Below are positions 1 through 43,894 of a stretch of 43,894 bases of DNA, in pieces. The DNA is from Candidatus Bathyarchaeota archaeon (GTDB taxonomy: Archaea > Thermoproteota > CALKCG01 > B24), in NCBI GenBank assembly GCA_021161255.1, contig JAGHAZ010000032.1, positions 1 through 43,894 of the forward strand, given 5' to 3'. The notes beneath the pieces are model-generated. The model was not told the origin of the DNA. It saw only the letters and a list, made by a program, of their open reading frames with translations, and did no database searches. The number at the start of each line of letters is the position of its first letter. The first letter of the stretch is position 1. A program made the position numbers and the translations under genes.

Positions 1-116
1 AGTAAGAAAAGCCCCTCTTTTAGCCGCTTTTTTGAACTAATTCTCCGTTTTTGATAATACAGGATTTCTTCGACGACCTGATGAGGAAAGAGGTTGAAAC
101 TTAAGGCTCTCATAAG

Positions 117-126
117 TTTTAAAATA
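117..126 (+). promoter_or_regulatory. TATA-like element before the amidohydrolase gene
   Basis: An A/T run (ttttaaaata) lies about 25 nt before the second ATG (149) of the amidohydrolase gene. That is the usual archaeal TATA-to-start distance for a leaderless transcript, so it favours 149 over 140 as the start. Positions 1-116 hold no supported gene: the short open frame ending at 104 has a stop at 33-35. Confidence 0.35.
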
Positions 127-148
127 GATAAGTTGTAAAATGATATCC

Positions 149-985
149 ATGTTCGTGGCGGATACTCATGTCCACTTGTTGGGTTCCGAGAAGCCTAGTG
201 AAGTCGAGGCTTCCATGGATAAAGCCGGGGTAGACCTTCTGTTCGTTATAGCGCCTTATAAGCAGACCTTCATGCCTCAGGGCAGGGTCTCATGCGCAAA
301 TATAAAGAGCGTAAGGATGGGTAACGACTTCGTCGCGAACCTCGTCAAAAACCTGCCGGATAGGCTTAGGGGATACGCCTTCATAACGGGACTGGGGGAT
401 GTCGAAGAAAACCTCAGGGAGCTTGAGAGAGCGATACAAGACCTAGAGCTTCACGGGGTTAAGATGTTCCCAAACCTAGGATGGTATCCAGACGACCCTA
501 AGATGGACCCTATATACGAGCTTATCGAAGACCTGGGAGTCCCCATACTCTTCCACAGCGGGGTAGTACCATGGATATCGGATATACACGGTCAGGGGCC
601 GCTTCTCTCGAAGTATTCTAGACCCGTATACTACGAAGGTGTAGTCAGGAGGTTTCCGAGGCTCAAGATTATACTAGCCCATATGAGCTGGCCTTGGTTC
701 ATGGAGGCCATAACCGTGGCATACTTGACGCCCAACATATACCTAGACCTGTGCACAGACTTCACCACCGCTACAACCCGTCTAAAAGAGGAGGCTTTGA
801 AGATGGCCTTGGAAACGATAGGCGTCGAGAGGCTTCTATACGCGTCAGACGCTACGCCTCTCGGGTGGGAATACATGCGTGAACACCTCGACCGTACGGT
901 TAAACTGCTCAGGAGGCTGAAGGTTTCAGAGGAAGATATCGCGAAGATACTAGGAGGAAACGCTAGAAAATTGTTCAAACTTTAA
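149..985 (+). CDS. Amidohydrolase-family TIM-barrel metal hydrolase
   Basis: This is a predicted cytosolic metal-dependent hydrolase of the amidohydrolase-2 type; the substrate is unknown. The N-terminal DTHVH supplies the HxH metal ligands. Further family marks follow in order: GVKMFPN before the middle of the chain, LFHSG with its histidine, ILAHMSWPW with another histidine, and YASDATPLG with the acidic residue near the C-terminus. About 278 residues is normal for the compact uronate-isomerase/decarboxylase-like branch. ATG at 140 is an in-frame alternative that adds three residues; 149 is preferred because of TATA spacing. The gene converges on the hydrogenase operon and nothing around it points to a pathway. 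The family is fairly sure; the function is not. Confidence 0.75.
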   Translation: MFVADTHVHLLGSEKPSEVEASMDKAGVDLLFVIAPYKQTFMPQGRVSCANIKSVRMGNDFVANLVKNLPDRLRGYAFITGLGDVEENLRELERAIQDLELHGVKMFPNLGWYPDDPKMDPIYELIEDLGVPILFHSGVVPWISDIHGQGPLLSKYSRPVYYEGVVRRFPRLKIILAHMSWPWFMEAITVAYLTPNIYLDLCTDFTTATTRLKEEALKMALETIGVERLLYASDATPLGWEYMREHLDRTVKLLRRLKVSEEDIAKILGGNARKLFKL

Positions 986-1032
986 GGTGTTCGAGGCTTC
1001 GTAAAAAATGGGGTGAATACGAGCCCCATGTT

Positions 1033-2304
1033 TCACAGCTTTTTAACCTTTACTTCGATGCTGTGGACGGCGCAGCTTATGCAAGGATCGTAGGCTCTGA
1101 TCAGCATAGCGCATCTAGACGCGATCTCCTTCTCAGATAGGTGAGCTATCGTCGGTACATACTCTCTAAGGTCGTCTTCCACCCTTCTAGCGTTCTGACA
1201 CGTGGGAGGCGATATATCGGCTGCTTTGATAAGCCCGTCATCGCCTATACTGTACCAGTGATAGTTCATACCCCTAGGAGCCTCCGTTATAGCTCCAGCT
1301 GAGCCGCCCTTCACCTGGAAGGGAGCCCTAACAGGGCCTTCTCTATACGCGTCTATCAGCTCCAATGCCTCGTCTATCAGGCTTATGACCTCTAGAAGCC
1401 TGGCCATATTGGCGGCGAAGGGGTTTGAAGACGGGAACTTGAAGCCGCTGGCCTCTGCCGCTTCTCTAGCGTCGTCGCTGAGCTGGCTGAAGTTTAGGTT
1501 TACCCTCGAAAGAGGCCCGACCATGTACGAGCCCCTACCCTTAACCTTCGAGTGTTTAGCGGTCGAGTGGGGAACCTGGGTCTCCTCTATGAATGCCCTA
1601 AACTCGTCTTCGCTTATATCTAAGCCCTTATTCGACTTGACCCGCCCCTCGTTTATCGCATACTCCTCCGGGTTCGATAAGGCGACCCTTTCACAGTCCA
1701 CTTCGAACCTCGGAAACTTATCGGCCGAAAAGAGGGGTACAGACTCGACAGCCGTCTTCTTAGCCTCCTTAAGACTCTGCGCCAGTTCCATAAGCTTATC
1801 CTTAGGAGGCGTATAGGTGAAGCCCCCGACCACTATGGTTACAGGGTGAACCCCCCTACCACCGATCAGCTCGACGAGCTTGTCGCCCACCGCTTTAAGC
1901 CTTAAGGCCTTGACTAGAAGCTTCGGGTCTGCCGTGAAAACGTCAGGCAACCCTAACACATCTGGAAGAGCGAGTAGATACAGGTGTAGACAATGGCTGC
2001 TTATGATTCCCCCGATCGCGATAAGCCTTCTTAAAAGCCTTATACGGTCGTTGACCTCTACGCCTAAGACCTTCTCCACGGCTCTAACCGAGCTTAGCTG
2101 ATGGGTCACGTAGCATATGCCGCATATCCTAGACGTGAGCTCGACCACCTCCTCGAAGCTTCTACCTATGAGAAGCGCCTCGAAAAACCTAGGCTCCTCG
2201 TAGATCTTCAGCTTTAGATCCTTAACCTCCTCACCGTCTATGGTTAAATCGAGCTCAGCCTTACCCTCAACCCTTGTCAGATAACCTATCTTAACGGTCT
2301 TCAA
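1033..2304 (-). CDS. hydA: Group 3b [NiFe]-hydrogenase large (alpha) subunit
   Basis: This is the catalytic subunit carrying the NiFe(CN)2CO centre of a cytosolic, probably NADP(H)-dependent hydrogenase (sulfhydrogenase type). The N-terminal Ni-binding motif RICGIC places cysteines at 61 and 64. The C-terminal motif DPCISCAVH places C408, C411 and H414. Nine residues follow the histidine, the usual tail removed by a maturation endopeptidase after nickel insertion, so the enzyme should need a HycI-type protease. The length of 423 aa fits group 3. It is the last gene of hydBGDA and its ATG overlaps the hydD stop by 4 nt. No hyp maturation genes lie in the window. The assignment to 3b rather than 3c or 3d rests on the four-subunit layout with HydG and HydB. 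Confidence 0.93.
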   Translation of the reverse strand: MKTVKIGYLTRVEGKAELDLTIDGEEVKDLKLKIYEEPRFFEALLIGRSFEEVVELTSRICGICYVTHQLSSVRAVEKVLGVEVNDRIRLLRRLIAIGGIISSHCLHLYLLALPDVLGLPDVFTADPKLLVKALRLKAVGDKLVELIGGRGVHPVTIVVGGFTYTPPKDKLMELAQSLKEAKKTAVESVPLFSADKFPRFEVDCERVALSNPEEYAINEGRVKSNKGLDISEDEFRAFIEETQVPHSTAKHSKVKGRGSYMVGPLSRVNLNFSQLSDDAREAAEASGFKFPSSNPFAANMARLLEVISLIDEALELIDAYREGPVRAPFQVKGGSAGAITEAPRGMNYHWYSIGDDGLIKAADISPPTCQNARRVEDDLREYVPTIAHLSEKEIASRCAMLIRAYDPCISCAVHSIEVKVKKL

Positions 2305-3056
2305 AGCTTAGCCACCTCCCGATAAGGCTTGGACATACCTGCGTACTTCCTGAACTTTCTGACTATCTCGTCGTCACTCAACCCTATCTCCCTAAGCCTC
2401 TCCACCATAGATGCGACGTTGGGGTCGCTCATGGGGCCGTAGCACCCCTCACAGACCCTTCCGACGTTAGGGCATATAGCTCCGCAGCCCGCGGCCGTGA
2501 CAGGGCCCATACAAGGCTGCTTATAGGTCGTTAAGAGACATTCGTTCTCGTAGAGCTTACACTCCACACAGACCGAATGCTGCCTAAGCCTAGGCTTAAC
2601 GCCTAAGATGACCGCTTTAAAGACCTGTAAAATATTCTCTAGCCGCGGCGGGCAGCCCTTGAGATAATAGTCTACCTTCACGTACTCGTCTATCCCATAA
2701 ACCCTCGTGGACCTTATGTAGCCGGGCTTAGGGTAGACTATGGTTTCAGCCTCACGCTGGCTCATCCAGTTTCTTATCGAAGGGACGCCGCCGGTTACCG
2801 CGCAGTCGCCGAGCGCCACGAGAACCCGAGATTTCTCCCTTATGGCCTTAACCTCTTCGATACACTCGGGAGTAGATATCGCTCCCTCTACCAGCGCCAG
2901 GTCATAGGGTCCATCCTCCAATTTAGAGCTCGCCATAGCCCAATACTTGAACTCCACGAGGTTAAGCAGCTCCGGTAACTGCTCGTTCATCCGTATGAGC
3001 TCTACCTGACAACCCGAGCAACTCGTAAACTTGAAAACACCCACCTTGAGCTTCAA
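2301..3056 (-). CDS. hydD: Group 3b [NiFe]-hydrogenase small (delta) subunit
   Basis: This is the electron-transfer small subunit that pairs with HydA. Proximal [4Fe-4S] ligands are visible as CSGC (C13, C16), GDC (C85) and KGCPPR (C135). A cysteine-rich C-terminal half holds CVEC, further cysteines to about residue 195, and then CGAICPN and CEGCYGP, matching the medial and distal clusters of the roughly 250-residue family. There is no twin-arginine signal or membrane anchor, so the enzyme is cytosolic. The gene lies 12 nt after hydG and overlaps hydA by ATGA, indicating translational coupling. Confidence 0.92.
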   Translation of the reverse strand: MKLKVGVFKFTSCSGCQVELIRMNEQLPELLNLVEFKYWAMASSKLEDGPYDLALVEGAISTPECIEEVKAIREKSRVLVALGDCAVTGGVPSIRNWMSQREAETIVYPKPGYIRSTRVYGIDEYVKVDYYLKGCPPRLENILQVFKAVILGVKPRLRQHSVCVECKLYENECLLTTYKQPCMGPVTAAGCGAICPNVGRVCEGCYGPMSDPNVASMVERLREIGLSDDEIVRKFRKYAGMSKPYREVAKL

Positions 3057-3068
3057 AACACCACCTCC

Positions 3069-3902
3069 CTAAAGGATCTTATCTGGCTCCAGCTTCAGCT
3101 CCTCGTAGGTGAATATCGGTCCGTCCTTACAGACGTATTTACCGCCGATCTGGCAGTGGCCGCATTTACCGACCCCACACTTCATCCTCCTCTCCATCGA
3201 AAGGTATATCTGACTCTCCTTGAAACCCATGGACAACAGCCCTTTAACGGCGAAGTGCATCATGATCTCCGGCCCACATATGCAGACCAGGCTGTTCGCA
3301 GGGTCCACCGTGACGTGTTCGAAAAGCCTAGTCACGACACCTACGTTGTGCTTCCACTCGACCCCCGGCGGAACCCTATCCACCGTTAACAGTAGACATC
3401 CCTGAGGGACAGAGGCCCAAACATCATGCTCATACTTGAACATGAGGTCCTGCGGAGTCCTAGCACCGTAGAGTATCTCGACCCTACCGTACCGGTCTCT
3501 ATGCCTTAAGACATCCAGAATCAGAGGTCTCAGAGCGCCTTGCCCACAACCGCCGCCCACTATCAGGAGGTCTTTACCCACAGCCTTATCGACCGGCCAC
3601 CCGTTTCCGAACGGCCCCCTGACACCGACCTTATCGCCGGGTTTAAGCCGGAAGAGGCTTCCTGTAACGTTTCCGACCTTTCTGACGGATATCTCTATGA
3701 ATTTTTCAGCGTCATCTGGGTGGGACGATATGCTTATGGCGGATTCACCTACCCCTAAGACCGATACCATCACGAACTGGCCGGGTACGAAGCTGAAGCC
3801 GCCGTCCGTTATCCTAAGCCGGAACGTTTTGATATCTGGGGTCTCGTCCACTATAGACTCTATGACCGCTATTCTAGGTACATACGGGTTCACCTTAACC
3901 AC
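3069..3902 (-). CDS. hydG: Sulfhydrogenase gamma subunit, FAD/NAD(P)- and [2Fe-2S]-binding
   Basis: This diaphorase-like subunit passes electrons between NAD(P)H and the iron-sulfur subunits. The N-terminal part is a ferredoxin-reductase FAD domain (FVPGQFVMVSV, then SISSHP). The middle has the nucleotide-binding glycine motif VGGGCGQGALRPL. The C-terminus has the PyrK/HydG-type [2Fe-2S] pattern CGVGKCGHCQIGGKYVC. The length of 277 aa is typical. It overlaps hydB by 8 nt and is followed after 12 nt by hydD. Its relation to PyrK is by family. The hydrogenase neighbours make HydG the right call here. Confidence 0.9.
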   Translation of the reverse strand: MVKVNPYVPRIAVIESIVDETPDIKTFRLRITDGGFSFVPGQFVMVSVLGVGESAISISSHPDDAEKFIEISVRKVGNVTGSLFRLKPGDKVGVRGPFGNGWPVDKAVGKDLLIVGGGCGQGALRPLILDVLRHRDRYGRVEILYGARTPQDLMFKYEHDVWASVPQGCLLLTVDRVPPGVEWKHNVGVVTRLFEHVTVDPANSLVCICGPEIMMHFAVKGLLSMGFKESQIYLSMERRMKCGVGKCGHCQIGGKYVCKDGPIFTYEELKLEPDKIL

Positions 3903-4926
3903 CTCCTCTAAGCCTACTAGCCACCTCCGTCAGGTCTATGTTAGCTGGACAATAGACTATGCATCTTCCACAGCCAACACAGCTCGAATACAGACCTCCG
4001 CCAGCTACACCAAACTTGCAGAGCATCCAGTGTCTAAGCCTCTGGAACCGGTTTCTCCGGAAGTTTCCACCTAAGGCCACCTCGGCATACTCTAAAAGCT
4101 GGCAGGAATCCAGCTCTCTCACCCTCACCCCGCTTCTAAGGTTTAGTTCGAGGACGTCGTAGACGTCGAAGCAGTAGCACGTCGGACATACCAGGCTACA
4201 GTTACCGCAGGATAGACATCTCTCAGCCGTCTCCTTCCAAACCTCATGCTCTAACATGCTTTTAGCAAGCTCTGCTAAACCTTCAGGGGGCATCTGTTTC
4301 GTGAAACTCTTCTTAAGCTCCTCTATCAGCTTCTGCTTAGCTTCCAGATACTCATCTCCGACCTCTTGAAAGCCTAGGCTTTTGAGGAGCTCTAGGCCCT
4401 TAGCGCTTCCGGGCTCGAGGAGATATCCGTTTCCGACATCGGTTATCAGTATGTCGAAACCGGTCGAGACCTCCGGACCTGTTCCACGAGATAAGCAGAA
4501 ACAGTTCTCGTCAACCCTTGTACAGGTTAAACCGATTATGAGAGCGTTTCTCCTCCTCGCGAGATAGTATGGGTCCTCCGGGGTCTGGCTGAAGAACTCG
4601 TCTTGCCTCTCGATCGCCTTAAGGTCGCATGGGTGGACTCCGAATAAAGCCACCGTCGGAGGCATAGGCTTCTCTGAAACCTCGAACCCGTCGCCGAGTT
4701 TGAACTCGAAAAGCTTCTCCCTGGGAGGATGCAGAAGCTTCTTCGGCGGAAGAACTGTTCTTACATAGTTCAGGTCGACCTGCTTCACCGAGTCTATCTC
4801 TAGAAAGAACCAGCTTCTCCCTCGCTTCACAGGACCGTAGACTACGTAGCCGTCGCTTCGAAGCTTCTTTATCAGTCTATCGAGACCTTTGAGGTCTGTC
4901 TTGAACAGTTGAGATGCTTTGCCCAT
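3895..4926 (-). CDS. hydB: Sulfhydrogenase beta subunit, [4Fe-4S] electron-transfer protein
   Basis: This is the first gene of the hydrogenase operon. The 343-aa protein belongs to the AsrA/HydB family. Two ferredoxin-like cluster motifs sit in the C-terminal half: CLSCGNCSLVCPTC, and CVGCGRCIVYCP close to the C-terminus. Earlier cysteines near CTRVDENCFC are also typical of the family, as is GVHPCDLKAIERQD. The protein should bridge HydG and the HydDA core, and in Pyrococcus-type enzymes it is linked to sulfur or polysulfide reduction. The ATG at 4926 is preceded by two TATA-like elements at 4965-4987 on the same strand. Confidence 0.9.
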   Translation of the reverse strand: MGKASQLFKTDLKGLDRLIKKLRSDGYVVYGPVKRGRSWFFLEIDSVKQVDLNYVRTVLPPKKLLHPPREKLFEFKLGDGFEVSEKPMPPTVALFGVHPCDLKAIERQDEFFSQTPEDPYYLARRRNALIIGLTCTRVDENCFCLSRGTGPEVSTGFDILITDVGNGYLLEPGSAKGLELLKSLGFQEVGDEYLEAKQKLIEELKKSFTKQMPPEGLAELAKSMLEHEVWKETAERCLSCGNCSLVCPTCYCFDVYDVLELNLRSGVRVRELDSCQLLEYAEVALGGNFRRNRFQRLRHWMLCKFGVAGGGLYSSCVGCGRCIVYCPANIDLTEVASRLRGGG

Positions 4927-4964
4927 GGGGTATCACTAACAGAACTTCAGACTTTAGAATTACC

Positions 4965-4987
4965 TCATTATATATCTTTTATATATC
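4965..4987 (-). promoter_or_regulatory. Tandem TATA-like boxes of the hydrogenase operon
   Basis: Read on the minus strand, two overlapping TATA elements (gatatataaaag and gatatataatga) share the c/g at 4976. They lie roughly 40-60 nt before the hydB ATG. The same A/T block also lies about 70-90 nt upstream of the divergent secG, so it could influence both genes. Confidence 0.5.
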
Positions 4988-5056
4988 TTTCTTAAACTAG
5001 GAAGGTAAAGTTTATCCGCATCTTCATCCTAAGAAGAAGATCGTAGGTGTTTGACG

Positions 5057-5233
5057 TTGGCTAGGAGGAGACGTAGGAGAGAAGCCCCTATGCCCGCTAC
5101 AACCGCGGGTCTATTAAGGTTCTTCGAGGAAGAGGGTTATGGATTAAAACTTAGACCGGAGATAGTCGTGATACTCGCCGCGGCCCTTATGCTATCCGTG
5201 ATAATAGCGCATATAGGCTTCAGGATAATCTAG
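5057..5233 (+). CDS. secG: Protein translocase subunit SecG (Sec61-beta homologue)
   Basis: This is the small third subunit of the archaeal SecYEG/Sec61 translocon in the cytoplasmic membrane. The hallmark features are all visible: a basic N-terminus with six arginines, the conserved stretch PMPATTAGLLRFFEEE, and one C-terminal transmembrane helix (about IVVILAALMLSVIIAHI with one extra Ala). The TTG at 5057 gives MARRRR and 58 codons, the usual family length. An aggtg at 5045-5049 lies 7 nt upstream as a ribosome-binding site. The TTG at 5051 is an alternative. The last codons overlap the 3' end of the convergent DUF2070 gene by 4 nt. Confidence 0.92.
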   Translation: MARRRRRREAPMPATTAGLLRFFEEEGYGLKLRPEIVVILAAALMLSVIIAHIGFRII

Positions 5234-6960
5234 AGGAAGAGGAGCAGTAGACAAACCGCCAGGGCCGGTGCCAAAAAACCTAGAGCGAGCTTTTTCGCCC
5301 TCTTAGCTGAGATGTCTAAGACCTTTAAGAGCTTGTCTAACCCATCGCCTAATAGCTTTAAACCGTTCAACTCGACCTTTACATGACATGCAGACGCAGG
5401 CTTCAAGTCGGCATACGCCTCCTTTAGAGCTTCAGAGATAGTCTTCAGAAGCGCTTCCTGGTCTATGGCTTCACCTACGGGATTGTAGCCCCTACCGGTC
5501 GCCGTGGCGTTCACGACGTGGGTATCGGTCGTTAGAACCTCGCAGTCTCTGACGCCTAAAGACTTTAAGTGTCGAATAAGCTTCTCTCTGAGCCCTGAAA
5601 CCATGTTGTTTCCATCTATAGTCACATACGCATATAGACAATCTCCGAACATAAACAGGTGGACGACTATTCCTCCGGGGCCTAAACCTTCTTTAACACC
5701 ATATCCCTCGATGACCTTCTTGGAGAAACCTAGTTTAAAACGCTGAAGCCTAGCTTTAGACGCCTCCCTTAAGGATTTTTCCCCGGCTTCTACGAGTAGC
5801 GATATGTCCTCGTCGTCTATTGACGTCTTCTCCCATACTATGCTGTTGTGAGCGTCCACCACTATGACAGATTTGAAGCCTAGCTTCTCACCATATGCCT
5901 CGAGCAAATCCCCGACTTCGACCGGGATATCCTCCATGGACTTAGGGGAAAGCGTCAAGGCGACCAAAGCCGTATCGCCGAACACCTGACATAAGGCGGT
6001 GGCGTAGCCTGAAGAACACCTGACAGGTCTGGAGGCCTCGTGGACATGAAACTCAAGGTTTAGGGAGTTTAAAGCGGTCAGAACCTTCGAGACCTCTTTC
6101 TTAGAAACGAGGTTCTCCCTATGAGTCGAGGGGCCGTGCGGAACCGCTACAGCCCTTAACCCTCTACGCTCTAGTAGAGCTTGGATCCTCCACGGCAGTG
6201 AGCTGCCTCCCACGTCTTTGAAAGGACCTGGATGAATTCTCGGAACCACTATAGCGGTTCCACCGTTGTCTGTTTTGAACGCTAAAATGTCTAAGCGGCC
6301 GCGGCCTTCAACACTTATATTCTCCATAACCTGTTCCATGGGCTCGTTTAAGTTCTCCATCCAGCTAGATAGGAAAGCCCTGAACAGGCTTAAGCCGTCT
6401 AGACCTAGGATGGACTTAGCCTCCCTACCGACTAGGTGGAGATATACATAGGAGATAAGCACCGCGGAGCCCATAGATAAGAAGACCGTCGGGTGAAAGG
6501 GTATACCGTAGACGTATACGATAGTCAACAGGCAGAGTAGCGGCTGGACGACCGAGAAGGCTTGGAAAACCCCCTCGAAGAGTAGGCTTCTGAAAACGAG
6601 AACCCTCAAACCCGTGGATAGGGGGAACCCCGCCATCCAGACTCTTTCATACGGGACGCCAAGTAGCACCAGAGGTGTGAGCATTAAACCGGCTAGTAGA
6701 ATTGTGATATTTGATGCTAGGCTTAAACCTAAGAGCCGCCTAAACCTCAGCAAGGGCTCTCTTCTACATGCAAGGTGGACGATGACATCTGATACAAGGG
6801 ATACGGCCGTGAACGTGATAAGCCCCTTTAAAACAGAGTCTAAGCTGAAGTCTAGGTATAGACCCAATAGAACCCCGAGGATCAGATGTCCGAGTAGAAT
6901 CGTCTGGAGGCTTGGAAGCTTGAAAAGTCGCCGGTAGTAGCGTATGACATCTATCTCCAT
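5230..6960 (-). CDS. DUF2070 family archaeal membrane protein
   Basis: This is a 576-aa protein of the archaeal DUF2070 family, whose function is not known. The first 180 residues hold about six or seven hydrophobic helices. A large soluble region follows (about 200-545), with the family mark VVPRIHPGPFKDVGGSSLPW and a later VDAHNS and TDTHVV, suggestive of metal-binding or enzymatic histidines. A final transmembrane helix (about 555-576) closes the chain. Its 3' end overlaps secG by 4 nt tail to tail. The ATG at 6960 lies close to a two-sided TATA element at 6989-6999, giving an almost leaderless transcript. Confidence 0.82.
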   Translation of the reverse strand: MEIDVIRYYRRLFKLPSLQTILLGHLILGVLLGLYLDFSLDSVLKGLITFTAVSLVSDVIVHLACRREPLLRFRRLLGLSLASNITILLAGLMLTPLVLLGVPYERVWMAGFPLSTGLRVLVFRSLLFEGVFQAFSVVQPLLCLLTIVYVYGIPFHPTVFLSMGSAVLISYVYLHLVGREAKSILGLDGLSLFRAFLSSWMENLNEPMEQVMENISVEGRGRLDILAFKTDNGGTAIVVPRIHPGPFKDVGGSSLPWRIQALLERRGLRAVAVPHGPSTHRENLVSKKEVSKVLTALNSLNLEFHVHEASRPVRCSSGYATALCQVFGDTALVALTLSPKSMEDIPVEVGDLLEAYGEKLGFKSVIVVDAHNSIVWEKTSIDDEDISLLVEAGEKSLREASKARLQRFKLGFSKKVIEGYGVKEGLGPGGIVVHLFMFGDCLYAYVTIDGNNMVSGLREKLIRHLKSLGVRDCEVLTTDTHVVNATATGRGYNPVGEAIDQEALLKTISEALKEAYADLKPASACHVKVELNGLKLLGDGLDKLLKVLDISAKRAKKLALGFLAPALAVCLLLLFL

Positions 6961-6988
6961 GTCAGGACACTAGAATCAGATACGTCTG

Positions 6989-6999
6989 GGTATAAAAAT
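6989..6999. promoter_or_regulatory. Possibly bidirectional TATA element
   Basis: The sequence ggtataaaaat works as a TATA box on the plus strand about 25 nt before the long hairpin at 7015. On the minus strand (tttttatacc) it lies about 30 nt before the DUF2070 ATG. Its spacing to both is right for archaeal transcription starts. Confidence 0.45.
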
Positions 7000-7014
7000 C
7001 TACACTCGATAACA

Positions 7015-7123
7015 TGGTCTGAACCCTTCCTCGGTTTCGAGAGGAAGCCGGTTTAGACCAGCGAGGAATGGATGTTAGTCGAAGTCCTGATAGCAAGTTC
7101 CTCAAAAAGTCGTCTGTTTGAGG
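7015..7123 (+). ncRNA. Candidate structured RNA: two strong hairpins between DUF2070 and RPA genes
   Basis: The first hairpin pairs 7015-7025 with 7050-7060 (11 bp including one G-U). It continues, after a 2-nt CC bulge at 7048-7049, with 7026-7032 paired to 7041-7047 (7 bp) around the 8-nt loop 7033-7040. That is 18 bp in all, starting about 25 nt after a TATA element, so a transcript would begin at the base of the stem. A second hairpin pairs 7100-7106 with 7117-7123. No tRNA, RNase P, SRP or C/D-box pattern could be matched. It may be an independent small RNA or a 175-nt leader of the RPA gene. The stretch 7124-7190 shows nothing else clear. Confidence 0.4.
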
Positions 7124-7190
7124 TTGGTAAAGGTCTTGTTTCAGTCTAAAAAACCTAATAGGCCGGGATCGGTTAGTGTTTTAACGGCTC

Positions 7191-8669
7191 TTGGGTAGAG
7201 TTGACGAGATCATAGGCCGGATAGCGAGGTCTAGACCTGGTCTGACCTTAGAGAAGGTTAGGGAGATGGTGGAGGATAAGAAGAGACGGTATCATGGTCT
7301 GCTGACAGACGAGGGGGCTGCGCACTTGGTTGCTCAGGACCTTGGAGTCGACCTAGGCTATAGTGGCGGCGATAGAGTTGTGAGCCTCTCATCCCTGGTG
7401 CCAGGTTTGAGAGACGTATCGGTGGAGGCCTCTATAGTATACATCGGTCAGCCTAGAGAATTCAAGCGGAGGAGCGGCACGGGTAAGGTTCTGAGGCTCA
7501 TACTCGACGACGGTAGTAGGCAGATGTCTTGCGTACTATGGGACGATAGGGTCGATGAGTTTTTGGCTTTAAACCCCCAGGTAGGATGGAGGGTGAAGGT
7601 TCTCCATGGCTACACTAGGGCGGGAGCCGGAGGGGTTGAGCTTCACGTGGGGGCTAGAGGCTTCATAAAGGTGGTAGAGACTGAAGGCGGAAGAGCCGCG
7701 CCTACTAAGAAGATATCCGAGTTGACTGTTCATGACAGAGTCTTCATAGTCGAAGCCGCTGTCTTGTCAAAGGGGGCTTTAAAGAGCTTCAGCACCCGCG
7801 CCGGTGAGGGTAAGGTTTTGAGAATTAAGGTTCGAGACGATACGGGTATATTAACCCTGGTTCTTTGGAACGAGGCGGCTGAGAAGATGGCTGAGGTTGA
7901 GGAGGACTCTATGGTGAAGATACTTGGAGGTAAGGTTAGGGTTAGACCTCTAGGAGACCTGGAGGTTCACATAAACGAGCCCGATATGGTCGAGCTTCTA
8001 CCGTCTAAAGTGGAGTTAAGGAATATGGTGTTTAAAGTCGAGGAGCTTAAGCCTGACATGAAGGGGTTAATCCTGCTTCTAAGGGTGTATTCTAAGCCGT
8101 TTACGAGAAGTTTTAAGACACCTCATGGAGGAGAGGGGAAAGTCTCATCTGTCCTCGTGGGTGACGAGACGGGTTTGATCGTGTTAAACATGTGGGGAGA
8201 AGCGTCTTTACAGGGTGAGAGGCTTAAAAACGGCGACGTCATCCTACTCAAGAACGCCTATACACGCTTGGGTTTAAGGGGGTTGGAGCTTCACATAGGC
8301 TCGGAGGGGATTATAGAGGTGAACCCTGAAGTTTCTCCCCCCGAGTTGTTGAACCTCAAACGTAACGTCGAGGAGCTGAAGGAAGGAGACACCTATGTAA
8401 CGGTCGAGGGGATCGTTCTGACAAACCCTGAGACCCGGATCGTGAATATACCTTCAGGGGAGGTCAAGGTTTCATCCTTCATACTGGGCGACGAGACAGG
8501 GTCCATAAGGGTCTCGGCTTGGAGAAACCTAGCCGAAGAGGTTGAGAAAATAGAGGCCGGAGCCGTCGTGAGGATAACCCATCTATATGTTAAACAGGGT
8601 TTAACAGGAAGCCTAGAGGCGTCGACCACGAGGTTTTCCGAGCTCACGGTTCTAGAGACGGCTGAATAG
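7191..8669 (+). CDS. rpa: Replication protein A-like single-stranded DNA-binding protein with four OB folds
   Basis: This is an archaeal RPA41/RPA-like protein that binds single-stranded DNA during replication and repair. A short helical N-terminus (KKRRYHGLLTDEGAAHLVAQDLGV) typical of archaeal RPA is followed by four OB domains at about 68-165, 173-270, 280-385 and 390-490. Each carries a version of the strand motif GxVxxxxLxDxTGxxxxxxW: ILDDGSRQMSCVLW, VRDDTGILTLVLW, VGDETGLIVLNMW and LGDETGSIRVSAW. No C-terminal zinc finger is present. The TTG at 7191 is the first start of the frame. The gene stands alone and converges on the regulator at 8676-9023. Confidence 0.85.
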   Translation: MGRVDEIIGRIARSRPGLTLEKVREMVEDKKRRYHGLLTDEGAAHLVAQDLGVDLGYSGGDRVVSLSSLVPGLRDVSVEASIVYIGQPREFKRRSGTGKVLRLILDDGSRQMSCVLWDDRVDEFLALNPQVGWRVKVLHGYTRAGAGGVELHVGARGFIKVVETEGGRAAPTKKISELTVHDRVFIVEAAVLSKGALKSFSTRAGEGKVLRIKVRDDTGILTLVLWNEAAEKMAEVEEDSMVKILGGKVRVRPLGDLEVHINEPDMVELLPSKVELRNMVFKVEELKPDMKGLILLLRVYSKPFTRSFKTPHGGEGKVSSVLVGDETGLIVLNMWGEASLQGERLKNGDVILLKNAYTRLGLRGLELHIGSEGIIEVNPEVSPPELLNLKRNVEELKEGDTYVTVEGIVLTNPETRIVNIPSGEVKVSSFILGDETGSIRVSAWRNLAEEVEKIEAGAVVRITHLYVKQGLTGSLEASTTRFSELTVLETAE

Positions 8670-8675
8670 AGAAGA

Positions 8676-9023
8676 CTATTTCTGACCTAGCTTAAACAAC
8701 CTAACCTTTAACAGTTTTTTCTCTTTATCTAATACCTCCCACTCGGCCATCAGCTCACCGGATAAGTCTAAGTCGAGTTGTTTTATGATAGAGCTCGGTA
8801 TAACGGTTCTACAGCTCATCCCCCCGCCCAACGGTCTAACCCTCGTGACGTTTCTAGTGGACATCTTCCTTATAGCCCTGGGTTTGATCCCTGCCCTCCC
8901 TAGCGCATAATAGATGAGATATATGGGAAGACCGGTTTTCTTATACAGTGTTCTTATACTTACACCTCGTTTATATTCTTCGACTATCTGTTCGATAAGT
9001 TCATCTGTTAACCTTTGAGCCAA
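8676..9023 (-). CDS. Small DNA-binding regulator: HTH plus AbrB-like domain
   Basis: The 115-aa protein seems to have two parts. The first 55 residues (LIEQIVEEYKRGVSIRTLYK and the following helix with YYALGRAGIKPRA) look like a resolvase- or Trp-repressor-like helix-turn-helix. The last 55 (RPLGGGMSCRTVIPSSIIKQ onward, ending VRLFKLGQK) resemble an AbrB/SpoVT swapped-hairpin domain. The start is TTG at 9023, just after a TATA box and two phased AACGTTTT repeats. It probably regulates itself or the divergent KaiC-like gene; the target is inferred from position only. Confidence 0.55.
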   Translation of the reverse strand: MAQRLTDELIEQIVEEYKRGVSIRTLYKKTGLPIYLIYYALGRAGIKPRAIRKMSTRNVTRVRPLGGGMSCRTVIPSSIIKQLDLDLSGELMAEWEVLDKEKKLLKVRLFKLGQK

Positions 9024-9026
9024 TTC

Positions 9027-9058
9027 AACGTTTTCTAACGTTTTACAATTTATAAACT
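9027..9058 (-). promoter_or_regulatory. TATA box and tandem AACGTTTT repeats before the HTH/AbrB-like gene
   Basis: AACGTTTT occurs at 9027-9034 and 9037-9044, exactly 10 bp apart, and each copy contains the palindrome AACGTT. A minus-strand TATA (tttataaat) lies at about 9050-9058. The repeats sit between TATA box and start codon, a usual place for an archaeal repressor site. Confidence 0.4.
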
Positions 9059-9163
9059 TTTTCGACTATAGGTCTAATGTTTATCACGATATCTGGGTTA
9101 AACCTTGGATGAAAGAACCTTTAAAGCCCAGCGTTTAAGTTAGGAGTGGGAGCTACGGGAGTT

Positions 9164-9886
9164 ATGAGAGGCCGGTTAGAATCCGGTATATCTGAGCTAG
9201 ATAGTATGCTTGGTGGAGGGTTGATCGACAGAAGCCTATACGCGTTGGTATTAGACAGTGTAATAGAGGGGAGAACGCTATGCAGGGAGATCCTGTACAA
9301 CCACGTGCTGAGGGGAGGTAAGGTCGCATACTATATTCTCGAGTCCTCTCCGGAAGACATTGTCGAAAGCTTGAGCTTCTACGGATGGAGGATAGATGAA
9401 CACATCGATAGGGGCTTATGGAGGTTTATAAGCATCGAGTATTCGACCCTTAGAGACGTCCATGTAGATTTTCCGCAGCCACGTTGTGAAAGCCTCGTCG
9501 TCGACGGTCTAGACGCTTTAGCCAAGGACGCCATATCGAGTATCAGGGGTGGGGCGTGGTGCTTCGTAGAGTTCTCGTTTCTAGCAAACCGGTACGAGCT
9601 TGACGAGCTTGTAAAATTCCTCCTATATGTCAAGAGGGGGGTTAGAACTTACGGAGGTATATACTTCATAGAGCTAGCTGGCAAGCTTGTGGACTCTAGA
9701 AGACTCAACCTGATGAAGCACCTTGCGGATTGTGTGTTCGAGATCCAAGGCGAGGAGACAGAGCTCGAGCCTAGAGGAGTTCTCCTAGTCAGGAAGTTTG
9801 GTGAAAAGCCTGAAGGTATTAAAGTTATACCTTTCACGATCAGGGATACGGGTGTGGTGGTTCACACTTTGCAGAGGGTAGCCTGA
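9164..9886 (+). CDS. KaiC/RadA-like RecA-fold protein with degenerate P-loop
   Basis: The opening RLESGISELDSMLGGGLIDRS matches the N-terminus of KaiC-, GvpD- and FlaH-like RecA-fold ATPases. Where the Walker A GxxGxGKT is expected, however, the chain reads LVLDSVIEGRTLCREIL, without the glycine pattern or the lysine. The Walker B-like strand ESLVVDGLDAL is kept. It may therefore bind nucleotide poorly or not at all and act as a regulatory or scaffold paralogue. The C-terminal part (RGVLLVRKFGEK and IPFTIRDTGVVV) fits the last strands of KaiC-like domains. ATG 9164 is chosen because gggag lies just before it and homology starts there; GTG 9146 would add six residues. The TackOD1-like gene follows in the same direction. 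Confidence 0.65.
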   Translation: MRGRLESGISELDSMLGGGLIDRSLYALVLDSVIEGRTLCREILYNHVLRGGKVAYYILESSPEDIVESLSFYGWRIDEHIDRGLWRFISIEYSTLRDVHVDFPQPRCESLVVDGLDALAKDAISSIRGGAWCFVEFSFLANRYELDELVKFLLYVKRGVRTYGGIYFIELAGKLVDSRRLNLMKHLADCVFEIQGEETELEPRGVLLVRKFGEKPEGIKVIPFTIRDTGVVVHTLQRVA

Positions 9887-9901
9887 GTTTTCTCAAGTTA
9901 C

Positions 9902-9981
9902 TGGATTAAATACAAGGTTAATCCAAGGAATATTTGCAAAATGTCTATAAAATCCTTAAATAAAGTCTTAAAGAAAGACTT
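9902..9981 (+). promoter_or_regulatory. Inverted repeats and TATA element between the KaiC-like and TackOD1-like genes
   Basis: TGGATTA (9902-9908) pairs with TAATCCA (9919-9925). AAGTCTT (9963-9969) pairs with AAGACTT (9975-9981). Between them lies a TATA-like ctataaaat at 9945-9953, about 25 nt before the second hairpin. The first hairpin may end the upstream transcript. The second would sit at the start of the next one, whose ATG at 10017 is preceded by a G-rich ribosome-binding site (gggggcggg). Confidence 0.35.
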
Positions 9982-10016
9982 AGTAAGTTGCTTTTTTAGA
10001 GGGGGCGGGTTCTATC

Positions 10017-10988
10017 ATGGAGAAACGTACTGAGGGCTCTGCTTTCAAATCATCGGTAGTAGACGTGCTTAGCTACGTTGCCGATATGGGTATTCTTAAA
10101 CCGAAGTTTAACCCAGAGTATGGTTACTATTATGAGATCCCTGGTTCTAGCCTCGATGGGGAGACCCTGATGGAGCTCCTAGATGAGCTTGCGTCTGAGG
10201 GTTATCTGGATAGGAGGCTCTATTTTAAACCTGTTAGATGCCCATCTTGCAAGAGTTACGATATATCGGTTTTTTACGTGTGCCCGCATTGCGGCTCGCG
10301 GGACTTTGAGAAACAGGTTTTGGTCGAACACATACCATGCGGTTATATAGGTACCATAGAGGGATTCCGAAGAAACGGGGGTACTAGATGCCCTAGATGT
10401 AGAATCGAAGTCAAGCCGGAGACCCTTAGAAAAGTGGGGGTATGGTTTAGATGCATGAATTGCGGTAGAGCGTCTCCGAATCTAACCCCCATGCACCTAT
10501 GTAAGAAATGTGGGTTAGAGTTCACGTTAAACGATGCGGATTTCGACGTGATCTACACGTATAGAATTACTAGACTCGGCGAGAGGAGGCTTATCGACGA
10601 GAAGGCTATCCATAGACCTTTGGCAGACGTCTTTAAGGAACATGGATATGTACCGGAGGCTAAGCCACGGATCAGAGGAGTTTCAGGGGTTGCCCATACC
10701 ATATCGATGCTATTTAAGGATGGTTCCGGTTCTAAGGTCGGTGTCGTGTTCATACCGGCCGATAAGAAGATAGGGGTGGAGAACGTCGTGAAGTTCGTAA
10801 GTGAGATCACAGACTTGGAGATCCCGTTGATATTTGTGACCCCTAGGGAACTCGACGATAGGGTAAAGAAGCTGGCGAACTACTACAACGTGAAGATAAT
10901 ATCCTCCAGTAACCTGGAGGAGCTTAAAAACGAGATAAGGGAGCTTCTATCTAAAGACGCTTTGAGACGTGTAGGGTCTGCAACCTGA
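10017..10988 (+). CDS. Winged-helix / multi-zinc-ribbon protein with TackOD1-like domain
   Basis: The 323-aa protein has three parts. Residues 1-70 look like a winged helix (LMELLDELASEGYLDRRL). Residues 73-185 hold a row of zinc-ligand pairs: C75/C78, C89/C92, H105/C108, C125/C128, C146/C149, H160/C162/C165. This order and spacing resemble the TackOD1 output domain of TACK archaeal signalling proteins. Residues 223-323 form an alpha/beta domain (VGVVFIPADKK, IPLIFVTPRELDDRVKKLA, VKIISSSNLEEL) that could be a degenerate restriction-endonuclease or receiver-like fold. It lies downstream of the KaiC-like gene but has its own TATA box. Its 3' end overlaps hisS tail to tail by 38 bp. The domain name is from memory of the family, not a search. 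Confidence 0.6.
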   Translation: MEKRTEGSAFKSSVVDVLSYVADMGILKPKFNPEYGYYYEIPGSSLDGETLMELLDELASEGYLDRRLYFKPVRCPSCKSYDISVFYVCPHCGSRDFEKQVLVEHIPCGYIGTIEGFRRNGGTRCPRCRIEVKPETLRKVGVWFRCMNCGRASPNLTPMHLCKKCGLEFTLNDADFDVIYTYRITRLGERRLIDEKAIHRPLADVFKEHGYVPEAKPRIRGVSGVAHTISMLFKDGSGSKVGVVFIPADKKIGVENVVKFVSEITDLEIPLIFVTPRELDDRVKKLANYYNVKIISSSNLEELKNEIRELLSKDALRRVGSAT

Positions 10989-12282
10989 TCTTAATCCTCT
11001 TCAACATCTCCTCGACCGTTAAAGTTTCCTGAACCCCTTTAGCCATGTCTTTTAGAGAGACTAGGCCTGACTCAGCTTCTTTGGGGCCTATTATCACCGT
11101 GTAGAGGAAACCCCTTGAGCTCGCTATCGAAAGGGTCTTCGAAAGCTTTCTACCCATAACCTCCATCTCGACCGGTATCCCCTCAGCCCTCAGCCTAGCG
11201 GAGACCTTGAACCCGTAGGCCAACACCTTCTCGTTCAGGATGTACAGGTAAACCCGATGGTTTGAAGGGGGGTCGGGCATGATGTTTTTAAGCTTCATAG
11301 CCAAGACTAATCGGTCTATGCCCGGTGCGCATCCCACGGCCGGTGTGGGTTCTCCGCCGTAGAGCTCGACAAGCTTATCATACCTGCCACCGCCTATCAA
11401 CGCGATATCTAGACCGTCTACGAAAACCTCGAATATGAGGCCGGTGTAGTATTCTAAACCCCTAGCGAACCCGAAGTCTAGCAGATACTGAGGCTCTGGA
11501 TAGACCTTCTTAACCGTTTCAAGTATGAGCTTGAGGTTTTTCAGGGCCTCTAATGCGTTCTCACATCCCTCTAATATCCGCTCTGCCTCGCTCATCAACT
11601 CTTCGTGGTCGACGCCTCTGAGCTGGAAAAGACGGCTAAGCTTCGAGATCAGGTCTTCGCCTACTCCATGTTTCTTAAGCTCCTCGATGGCCTCGGCGTA
11701 CCTCTTCTTATCGGCTAAGCCGAGTATCCTGTTTTGCGTGGCTTCATCCACTCCTTTCTCAGACATGAGGCTACGTAGGATATTTACGTTGTTCAGCTTA
11801 ACCTGGAAGCTTTCGAAGCCCAGCCTCCTCATAAGCTCTATCGAGACGGATAGTATCTCTATATCTGCCTCAGGCCTAGAGGAGCCTAGAAGCTCAAACC
11901 CACCCTGGTAGAACCGTCGATAACGCCCCCTCTGAGGCTCGTCATACCGATAGAAGTCCCATACATACCCTAGTCTAAGAGGCTTAGGCGCGGTTTTAAG
12001 CTTGGAGGCGACGAGCCTAGCTATCGGAGCCGTACCCTCGGGTCTTAAAGCCAAAGTCCTACCTGCGAGGTCTTTAAAGACGTACATGGTTCTCCTAGTC
12101 TCCTCTCCGACCTTAGCGGCTAGAAGCTCGTAGTGTTCGACCGTGGGGGTTTCGACCTCCTCATACCCATAAAGCTTGAATAGCTCTCGTATGGTGTTCT
12201 CGACTACCCGTCTCTCGTATAGGTCTCTAGGCAGATAGTCTCTCATACCCCTCGGCGGCTGAAAGACATGCTTAGGAAGCAT
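10951..12282 (-). CDS. hisS: Histidyl-tRNA synthetase
   Basis: This class II synthetase charges tRNA-His. The class II motif 1 region is near the N-terminus (QPPRGMRDYLP), and motif 2 appears as GYVWDFYRYDEPQRGRYRRF. The HisRS signature GLEYYTGLIFEVF and the motif 3 stretch VGCAPGIDRLVLAM are all present, followed by the anticodon-binding domain. The TTG at 12303 would give a seven-residue longer form. The ATG at 12282 is preferred because a TATA element at 12305-12317 would start transcription only a few bases before it. The 3' end overlaps the TackOD1-like gene by 38 bp in opposite orientation. Confidence 0.93.
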   Translation of the reverse strand: MLPKHVFQPPRGMRDYLPRDLYERRVVENTIRELFKLYGYEEVETPTVEHYELLAAKVGEETRRTMYVFKDLAGRTLALRPEGTAPIARLVASKLKTAPKPLRLGYVWDFYRYDEPQRGRYRRFYQGGFELLGSSRPEADIEILSVSIELMRRLGFESFQVKLNNVNILRSLMSEKGVDEATQNRILGLADKKRYAEAIEELKKHGVGEDLISKLSRLFQLRGVDHEELMSEAERILEGCENALEALKNLKLILETVKKVYPEPQYLLDFGFARGLEYYTGLIFEVFVDGLDIALIGGGRYDKLVELYGGEPTPAVGCAPGIDRLVLAMKLKNIMPDPPSNHRVYLYILNEKVLAYGFKVSARLRAEGIPVEMEVMGRKLSKTLSIASSRGFLYTVIIGPKEAESGLVSLKDMAKGVQETLTVEEMLKRIKIRLQTLHVSKRL

Positions 12283-12304
12283 CCCATAAACCGAAGCAGG
12301 CAAA

Positions 12305-12317
12305 CCAGATATAAGGA
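12305..12317 (-). promoter_or_regulatory. TATA element of hisS
   Basis: Minus-strand tccttatatctgg lies about 25 nt before the expected near-leaderless ATG at 12282. This spacing rules out the longer TTG start at 12303 if this is the working promoter. Confidence 0.4.
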
Positions 12318-12369
12318 TTACCCCCTTAGCGACGGTTCATGCAAAGTACGACCCACGGATTTAGAAAGG

Positions 12370-12377
12370 TTTTTATC
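12370..12377 (+). promoter_or_regulatory. TATA-like element of guaB
   Basis: tttttatc lies about 25-30 nt before the guaB ATG at 12402, consistent with a near-leaderless transcript. Confidence 0.3.
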
Positions 12378-12401
12378 TGGATTCTATGCTAGAATTTTCT
12401 A

Positions 12402-13514
12402 ATGGGGCCTAAGCTTAGAGAACTGGAGCACTGGTTTAGCTATGACGAGCTGCTGATTCTGCCTTCATCCTCGTCGGTCGAGCCTTACCAGGTTTCGCTA
12501 GAGTCTAGGGTGACTAGAGGTATCAGGGTTAAGGTTCCGATAGTTAGCTCACCGATGGATTACGTGACCGAAAGCAGGATGGCTATAGCTATGGCTAGGA
12601 TGGGGGCTATAGGGGCGATCCATAGGAATATGAGCGTGGAGAAGGAGGTGAAGGAGGTTAAAACCGTTAAGAGCGTCTATGGAGGTGAGGGGGCTACCGT
12701 CGACGAGGATGGGAGACTCAGGGTCATAGCTGCATCAGGCCCCTTCGACGAGGAGAGGGCTATAGCGCTCGATAAGGCAGGTGCAGACGCCGTGCTTATA
12801 GACTGTGCTCACGGGCATAACCTCAGGGTCGTGAAGTTTGCGAGAAGGATCAGGGAGAAGCTCTCCTGCGAGCTTATAGTCGGAAACATAGTGACCCCTG
12901 AAGCCGTTAGGGATTACGTGGATATAGCGGACGCGTTCAGGGTCGGCTTAGGAAGCGGCTCTATATGTATAACCAACGAGGTCACGGGCGTAGGGGCGCC
13001 CCAGGCTTCAGCTGTTCACAACGTATACCTCGAGGCTAGGAGCTACGGGATCCCCGTAATAGCTGACGGAGGTATAAGTAGCAGCGGGGACATAGTGAAG
13101 GCCCTAGCGCTTGGCGCAGACTCTGTTATGCTAGGCTACCTTCTCGCCGGTACAGATGAGACCCCTGGGAGAGTCCTAGACGGAGAGCTGATCGGGTTGA
13201 AAGGGTTGTTTAAGCCCTATAGGGGTATGGGGGCTAGAAGCGTCATAGATAAGACCGATAGGTATCTGAGGAGGACGAAGTACGCACCCGAGGGGGTGGA
13301 AGCCATAGTCGAGTATAGAGGTAGCGTCAGAGAGGTACTTAAAGACCTAGTCGAAGGGGTTAAACAAGGCTTCGGATATGTGGGAGCCGCTGACCTAGAG
13401 GAGCTGCGGAGAAGAGCTAGGTTCATAACCGTTACACCTAGTCGGAAGAGGAGGAAAGGGCTTAGGAGGATAAGCCTAGAACAGTGGGAGAAGCTTGTTA
13501 GAAACAGCCTGTAG
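12402..13514 (+). CDS. guaB: IMP dehydrogenase without CBS domains
   Basis: Predicted to convert IMP to XMP, the first step from IMP to GMP. The catalytic loop VGLGSGSICITNEVTGVGAPQ holds the active-site cysteine at 189, followed by the phosphate-binding IPVIADGGISSSGD and the YRGMGA segment. The mobile-flap region TDRYLRRTKYAPEGVEA resembles the IMPDH dyad and not GMP reductase. At 370 aa it lacks the two CBS modules normally inserted after the first third; the chain runs straight through. CBS-less forms occur in both IMPDH and GMP reductase, so GMP reductase remains an alternative. It converges on the nucleoside importer operon, which starts 8 bp beyond its stop. Confidence 0.78.
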   Translation: MGPKLRELEHWFSYDELLILPSSSSVEPYQVSLESRVTRGIRVKVPIVSSPMDYVTESRMAIAMARMGAIGAIHRNMSVEKEVKEVKTVKSVYGGEGATVDEDGRLRVIAASGPFDEERAIALDKAGADAVLIDCAHGHNLRVVKFARRIREKLSCELIVGNIVTPEAVRDYVDIADAFRVGLGSGSICITNEVTGVGAPQASAVHNVYLEARSYGIPVIADGGISSSGDIVKALALGADSVMLGYLLAGTDETPGRVLDGELIGLKGLFKPYRGMGARSVIDKTDRYLRRTKYAPEGVEAIVEYRGSVREVLKDLVEGVKQGFGYVGAADLEELRRRARFITVTPSRKRRKGLRRISLEQWEKLVRNSL

Positions 13515-13521
13515 ACGTAGT

Positions 13522-14442
13522 CTACCTCTCTTCTCTGGAGTAAGGCTTCCCTAGGGCCGATGGGGCTCCAAGCTTTCTCCTAAGCTTCTCGGTGCTGAAC
13601 GCTACCAGCACGACTATCGTGCATACGTATGGAAGTGTCTGTAGAAGCGGGGGAGATATGCCTAGAGGCTGAAGCCGATACTGTAAGACCCTTATCCCGC
13701 CGAAGAGGTAGGCCCCTGCTAACGCGTAAAGCGGGTTCCACGCGGCGAATATCACGAGGGCTAGGGCTATCCAACCCTGCCCAGCCGTCATACCCTCTAT
13801 CCATGCAGGGGTGTAGGCTATGCTTAGGTATGCGCCTCCTAAGCCGGCTAACGCCCCTCCGAGAAGAGTGCAGAGGTATCTGAGCTTGAAGACGTTTACT
13901 CCCATCGTATCGGCTGCCCGCGGGTTTTCCCCCGTCATCCTTATGCATACGCCTATCCTAGTCTTGAACATGATAAACCACAGCGATGCGGCTAGGAGGT
14001 AGGAGAGGTATGTCAGGGCATTCTGCCTGAAGAAGGCTCCGAGTAAGGGAATATCCCTTAGAAGGGGGACCTCAAGCTTCTCTAATGCATGGCGGAGGGG
14101 CATACCGATAAGACCCTTACCTATGAGGGAGCTCAACCCTATACCGAGCATCGATAGAGCGAGGCCTGAAACCACCTGGTTCGAGCGTATGGTTATCGAG
14201 ACGAAGGCGTGAAGAGACGAGAGAGCTAACCCGGCTAGAGCCGCCACAGCCAGGCCGAGAGCAGGGTTCCCGGTCATTAAAGTGACGTAGAAAGCCACGA
14301 CCGCCCCCAACGCCATCATACCCTCTACGCCGAGGTTGAGTATGCCTGAGCGTTCGGCGTAGATCTCGCCTAGAGTAGATAGAAGAAGCGGCGTACCAGC
14401 GCTTATCATCATAGCAAGTAGCTCCGTGGCAGATTCGATCAT
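13522..14442 (-). CDS. Nucleoside/BMP-type ABC importer permease 2
   Basis: A 306-aa inner-membrane permease of the BPD_transp_2 family (RbsC/NupQ-like). It has eight or nine hydrophobic helices and the family stretches YAERSGILNLGVEGMMALGA near the N-terminus and NPRAADTMGVNVFKLRY, the cytoplasmic loop that docks on the ATPase. It overlaps the preceding permease by ATGA and is the last gene of the importer operon. The substrate is probably a purine nucleoside, inferred from the family and from the neighbouring guaB. Confidence 0.88.
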   Translation of the reverse strand: MIESATELLAMMISAGTPLLLSTLGEIYAERSGILNLGVEGMMALGAVVAFYVTLMTGNPALGLAVAALAGLALSSLHAFVSITIRSNQVVSGLALSMLGIGLSSLIGKGLIGMPLRHALEKLEVPLLRDIPLLGAFFRQNALTYLSYLLAASLWFIMFKTRIGVCIRMTGENPRAADTMGVNVFKLRYLCTLLGGALAGLGGAYLSIAYTPAWIEGMTAGQGWIALALVIFAAWNPLYALAGAYLFGGIRVLQYRLQPLGISPPLLQTLPYVCTIVVLVAFSTEKLRRKLGAPSALGKPYSREER

Positions 14443-15500
14443 TTTGACCTAAACCTCCACTTAGGCTTGTATCTTCCGAAGGCCTCGGACACCAGGAGGG
14501 ATATCAGGATGCTGCCGTTGAACACGTCTACAACCCCTATCGGAAGCCCCAGAGACACCTGCATCAGGTCCCCACCCGCGAATAGGAACGCCATGAAAAG
14601 AGCCGACAAGACCGAGGCTACCGCGTTTAGCTCGCTGAGCCAAGCCACTATTATGCCCGCGTATCCATAACCCGACGATATGGACGAGGCGTATCTAAGA
14701 CGATGATGGATCCCGCAGACCTCTCCTACGCCGGCCAACCCAGCTAAAGCACCGCTTATAGCCATACTTATCAACAACGCCCTGCCATAGTTTATCCCCG
14801 CGTACTCAGCAGCCCTTTTGCTCTGCCCGCTAACCCTTATCTCGAAACCGACCGTGGTTTTAACGAGTAGAAAGTATACTAGAAAAGCCGTCAGGATCGC
14901 TATCAACAGGGTTGGCCAGTGGATCCTAGTGCCTGCTATGGTGGGTAGCCACACCGACTTGGGGAACTTATCCGTGTAGGGGAAACCCCACTCCTTAGCT
15001 CCCTTCCAAGGCCCATAGACGAGGTAGTTGACCAGAGAGCTTGCGATATAGTTCATCATCAAGGTCGTTATGACCTCGTTTACCTCGAACTTCACTTTGA
15101 GAAGGGCTGGGATAAGCGCCCACCCCGCTCCAGCCGCTAAACCGAATAGAAATATCAAGGGTAACCTGGAAAACTCGGGAACGTCGAGGAAAAGGGCGAT
15201 CCAGGTGGCGAACGTGGCACCTAGGAGCATCTGCCCCTCAGCGCCTATATTCCACATACCGGATTTGAACGCCACTATAAGCCCTATCCCACACAGCTGA
15301 AGCGGTATGAACTTGGTTAAAACCTCGCTTGCGCCTCGGAAGCTCAGGGACTTCGTCACCATGAGCGAGTACGCGTAGAGGGGGTCGACCCCGTATGCGG
15401 CGAATACGACCGCAGATATACCTAAGCCCAGCAGTATAGCTAAAAGCTTAGTAAACAGCTTGACGGCTACCGGTAGAAACCTTTCCTTAACCGCTTTCAA
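14439..15500 (-). CDS. Nucleoside/BMP-type ABC importer permease 1
   Basis: A 353-aa permease of the NupP/YufP type, partner of the gene downstream. Ten or so hydrophobic segments are visible. The family stretches GMWNIGAEGQMLLGA and VSGQSKRAAEYAGINYGRAL (the ATPase-docking loop) are intact. The start overlaps the end of the ATPase gene by 14 bp and the end overlaps the second permease by 4 bp, so the three genes are tightly coupled. Confidence 0.88.
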   Translation of the reverse strand: MKAVKERFLPVAVKLFTKLLAILLGLGISAVVFAAYGVDPLYAYSLMVTKSLSFRGASEVLTKFIPLQLCGIGLIVAFKSGMWNIGAEGQMLLGATFATWIALFLDVPEFSRLPLIFLFGLAAGAGWALIPALLKVKFEVNEVITTLMMNYIASSLVNYLVYGPWKGAKEWGFPYTDKFPKSVWLPTIAGTRIHWPTLLIAILTAFLVYFLLVKTTVGFEIRVSGQSKRAAEYAGINYGRALLISMAISGALAGLAGVGEVCGIHHRLRYASSISSGYGYAGIIVAWLSELNAVASVLSALFMAFLFAGGDLMQVSLGLPIGVVDVFNGSILISLLVSEAFGRYKPKWRFRSK

Positions 15501-16971
15501 CGGCCACGCCTCCCATCATCAACCCCACCTTCTCTGGGTCAGCCTCATCAGCCTCCAGAACGCCTATAAATCTTCCCCTGTACATCACACCTATCCTATC
15601 GCTCAGCTGAAGTATCTCGTCGAGGTCCTCTGAGACCAGGAGGACCGCGGTTTTATCCCTCAGCCTAAGTAGGGTTCGTCTAACCTCGTCCGTAGAGGCC
15701 ACGTCTAAGCCGAACGTCGGATGGACGGCTATCAATAGTCTACACCCCATAGCGGTCTCCCTAGCCAAGATAAGCCTAGCGATGTTGCCGCCTGAAAGCT
15801 GCCATGCAGGAGCTCTTAAAGAAGGTGTCACTATCTTATACCTCTCCACAAGCTTTTCGGCGAAACGTCTCAGGTCGTCCATGTCTATAATACCCATCCT
15901 GGAAAACCTCCGGTATAGGGTTAGAGACAGGTTATCGAGGACGCTTAGGGATGGGAGTACACCCATACCCATCCGGTCGTCAGGGATATGTGACGCATAC
16001 TTCCGGAACTGATAGGGTGTCCTTATCTCCTCCCCGCCTACGATTATCCTCCCCCTCTCCACCCTCCTAAGACCGGCTATGGCTTCGATAAGCTCCTTCT
16101 GACCGTTCCCGGCTACACCGGCTATCCCAAAGATCTCACCCCTCCTTACGGTGAAGCTTATCCCCCTTACGGCCTCCCCGCCTTTGTCGTTCAACACGTA
16201 AACGTTCTCCACCCGTAAAACTTCTTCACCAGGTGGAACTTTCTTCCGCTCGTATCTCTGCACAATCCTCCTCCCGACCATGAGCCTAGTAAGCTCCTCC
16301 TCGTCTGTGTCTGCGGTCTCTAGGGTCGCGATCACCCTCCCCCTTCTGAGCACAGTGACTCTGTCGGTTATGCTAAGCACCTCCGAGAGCTTGTGGGAGA
16401 CGAATATTATCCCCTTACCTTCATTCCTCATCTTCTTGAGGGCTTCGAAAAGCGTGTCGACCTCCTTAGGTGTTAAAACCGTCGTAGGCTCGTCGAGTAT
16501 CAATATCCTAGCTCCCCTAAGGAGAGCCTTCACCACCTCGACCCTCTGCCTCTCGCCGAGAGATAGCTCGTAAACCATAGCGTCGACGTTTATCGGTAAC
16601 CCATACTTCTCGGCCAGACTACGGATCTCTTCAAGCCTCTTTCGGCTCACTATGTTTTCGGGGAAGAGCACCGCCAGGTTTTCTGCAACACTTAACTTAT
16701 CGACAAGCTCAGGAAACTGGGGGACCCTTCCTATCCCCAGCCTTATCGCATCCCGAGGAGACCTTATGCGAACCCTCCTATCGTCCACGTAGATCTCGCC
16801 TTCATCAGGCCGATAGATGCCGTATAGAATATTCATCAGAGTCGTCTTTCCAGCACCGTTCTCCCCTAGAAGCCCATGAACCTCACCGCTCCTCAGCTCG
16901 AAGTTTACAGAGTCGTTAGCTAAAACACCTGGGAAACGTTTCGTGATCCCGACCATCTTTACAAGCGTCAT
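15487..16971 (-). CDS. Nucleoside/BMP-type ABC importer ATPase, two ABC domains
   Basis: A 494-aa fused double ATPase of the RbsA/NupO type. The first domain is intact: Walker A GENGAGKTT, signature LSLGERQRV, Walker B LILDEPTTVL. The second is partly degenerate, as usual in this family: GVAGNGQKEL for Walker A, signature LSGGNIARL, and LLIAVHPTFGLD in place of the normal Walker B with its glutamate. One active site is therefore expected to drive transport. It lies 74 bp after the binding-protein gene. That gap holds a T-rich stretch which could end part of the upstream transcript, or a TATA element at about 17025-17035. Confidence 0.9.
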   Translation of the reverse strand: MTLVKMVGITKRFPGVLANDSVNFELRSGEVHGLLGENGAGKTTLMNILYGIYRPDEGEIYVDDRRVRIRSPRDAIRLGIGRVPQFPELVDKLSVAENLAVLFPENIVSRKRLEEIRSLAEKYGLPINVDAMVYELSLGERQRVEVVKALLRGARILILDEPTTVLTPKEVDTLFEALKKMRNEGKGIIFVSHKLSEVLSITDRVTVLRRGRVIATLETADTDEEELTRLMVGRRIVQRYERKKVPPGEEVLRVENVYVLNDKGGEAVRGISFTVRRGEIFGIAGVAGNGQKELIEAIAGLRRVERGRIIVGGEEIRTPYQFRKYASHIPDDRMGMGVLPSLSVLDNLSLTLYRRFSRMGIIDMDDLRRFAEKLVERYKIVTPSLRAPAWQLSGGNIARLILARETAMGCRLLIAVHPTFGLDVASTDEVRRTLLRLRDKTAVLLVSEDLDEILQLSDRIGVMYRGRFIGVLEADEADPEKVGLMMGGVAVESG

Positions 16972-17045
16972 CCTGAGCGCTTACCTCCGTACCACGCTAA
17001 AGCCGTATACACTAGACCCTTATAAAAAATAGGTGAGGAGATGCC

Positions 17046-18335
17046 TTACTCCGGGATGCTGGCGACCACGTTGTCGACGAACCAGTCTATGGTCCAAAGT
17101 TCGTCGTGGGTCATCCTCCTACCGGCCTCAACCCTCAGATTACCTTGGTTATCGTATATGGGTCCGGTGAACGGGTCGAAGACCACGGTGTCCTCAGACA
17201 TCTGCTCAAGCCTCTTCATAACCAAGTCGTATACGCTGATCTTTCCGAATTCCTTATGGTCTACGTAGATGCTCTGTAGCACGGGCACGAACTTCGGGTT
17301 TATCGGGACGCCGAATTCGCCGCCAAGCTCGACGGCACCTTCTCTAAGCATCCACCAGTAGTCGACGTTCTCGAGGTTCGAAGAGTTGTAATACCCAGCA
17401 TATATCTTGCTAACTATGTCGGCGTATATGACTTCCCAGTGGACAAGCTGACCGCTGACGCAGACATCGGGGCCGAACTCCTGCATGGGGCTGTAGTGGC
17501 TGAAGCAATAGACGGGGTTACCCGCCTTATAGTGCTCCTCGCAGACCTCTATGACCGTAGGCGAGTCCTCTGTGAAGGCTAGGACATCTGCACCCCAAGA
17601 TATCAGAGACTCAGCTGCCTCCCTAGCCGCCGCGGGGTCGTACCAGGCGAAGAGCCACCTGACGTCGATGACAGCGTCCGGGTTAACCTCTTTCACGCCC
17701 AGGGCGAAGGCGTTGATATGCCTGATAACCTCAGGTATCGGGTGGGCGGCGACGTAGCCTATCTTGTTCGTCTTGGTCAAAGCACCGGCCATGAGCCCGT
17801 TTAGATAGTACAGCTGGTAGAACTCCGCGAAGTAGGTGCCTACGTTGGCCCTCCTCTTATAGCCTGAGCAGTGGAAGAATATCTTATCAGGGTATTTTTC
17901 ACCGGCCTCTATTGTGGCATCCATAAACCCGAAGCTCGTCGTGAAAACGACGTCGCAGCCTTCGTCGATAAGCCTGTCGATGACACCGGGACAGTCGGCT
18001 TCTGAAACGCTTTCCACATACACGGTCTCGATCCACGGAAAAACCTTCTCGAGGTACTGCCTCGCCTGTTCGTGCGCATGGGTCCATCCATAATCCCCTA
18101 TCGGGCCGATGTAGATGAATCCCACCTTTAGAGGCTTCTTCAACTCCGCTAGCTGAGCGGAGATATTCTCGTAATCAGCCTTCAGAGCATTGTACTCGCT
18201 TTGAAGCGCATTATATTCGTCTTGGAGCGCATTATACTCCTCGACCGGCACGACCGGTCTTGGGATACTGTAGCCTACTACGACTCCGACCAATAGTCCT
18301 ATTATCAGTCCGACCACGATATACGTCGTCCTCAT
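17046..18335 (-). CDS. BMP-family substrate-binding protein of the nucleoside ABC importer
   Basis: This surface-anchored binding protein delivers substrate to the permeases. An N-terminal hydrophobic helix (YIVVGLIIGLLVGVVVGY) anchors it without a lipobox cysteine. It is followed by a coiled coil built of three near-identical heptads (EYNALQD, EYNALQS, EYNALKA) and then the periplasmic-binding domain. BMP/PnrA family marks include KVGFIYIGPIGDYGWTHAHE and FTTSFGFMDATIEAGEKYPD. ATG 18335 is chosen because gagaggtgg lies directly upstream; the longer TTG form from 18356 would only translate that ribosome-binding site. It is the first gene of the importer operon. A minus-strand TTTAAA at about 18375-18382 may be its TATA box. 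Confidence 0.88.
   Translation of the reverse strand: MRTTYIVVGLIIGLLVGVVVGYSIPRPVVPVEEYNALQDEYNALQSEYNALKADYENISAQLAELKKPLKVGFIYIGPIGDYGWTHAHEQARQYLEKVFPWIETVYVESVSEADCPGVIDRLIDEGCDVVFTTSFGFMDATIEAGEKYPDKIFFHCSGYKRRANVGTYFAEFYQLYYLNGLMAGALTKTNKIGYVAAHPIPEVIRHINAFALGVKEVNPDAVIDVRWLFAWYDPAAAREAAESLISWGADVLAFTEDSPTVIEVCEEHYKAGNPVYCFSHYSPMQEFGPDVCVSGQLVHWEVIYADIVSKIYAGYYNSSNLENVDYWWMLREGAVELGGEFGVPINPKFVPVLQSIYVDHKEFGKISVYDLVMKRLEQMSEDTVVFDPFTGPIYDNQGNLRVEAGRRMTHDELWTIDWFVDNVVASIPE
18187..18245 (-). repeat. Three tandem 21-nt coding repeats (heptads of the BMP protein)
   Basis: Three adjacent 21-nt units encode the EYNALxx heptads with a few synonymous and non-synonymous differences. They form the stalk between membrane anchor and binding domain. 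Copy number of such units often varies between strains, giving a stalk of variable length. Confidence 0.6.
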
Positions 18336-18356
18336 ACTTCCACCTCTCCAGACCAA

Positions 18357-18655
18357 GAAGACGTTTTGAACTTTAAAACTTTAGCAGCTTTTAAGAAAGC
18401 CGACCTCCTCCGCCACTCAGGGGATCTGAGCTCGGGCCAGGATTTCGCACCCGATTTAAGGCAGAGGCTTAAGAAGAAACGGTTCTTCGCTATAATATTT
18501 GACATTACAGAACTCTCTGAAACGAGAATGCGATTTAAAAATTTTTTATACGTTTAAGGTTATTCTCCCCTAGACATCTGTATAACTGGTTTTCTAGCCG
18601 AGATGCCGTTAAAGCTTTAATATTTGTCCTGTCCCAATTTAGGAGTTGGGATTCC
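18357..18655. other. Intergenic region with no supported gene
   Basis: These 299 bases separate two divergent genes. A 63-codon open frame on the plus strand (from 18366) has no ribosome-binding site or family likeness and is not called. Visible elements are a small hairpin (GAAGAA 18473-18478 with TTCTTC 18483-18488), A/T-rich blocks near 18490-18550, and a plus-strand TATA (ctttaatatt) at 18615-18624. There is also a hairpin TCCCAA/TTGGGA (18632-18637 with 18646-18651) whose loop exposes AGGAG before the TTG at 18656. Confidence 0.4.
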
Positions 18656-20041
18656 TTGCAGTACGACGTCGTGATAGTAGGTTGTGGACCCGCTGGCATA
18701 TTTGCGGCTTTAGAACTCGCCGAGAAAAGCAACCTCTCGGTGCTTATGCTCGAGAAGGGCTATGACATAGAGAAACGGATATGCCCAGCTTTAACGTCTG
18801 GAACCTGCACTAGGAGCTGTAGACCCTGCCATCTATTAAACGGTTGGGGCGGAGCCGGAGCGTTCAGCGACGGCAAGCTCATACTGTCTCCAGACGTAGG
18901 CGGATGGCTTATAGACTATATAACGAGGGGCGAGCTCGAGAACCTTATGAAGTATGTGGACAGGTTTTACCTCAAGTTCGGAGCGCCCAGCAGACTCTAC
19001 GGAGGAGATAAGGATTTCATAGAGGACATCCAAAGGAAAGCCACGTTAGCAGGCTTAAACCTCATACCTATGACCCTCAGACACATGGGTACCGATAAAA
19101 CTAGGTTCGTGTTAAAAGCGGCTAGAGACTACTTGAAGGATAGGGTTGAAGTTAGGTTCGGGAAAGAGGTTTCGAGAATCGTCGTTAACGGCGGAAAAGT
19201 CGTCGGAGTCGAGACGTCTGACGGAGACTTCTACAAGGCTAGGTACGTTATCTTAGCACCCGGTAGAAGCGGTGCGGAGTGGCTTCAAAACGAGGCTAGA
19301 CGCCTAAACCTAGGTCTCGAAAGCAACCCGATAGACCTAGGGGTCAGGGTGGAGGTGCCGGCCGCCGTGATGGAGCACCTGACCGATGTGCTTTATGAGC
19401 CTAAGTTCGTGTTCTACTCGAAGTCGTTCGACGATATGGTTAGGGTCTTCTGCGTATGCCCCCACGGCGAAGTCATCACCGAGATATACGAGGATGTATT
19501 AACCGTCAACGGTCAAAGCTACTACGATAAGAAAACCGAAAACACGAACTTCGCGATACTCGTCAGCGTATCCTTCACAGAGCCTTTTAAAGAACCCATA
19601 GCATATGGGAAGTACATAGCTAGACTCGCGAACATAATAGGCGGAGGCGTCATAGTTCAGAGGCTCGGAGACCTCAAGAGAGGTAGAAGGTCGACCCACG
19701 AACGTATTAAACGTAGTATAGTGAAGCCTACCTTAGAAAACGCTACACCCGGAGACCTAAGCTTCGTACTACCCTACAGGTATTTGACGGACATACTAGA
19801 GATGCTGGAGGCCTTAGACCATCTAGCTCCAGGCGTGTTCTCAAACCACACGCTTCTCTACGGAGTCGAAGTCAAATTCTACTCGGCTAGGGTTAAACTG
19901 AGCAGAAACCTCGAGACGAAGATTAAGAACCTTTACGTCGCAGGCGACGGTGCAGGTTTAACCAGAGGACTCGCTCAAGCATCGGTATCAGGTGTCATAG
20001 CGGCTAGGTCTATACTAGCTAAGGAGGGAATAACGGCCTAG
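18656..20041 (+). CDS. FAD-dependent dehydrogenase, COG2509 type
   Basis: A 461-aa flavoprotein with the N-terminal dinucleotide-binding motif VVIVGCGPAG and a second FAD contact at the C-terminus (NLYVAGDGAGLTRGL). After the first Rossmann unit come four cysteines (C43, C51, C55, C58) just before GWGGAGAFSDGKL, the typical COG2509 pattern; they could bind metal or a cluster. The reaction and substrate are not known. Geranylgeranyl reductases share the fold but lack this cysteine block. The start is TTG 18656, placed 6-10 nt after an AGGAG. It converges on the ABCE1 gene. Confidence 0.8.
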   Translation: MQYDVVIVGCGPAGIFAALELAEKSNLSVLMLEKGYDIEKRICPALTSGTCTRSCRPCHLLNGWGGAGAFSDGKLILSPDVGGWLIDYITRGELENLMKYVDRFYLKFGAPSRLYGGDKDFIEDIQRKATLAGLNLIPMTLRHMGTDKTRFVLKAARDYLKDRVEVRFGKEVSRIVVNGGKVVGVETSDGDFYKARYVILAPGRSGAEWLQNEARRLNLGLESNPIDLGVRVEVPAAVMEHLTDVLYEPKFVFYSKSFDDMVRVFCVCPHGEVITEIYEDVLTVNGQSYYDKKTENTNFAILVSVSFTEPFKEPIAYGKYIARLANIIGGGVIVQRLGDLKRGRRSTHERIKRSIVKPTLENATPGDLSFVLPYRYLTDILEMLEALDHLAPGVFSNHTLLYGVEVKFYSARVKLSRNLETKIKNLYVAGDGAGLTRGLAQASVSGVIAARSILAKEGITA

Positions 20042-20060
20042 CCTCGGTTTTTGGCTAGGG

Positions 20061-21854
20061 TCACTCCTCAGGTGCGTAATAGTATTCCCCTATGGATTTC
20101 TGATACCGATCCAGCCTAGAGCCTTCTTTGTTAACCCTCGGTCTACCGGTGTCCGGGTCTCTCCTGAAGGTTACGTCAAGCTCTCTGAGGAACGCGTTCA
20201 TACCCTGTCTAAGCGGCATAGGGGTCAAAGCCCTACCTTCTAAGCCTGGCTTACCGGTGAAGACCATAAGCCTGTCGGCTACGAAATCCGCCGCCGAGAG
20301 GTCGTGCTCTACGACGAGAGCAGCCTTCCTGAAGTTTTCGACGATCCTCCTGATCACCTTGGTCATGACGAACCTCTCCTCGACATCGAGGTATGCACTC
20401 GGCTCGTCTAGAAGGTAAAGGTCCGCGTCTCTCGACAGGCACAGCGCTATGGCGACTTTCTGAAGTTCCCCACCGCTTAAGTTCGAAACCTCTCTATCGA
20501 GAAGCTTATAGATCCCCATCGGCTGTATGAGCTCTTCCTCTAGAAAACTCGAGTCGGATTTGTCGCCCAGAGCCTTTCTGAAGAGCTCTTCGACCGTACC
20601 ACTGTAGGCTTCAGCCGAGAGATACTGAGGCTTATAGCTTATCCTCAAGGTCTTAGACGGAATTTCACCCTCATCCGGCTCTAGGACACCAGCTAGTATC
20701 TTAACGAACGTCGTCTTACCTATCCCGTTTGGACCCAGTATACCTATGACCTCTCCGACCCTTATCTCACCAGGCTCTACCTTAAGAGAGAAGTCTTCGA
20801 AGCGTTTGACAAGACCACCCCACTTGACCACGATGTTTTCCTCAGAGCTACGTCTGTCAAGCGGGGGTTTAACGTGGAACCTTATCTCATCCCTCCTGAA
20901 ACGCATGTTTTCGTCTGGGATATATCCTCGGAGGAAAATGTTTATCCCGTCTCTGACGGGGTGTGGACGTGATACGATCCCGTACACACCCGGGTCGCCG
21001 TAAATTATACATATTTGATCCGATAGGTAGTCTAATATCGCCAGGTCGTGCTCGCTCACGACCACGGCCTTACCCTCCTCGCTGAGCCTTCTTATGACCC
21101 TCGCCACGGAGAGCCTCTGTTTAACATCCAAGTAGCTCGAAGGTTCGTCGAAAAAATATACGTCAGCCTCTCTTAGCCACGTAGCCGCCACCGCGACTCT
21201 TTGAAGTTCTCCACCGCTTAATACGGCTAGGTCCCTGTTTAAGACCTCGTTAAGCTCAAGCTCATCGCATATTACATCCATAAGACCCCGCTCGTCGACC
21301 TTAGATAGAAGCTCCTTGACTACGCCCTTATAGACCCTGGGGATCTTATCCACATACTGAGGCTTATAGGCCACTTTAAGAGAGCCTGAGCTAAGCCTCT
21401 TGAAATGCTCCTGCAGGGGGGAGCCGCCGTAGTATTCGATTATGTCGTCCCAGTCCGGAGGCGCGTCAAGCCTACCGAGGTTGGGTTTTATGATGCCGGC
21501 GAGTATCATCAGAGATGTGGTCTTGCCGACGCCGTTCTTACCGACCAAACCGGTGACCCTGCCGGGTGACGGTATAGGAAGGCGGTAGAGCTTGAACGCG
21601 TTCACCCCAAACCTATGAGAACAGTCTTCCTCGAGCTCCTCGGGGAGGTTTACGATGGATAACGCCTTAAACGGACATTTCCTGACGCATATACCGCATC
21701 CGACGCAGAGCCTCTCGTTCACGACCGGTTTACCGTCTTCACCCAGCTTTATGGCGTCTAAACCGTTCCTGACAGGAGGGCAGAACCTTATACACACTAG
21801 ACCGCAGTCCTCAGGTTTACACCTCTCCCTGTCGAGAACGGCGACCCTAACCAT
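20061..21854 (-). CDS. Ribosome-recycling ATPase ABCE1 (RLI)
   Basis: The 597-aa protein splits the ribosome after termination and acts with aRF1/Pelota. The N-terminus carries two [4Fe-4S] clusters (C12, C17, C21, C25 and C50, C53, C56, C60). The first ABC domain has Walker A GKNGVGKTT, signature LSGGELQRVAVA and Walker B VYFFDEPSSYLD. A hinge follows. The second domain has GPNGIGKTT, LSGGELQKVAIA and LYLLDEPSAYLD. All parts of the family are intact. A tiny Glu/Trp-rich gene lies 57 bp upstream in the same direction and may be co-transcribed. Confidence 0.95.
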   Translation of the reverse strand: MVRVAVLDRERCKPEDCGLVCIRFCPPVRNGLDAIKLGEDGKPVVNERLCVGCGICVRKCPFKALSIVNLPEELEEDCSHRFGVNAFKLYRLPIPSPGRVTGLVGKNGVGKTTSLMILAGIIKPNLGRLDAPPDWDDIIEYYGGSPLQEHFKRLSSGSLKVAYKPQYVDKIPRVYKGVVKELLSKVDERGLMDVICDELELNEVLNRDLAVLSGGELQRVAVAATWLREADVYFFDEPSSYLDVKQRLSVARVIRRLSEEGKAVVVSEHDLAILDYLSDQICIIYGDPGVYGIVSRPHPVRDGINIFLRGYIPDENMRFRRDEIRFHVKPPLDRRSSEENIVVKWGGLVKRFEDFSLKVEPGEIRVGEVIGILGPNGIGKTTFVKILAGVLEPDEGEIPSKTLRISYKPQYLSAEAYSGTVEELFRKALGDKSDSSFLEEELIQPMGIYKLLDREVSNLSGGELQKVAIALCLSRDADLYLLDEPSAYLDVEERFVMTKVIRRIVENFRKAALVVEHDLSAADFVADRLMVFTGKPGLEGRALTPMPLRQGMNAFLRELDVTFRRDPDTGRPRVNKEGSRLDRYQKSIGEYYYAPEE

Positions 21855-21911
21855 ATGGACACATCTAGAAACCTAGAATTTAGAGAAAAATTTTACTGAA
21901 ATAGGCGGGTT

Positions 21912-22043
21912 CTACCATTCCTCTTCTTCCTCCTCCCATTCTTCGCCGAGTTCCTCTTCCTCCTCCCACTCCCAGTCCTCCTCTTCAGCCCACTCCTCTT
22001 CTTCCTCTTCCCACTCTTCCTCGAGCTCCTCTTCCTCGGACAA
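21912..22043 (-). CDS. 43-residue Glu/Trp-rich mini-protein upstream of ABCE1
   Basis: The frame encodes MSEEEELEEEW followed by similar blocks, ending EEEEEEW. Of 43 residues, 30 are Glu, one is Asp and six are Trp; there is no basic residue. Glutamate codons GAG and GAA are mixed irregularly, so this is not simple DNA slippage and suggests selection on the protein. The TTG at 22043 is preceded by ggggtgg with 5 nt spacing; GTG at 22052 is an alternative adding three residues. A minus-strand TATA (cttaaataa) sits at about 22092-22100. I do not recognise a family. Binding to a basic partner such as the ribosome is only a guess from charge and from the ABCE1 neighbour. Confidence 0.6.
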   Translation of the reverse strand: MSEEEELEEEWEEEEEEWAEEEDWEWEEEEELGEEWEEEEEEW

Positions 22044-22091
22044 CCCGTCCACCCCGCCACAGATATCTCTAGAGGCTTGAGAGAGCAGCCG

Positions 22092-22100
22092 TTATTTAAG
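22092..22100 (-). promoter_or_regulatory. TATA element before the Glu/Trp-rich gene
   Basis: Minus-strand cttaaataa lies about 50 nt before the TTG at 22043, leaving a leader of about 25-30 nt with a G-rich ribosome-binding site. It may also drive the downstream ABCE1 gene. The rest of 22101-22242 shows only weak inverted repeats, including AGCTC/GAGCT at the end of the ABC ATPase gene. Confidence 0.4.
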
Positions 22101-22242
22101 CTTATTCGTCGAACCTAAACCGAGAATCATCTAGTCTACATCGCAGGTATCTTATCTGAAAACCTAGAGCAGGTAAAACCAGGTTAATGTTTAAACCTAG
22201 CTGGAAAATATGCGAGGATGCTATTTCAGCTCTTATCGAGCT

Positions 22243-22971
22243 CTAGACCTCTATCTTAATGTCTTCAGACGTTAACGCCACGGACTGACGTTTCTCTATA
22301 CGCTCTATCTGCCCGTCTCGTATCCACGCGATACGGTCTGAAACGTCGATCATCTTCAGGTCGTGCGTGGCGCATATGACCGTGGTGTTTCTCTCGACCT
22401 TAAGCCTGTAGAGAAGGTTCACGATGGCGAAGCCCGTGTTCAGGTCTAGGTTTCCGGTAGGCTCATCCGCCAGTATGATCGAGGGGTCGTTGGCCAAAGC
22501 CCTAGCGATAGCGACCCTCTGCTGCTGGCCACCCGAAAGCTCAGTGGGTCTGTGGTGGAGCCTCTCTCCAAGACCTACTAGCTTGAGAAGCTCCTCAGCC
22601 TTCTTGATCCTCTCTTCCTTAGGCTTACCTGTGAAGACCATAGGTAGCGCTACGTTATCCAGAGCCGTCAGAACCGGTATCAGGTTGAACGTCTGGAAGA
22701 TATAGCCTACTTTATGAGCCCTCAGCCAGGCCTTCTCCTTCTTACTCATCTTAGCTATGTCCATACCGTCGATCAAAACGACTCCGGACGTAGGATCATC
22801 GAGACCACCGATCATGTTGAAGAGCGTAGTCTTGCCGCTACCAGAGGGGCCCATGATCGATAGGTACTCACCCCTCTCCACGGTCAGGTTTATACCCCTC
22901 AGGGCATGTACGACTTCTCCCCTAAGCGGATAATCCTTCTTCAAATCTTTCGTCTCGACAACGATCGACAT
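22243..22971 (-). CDS. Orphan LolD/MacB-type ABC transporter ATPase
   Basis: A 242-aa single ABC domain: Walker [11 protein letters not shown]-loop [20 protein letters not shown], signature [16 protein letters not shown], Walker [13 protein letters not shown], and switch histidine CATHD. The sequence class ([11 protein letters not shown], [13 protein letters not shown]) is that of the LolD/MacB/FtsE group, which works with FtsX-like permeases. No such permease is in the window, so its partner is elsewhere or this ATPase serves several. The ATG at 22971 has gaggg just upstream. A 16-bp palindrome sits near the expected transcription start. Confidence 0.85.
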
Positions 22972-22990
22972 GAACCCTCAGGAACTAGAA

Positions 22991-23006
22991 TGAATAGCTC
23001 TATTCA
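22991..23006. promoter_or_regulatory. Perfect palindrome upstream of the orphan ABC ATPase
   Basis: TGAATAG and CTATTCA are separated by 2 bp (CT). The palindrome lies 20-35 nt before the ATG at 22971 and just after a minus-strand TATA-like tatagaaaa at about 23013-23022, so it would cover the transcription start. It is a fair candidate for a repressor site. Confidence 0.45.
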
Positions 23007-23017
23007 CTTAAGTTTTT

Positions 23018-23059
23018 CTATACATTCAAAGCGAGCCTTCTGATAACGTCAAATATCAT
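23018..23059 (-). pseudogene. Possible remnant of a PIN-toxin start
   Basis: ATG at 23059 begins a 13-codon frame (MIFDV and so on) that stops at 23018. It lies 18 nt after the antitoxin-like fragment. PIN toxins commonly open with a strand ending in Asp, as here, but the piece is too short for a firm call. Confidence 0.2.
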
Positions 23060-23077
23060 CCTTAAGTCTCAAGTAGT

Positions 23078-23197
23078 TCAGAGGCTACTAATTCGCTCTT
23101 CTATGAAAACTCTAACCTCAACACTCCGCTCTACATTAAATGTCTTCATCCTCTTCTTAAGGTCCTCAGAGATGCTAACCTTAGTTCGAGGAAAAAC
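23078..23197 (-). pseudogene. Decayed RHH/VapB-type antitoxin fragment
   Basis: A 39-codon open frame ends at 23078. Its content, RTKVSISEDLKKRMK, then VERSVEVRVFIEERI, fits the strand-helix-helix core of archaeal VapB/CopG antitoxins. No start codon precedes the core: the frame opens after a stop with GTT. An ATG 12 bases further upstream is in another frame, which would fit a frameshift. It is read as a relic. The surrounding 22972-23263 region holds no other gene. Confidence 0.4.
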
Positions 23198-23250
23198 CTA
23201 TCTATCATAGTCGTTAAAAGGTTTCTATAGCCATCTTTTTCAGGTTTAGC

Positions 23251-23256
23251 AGGAGG
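23251..23256 (+). promoter_or_regulatory. Shine-Dalgarno site deciding the DUF359 start
   Basis: AGGAGG lies 7 nt before the TTG at 23264, fixing that weak start codon as the likely one. Confidence 0.6.
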
Positions 23257-23263
23257 ATAGGTT

Positions 23264-23818
23264 TTGGGAGACCTAGGTCGACGGTTTCTGAGGGTTTTGA
23301 CCGATGAGCTTAGGGTTTTGCTTAAAAAGCCAGTTGGGATTCTTGTCAGGGGGGAGCCTTGGGAGACCGTCGTAGAGGTTAGGAGGATCCTAGAGGCCGA
23401 GAAGCCTCCTAAGACTGTGGCGGTCGGAGATGTCGTGTCTGAAACCTTGCTGGAGACGGGTTTAGAAGCCGACTTGTATATCACAGACGCTAAGAGCCTA
23501 CGCGTCGAAAGGGAAGAACCTAAACTAGATGCGATAGTAGACCAGATTCAGACGGTAGTCAATCCTCCAGGCCATATATCGTCCGAGGCCGAAGAGGCTG
23601 TTAGAACATGCTTAAGAAGTAGCCGTAGATGTTGGATTAAAGTCAGGGGGGAGGAGGACCTTTTAGCGTTGGTTGCGATAGCGGAAGTCCCGCTTGGGTC
23701 TGTAGTGCTCTACGGTCAGCCTGGTGAGGGTGTCGTTGTGGTATGCGTCGACGAAGCTGTTAAACAGTGGGCTAGGACGGTTATAGAGTCTATGCCCGTC
23801 GTTCAGGCGAACTGTTAG
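23264..23818 (+). CDS. GTP-dependent dephospho-CoA kinase (DUF359)
   Basis: This family carries out the last step of coenzyme A synthesis in many archaea, using GTP. The 184-aa protein shows the DUF359 pattern: [10 protein letters not shown], then the [13 protein letters not shown] region, [29 protein letters not shown] and [19 protein letters not shown]. It starts at TTG 23264 with a perfect AGGAGG upstream. It is a single gene, tail to tail with hisI, sharing 4 bp at the stops. Confidence 0.85.
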
Positions 23819-24204
23819 CCGTAGATTTTTCTGTGGAAACAGGAGCGGTATCCTTCATGACAGGCGTATCCGACTTGCTCCACCTTAAGTAGGACCGCGT
23901 CGGCGTCGCAGTCGAGGTAAACCTCCTTAACGTACTGTATATGTCCAGATTGCTCACCTTTACGCCAGAGCTTCCACCTAGATAGGCTCCAGTAGTGGGC
24001 TAAGCCGGTTGTCAACGTCTTTATGAACGCCTCCTTGTTCATGAAGGCGACCATCAACACCTCCCCGTTCGAAGCGTCCTGAGCCACGGCGACTACAAAC
24101 CCACCGTTATGCCGGTAGTTGAGGGTCTCCGCAATCCGCTCGGCGTCTTCGAGACTCACAGGGGTTTGCACGGTCGGCTTACCCGGGTTTACGTCGTCCT
24201 CCAT
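23815..24204 (-). CDS. hisI: Phosphoribosyl-AMP cyclohydrolase
   Basis: This enzyme catalyses the third step of histidine synthesis, opening the purine ring of PR-AMP. Zinc and magnesium ligands are visible in VYLDCDADA and [12 protein letters not shown], along with the substrate-loop [20 protein letters not shown] 24204 gives 129 aa, the usual length, with aggagg further upstream. A longer frame to 24279 would be all hisE overlap and shows no likeness. It overlaps the end of hisE by 26 bp and is the last gene of the his operon. Confidence 0.9.
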
Positions 24205-24493
24205 GACCTTTACGCCTCCTACGTATAAGCTCCTTGGGAACCATGTCAGAGGGTATTTCGAGATACGCCAGTAGCACAAGTGTATGATAGATAAGGTCCG
24301 AGGCCTCGTGGACTATCTCGTTCTTCGAGCCACTTCTAGCGGACTCGATGAGCTCCATACACTCCTCTAGAACCTTATCTATCACAGCCTCCAAACCCTT
24401 CGACATGAGACTACTCGTATAGGAGCCCTCGACAGGCTTGTCGCGTCGGCTCTCTATGACCCTGTAAAGCTCATCTAGGAAACACCAGCTCAT
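24179..24493 (-). CDS. hisE: Phosphoribosyl-ATP pyrophosphohydrolase
   Basis: This enzyme catalyses the second histidine step, splitting PR-ATP to PR-AMP. The 104-aa all-helical MazG-like fold shows the metal-binding EECMELIES and the [14 protein letters not shown] helices. ATG 24493 begins 1 nt after the hisD stop, with ggaggg just upstream; the longer frame from 24526 only reads through the end of hisD. hisE and hisI are separate genes here, not a fused hisIE. Confidence 0.88.
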
Positions 24494-24494
24494 G

Positions 24495-25754
24495 CTAAAC
24501 CCTCCTAGCCCTAAGGGCTTCACCATGCCACCTCAACCCCTCGACCTGGGCCAGCCTCTCCGCGGCTTTACAGAGCGTCTTGAACCCTTCGGCATCCACC
24601 CTCTGAACGGTTAAGACTTTCAGGAAATCCAGCGGGGTGAGGCCTGATGAAAACCTAGCCGCCCCACCTGTCGGAAGGACGTGGCTTACACCCGTGGCGT
24701 AGTCTCCAAGCACGGCAGGGGTCAGGGGGCCTAGGAACACAGACCCCGCGTTCCGAACCATGTTTAAAACCTCCTCAGGATTCTCCACGAACAGCTCCAG
24801 ATGCTCAGGCGCGTAAAGGTTCAAGAAATTTAACGCCTCCTCCACGTCCTCCGCTATGAAGATTCCACCTCTTTTAAGGCTTTCCAACAGTCTAGGCTCC
24901 GCCATATCGCCGATAAGCTTCAAAACCTTAAAGGCGAGCCTCTCAGAGGTCGTTACAAGGAGGGCTGAGGAGTTCGGATGCTCAGCTTGAGATAGAAGGT
25001 CTACGGCTATAAGCGCTGGGTCTGCGGAGTCGTCGGCTAAAATCGCTATCTCGCTGGGGCCTGCAGGCAGGTCTAGGCCGACCTCTCCGTACACCAGTCT
25101 CTTAGCCGCCTCGACGTATAGGCCTCCAGGTCCGACGACTTTATCGACCTTGGGAATAGTCTCCGTCCCATAAGCCATGGCCGCGATGGCTTGAGCACCG
25201 CCGACCCTGAAGCCCCGGTCGACACCGGCTATCTTCATAGCGGCTAGAACCTCGGGTCCGGCGTTTCTAGGAGGGGTACACGCTATAACCTCGTCTACAC
25301 CCGCCACCTTAGCCGGCGTAGCGGTCATGAAGACAGTCGATGGGTAGGGGTTAACCCCGCCTGGTACGTAGACGCCCACACGCTCAAGGGGTCTCCAGAG
25401 GACGTGTATGCGTACCCCCTCCGTAGGCGCTATAACCCTATCCTCAGGTAGAAGCTTAGCGCATACGGTTTTCACGTTCTCATGCACCGTCTCTAATGCC
25501 TCACGGGTTTTCCTGTCCAAGGAGCCGTATGCATCATCCATCTCCTCACGGGTTATCTTCAACCGGCTTCTATCCAGCTCCACTTTATCGTAGAGCCGAG
25601 TATACTCTAGGAGAGCCTCGTCTCCTCTAGACCTTACATCGGCTATTATCCTAGCCACCGAGCTGCGTATCTCCTCTAGGTCTAGACCCCTCGCCATCAG
25701 CCTTCTAACATCCGCATCGGTTAAATCGCTTATCCTAACGGGGTTGACTGTCAT
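24495..25754 (-). CDS. hisD: Histidinol dehydrogenase
   Basis: This enzyme oxidises histidinol twice to histidine with NAD, the last two steps of the pathway. The 419-aa protein shows the family blocks YVPGGVNPYPSTVFMTATPAKVAGV, VVGPGGLYVEAAKRLVYG, LPAGPSEIAILAD, the zinc-site QAEHPNSSALLVTT, and NLYAPEHLELF near the C-terminus. It lies 21 bp after hisB and 1 bp before hisE. Confidence 0.95.
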   Translation of the reverse strand: MTVNPVRISDLTDADVRRLMARGLDLEEIRSSVARIIADVRSRGDEALLEYTRLYDKVELDRSRLKITREEMDDAYGSLDRKTREALETVHENVKTVCAKLLPEDRVIAPTEGVRIHVLWRPLERVGVYVPGGVNPYPSTVFMTATPAKVAGVDEVIACTPPRNAGPEVLAAMKIAGVDRGFRVGGAQAIAAMAYGTETIPKVDKVVGPGGLYVEAAKRLVYGEVGLDLPAGPSEIAILADDSADPALIAVDLLSQAEHPNSSALLVTTSERLAFKVLKLIGDMAEPRLLESLKRGGIFIAEDVEEALNFLNLYAPEHLELFVENPEEVLNMVRNAGSVFLGPLTPAVLGDYATGVSHVLPTGGAARFSSGLTPLDFLKVLTVQRVDAEGFKTLCKAAERLAQVEGLRWHGEALRARRV

Positions 25755-25775
25755 ACTTAACCACCCGCATCTATC

Positions 25776-26363
25776 CTACAGCACTCCTTTCGTACTAGGA
25801 ACCTCGTCCTTTAACCCGGGTTCAAGCCTCGACGCCTCCCTCAAAGCTACGGCTAGGGCCTTGAAGAGCGCCTCGAACACGTGATGAAGGTCTCGTCCGT
25901 AGACCCGGGGCACGTGGATCGTGAACCTACCGGTCTGGGCTAGGCTTCGTAGGAAGTGCTCCATGAGGATGGAGTCGAAGCCTTCGACCACGCCCATGGG
26001 TAGAGACTCGACGTGCAGGTAGGGTCTACCGGAGAGGTCGAGGGATACCTCGGCTAAAGCATCGTCCATAGGTATGGACGCGAAGCCGAACCTACGTACG
26101 CCCCTCCTATCCGCTAGGGCTTTATCCAGCGCCTCACCTAGGGTTAAGGCCACGTCTTCGACGAGGTGGTGGACGCTAGGGGTCTTCAAGGTCTCGGCCT
26201 TTACCCTCAGGTCGATGCGGCTGTGCTTAGAGAATGTTTCTAGCATATGGTCGAAGAACGGGTGTCCGGTATTCACTTTAGACAGGCCTACGCCGTCTAG
26301 GTTCAGCTCGACCGTTACATGCGTCTCCAGGGTCTTCCTCTTACATATAGCGGACCTAGTCAT
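25776..26363 (-). CDS. hisB: Imidazoleglycerol-phosphate dehydratase
   Basis: This enzyme removes water from imidazoleglycerol phosphate. The 195-aa monofunctional form has the manganese-site histidine motifs HPFFDHML, VHHLVEDVALTLGEAL, and DLHHVFEALFKALAVAL near the C-terminus, plus MDDALAEVSLDLSGRP in the middle. It has no histidinol-phosphatase domain. It overlaps hisA by 8 bp. Confidence 0.94.
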   Translation of the reverse strand: MTRSAICKRKTLETHVTVELNLDGVGLSKVNTGHPFFDHMLETFSKHSRIDLRVKAETLKTPSVHHLVEDVALTLGEALDKALADRRGVRRFGFASIPMDDALAEVSLDLSGRPYLHVESLPMGVVEGFDSILMEHFLRSLAQTGRFTIHVPRVYGRDLHHVFEALFKALAVALREASRLEPGLKDEVPSTKGVL

Positions 26364-27078
26364 CTCGAGCAGCCTCCATAGCCTCTCTAAGGCTGAATAA
26401 ACCGGTATATAGGGCTTTACCGATAACCACTCCGTATACGCCTAGGTCTCTTAAAACCGCTATATCAGACAGCGACGAGACCCCTCCGGCGTATATGAGG
26501 GGTTTGTTTAAGACGCTCAGCAGACGCTTCAGGTTCTTCACGTCTATCCCCGAGGCTAACCCCTCATGCTCCACGTCTGTATATAGGAGCCCCCAGAACA
26601 TATCCGGGTCTAGACGGCGGAGAACGTCGTAGACCGTGACTCCAGCAGACTCGGTCCACCCTCTTTTGACGACGAAACCCGACTTTGAGTCTATGGCGAC
26701 TATAACCTTATCGGCTCCGACCGAGCCGACGATAAGCCTGAAAAGCCTAGGGTTCTCGTAGACGACGGTCCCGAGAACTATACGGTAAGCCCCCGATTCG
26801 ACCAGGCTTAAGGCGTCTCTGAGTGACCTGATGCCGCCGCCTACCTGAACAGGCACGTCGACACGTCGGATTATCTCTAGTATCAGCGGCCTGTTCACCG
26901 CAACACCCTCGATAGCACCGTCTAGGTCAACCACGTGTAAGACCTCGGCTCCCTCTTTAACCCAGTGTTCGGCAACTTCAACCGGGTCTTTGGATACGGT
27001 CAACCCTGTCCCAGGCTGGCCTTGAACCAGTTTAACGCAACACCCGTTTTTTATATCCACGGCTGGTATGACCTTCAT
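26356..27078 (-). CDS. hisA: ProFAR isomerase
   Basis: This TIM-barrel enzyme of the fourth histidine step is also called phosphoribosylformimino-AICAR ribotide isomerase. The 240-aa protein begins MKVIPAVDIKNG with the first catalytic Asp, then LHVVDLDGA, VQVGGGIRS, the second Asp in YTDVEHEGLASG, and phosphate-binding YAGGVSS and VIGKALYTG. It is HisA and not HisF by the VDIKNG and TDVxxxG marks. It overlaps hisG by 4 bp. HisF itself is not in the window. Confidence 0.93.
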   Translation of the reverse strand: MKVIPAVDIKNGCCVKLVQGQPGTGLTVSKDPVEVAEHWVKEGAEVLHVVDLDGAIEGVAVNRPLILEIIRRVDVPVQVGGGIRSLRDALSLVESGAYRIVLGTVVYENPRLFRLIVGSVGADKVIVAIDSKSGFVVKRGWTESAGVTVYDVLRRLDPDMFWGLLYTDVEHEGLASGIDVKNLKRLLSVLNKPLIYAGGVSSLSDIAVLRDLGVYGVVIGKALYTGLFSLREAMEAARDD

Positions 27079-27935
27079 GGTATAACCCTCTCTATAGGTA
27101 TTACCAGCAGGTCTTTGGCGCCGGCTTTTTTAACGAGGTTTACGACCCGGTATACCTCATCCTCGTCTATGACCGTGTAGACCTCCCACATCCTCTCCTC
27201 AGATTCGACCTCGGCTATCGTCGGACCCGCCATGGCAGGTAAGACCGATAAAACGTCTTTCAAAAACCTATCCGGCACGTTCATCATGAGCAGCTTCTTA
27301 CCCTTACCCCTTAGGACGCTTTCTATCGCGAGCTTAATCTCCATAAGCTTATCCCGCTTCACCTCGAGGCTTTTCTTGTTGGCTATGAGACGTGCTGAAG
27401 ACTCCAGTATGACCTTCAGGGGTTTCAAACCGTGGGTTTTAAGGGTCGTCCCAGTGCTCGAGATGTCTATGATGGCGTCTGCCACCTTTAGGTGAGGCAT
27501 AACCTCAGCCGCACCCGTTATCCTTATCACCTCCGCCTCTAAGCCAAGCCTTCTGAAGAAGTTTGAGGCTATGTTAACGTATTTGGTCGCGACCCTTAGC
27601 CCAGGTTTCAGGTCGCTTAAATCCTCGATCCCGCTGTTTCTCATGACGGCTAGCACAAGCTCGGCTCTACCGAACTCTAGGTCTAGAAGCTCCTCGACGT
27701 CTGCGTCCGCCTCCACCACGTAATCGTGACCCGTCACCCCTAGGTCGGCCGCACCAGCCTCCACGAGACTCGGTATATCAGCCGCCCTAGCGAATATCAC
27801 GTTTATCTCAGGGTCGTTCGTCCGCCCGTAGAGCATACCCCTATCGATAACCCTAATACCGGCTTTCTCAAGCAAGTCGAGGGCAGGCTCGTGAAGCCTC
27901 CCCTTGTTAGGTAGGGCCAATATCACCGTGTTCAC
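27075..27935 (-). CDS. hisG: ATP phosphoribosyltransferase, long form
   Basis: This is the first and feedback-controlled step of histidine synthesis. The 286-aa chain has the catalytic domains (ALPNKGRLHEPALDLLEKAG, DLGVTGHDYV, and the PRPP loop DIISSTGTT with one Asp-Ile before it) and a C-terminal ACT-like domain (about 215-286). It is therefore the long form that works without HisZ and binds histidine for inhibition. The GTG at 27935 overlaps the hisC stop as GTGA. Confidence 0.94.
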   Translation of the reverse strand: MNTVILALPNKGRLHEPALDLLEKAGIRVIDRGMLYGRTNDPEINVIFARAADIPSLVEAGAADLGVTGHDYVVEADADVEELLDLEFGRAELVLAVMRNSGIEDLSDLKPGLRVATKYVNIASNFFRRLGLEAEVIRITGAAEVMPHLKVADAIIDISSTGTTLKTHGLKPLKVILESSARLIANKKSLEVKRDKLMEIKLAIESVLRGKGKKLLMMNVPDRFLKDVLSVLPAMAGPTIAEVESEERMWEVYTVIDEDEVYRVVNLVKKAGAKDLLVIPIERVIP

Positions 27936-29002
27936 GAGGAACCCTCCTCTAAGACGGCTTTCAAAGATTCGAGAAATCTATCGTTCTCCTCAGGCGTCCC
28001 GACGGTTACTCTTATGAAGTCTCCCTGGAAACCCTCGAACCTGCCGAAGCGTCTGACCGAGACACCGAGTTTAAACAGTCTATCGGCTATCTCCTCGGAG
28101 GTTAAACCGGTTTCGGAGACGTCGACCAGTATGAAGTTTGTTTCAGAAGGATAGGGTTTAACCCCGTCTAGCCGTTTAAGAGCCTCGTATAGGCGGTTTC
28201 TAGCCTCTTTTATAGCAGAAATCCGTTGTAAGACTAGGTCGCGGTTCCTTAGGACAGCTAAAGCAGCCTCCTGCGCTAGGAGGTTTACGTTATACGGCGG
28301 CTTAACCTTCAGAAGTGTTTGAATTATCTCCTCAGAGGCTATGCAGTATCCGACCCTTAAACCGGCTAAGCCGTAGGCCTTCGAGAACGTCCTCAAAACC
28401 ACCAGGTTATCGTACATACCCAGCAGGTTTAAGGCGGTTCTACCCGAGAACTCGTAGTAGGCTTCGTCTACGACCGTCAGGACCCCGAGCCGAAGCAACC
28501 TCTCGACCTGCTCTACCGGAAAGCCTACACCGGTCGGGTTGTTAGGGTTCGATATGAAGAACACGTCGACAGAGTCGGATAGGATCTCCAGGGCCTTATC
28601 TAGGTCTAGGGTGAAGTCTGGGTTTAACGGTATCCTCTCGACCACTCCACCAGCTACTACCGCGGACCTCTCGTACATCGGGAAGGTCGGGTATATCGTA
28701 GCAGCCTTAGTCCCTTTATCCACATACGCCTTGACTATCAGGTCTATGAGCTCGTCCGAGCCTGAGCCTACGAGAACGTTTTCGGCTTCAACACCGGTGA
28801 GGTGGGCTATCGCCTCCCTCAGCCTTCTCGGCTCTGGGGGGTACCTGTTCACGAGCCTAGCCGCCGTGCATATGGCTTCCACGACCTCCTCCGGCGGAGG
28901 ATACGGGTTTTCGTTAGCGTCCAGCTTCACCATGCCCGCGATTAAGGGCCTCTCCTTGTAGACCGTTTCTGGAAGCTTCTTCCGGGTTTTCAAACCTCTC
29001 AA
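27932..29002 (-). CDS. hisC: Histidinol-phosphate aminotransferase
   Basis: This PLP enzyme moves the amino group from glutamate to imidazole-acetol phosphate. The 356-aa class II aminotransferase shows KLDANENPYPPP, NPNNPTGVGF, VVDEAYYEF, and TFSKAYGLAGLRVGY with the PLP lysine. It is the first gene of the his operon, starting at TTG 29002 (TTG 28993 is possible). Its promoter faces that of the AbrB-ACT regulator across 88 bp. Confidence 0.92.
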   Translation of the reverse strand: MRGLKTRKKLPETVYKERPLIAGMVKLDANENPYPPPEEVVEAICTAARLVNRYPPEPRRLREAIAHLTGVEAENVLVGSGSDELIDLIVKAYVDKGTKAATIYPTFPMYERSAVVAGGVVERIPLNPDFTLDLDKALEILSDSVDVFFISNPNNPTGVGFPVEQVERLLRLGVLTVVDEAYYEFSGRTALNLLGMYDNLVVLRTFSKAYGLAGLRVGYCIASEEIIQTLLKVKPPYNVNLLAQEAALAVLRNRDLVLQRISAIKEARNRLYEALKRLDGVKPYPSETNFILVDVSETGLTSEEIADRLFKLGVSVRRFGRFEGFQGDFIRVTVGTPEENDRFLESLKAVLEEGSS

Positions 29003-29006
29003 CCTC

Positions 29007-29057
29007 TTGTGGGAAAATGGTGGGATGAGGTTCTAATATATCCCACAACTTATAAAT
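29007..29057. promoter_or_regulatory. Shared his / AbrB-ACT promoter region with phased GTGGGA sites
   Basis: A perfect inverted repeat TTGTGGGA (29007-29014) and TCCCAACAA-like arm, exactly TCCCACAA (29041-29048), brackets the hisC TATA (minus-strand gatatatta, about 29034-29042). Another GTGGGA lies at 29020-29025. Copies are 11 and 21 bp apart, one and two helix turns. The plus-strand TATA (cttataaat, 29049-29057) of the regulator gene touches the right arm, and the left arm falls near the expected hisC transcription start. One protein bound here could control both genes. Confidence 0.5.
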
Positions 29058-29090
29058 TTTACCTCACCCTATACCGTTCTGGGAGCCTTC

Positions 29091-29498
29091 ATGCGAATAG
29101 TTAGCGTTCAGAAGATAGACGACAAGGGGAGGCTTTCGATCCCGGTTAAGGTTAGGGAGATCCTCGGGTTGAAGGAGGGTATGAGGGTTCTGCTGGTCGC
29201 GGATGTACGTGAGAGGAGGATCACAGTGAACCCGTTCGCGGATCCTGAGGCTAAGCTTGTCGAGTTCAGGATGAGCCTCGAGGATATACCTGGGGCGTTG
29301 GCTAAAGCCGCCTCCATACTAGCTAGGGAGGGGGTAGACCTGCTTTTTTCCGAGTCCAGAACCCTTAGGAGAGGTGAGCTAGCCGAGTGGATAGCCATAG
29401 CAGACTATTCGAGGTGCGATAAGGACATAGAGGACATCAGGGAGGAGCTTATAAATGAGAGATGCGTGAAAGCTGTAGAGTATAAGTTCCTAGACTAG
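29091..29498 (+). CDS. AbrB-ACT regulator, probable ligand-sensing control of his genes
   Basis: The 135-aa protein joins an AbrB/SpoVT DNA-binding domain (residues 1-47: KIDDKGRLSIPVKVREILGL, VLLVADVRERRITVNPF) to an ACT domain (about 57-134: LEDIPGALAKAASILAREGV, ending CVKAVEYKFLD). ACT domains usually bind amino acids. Its divergent promoter next to hisC and the inverted repeats there suggest histidine- or amino-acid-dependent control of the his operon and of itself. A gggag precedes the ATG. The next gene starts about 12 nt after its stop and is probably co-transcribed. Confidence 0.8.
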   Translation: MRIVSVQKIDDKGRLSIPVKVREILGLKEGMRVLLVADVRERRITVNPFADPEAKLVEFRMSLEDIPGALAKAASILAREGVDLLFSESRTLRRGELAEWIAIADYSRCDKDIEDIREELINERCVKAVEYKFLD

Positions 29499-29510
29499 GA
29501 CGTGGGATCC

Positions 29511-30518
29511 ATGATAAGGGTTATCCAGTACGGCGTAGGGGAGATAGGCTCTAGGATAACCAAAGCCTTGACCTTGAAGCCTTGGGTAGAGGTAGTCGGA
29601 GCCGTAGATATAGACGAGTCCAAAGTGGGTAGAGACCTGGGAGAGGTCGTAGGCCTGGGTGAAAAGCTCGGGGTGAAAGTCTACAGAAGCCTTTCTGACA
29701 CTCTTAGGGAGGTTAAGGCCGACGTGGTCTTACACACCACGAGCTCCTGGCTGAGCATAGTGGAGCCGCAGATAACCGAGATAGTCGACTCTGGGTTGAA
29801 TGTGATATCGACCTGCGAAGAGCTGGCATATCCCTGGAGGAGAAAACCAGAAGCCGCCGAGAGGATAGATAGAGCCGCCCGCGAGAACGGGGTCACTGTT
29901 TTAGGAACAGGTGTGAACCCGGGCTTCGTCCTAGACTCGTTGATACTGACCCTCACATCCGTGTGTATCAGGGTAGATAGAATAGAGGGTTCAAGGATAG
30001 TAAACGCGTCTACTAGGAGATATCCTTTGCAGAGGAAGATCGGCTCCGGTATGACCGTCGAGGAGTTTAAAAAAGCCGTCCAGGGCGGACGGATGGGTCA
30101 CGTAGGTCTCAGAGAGTCCTTCGACATGGTGGCTGATGCGTTTGGATGGAGCTTCGATAGGGTGGAGGAGACTATAGAACCGGTCGTAGCGTCTAGACCC
30201 GTGGAGACAAAGTTCTTCAGGGTTTCACCGGGACGTGTCGTCGGGGTGTCTCAGAGCATATGGGGGATATCGAAGGGCGAGGAGAAGCTTAGGCTTAACC
30301 TCCAGATGTATCTCGACGCCGAGAACCCGAGAGACTCCGTCGAGATAGAGGGAGTGCCTAGCCTGAAATTCAAGGTTGAAGGCGGTATACCGGGTGACGA
30401 GGCTACGGTCGCGATGGTCGTGAACATGATCCCGAAGGTTCTCGAAGCTGAGCCGGGGCTTAAGACTATGAAAGACCTTTCGATACCGTATGCATGGCTT
30501 AAAGAGTTTAAACGTTGA
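29511..30518 (+). CDS. COG3804-type NAD(P)-dependent dehydrogenase (diaminopentanoate dehydrogenase-like)
   Basis: The 335-aa protein begins with a Rossmann unit (VIQYGVGEIGSRITKAL, VVGAVDIDESKVG) and carries the marks of the dihydrodipicolinate-reductase-like COG3804 group: VISTCEELAYPW, VLGTGVNPGFVLDSL, and VAMVVNMIPKVLEAEPGL near the C-terminus. The best-known member, 2,4-diaminopentanoate dehydrogenase, acts in ornithine breakdown, but the other genes of that route are not here, so the substrate is open. ATG 29511 is preferred over GTG 29502. It follows the AbrB-ACT gene closely, which suggests an amino-acid-related role. Confidence 0.72.
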   Translation: MIRVIQYGVGEIGSRITKALTLKPWVEVVGAVDIDESKVGRDLGEVVGLGEKLGVKVYRSLSDTLREVKADVVLHTTSSWLSIVEPQITEIVDSGLNVISTCEELAYPWRRKPEAAERIDRAARENGVTVLGTGVNPGFVLDSLILTLTSVCIRVDRIEGSRIVNASTRRYPLQRKIGSGMTVEEFKKAVQGGRMGHVGLRESFDMVADAFGWSFDRVEETIEPVVASRPVETKFFRVSPGRVVGVSQSIWGISKGEEKLRLNLQMYLDAENPRDSVEIEGVPSLKFKVEGGIPGDEATVAMVVNMIPKVLEAEPGLKTMKDLSIPYAWLKEFKR

Positions 30519-30564
30519 GAAGCTTGCAGAAGCCGATGTATGCAGACCTTCGATTTTTGACCTA

Positions 30565-31044
30565 TCACTTTATTTTCGAGAGAAGCTTCACGTGATCCAT
30601 CACGTGGTCGGTTTTAAAGCCTTTATTTGCCAAGAAGCTTCTTAGGTTTTCATCGATCGTAAGAAATATCATTCCATTCGTTACGGATGTTGCGTATAGT
30701 AGGTTGTCTATGTTATCTTTATGCCCTAGGGCCCGTAATTTGAAAGCTAGCGCTATGGCATCGGAGGAGGGCATAATCCACCTATAAAAGCCGCTTATAA
30801 GCAATGATCTTACAGCATCCTCAACTATCTCCTTGACTTCTAATCCTAAACGTAGGCTTTCTCTATACACTTTCCCTATGACCTCGACCCAAACTAATGG
30901 TAGACAATAAAAACTCACCTTCCCTCTTAATGCAGCTTCTCTGAGCTCTTTTATATGCCCATCGAGTAATCCCTCTACCTCTATTCCAAAAGACGGGAGA
31001 ATGTATGTTGAATCAAGCAACACCTTAAGACCCGTATAACTCAT
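30565..31044 (-). CDS. vapC: PIN-domain toxin, VapC family
   Basis: A predicted ribonuclease toxin. The PIN acidic residues are in place: Asp in VLLDSTYILP, Glu in VWVEVIGKV, Asp in LGHKDNIDNLLYATS, and Asp in FLTIDENLRSFL. The ATG at 31044 gives 159 aa and has gggag a few bases upstream; GTG at 31023 is an alternative start right after the antitoxin stop. It overlaps vapB by 20 bp. Its 3' end is close to the convergent dehydrogenase gene. Confidence 0.82.
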   Translation of the reverse strand: MSYTGLKVLLDSTYILPSFGIEVEGLLDGHIKELREAALRGKVSFYCLPLVWVEVIGKVYRESLRLGLEVKEIVEDAVRSLLISGFYRWIMPSSDAIALAFKLRALGHKDNIDNLLYATSVTNGMIFLTIDENLRSFLANKGFKTDHVMDHVKLLSKIK

Positions 31045-31282
31045 CCTGCTCCCTCTCAGATTCTCTCTCAAACTCTTCGACGGTAGTCTTCGACCACTTT
31101 TTAACCTTAAGGGCCAATGCCAAGGGATCAGGTATGAATTCCAATATTAACCTCCTACCGTTAATTCTCATTATAACCCTATCACCCTCGCTTATGCCGA
31201 GCGATTTAATGACTTTTTTAGGTATATACACGGCCCCCTTCTTACCTACTTTAACGATGGTAACCTGGTTCAAATAATTCAC
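31025..31282 (-). CDS. vapB: AbrB/MazE-type antitoxin, VapB
   Basis: This small antitoxin has an N-terminal swapped-hairpin DNA-binding domain (TIVKVGKKGAVYIPKKVIKS, ISEGDRVIMRINGRRLIL) and an acidic, helical C-terminal tail (TTVEEFERESEREQDELYGS) of the sort that wraps the toxin. ATG 31294 would be the longest start, but the TATA box at about 31303-31312 predicts transcription beginning near 31284, so GTG 31282 (85 aa, leaderless) is preferred. The repeats in its promoter suggest self-control. Confidence 0.78.
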   Translation of the reverse strand: MNYLNQVTIVKVGKKGAVYIPKKVIKSLGISEGDRVIMRINGRRLILEFIPDPLALALKVKKWSKTTVEEFERESEREQDELYGS

Positions 31283-31294
31283 CGGAAAAAACAT

Positions 31295-31324
31295 ATTTAC
31301 CTGGTTATATAAAATTTACCTGGT
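31295..31324 (-). promoter_or_regulatory. Direct-repeat operator around the vapBC TATA box
   Basis: An 11-bp sequence, atttacctggt on the plus strand, occurs at 31295-31305 and again at 31314-31324, 19 bp apart, with the minus-strand TATA (tttatataa) between them. A third, partial copy (aacctggt, about 31262-31269) lies inside the vapB coding region. This is the usual layout for antitoxin self-repression. Confidence 0.5.
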
Positions 31325-31341
31325 AAGACTACCTTAGATGT

Positions 31342-31749
31342 TTATTTTCTCATGTTCTTATGCATCATACCAGCCGCTACGAGCGATAAACCTATCAACG
31401 CGGTGACCGGGGTCGGCTCAGGAAGCATAAGTATCATCAGACCCAGCTTAACGAGGTCCCTGTCCCTCCTCGTTTTCAGGAATCCTTTCCTCCTGAACGT
31501 CTCGATGTTCTTAGCTAAGACAGCGACCCTTTGAGCGTTAGTCAGCCTAGGGTTCTCCAAGACCTTCACCAAGGCGTCTTTAACCTCATCGATGTTCAGC
31601 TCGGGATATTTCGAGAAAACCGTTTCAAGCCCTATTAGACGTGTCTGAAGCCTGTCTAAGGCCTTAAGCCTCTCGTTCAGTTTAGAGAGCTTGGATAGGC
31701 TTACGGTTAGGTGCTCTATGTTTCTGACCACTAGGTCTATGTCGCTCAT
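31342..31749 (-). CDS. Unknown small helical protein with C-terminal membrane segment
   Basis: I do not recognise this 135-aa protein. The first half is helical and charged with a leucine-spaced coiled-coil look (LSKLSKLNERLKALDRLQTR). The middle is helical (VKDALVKVLENPRL), and the end is hydrophobic (LVKLGLMILMLPEPTPVTAL, then IGLSLVAAGMM) with a basic last few residues, fitting one or two membrane passes. It starts with ATGA overlap on the stop of the aminotransferase gene, so the two are translationally coupled. No conserved catalytic residues stand out. Confidence 0.6.
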   Translation of the reverse strand: MSDIDLVVRNIEHLTVSLSKLSKLNERLKALDRLQTRLIGLETVFSKYPELNIDEVKDALVKVLENPRLTNAQRVAVLAKNIETFRRKGFLKTRRDRDLVKLGLMILMLPEPTPVTALIGLSLVAAGMMHKNMRK

Positions 31750-33071
31750 GAGGTGTCCTCCGCTATCTTCTCAACGGCTTCTATGAGCATCTTTATGTCT
31801 TCCTCGCTGTGCGCGTAGGAGATGGAGCCGGTGTGACCGGGTAGGAAGAATATCCCATAGTTCATAAGCGCTATGTAGAAGTTTACCTGCGTCTCCTGGT
31901 CTGTCTTCAGACGGTCTCTCGAAGACCTAACGTCTTCACCCTCCTTTAGGAAGTGCGTGAGTAGGAGGCTTCCGACGCCTGTCGTCTTAGCCTTCAAACC
32001 CTTCAGACCCTCCAGGGCCTTGTCTATACCCGTCCTAGCCATCTCGCCGAGCTTGTTTATCTTACCGTAGACCTCGTCGGCGTGTTTCTCTAGAAACCTT
32101 ATCGTAGCTAAACCCGCGCCGGTGGATATGGGGTTGCCGGAGAACGTTCCTCCACCGGTCCAACACCGCTTCCACTTAGGCTTACCAGACACCGGGTCGG
32201 CTAGTTTCAATATGTCCGCCCGGCCCGCTACGGCGCCTATCGGAAAGCCCCCGCCTATTATCTTCCCAAACGTAGCCATATCAGGCGTAACCCTGTAGAA
32301 GCCCTGTCCACCGGAAAGCCCCAGCCTGAAGCCTGTTATAACCTCGTCGAATATCAGGACAGCGCCGTATTCATCGCAGACCTCTCTCAGGTAGACCAGG
32401 TAGTCTCTATCCAGGGGGATGCATCCGCCTCCTAGGACAGGCTCCACTATCACGCAGGCGAGGTCGCGTCTACACTCCTTGAGAACCTCCTCGGTACCCT
32501 CGATGTCGTTAACCGGCATAACCCTAGTGTACTTTTGCTCCTCCTCCAATATACCCAGCGACTCCGGTTTACCGTAAGGCGGGCTAACAGCTTTATGTAG
32601 GATCGGGTTACCGCCATGCCATCCACCTTCGGCTTTAACCACGACCCTCCTCCCCGTGTATGCCCTAGCTAACCTAACCGCGTACATAGTCGCCTCGGTT
32701 CCAGAGCACCCAATCCTAACCATCTCCGCACAGGGTACGTTTCGTATTATAGCCTCAGCAAGCTCTACGGCGTAGGGGTTCACAGTCCCTAGGTGAGTAC
32801 CGTTCTCGACCTGGTTTCGGACGAACTCCAGGACAGGCTCCGGCGAGTGGCCTAGTATCAAGACCATGTGGGCCATCCAGTAGTCAGTGTAGACGTTTCC
32901 GTCGACATCCCAGAGCCTCGAGCCTTTGGCTTTAACCGTGTAGAGCGGGTAGGGCGGGTAGAACCTTATGTTGTGCGATATGCCGCCTGGTATGAGCCTC
33001 GCCGCCCTCTCGTAGAGCCTCTTAGAACCCGGGGTCTTTTCGACGTACTTTTTGACGTAACTCGTCCACAT
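31746..33071 (-). CDS. Glutamate-1-semialdehyde aminotransferase-like class III aminotransferase
   Basis: This PLP enzyme is related to HemL. Family marks are IPGGISHNIRFYPPYPLY near the N-terminus, GTEATMYAVRLARAYTGR, GGWHGGN, the PLP-pocket Asp in LIFDEVITGFR, the catalytic lysine in TFGKIIGGGFPIGA, and TFSGNPISTGAG. No haem-synthesis gene is nearby, and several residues around the active site differ from classic HemL, so it may act on another amino-acid substrate. It shares a 4-bp overlap with the unknown membrane protein downstream. gcgagg lies just before the ATG at 33071. Confidence 0.78.
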   Translation of the reverse strand: MWTSYVKKYVEKTPGSKRLYERAARLIPGGISHNIRFYPPYPLYTVKAKGSRLWDVDGNVYTDYWMAHMVLILGHSPEPVLEFVRNQVENGTHLGTVNPYAVELAEAIIRNVPCAEMVRIGCSGTEATMYAVRLARAYTGRRVVVKAEGGWHGGNPILHKAVSPPYGKPESLGILEEEQKYTRVMPVNDIEGTEEVLKECRRDLACVIVEPVLGGGCIPLDRDYLVYLREVCDEYGAVLIFDEVITGFRLGLSGGQGFYRVTPDMATFGKIIGGGFPIGAVAGRADILKLADPVSGKPKWKRCWTGGGTFSGNPISTGAGLATIRFLEKHADEVYGKINKLGEMARTGIDKALEGLKGLKAKTTGVGSLLLTHFLKEGEDVRSSRDRLKTDQETQVNFYIALMNYGIFFLPGHTGSISYAHSEEDIKMLIEAVEKIAEDTS

Positions 33072-33114
33072 AACCTCGCACCTGGTTAGACTTTATTTAG
33101 GGAGGAATACCGAT

Positions 33115-33696
33115 TTATAGTTTCTTGAAGTTGAAGCCTATAAGCCCGGTCGCTAGGTCCTCAAAATCAGCCACCACTTTAAGCTTATCTAGGATAAACC
33201 TATGCCCCCTAGGCGAAGGCTCACCATACACGGGGTCCTCTATCCAAGGTAGACCCCTTATAAACGTGGGAAACCTCTTCGCGTAAACGAGTTTCACAAG
33301 CCTCTTCTCAGATGGGTCCTTCGGCAACAGGTCTGGGTATAGGAAGAAGCCCTCGAACAGCTCGATAGACCTACCTGTGTAGCTCGGCTTCTCCCCCTCG
33401 TAGAGCAGCTCACCTACGACCATCCCACGATAGACTAGTTTAACAGGTGGTCTATGGGGCATGGGGAAAACGGAGCTTCTATAGGCTAACGCGACCGTGT
33501 ACTCCCTGTTTAACGCCTCCCTTAAACCCTCGTTGTAGCGTTTGAACCCTAGAAAGTCTCTTTCCTCCTCTTCCTCTTCAAGACGTATGAGGGGCTCCTT
33601 ATCCGGTAGGGTTAAGACCTCTGAGGCTAAGACGCCGCTTAAGCCTCGGATATAGCTTAAAACCCTCTGTAACGCGTCGACAGGGTCTCTAGACAC
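33115..33696 (-). CDS. Unknown soluble protein
   Basis: I do not recognise this 193-aa protein. It has an acidic stretch at about 39-46 (RLEEEEEERDF), then an alpha/beta-looking middle (YTVALAYRSSVFPMPHRPPVKLVYRGMVV has an SVFPMPHRPP turn), and many aromatic and proline residues toward the end. There are no signal or membrane segments and no cysteine pairs. The GTG at 33696 has ggaggagg directly upstream. It reads in the same direction as the aminotransferase gene and may be in one transcript with it, 43 bp apart. Confidence 0.55.
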   Translation of the reverse strand: MSRDPVDALQRVLSYIRGLSGVLASEVLTLPDKEPLIRLEEEEEERDFLGFKRYNEGLREALNREYTVALAYRSSVFPMPHRPPVKLVYRGMVVGELLYEGEKPSYTGRSIELFEGFFLYPDLLPKDPSEKRLVKLVYAKRFPTFIRGLPWIEDPVYGEPSPRGHRFILDKLKVVADFEDLATGLIGFNFKKL

Positions 33697-33726
33697 GCCT
33701 CCTCCCTGCGACCTTAGAGACGGGGG

Positions 33727-33738
33727 TTTAAATAAACG
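33727..33738. promoter_or_regulatory. Symmetric TATA-like element between divergent genes
   Basis: gtttaaataaac can be read as a TATA box on both strands. It lies about 30-40 nt from both the GTG at 33696 (minus) and the ATG at 33771 (plus). Confidence 0.4.
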
Positions 33739-33770
33739 CTATTAACAACGTTCGGGAAATTAGCCCTGCG

Positions 33771-34538
33771 ATGATAGGGTTCATACGGACGGTTAAGCCA
33801 GACGAGGAGCCTATCGTAAAGCCCACCCGGTTCTCGGATACGGTTAAACGATACGGCTTAAGAGCAGCCATCATAACGTTTACGTCTGAAGCCTTTACCC
33901 TTGTAAAAGACGCGTTAGACCGTTATGAAGGGCTTGAACGGGTTCCGCTGGGATGCCTCAGGGCCGTAATGTCCGGCAAGGTGGGAGTCTTCCAGTCATA
34001 TTTCGGCTCGGCTGCTTCGGCGATGTTGATGGAGATTCTAGTAGCCGGTGGTGTAAAGTATTTCATGGTTATGGGTGCGGCGGGGTCGATAAAAAGGGAG
34101 GTTAAAGCCGGGGATGTCGTGGTTCCCACCTGGGGTTTGAGGGAGGAGGGGGTGAGCTATCATTACGTAGAACCTGACGTCATGGTTAAACCAGACCCGT
34201 CGGCTTTGAGAACGTTGGAGGACTCTCTAGCCGAGGCGGGGTTGGATTTTAAGACCGGGGGTATATGGAGTACCGATGCACCTTTTATGGAAACTTTGTC
34301 CAAGGTCAGAGAGTATTCAGACATGGGTGTACTGGTGGTCGATATGGAGATGACCGCTTTGATGGCGGTCGGTATGAGGAGGGGAGTTAAGCTTGCCGGC
34401 GTCGTTACGGTGACGGATGAGCTTTATTCTGGGGATTGGAAGCTTATGTTCGACTCCGATGTAGTCGCCAGCTCCGAGAAGAGAGTCGCATACACGGTGG
34501 TTAAAGCCAGTAGGGAGTTATCGTCGAAAAATGTATAG
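33771..34538 (+). CDS. Purine/uridine nucleoside phosphorylase family protein
   Basis: Predicted to split nucleosides (or methylthioadenosine) with phosphate. The 255-aa PNP/UDP-family chain shows the phosphate-site MGAAGSIKREVKAGDVVVP, the STDAPFMETL loop, and VVDMEMTALMAVG, where the Glu pair contacts the ribose. Substrate choice cannot be read from the sequence; uridine phosphorylase-like enzymes share the STDxPF and DMEMTAL patterns. It complements the nucleoside importer elsewhere in the window. Two hairpins follow its stop. Confidence 0.82.
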   Translation: MIGFIRTVKPDEEPIVKPTRFSDTVKRYGLRAAIITFTSEAFTLVKDALDRYEGLERVPLGCLRAVMSGKVGVFQSYFGSAASAMLMEILVAGGVKYFMVMGAAGSIKREVKAGDVVVPTWGLREEGVSYHYVEPDVMVKPDPSALRTLEDSLAEAGLDFKTGGIWSTDAPFMETLSKVREYSDMGVLVVDMEMTALMAVGMRRGVKLAGVVTVTDELYSGDWKLMFDSDVVASSEKRVAYTVVKASRELSSKNV

Positions 34539-34540
34539 GG

Positions 34541-34591
34541 GTCAGCTTATCGGGCTGACGTCAAAGCCTCGCCGTAAGCCTTTCGAGGCTT
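34541..34591 (+). terminator. Tandem hairpins after the nucleoside phosphorylase gene
   Basis: GTCAGC (34541-34546) pairs with GCTGAC (34554-34559). AAGCCTCG (34564-34571) pairs with CGAGGCTT (34584-34591). Both lie within 55 nt of the stop codon at 34538. They could end that transcript or form part of a leader if leuS is transcribed from further upstream. No T-run follows, so intrinsic termination is uncertain. Confidence 0.35.
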
Positions 34592-34637
34592 AGAGATCAC
34601 CTCCCTCATCATCCCGAGATAAAATGGATGTCTCATG

Positions 34638-34704
34638 GGTTTAAATAGGTTTCTGACGTCAAGGGTGTTGATCCATCGGAGTGGGAGGGGAAAGCTTTAT
34701 AATA
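34638..34704 (+). promoter_or_regulatory. Two TATA elements and a TGACGTCA palindrome before leuS
   Basis: TATA-like ggtttaaata (34638-34647) is followed at once by the palindrome TGACGTCA (34654-34661). A second TATA (tttataata, 34696-34704) lies about 50 nt before GTG 34753. An identical TGACGTCA stands at 34557-34564. The second TATA falls inside the longest leuS frame, which argues that translation starts downstream of it. Confidence 0.4.
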
Positions 34705-34752
34705 ACAATGGGAGTCGTTATCCTTACCGGTGACCTTTTTATTGCTTCGGAT

Positions 34753-37596
34753 GTGCGGTCTATCGAGGAGAAGTGGCGTAGAGTCTGGGAGAGGGAGAGG
34801 GTATACGAGATAGACCCAGACCCTTCTAAGCCTAAGTTCTACCTAACCGTCGCATATCCGTATCCAAACAGCCCCCAGCACGTGGGACACGGTAGAACCT
34901 ACACGATAGCCGACATCTATGCCCGCTACAAGAGGATGAGAGGATTCCAGGCACTGTTACCTATGGCCTTCCACTACACGGGTACACCGGTATTGGCGAT
35001 GTCTAAGAGGTTAGCCGCAGGGGATGAGGAGCTCATAGACCTGTTCGTCAGGTTATACAAGGTGCCTAGGGAGAGGCTTAAGGAGCTTGAGGACCCGCTT
35101 AAGATGGCTAGGTACTTCCACGAGGAGATAAAAACCGGTATGAAGGAGATGGGTTACTCGATAGACTGGAGGAGGGAGTTCACGACCATAGACCCGGGCT
35201 ACAGCAGGTTTATCCAGTGGCAGTTCCGGAAGCTCAGGGAGAGGGGGTATATTAAGGTGGGAACGCATCCTGTGGGGTGGTGTCCGAGCTGCGAAAACCC
35301 GGTCGGGATGCACGACACCAAGGGCGACGTCGAGCCTGAGATAGCGGAGTTCGTCGCCATAAAGTTTAGGATGGGGGAATGGTACCTACCGACGGCGACC
35401 CTCAGACCTGAGACGGTCTTCGGGGTTACAAACATATGGGTAAACCCGCGGGCAGACTACGTCAAAGCCGTGGTCGATGGGGAGAACTGGATAATCGGTT
35501 TGAAAGCCTCTGAGAAGCTCAAGTATCAGAACCTTAAGGTCAAGGTTTTAGAGGTCTTCAAGGGTTCAGAGCTCGTCGGTAGGGAAGCCGTGAACCCCAT
35601 GACCGGTGAGGCAGTTCCCATACTGGCGGCCGATTTCGTCGACTCAGGCCACGCCACCGGAGTCGTGATGTCTGTGCCGAGCCATGCCCCGTACGACTAC
35701 ATGGCGCTTAAGGAGATCGGAGAGAGAACGGGTTTGGACATAAAGCCCATCACGATCATCAAGGTTAGGGGATTCGGAGACGTCCCGGCTGCCGACATCT
35801 GCGAGAGGATGGGTATCAAAACCCAAACCGACAAGAAGCTTGACGAGGCGACTAGAGAGCTCTATAGGCGTGAGCTATCCACCGGTGTGATGCTGGAGAA
35901 CACCGGTAGGTACTCGGGTATGCGTGTTTCGGAAGCTAGAGAACGCGTGAAGGAGGAGCTGCTGAGCAAGGGTGATGCGAGAGTCGTATACGAGCTCGTC
36001 GATAAGGTATACTGTAGATGCGGTGCGGAATGCGTCGTCAAAATACTGGAGAACCAGTGGTTCCTAGACTACGGGAACCCGGAGTGGAAGTCTCTAGCAT
36101 ACGAGTGTCTAAGCTCCATGCGGATAGTCCCAGAGGAGCTTAGGTTGGAGTTCAACAACGTCGTCGACTGGCTTAGAGAGAGGGCATGTGCCAGGCAGAG
36201 GGGTTTGGGTACGAAGCTTCCCTGGGATGAGAGCTGGATAATAGAGTCTCTGTCGGATAGCACGATCTACATGGCGTATTACATAGTGTCTAAGTACATA
36301 AACATGGGTTTGATCGACCCTACAAGGCTGAACGATAAGTTCTTCGACTACGTGTTTCTAGGCTTAGGCGACCTCGAAGAAGTGGCGTCCTCCATAGGGG
36401 CGAGACCCGAGGTTGTCGAGCAGATCAGGAGAGAGTTTCTATACTTCTATCCATTAGACAGTAGGCATTCGGGCAGAGACCTAGTGCCGAACCACCTGAC
36501 GTTCTTCATATTCAACCACGTAGCGATATTCCCTAGGGAGCTCTGGCCTAGGCAGATAGTGGTTAACGGCAGCGTCCTAATGGAGGGGCGTAAGATGTCC
36601 AAGAGCCTAGGCAACATAATACCGCTCAGGGAGGCTATAAGGGAATACGGCGCAGACGCGTTGAGGATAGCGGTCGTCTCGACGGCGGGTCTGCTTCAAG
36701 ACGCCAACTTCAGCCTTACGCTCGCCAAGTCTGTTAGAGACTTCTTGGAGAAGACCCGTACGCAGTATCGGGTCGTAGCATCCATGCCCGATAAGGAGCT
36801 TAAGTGGGATAGAGCCGAGAGATGGCTCATGAGTAGGCTTCAAAAGATGGTCGAAGAGACTACCGAGGCCTTGGAGAACCTCGACATAAGAAGGGCTACT
36901 CAGATTGTGCTGTACCAGATGGATAACGACCTGAGCTGGTTCCTCAGGAGAAAGGGCTGTTCAAGCTTGAAGGAGGCGGAGGAGTCCTCAAGTGTCTTGA
37001 AGAGGTATCTGGAGGTTAGGGCTAGGCTGCTGGCGCCCTTAGCCCCCTACACGGCCGAGGAGGTTTGGAGCATACTCGGTATGCCGGGTTTGGTTTGCAA
37101 GGCGGAGTGGCCTAAACCCGACCAGACGCTGGTCGACGAGGAGGCTGAACTGGGTGAAGAATTCGTTAGAAGCCTGATCGAGGATACGAAAAGCATATTC
37201 AGAGTCGTCCCAGGTAAGCCCTCCAGGATAGTCTACTACGTCGCGTCATCATGGAAGTGGAAGGTCTACAGAGATATCCTAAGCGAGCCGAAGACCCCCA
37301 CGGTCAGAGAAGCCCTCTCCAAGTTTAAAGAGCTCGACGTCGATAAAGCCACCCTAGCTAGGTTCGTCAAGACTCTGCTGGAATCGTTGCCTAAGATAGA
37401 TAGAGGCCGTTTGTCCTCATGGGTTAAGCTCGGGGCTGAACACGAGCGTGAGCTGCTTGAGGAGGTTAAAGAATTTCTAGAGAGGGAGCTTAAAGCAGAG
37501 GTCTTGGTCTACGGCGAAGACGACCCAGACGTATACGACCCGAGGTCCAGGGCTAAACTCTCAAGACCACGTAGACCAGCGATATACGTCGAGTAG
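34753..37596 (+). CDS. leuS: Leucyl-tRNA synthetase
   Basis: This class I synthetase charges tRNA-Leu. It has the HIGH motif as HVGH in the Rossmann fold, the CP1 editing domain with LRPETVFGVTNIWVNP and VPSHAPYDYMAL, and the KMSKS motif intact as RKMSKSLGN. The anticodon-binding helices and an archaeal C-terminal extension follow. From GTG 34753 the chain is 947 aa, and its N-terminus (RSIEEKWRRVWERERVYEID) lines up with archaeal LeuRS. The longest frame opens at GTG 34681 and another ATG is at 34708, but a TATA box lies between them. A hairpin at 37643-37661 follows the gene. Confidence 0.93.
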   Translation: MRSIEEKWRRVWERERVYEIDPDPSKPKFYLTVAYPYPNSPQHVGHGRTYTIADIYARYKRMRGFQALLPMAFHYTGTPVLAMSKRLAAGDEELIDLFVRLYKVPRERLKELEDPLKMARYFHEEIKTGMKEMGYSIDWRREFTTIDPGYSRFIQWQFRKLRERGYIKVGTHPVGWCPSCENPVGMHDTKGDVEPEIAEFVAIKFRMGEWYLPTATLRPETVFGVTNIWVNPRADYVKAVVDGENWIIGLKASEKLKYQNLKVKVLEVFKGSELVGREAVNPMTGEAVPILAADFVDSGHATGVVMSVPSHAPYDYMALKEIGERTGLDIKPITIIKVRGFGDVPAADICERMGIKTQTDKKLDEATRELYRRELSTGVMLENTGRYSGMRVSEARERVKEELLSKGDARVVYELVDKVYCRCGAECVVKILENQWFLDYGNPEWKSLAYECLSSMRIVPEELRLEFNNVVDWLRERACARQRGLGTKLPWDESWIIESLSDSTIYMAYYIVSKYINMGLIDPTRLNDKFFDYVFLGLGDLEEVASSIGARPEVVEQIRREFLYFYPLDSRHSGRDLVPNHLTFFIFNHVAIFPRELWPRQIVVNGSVLMEGRKMSKSLGNIIPLREAIREYGADALRIAVVSTAGLLQDANFSLTLAKSVRDFLEKTRTQYRVVASMPDKELKWDRAERWLMSRLQKMVEETTEALENLDIRRATQIVLYQMDNDLSWFLRRKGCSSLKEAEESSSVLKRYLEVRARLLAPLAPYTAEEVWSILGMPGLVCKAEWPKPDQTLVDEEAELGEEFVRSLIEDTKSIFRVVPGKPSRIVYYVASSWKWKVYRDILSEPKTPTVREALSKFKELDVDKATLARFVKTLLESLPKIDRGRLSSWVKLGAEHERELLEEVKEFLERELKAEVLVYGEDDPDVYDPRSRAKLSRPRRPAIYVE

Positions 37597-37642
37597 CCTA
37601 CTCCTGACACGATAACCTTCTATTTTTGACGACCCACCTAGA

Positions 37643-37661
37643 AAATTACCTCGGGTAATTT
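37643..37661. terminator. Hairpin downstream of leuS
   Basis: AAATTACC (37643-37650) and GGTAATTT (37654-37661) form an 8-bp stem with a 3-nt loop. It lies 47 nt after the leuS stop and 102 nt after the end of the convergent DUF5655-like gene, and could serve both as a terminator. Nothing else is seen between 37597 and 37762. Confidence 0.35.
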
Positions 37662-37762
37662 ATCATGGAAAAACCTAGAGGGAGGGGTCGACCGACATAT
37701 CCATAGAAATTATCTAGGGTTATGACGGGCTAAGGTAAGCCGCCCATCCGTCGCACAGACGT

Positions 37763-38482
37763 CTAAGAAGCCGTCAGGTTTCTGTAGGCCTGCTTCAGAA
37801 GGTTCATGACATAGGGTATCTGCTCGGGTCTCTGTATCCTAACCCTCCTATCCATAGGTGTGTCGAAGCTCTTCGGTATGGGTTTGCTCCACCCCTCAGG
37901 GTCCTCGACCGGGCCACCTGAGCGGAACCTAACCTCTATCTCATGCTTAAGCGGTAGAACCCTCACGTTTGCGAAGTAGTACCTCGTCTTACTGCTCCTA
38001 TAGCCTATGAAGGTGCGGTTAACCTTCTCCTCGACATCCACGTCGAGTTTGAATATCTCATCCCTAAGCTTCATAAGAACTTCCTTAAGGTCATCTGAAA
38101 CGCGTTTAAGATGGTAGTCTATCGTCAGACTAGGCTTAGGAGCCTTAGCGGGTTTCTTTTTCACAGGCTTAGAAGGTGGAGGAGGCTTAGCCTCTAAAGG
38201 CTCGGCCACCTCAGGCTTAGAAGGGGGTGGAGGGGTGGCCTTGACTTCAGGCAGCTTAACCCTAGCCTCCCACCAGAACTCGTCTATCTGGGCAGGCTCT
38301 TTCCTAGCCAGGTTAGCCTTAACCTCCTCCAGATGCTTCATGAACTTGTAGTACAGCTCCTCCTCCTTAACCGGGTCGTTCCACGTGCATAGCCGGCATA
38401 TAGGAGCATCTTCCCTAACACAGCCTAGAAGGTATGGGCAGAAGACTAGGTCGTCTTCGACCCTACGTCTACTACAGGGCAT
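37763..38482 (-). CDS. Zinc-binding / Pro-Lys linker / DUF5655-like protein
   Basis: The 239-aa protein has three zones. The first 32 residues hold five cysteines (C3, C15, C21, C29, C32), ending with ICRLC, likely a zinc site. A low-complexity linker at about 80-120 is rich in Pro and Lys with PPPPSKP twice. The last 115 residues (TIDYHLKRVSDDLKEVLMKL, FIGYRSSKTRYYFANVRVLP, IQRPEQIPYVMNLLKQAYRN) match the general pattern of DUF5655, found in proteins of unknown role and next to some restriction genes. The match is by eye. A minus-strand TATA (38513-38526) suggests its own promoter, separate from the peptide importer operon upstream. Confidence 0.55.
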   Translation of the reverse strand: MPCSRRRVEDDLVFCPYLLGCVREDAPICRLCTWNDPVKEEELYYKFMKHLEEVKANLARKEPAQIDEFWWEARVKLPEVKATPPPPSKPEVAEPLEAKPPPPSKPVKKKPAKAPKPSLTIDYHLKRVSDDLKEVLMKLRDEIFKLDVDVEEKVNRTFIGYRSSKTRYYFANVRVLPLKHEIEVRFRSGGPVEDPEGWSKPIPKSFDTPMDRRVRIQRPEQIPYVMNLLKQAYRNLTAS

Positions 38483-38512
38483 GGAGGTCTCCCTTGACTA
38501 AAAAGAACATCA

Positions 38513-38526
38513 CACATATATATCTT
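38513..38526 (-). promoter_or_regulatory. TATA element of the DUF5655-like gene
   Basis: Minus-strand aagatatatatgtg lies about 30-45 nt before the ATG at 38482 and after the stop of oppF, so the gene is probably transcribed independently of the importer operon. Confidence 0.45.
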
Positions 38527-38551
38527 AAGGTTTAGGGGGACAAGCCAGGCG

Positions 38552-39604
38552 TCAACGTTTAGCATACAGCCAGCAAGCGACCGTATGACCGCTTTCAACC
38601 TCCTCCAGAGGCGGCTCTTTCTCCCTGCATATGTCCATCGCGTATGGGCATCTAGGATGAAACCTACAGCCAGAAGGAGGATTCACAGGACTCGGTACGT
38701 TCCCGCGAAGAAGTATCCTCTTCTTCTTGGCATCCGGGTCGGGTATCGGTATGGCCGAGAACAACGCCTCCGTATATGGATGTAGCTGCTTCTTGAAAAG
38801 CGCCCTAGTAGGCGCAAGCTCCACGAGCCTGCCGAGGTACATGACTCCCACCCTATCGCTTATCGACTCCACTATGTTAAGCTCGTGGCTTATGAACAAG
38901 TATGTGAGCTTCATATCCTCCTGTAGGCTTTTGAACAGCTTAAGCAGCTGAGCTTTAACCGACACGTCGACGGCTGAGGTAGGCTCGTCTAAGACTATGA
39001 ATTCTGGCTGTAGTATTATCGCCCTAGCTATCGCGATCCTCTGCCTCTGACCACCGCTGAACTCATGCGGATACCGGTATAAGTGCTGCTCCGATAGACC
39101 CACCCTCTCCAAGGTAGCTAAAACCCTCTCTGTCACCTCGTTTCCATCGACTAGCTTGAACACCTTGAGAGGCTCACCGACTATGTCTTTAACAAGCATC
39201 CTCGGGTTTAGAGACGTAGAGGGATCTTGGTAGACGATCTGCATCCTCCTCCTAAGCCTCTTGAGCCTAGACCCCTTGTAGGTCGCCAAGTCGTATTCCT
39301 TCCTAAGCCTCTCGAGCTCCGGGTCTTTCGGATTCCTCTTCTCAAGCTCCTCGATCCTCTCGATGACGTCGGGAGGAACGTCGAAGTATATGCTGCCCTC
39401 GGTAGGTTTAAGCAGGCGTATAACCGTCTTTCCGAAAGTAGTCTTGCCGCACCCAGACTCGCCTACGAGGCCTAGACACTCACCCCTGCGTATGTATAGG
39501 CTTATACCGTCTACAGCCTTCACATACCCTATCGTAGTCCTGAAGACCCCACCTTTGACAGGGAAATACTTCTTTAGGTTCTTCACGATCACTAGGGCGT
39601 TCAA
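38552..39604 (-). CDS. oppF: Peptide ABC importer ATPase OppF
   Basis: This is the second ATPase of a Dpp/Opp-type importer. Walker A GESGCGKTT, Q-loop QIVYQDPSTSLNP, signature FSGGQRQRIAIARAI, Walker B FIVLDEPTSAVD and the C-terminal oligopeptide motif PSGCRFHPRCPYAMDIC are all present. A charged helical insert of about 40 residues (VIERIEELEKRNPKDPELER onward) separates Walker A from the Q-loop. TTG 39604 overlaps the oppD stop as TTGA and has ggagag upstream, so it is chosen over the longer frame to 39637. Confidence 0.9.
   Translation of the reverse strand: MNALVIVKNLKKYFPVKGGVFRTTIGYVKAVDGISLYIRRGECLGLVGESGCGKTTFGKTVIRLLKPTEGSIYFDVPPDVIERIEELEKRNPKDPELERLRKEYDLATYKGSRLKRLRRRMQIVYQDPSTSLNPRMLVKDIVGEPLKVFKLVDGNEVTERVLATLERVGLSEQHLYRYPHEFSGGQRQRIAIARAIILQPEFIVLDEPTSAVDVSVKAQLLKLFKSLQEDMKLTYLFISHELNIVESISDRVGVMYLGRLVELAPTRALFKKQLHPYTEALFSAIPIPDPDAKKKRILLRGNVPSPVNPPSGCRFHPRCPYAMDICREKEPPLEEVESGHTVACWLYAKR
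38626..38686 (-). repeat. Near-identical segment shared with oppD (oppF copy)
   Basis: 61 bp encoding the PSGCRFHPRCPYAMDIC region are identical at 59 positions to 39687-39747 in oppD, including third codon positions. Confidence 0.7.
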
Positions 39605-40764
39605 CTTCTCTCCCCGTCCTTGTCGTATAGATGACACGCGACCAAATGGTCTTTTTTAACCTCCCTAAGCTTAGGGACGGACTTGCTGCATATGTCCATC
39701 GCGTATGGGCATCTAGGGTGAAACCTACAGCCAGAAGGAGGGTTCACGAGGTTAGGAACAGTCCCTCTGATCGGCTTAAGCTCTTTACCAGGCATAGGGA
39801 TAGAATCTAAAAGCCCTCTGGTGTAGGGGTGTAGAGGCTCCCGGAACACCTCCCTAACAGGCGCCACCTCGCATATGTAGCCGGCATACATCACAGCCAC
39901 TCTATCGCAGAGCTCCGCGATGACCCCCATGTCATGGGTTATGTATAAGATAGACGACCTGAGCTTCCCCTTCAGCCTTCTTATCAGGTCTAGGATCTGG
40001 GCTTGAACCGTCACGTCCAGGGATGTCGTAGGCTCGTCGGCTATGAGGATCTTAGGGTTGCAGGCGAGAGCCATCGCTATGACGGCCCTCTGCTGCATCC
40101 CACCGCTGAGCTCATGAGGATACATGTCGACTATCCTCTCCGGGTCAGGCATCTCCATAAGCCTGAGAAGCTCTATTACGTGCTTTCTAACGGCCTTTTT
40201 GAGACGGTTTCGAAACCTTCGAACGATGGGAACCTTAGAAACAAGCTTAATGACCTTTGATTCAGGGTTTCTAAGCATCCTCTCGTAGAGAGACCTCTCG
40301 AAACTCAGAACCTTGGCCTTAAAGCCCTGAGCCTTCTCAAGCTCCATATTGATCTCGTCTAGAACGTCCTTGCACAGTTCCTTCAACCTATGGACGAGGA
40401 ATACCTCTCCCACCTGGTCCCCTATGGTATATAAGGGGTTTAAGGCCGCCCTAGGCTCTTGGAATATTATCGAGATCTCCCGTCCCCTTATCTTTTGAAG
40501 CTCCTTTCTCCCAAGCTTTAGAATAGGTATGAACTTCCCGTCCCTGCCTCTGAACAAAACGGAGCCTTTCTCGACCCTACCTGGAGGAGGAACCAGCGAT
40601 AATATGGAGAGAGCTGTTACGCTCTTCCCGCTCCCGGTTTCCCCTATTATTCCGAGAACCTCACCCTCCCTAAGCTGGAGGTTCACACCCTCTATCGCCT
40701 TAACGATACCCTCATAAGTGTAGAACCTTACTACGAGGTCTCTAACCTCTAATATGTTATCCAC
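39601..40764 (-). CDS. oppD: Peptide ABC importer ATPase OppD
   Basis: This is the first ATPase of the importer. Walker A GETGSGKSV, Q-loop IIFQEPRAALNPLYTIGDQV, signature LSGGMQQRAVIAMAL, Walker B ILIADEPTTSLDVTVQ and the C-terminal PSGCRFHPRCPYAMDIC stretch are intact. An unusually long basic helical insert (about 130-195) lies between the Q-loop and the signature. It lies 4 bp after the permease gene. Part of its 3' end is nearly identical in DNA to that of oppF. Confidence 0.9.
   Translation of the reverse strand: MDNILEVRDLVVRFYTYEGIVKAIEGVNLQLREGEVLGIIGETGSGKSVTALSILSLVPPPGRVEKGSVLFRGRDGKFIPILKLGRKELQKIRGREISIIFQEPRAALNPLYTIGDQVGEVFLVHRLKELCKDVLDEINMELEKAQGFKAKVLSFERSLYERMLRNPESKVIKLVSKVPIVRRFRNRLKKAVRKHVIELLRLMEMPDPERIVDMYPHELSGGMQQRAVIAMALACNPKILIADEPTTSLDVTVQAQILDLIRRLKGKLRSSILYITHDMGVIAELCDRVAVMYAGYICEVAPVREVFREPLHPYTRGLLDSIPMPGKELKPIRGTVPNLVNPPSGCRFHPRCPYAMDICSKSVPKLREVKKDHLVACHLYDKDGERS
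39687..39747 (-). repeat. Near-identical segment shared with oppF (oppD copy)
   Basis: Matches 38626-38686 at 59 of 61 positions. The flanking sequence of the two genes diverges quickly, so the likeness is local. Confidence 0.7.
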
Positions 40765-40768
40765 GGTC

Positions 40769-41707
40769 TTAACGCCTCCTCATCATCGGATCAAGCACGT
40801 CTCTTAAAGCATCTCCAAGCAGGTTCCAGCCTAAGACAAAGGTGAATATGAACAGGCCGGGTATGATGAAAGTATGCCAATACTTAAGCGGCTGACCTGG
40901 AGTACCTATGATCCAGTTCCTAGACAACGATATCAGCTGTCCCCAGTCGGCGTAGCCCACCGGAGCACCTAAACCTAGGAAGCTCAGGGCTGCAGCGCTC
41001 AGGACGGTCGTCCCTATATCCAGCGAAGCCATGACGAGCATCGGATATATAGCGTTAGGCACTATATGCCTGAATATAACCCTGAAGTCTGAACAACCCA
41101 CAGCTTTAGCCGCCTCTACGAAGTCCTGGGATTTAACTCGCAACACTTCACCCCTCATAAGCCTAGCGTAGCTCGGCCAGCCTACGAGGATCAACCCGGT
41201 CATCACCGTGTCTAGGCTCGGGCCTAACGCGACTACGAGAGCCATGACGAGGATCAGACCTGGAAACGATAGTATTATGTCGGTGAGCCTCATTAGAACT
41301 TCATCGACCAATCCACCGTAGTACCCAGATACGCTACCTATGACTAGACCTATCAAGGCCACCGATAAAACAACCATCAAGCCTATCCTGAACGCGGTTC
41401 TAGTACCCCATATGCATCCGTAGAACAGGTCATACTGCCCCTCCGTAGTGCCGAATATCAGCTTCTCGTTGGGAGGCTTCGGCTCAGGTATGAAGCCGTA
41501 CCTCGGTATCATATAGGGGTCTCTCCACTTGGGAGGGGGAGGAGCGATAACGGGTGCTAAAGCAGCTAGTACCGCGTAGAACGAGATTATAGCTATCCCG
41601 GCTATCGAAAGAGGGTTCTCCTTAAGCCTACTTAGGATAAACCTTAGCTCCCTCAGAGTCGGTTCGAGTCTTTTCTTGAGGGTTGTAGACTTTGCGGTCT
41701 GCAACAT
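40769..41707 (-). CDS. dppC: Peptide ABC importer permease DppC
   Basis: A 312-aa integral membrane permease of the BPD_transp_1 family. An N-terminal cytoplasmic part is followed by the first helix (IAIISFYAVLAALAPVIAPP), a long extracytoplasmic loop, and five further helices. The EAA loop that docks on OppD/OppF is clear (VEAAKAVGCSDFRVIFRHIV). It lies 3 bp after dppB. Confidence 0.92.
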   Translation of the reverse strand: MLQTAKSTTLKKRLEPTLRELRFILSRLKENPLSIAGIAIISFYAVLAALAPVIAPPPPKWRDPYMIPRYGFIPEPKPPNEKLIFGTTEGQYDLFYGCIWGTRTAFRIGLMVVLSVALIGLVIGSVSGYYGGLVDEVLMRLTDIILSFPGLILVMALVVALGPSLDTVMTGLILVGWPSYARLMRGEVLRVKSQDFVEAAKAVGCSDFRVIFRHIVPNAIYPMLVMASLDIGTTVLSAAALSFLGLGAPVGYADWGQLISLSRNWIIGTPGQPLKYWHTFIIPGLFIFTFVLGWNLLGDALRDVLDPMMRRR

Positions 41708-41710
41708 TCA

Positions 41711-42751
41711 TCACCCCAGTTTTATCCTAGGATCTACATAGGCATACATTATATCCACTATAAGGTTGGCCGCCACGAATATCAAGGCGGAGAAGAGGGT
41801 GAAACCCAACACAGCGGGAATGTCGAGCTGTATAGCGGCATGAACCGCCCAGTAGCCTATACCATGGTAGTTGAAGACCGTTTCCGTGATAACCACACCG
41901 CAGAGTAGACTAGCTGTCAAAAGCCCTGAAACGGTTAAGGCGGATATCAACGCGTTCCGCTGTACATGTTTGTTCACCACGACTTTGTCGTCCAATCCCT
42001 TAGCCCTAGCCATCATCACGTAGAGCTTACTCATCTCCTCGAGCATACTGGACCGTGTGATACGCATAAGAAGGGCTATGTTTATTATCACCAACGTGGC
42101 GACCGGAAGAACCAGATGTTTAAGCGCATCTACGAATATCCAAAACTGACCGTTTAGAAGAGCGTCTATCGTATTAAGCTTCGTATACCTGATGAAGTTA
42201 GGCGAGTTCACGTATATGCTAGCTTCGACGCTTAACCTCCCAGGAGGGAACAGACCGAATACACCATAGAATACGGCTAGGAGGACTATTCCAAGCCAGA
42301 AGCTTGGGAGACTCCAGCCGATTATAGCTAGGGTTCTGGTGGCATGGTCTAACGGGGTATTTCTATGGGTTGCAGATAGAACACCCATCTTAATACCTAG
42401 GAATATTATCAGGGGAGCCGCGTACAAAACCAGCTCGGCGGTTGCCGGCAGAAACTCCACGATAGCCCTGGCTACAGGCATGTTAACCGATTTAGACCAT
42501 CCGAGGTTACCCTTCAAAACCTCGGCTAGCCAGTGGCTGAACTGGATGAAAAACGGGTCGTCCAAATGATACTTTTTAATGATCTCATCTATATTTCTAA
42601 GCTGTTTAGGGTCTCTAACGTAGAGAGAGGCCCTCTCTACAGGGCTGAACATCTGGGACACGGCGAATATCAGTAGAGTAGCTCCTAAGAGAACCGGTAC
42701 TAACAACAGGAGTCTACGTATTATGTACGACCGCAGTCCGCTTACAGCCAT
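41711..42751 (-). CDS. dppB: Peptide ABC importer permease DppB
   Basis: A 346-aa permease partner of DppC. It has the usual DppB opening (SYIIRRLLLLVPVLLGATLL), about six helices, and the EAA-type docking segment MMARAKGLDDKVVVNKHVQR followed by NALISALTVSG. The end VDIMYAYVDPRIKLG is typical. It lies 62 bp after the binding-protein gene. Confidence 0.92.
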   Translation of the reverse strand: MAVSGLRSYIIRRLLLLVPVLLGATLLIFAVSQMFSPVERASLYVRDPKQLRNIDEIIKKYHLDDPFFIQFSHWLAEVLKGNLGWSKSVNMPVARAIVEFLPATAELVLYAAPLIIFLGIKMGVLSATHRNTPLDHATRTLAIIGWSLPSFWLGIVLLAVFYGVFGLFPPGRLSVEASIYVNSPNFIRYTKLNTIDALLNGQFWIFVDALKHLVLPVATLVIINIALLMRITRSSMLEEMSKLYVMMARAKGLDDKVVVNKHVQRNALISALTVSGLLTASLLCGVVITETVFNYHGIGYWAVHAAIQLDIPAVLGFTLFSALIFVAANLIVDIMYAYVDPRIKLG

Positions 42752-42813
42752 TCGATCACCGGACAGCTATCAGAAATTGACAAAGAAAAATTGGAAGGAA
42801 ATAAAGTTTTTGC

Positions 42814-43894
42814 CTACTCAGGGTATCCCTTCCATATCGGGTAGCAGTAGACGCCTGGGAATATCGGGTTGTAGTACCATCCCTGAACCCAGTCCCTCTC
42901 ATAGTGGCGTCCAAGCGGCTGAGCCAACGGCACACTCGGACAGTCTTCATAGTAGATCTCGGCGAGCTTCTTATAGATCGCTTCTCTCTGAGCTGGGTCT
43001 ATGGTTTTAATACCTTCCTCTATGAGCGCGTCGACCTCTGGGTTACTATAGCCTTGCCAAGCAGCGAACGTACCTTTACTGTGCATGAACGGATGTACGA
43101 AGTTGTGGGGGTCAGGATAGTCTGCCAACCACCCTATAAGGAATATCGGTAGCTCGCCTTTCACCATAGCCCTCAGGAACGTAGGCCACTCCACAGCTCT
43201 GATATAGATCTTGAACTTAGGGTTAAGGCTCTCTATGTTGTACTTAAGTATCTCACATGCGGTCTTCCTCTCCAAGTTTCCTACGTTGTAGGTTATCGTC
43301 AGTTCAAACCCTACATCCCACAGTTTACCATCCCAAGCCTTCTTAAAGTACTCCTCAGCCTTAGTCAAGTTGAACTCGTACTTAGGCGCGTCAGGCCAGT
43401 AGAACGGTAAGCCCTTTATTATCGGAGAGCCAGGTCGTATGGCCTCGCCGAGAAGCGCCTCCTCTATGAACCTGTCGTAGTCGAAGGAGTATGCGAAGGC
43501 CTTCCTAACGTTCACGTCGCTGAAGAAGTCTGGAGGTATGCCTTTACCGTCCAGTTGACCGCTACCGATGTACGGGCTTGTCGGGCTTATGTCGAACGTG
43601 AAGAACATCGTCGGACTGCACACAAGCTCAGGCAGGTCTTTGACACATCTGATTCCAGGCACTCCCTCAAGCTCAGCTATGTGAGCTCGCGGTACATACG
43701 CTATATCGGCATCTCCCTTCATGAACATGAGCTTCCTAGTCGACCACTCATCGACCTTCTTTATGATGACCCTCTTAAGCTTAGCAGGTTCTCTCCAGTA
43801 GTTGTCGTTCCTTACGAGGACCACTTCTTTACCATGCTCCCATCTTTCGAGCATAAACGGCCCTGTACCCATCATCTTCTCCTGTAGAGGCGGA
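42814..43894 (-). CDS. dppA: Peptide ABC importer substrate-binding protein DppA, partial
   Basis: This is the C-terminal 360 residues of an SBP_bac_5 family protein that captures peptides outside the cell; the rest lies beyond the right edge of the window. The frame is open to the edge, and the first residues seen (PPLQEKMMGTGPFMLERWEH) match the family's internal PVGTGPF region, so the ATG at 43875 is internal and not a start. Other family marks are NVRKAFAYSFDYDRFIEEAL, IFLIGWLADYPDPHNFVHPF and ERDWVQGWYYNP. It is the first gene of the importer operon seen here. Confidence 0.88.
   Translation of the reverse strand, partial: PPLQEKMMGTGPFMLERWEHGKEVVLVRNDNYWREPAKLKRVIIKKVDEWSTRKLMFMKGDADIAYVPRAHIAELEGVPGIRCVKDLPELVCSPTMFFTFDISPTSPYIGSGQLDGKGIPPDFFSDVNVRKAFAYSFDYDRFIEEALLGEAIRPGSPIIKGLPFYWPDAPKYEFNLTKAEEYFKKAWDGKLWDVGFELTITYNVGNLERKTACEILKYNIESLNPKFKIYIRAVEWPTFLRAMVKGELPIFLIGWLADYPDPHNFVHPFMHSKGTFAAWQGYSNPEVDALIEEGIKTIDPAQREAIYKKLAEIYYEDCPSVPLAQPLGRHYERDWVQGWYYNPIFPGVYCYPIWKGYPE

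Follow-up and report, generated by a model that had tools for sequence, protein, structure and literature searches.

Does the short gap between a histidine operon and a divergent gene, whose product joins a DNA-binding AbrB domain to an ACT domain, hold the operator of a feedback circuit for histidine synthesis? The locus comes from a metagenome-assembled archaeal genome, G000, which consists of 85 contigs and is 95.6% complete; the window, the whole stretch of DNA that we analyzed, is its 43,894-bp contig C32. In this archaeal phylum, his genes often lie in operons. Here the operon runs in the order hisC, hisG, hisA, hisB, hisD and hisI-like, and the AbrB-ACT gene is divergent from it:

23815 to 27078, minus strand: hisA, hisB, hisD and hisI-like genes, the remainder of the his operon; open reading frames assigned by sequence recognition rather than by profiles
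27075 to 27935, minus strand: hisG, long form, identified by sequence
27932 to 28993, minus strand: hisC, first gene of the operon (TIGR01141, 354.7 bits against a cut-off of 276.55), start placed by conservation
29091 to 29498, plus strand: AbrB-ACT regulator gene, encoding P0001 of 135 amino acids (Pfam ACT, MazE/AbrB and TIGR01439 above cut-off)
29511 to 30518, plus strand: 2,4-diaminopentanoate dehydrogenase-like gene (Pfam DAP_DH_C, 167.1 bits)

The dehydrogenase-like gene follows the regulator on its 3' side only in G000, in G001 of the same genus and in G002, the more distant relative that we used for close footprinting; it would belong to the same transcript as the regulator. Near the regulator locus, a MazE/AbrB-like antitoxin gene (31025 to 31294) overlaps a weak PIN-domain gene (30565 to 31071), both on the minus strand; this pair (30565 to 31294) is likely a VapBC-type toxin-antitoxin module.

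The two-domain architecture that the first-pass annotation had read from the protein was recovered by profile searches. P0001 scored above cut-off for the AbrB/MazE looped-hinge domain (PF04014, 25.1 against 24.7; TIGR01439, 29.9 against 28.3) and for the ACT domain (PF01842, 35.1 bits against 27), with strands and helices modeled in the order E-H-E-E-H-E at residues 56-134. The AF2 model shows an AbrB-like N terminus and a canonical beta-alpha-beta-beta-alpha-beta ACT domain at the C terminus; because it was built from an alignment of two sequences and only one model of five was confident (pLDDT 83, the others 33-38), we used it for fold order only. Foldseek matches of the model were ACT-domain proteins, including serine-bound phosphoglycerate dehydrogenase. 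Residues 1-132 aligned with positions 1-132 of the 136-position NF006352/PRK08577 profile, scoring 132.2 bits against an equivalog cut-off of 140.

The gap in front of this gene contains an array of GTGGGA half-sites and a TATA element:

29009 to 29014, plus strand: half-site 1, GTGGGA, within TTGTGGGA (29007 to 29014), the first of the two arms of the outer inverted pair
29020 to 29025, plus strand: half-site 2, GTGGGA, 11 bp after half-site 1; half-sites 1 and 2 make up the conserved tandem
29041 to 29046, minus strand: half-site 3, GTGGGA (TCCCAC on the plus strand), 21 bp after half-site 2, in the second arm of the pair (29041 to 29048)
29049 to 29060 region, either strand: near-palindromic TATA element, CTTATAAATTTT, usable both ways by its sequence, with a putative promoter role

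Three sites with steps of 11 and 21 bp had been reported here, and we found them at 29009 and 29020 on the plus strand and 29041 on the minus strand; the inverted pair TTGTGGGA/TCCCACAA, formed by the outer two, is indeed perfect. The window holds 32 copies of GTGGGA, which corresponds to 0.064 expected per 88 bp and, at this density, to a probability of about 4e-5 for at least three in 88 bp. Among dinucleotide shuffles of the 88 bp, three sites arose in 0 of 5000 and an 11-bp tandem in 1 of 20,000. One further GTGGGA, at 29502 right before the dehydrogenase gene, lies outside the array.

Placement of the sites relative to the promoters depends on where hisC begins. The gap length of 88 bp given by the first-pass annotation holds if hisC starts at the TTG at 29002, but this codon is TCG in G001, whereas a TTG at 28993 is kept in both G001 and G002. 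Because the codon at 29002 is not conserved even within the genus, we placed the start at 28993, the more likely choice on sequence, which widens the gap to about 97 bp. The TATA element retains 11 of 12 bases in G002. Archaeal transcription is expected to start about 25 bp from TATA. The earlier description of the sites as lying over both promoters was thus approximate: the site at 29041 does abut the shared TATA element, but those at 29020 and 29009 would fall around the point where his transcription is expected to begin, or shortly beyond it, upstream of the TATA element as used by the regulator gene.

Phylogenetic footprinting of this gap, which had been proposed as a check, showed that the sites are kept as a block between genera. 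Between G000 and G002, hisC is 62% and the regulator 76% identical, and all 18 site bases are unchanged as compared with 34 of 67 other gap bases (Fisher test, 3.5e-5). At wider range, relatives of the AbrB-ACT protein were found in 85 of 398 genomes of the phylum. Neighbor analysis identified 21 loci where the gene diverges from his genes, the nearest being hisC, hisZ, hisG or hisA; nine family-level groups are represented (f1, f9, f16, f19, f24, f26, f30, f31 and f37). This count includes L083 (f9), where a simple ORF caller missed hisC and which reads like the other f9 loci. All 21 his-divergent promoters carry TGGG-N7-TGGG on one strand at exactly 11 bp (shuffles: mean 0.17 of 21, maximum 2), and most also have a third, inverted core at 10, 21 or 23-24 bp. 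Since the 11-bp step is invariant while the spacing of the third core varies, the one-turn TGGG tandem is the constant feature; a palindrome of four half-sites as the general operator was rejected in favor of two direct sites at 11 bp.

The tandem is also present at his promoters when the regulator gene lies elsewhere in the genome, as in G019 (f2), G114 (f36) and two f7 genomes (G007 and G138), which shows that it belongs to the his operon and not merely to the gap beside the regulator. Counting these genomes, 12 family-level groups have the 11-bp TGGG tandem at his promoters, the distribution expected of the conserved operator of a local his regulator. The strict form, GTGGGA-N5-GTGGGA, has 89 matches in the 398 genomes, with no visible enrichment over the reversed control. 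Twenty-two of the 89 are found 1.0-1.3 kb upstream of hisG (located with relatives of the window's hisG as query), where hisC or hisZ begins; the rough expectation is well below one. Fifteen f7 genomes have exactly one strict match, which lies upstream of hisG in 14; in the remaining genome, G192, hisG was not located and the gene after the match reads as HisZ. Every f7 genome with both a detected regulator and a located hisG has the tandem at his (11 of 11). In f7 and G114 it sits just upstream of TATA, and the f7 regulator's own promoter lacks it (0 of 12).

The looser TGGGA-N6-TGGGA had four matches in the window's genome, compared with 12 of the reversed control pattern; a large regulon there was rejected, as only the match at the his locus adjoins genes with an obvious link. 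Another match, C27:15043, precedes a TATA-like element of a gene for a membrane or secreted protein and is probably due to chance. Strict matches inspected outside his loci (L162, L163, L171, L172 and L173) fell in coding sequence or a tRNA-like stretch, or had unrelated genes nearby.

The f7 hisZ genes have an unusual beginning. At L138, L139, L146, L176 and L180-L190 there is no in-frame ATG, GTG or TTG near the conserved N terminus; instead, a short ATG frame is linked to the HisZ frame at +1 through a conserved AGGAGG-AAT-TTA-G-TTC, and an in-frame TAG, replaced by TAC in L177 and L178, stands right before the HisZ frame. This geometry resembles the prfB +1 frameshift site, and a programmed frameshift or an unusual start is possible.

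A signature in the ACT domain separates the regulators linked to histidine genes or to an importer from the rest. The triplet AEW (A98, E99 and W100 of P0001) is present in all 38 his- or importer-linked regulators and in none of 43 others, which carry AEC, GEC or similar and form one clade (SH-aLRT 98, from a short alignment). Members of this sister clade occur in other gene contexts with no his link, often beside a gene that we take to be DUF72-like. None of the nine sister-clade genomes with a located hisG (G015, G023, G073, G094, G136, G207, G225, G231 and G348) had a strict tandem at his. The hisG search gave no match in f5 genomes, nor in most of the f14 genomes searched. At seven f5 sister-clade loci (L049, L053, L054, L056, L062, L065 and L066), an 11-bp TGGG tandem precedes the regulator gene itself; these AEC/GEC-type genes adjoin the DUF72-like gene, in genomes without detectable hisG. 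Because these loci keep the tandem, reading of TGGG appears to be older than the link to his or to have been kept on retargeting.

The importer-linked regulators come from three f27 genomes without a hisG match. There, the genes that diverge from an AEW-type regulator encode a family-3 amino-acid ABC importer. It comprises a family-3 solute-binding protein and permeases of His/Glu/Gln/Arg type, and two of the three genomes also have an annotated ATPase; the gap between regulator and importer holds TCCCAC-N4-GTGGGA. The best profile for the importer, lysine/arginine/ornithine, scored below cut-off. That the importer version occurs in genomes without detectable hisG strengthens the link to histidine supply, and a switch from synthesis to uptake would be the pattern expected of a regulator of that supply.

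The reading that we consider likely is that P0001 is a one-component DNA-binding regulator of histidine supply, acting as a repressor with histidine as its likely ligand. Sequence evidence is strong for the array and for its conservation, for its attachment to his promoters whether or not the regulator gene lies beside them, and for the two domains; that P0001 binds the array, which ligand it senses and that it represses rather than activates are our inferences. The feedback circuit for histidine synthesis proposed at the outset gains support from the conserved sites at his promoters and from the importer-linked version, with histidine probably the co-repressor. AbrB-type dimers would read TGGG half-sites on one face of the DNA, the operator core being two direct half-sites 11 bp, or one helical turn, apart, supplemented here by the inverted third. 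The ACT domain would sense an amino acid, most likely histidine, and histidine-bound P0001 would occupy the array beside the TATA element common to both genes and across the region where his transcription starts. Such occupancy would hinder TBP/TFB or polymerase at his, as well as the BRE side of the promoter that serves the regulator gene, shutting off both that gene and the his operon until histidine falls and the protein is released. The weak point of this reading is that five incomplete genomes carry the site at his although no regulator was detected in them; the f7 regulator promoters that lack the tandem also count against it, as does the importer profile that stayed below cut-off.

Considerably less probable is a circuit with the same protein, sites and target that responds to a ligand other than histidine (a pathway intermediate or a different amino acid), or that activates when histidine is scarce. 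ACT domains bind many ligands, the profiles of the f27 importer fit polar or basic amino acids in general, and the position of the tandem just upstream of TATA in f7 and G114 makes activation possible there. Against this, his genes are the constant partner across the 12 family-level groups. Repression is favored by the position of the sites, which are at the expected start or beyond it in the window, G019 and G011; in the window, one site also abuts the shared TATA.

It is improbable that another protein reads the tandem and that AbrB-ACT is merely a neighbor in the same promoter region. Five genomes with the tandem at his (G011, G096, G144, G174 and G192; 74-95% complete) do suggest such a reader, having no regulator detected even by profile search, but assembly gaps are a plausible cause of its absence from these incomplete genomes. 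Among f7 genomes without a detected regulator, moreover, three of eight have the tandem and five of eight do not, an association between regulator and tandem with a hypergeometric P of about 0.005, and for genomes of other families that lack the regulator, the inspected his regions showed no tandem. The tandem goes with the regulator too, and not with his alone, because the seven f5 genomes without hisG keep it before the AbrB-ACT gene. Finally, a bipartite TGGNA motif has been described for the sites of AbrB proteins, including B. subtilis AbrB (PMC11135676).

That the array reflects chance occurrences of a hexamer that is fairly common, as the 32 copies in the window and the unenriched genome-wide tandem could suggest, carries almost no weight against the improbable cluster, the block conserved between genera, the same step at 21 of 21 promoters and the 22 of 89 strict matches at his promoters, and the footprint together with the trans occurrences rules it out.

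Histidine-responsive repression by P0001 would have a wider counterpart, which we hold with slightly less assurance. AEW-type AbrB-ACT proteins would be widespread histidine-supply regulators of the phylum that act through the one-turn TGGG tandem and switch to an importer where his is lost, and the sister clade would have been retargeted, with a changed ACT pocket and the same DNA code in f5. This reading yields a protein family whose operator is explicit, whose ligand can be tested and whose regulon is narrow, and the split between AEW and AEC/GEC offers a natural experiment on ligand choice by ACT domains.

Our search of the non-subscription literature returned nothing on AbrB joined to ACT or on archaeal his regulation, and no his-operon regulator described for this phylum. 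Archaeal Lrp/AsnC regulators such as LysM control an amino-acid operon with a helix-turn-helix and a RAM domain; like P0001 they combine DNA binding with a small-molecule-binding alpha-beta domain, but P0001 instead pairs a classical ACT domain with an AbrB domain of the looped-hinge type. The AbrB-type fold is shared with AbrB and SpoVT of Bacillus and with MraZ. AbrB and MraZ lack an ACT domain; AbrB is pleiotropic, and MraZ has two AbrB-like halves and is located in the dcw cluster. The sites read by MraZ are TGGGN direct repeats at intervals of about 10 bp. P0001 is not a MraZ protein, as it has a single AbrB region and scores 18.1 against a cut-off of 23 for PF02381; our reading would bring an amino-acid-sensing regulator under the TGGG code of AbrB-fold proteins. 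HisR, a TrpR-family protein of Firmicutes and other bacteria, regulates histidine biosynthesis and uptake and is often autoregulated (PMC9413887). It combines a TrpR-type helix-turn-helix with a 20-bp palindromic operator, cacTTTAnnnnnnTAAAgtg (PMC9413887), whereas the P0001 locus combines an AbrB fold, an ACT sensor and a TGGG tandem; with no TrpR match (PF01371) in Pfam and this different operator, P0001 falls outside the HisR family. Closest is NF006352/PRK08577, an archaeal AbrB-ACT "hypothetical protein" with no stated function that has the same full-length architecture as P0001, and to this family our reading would give a function.
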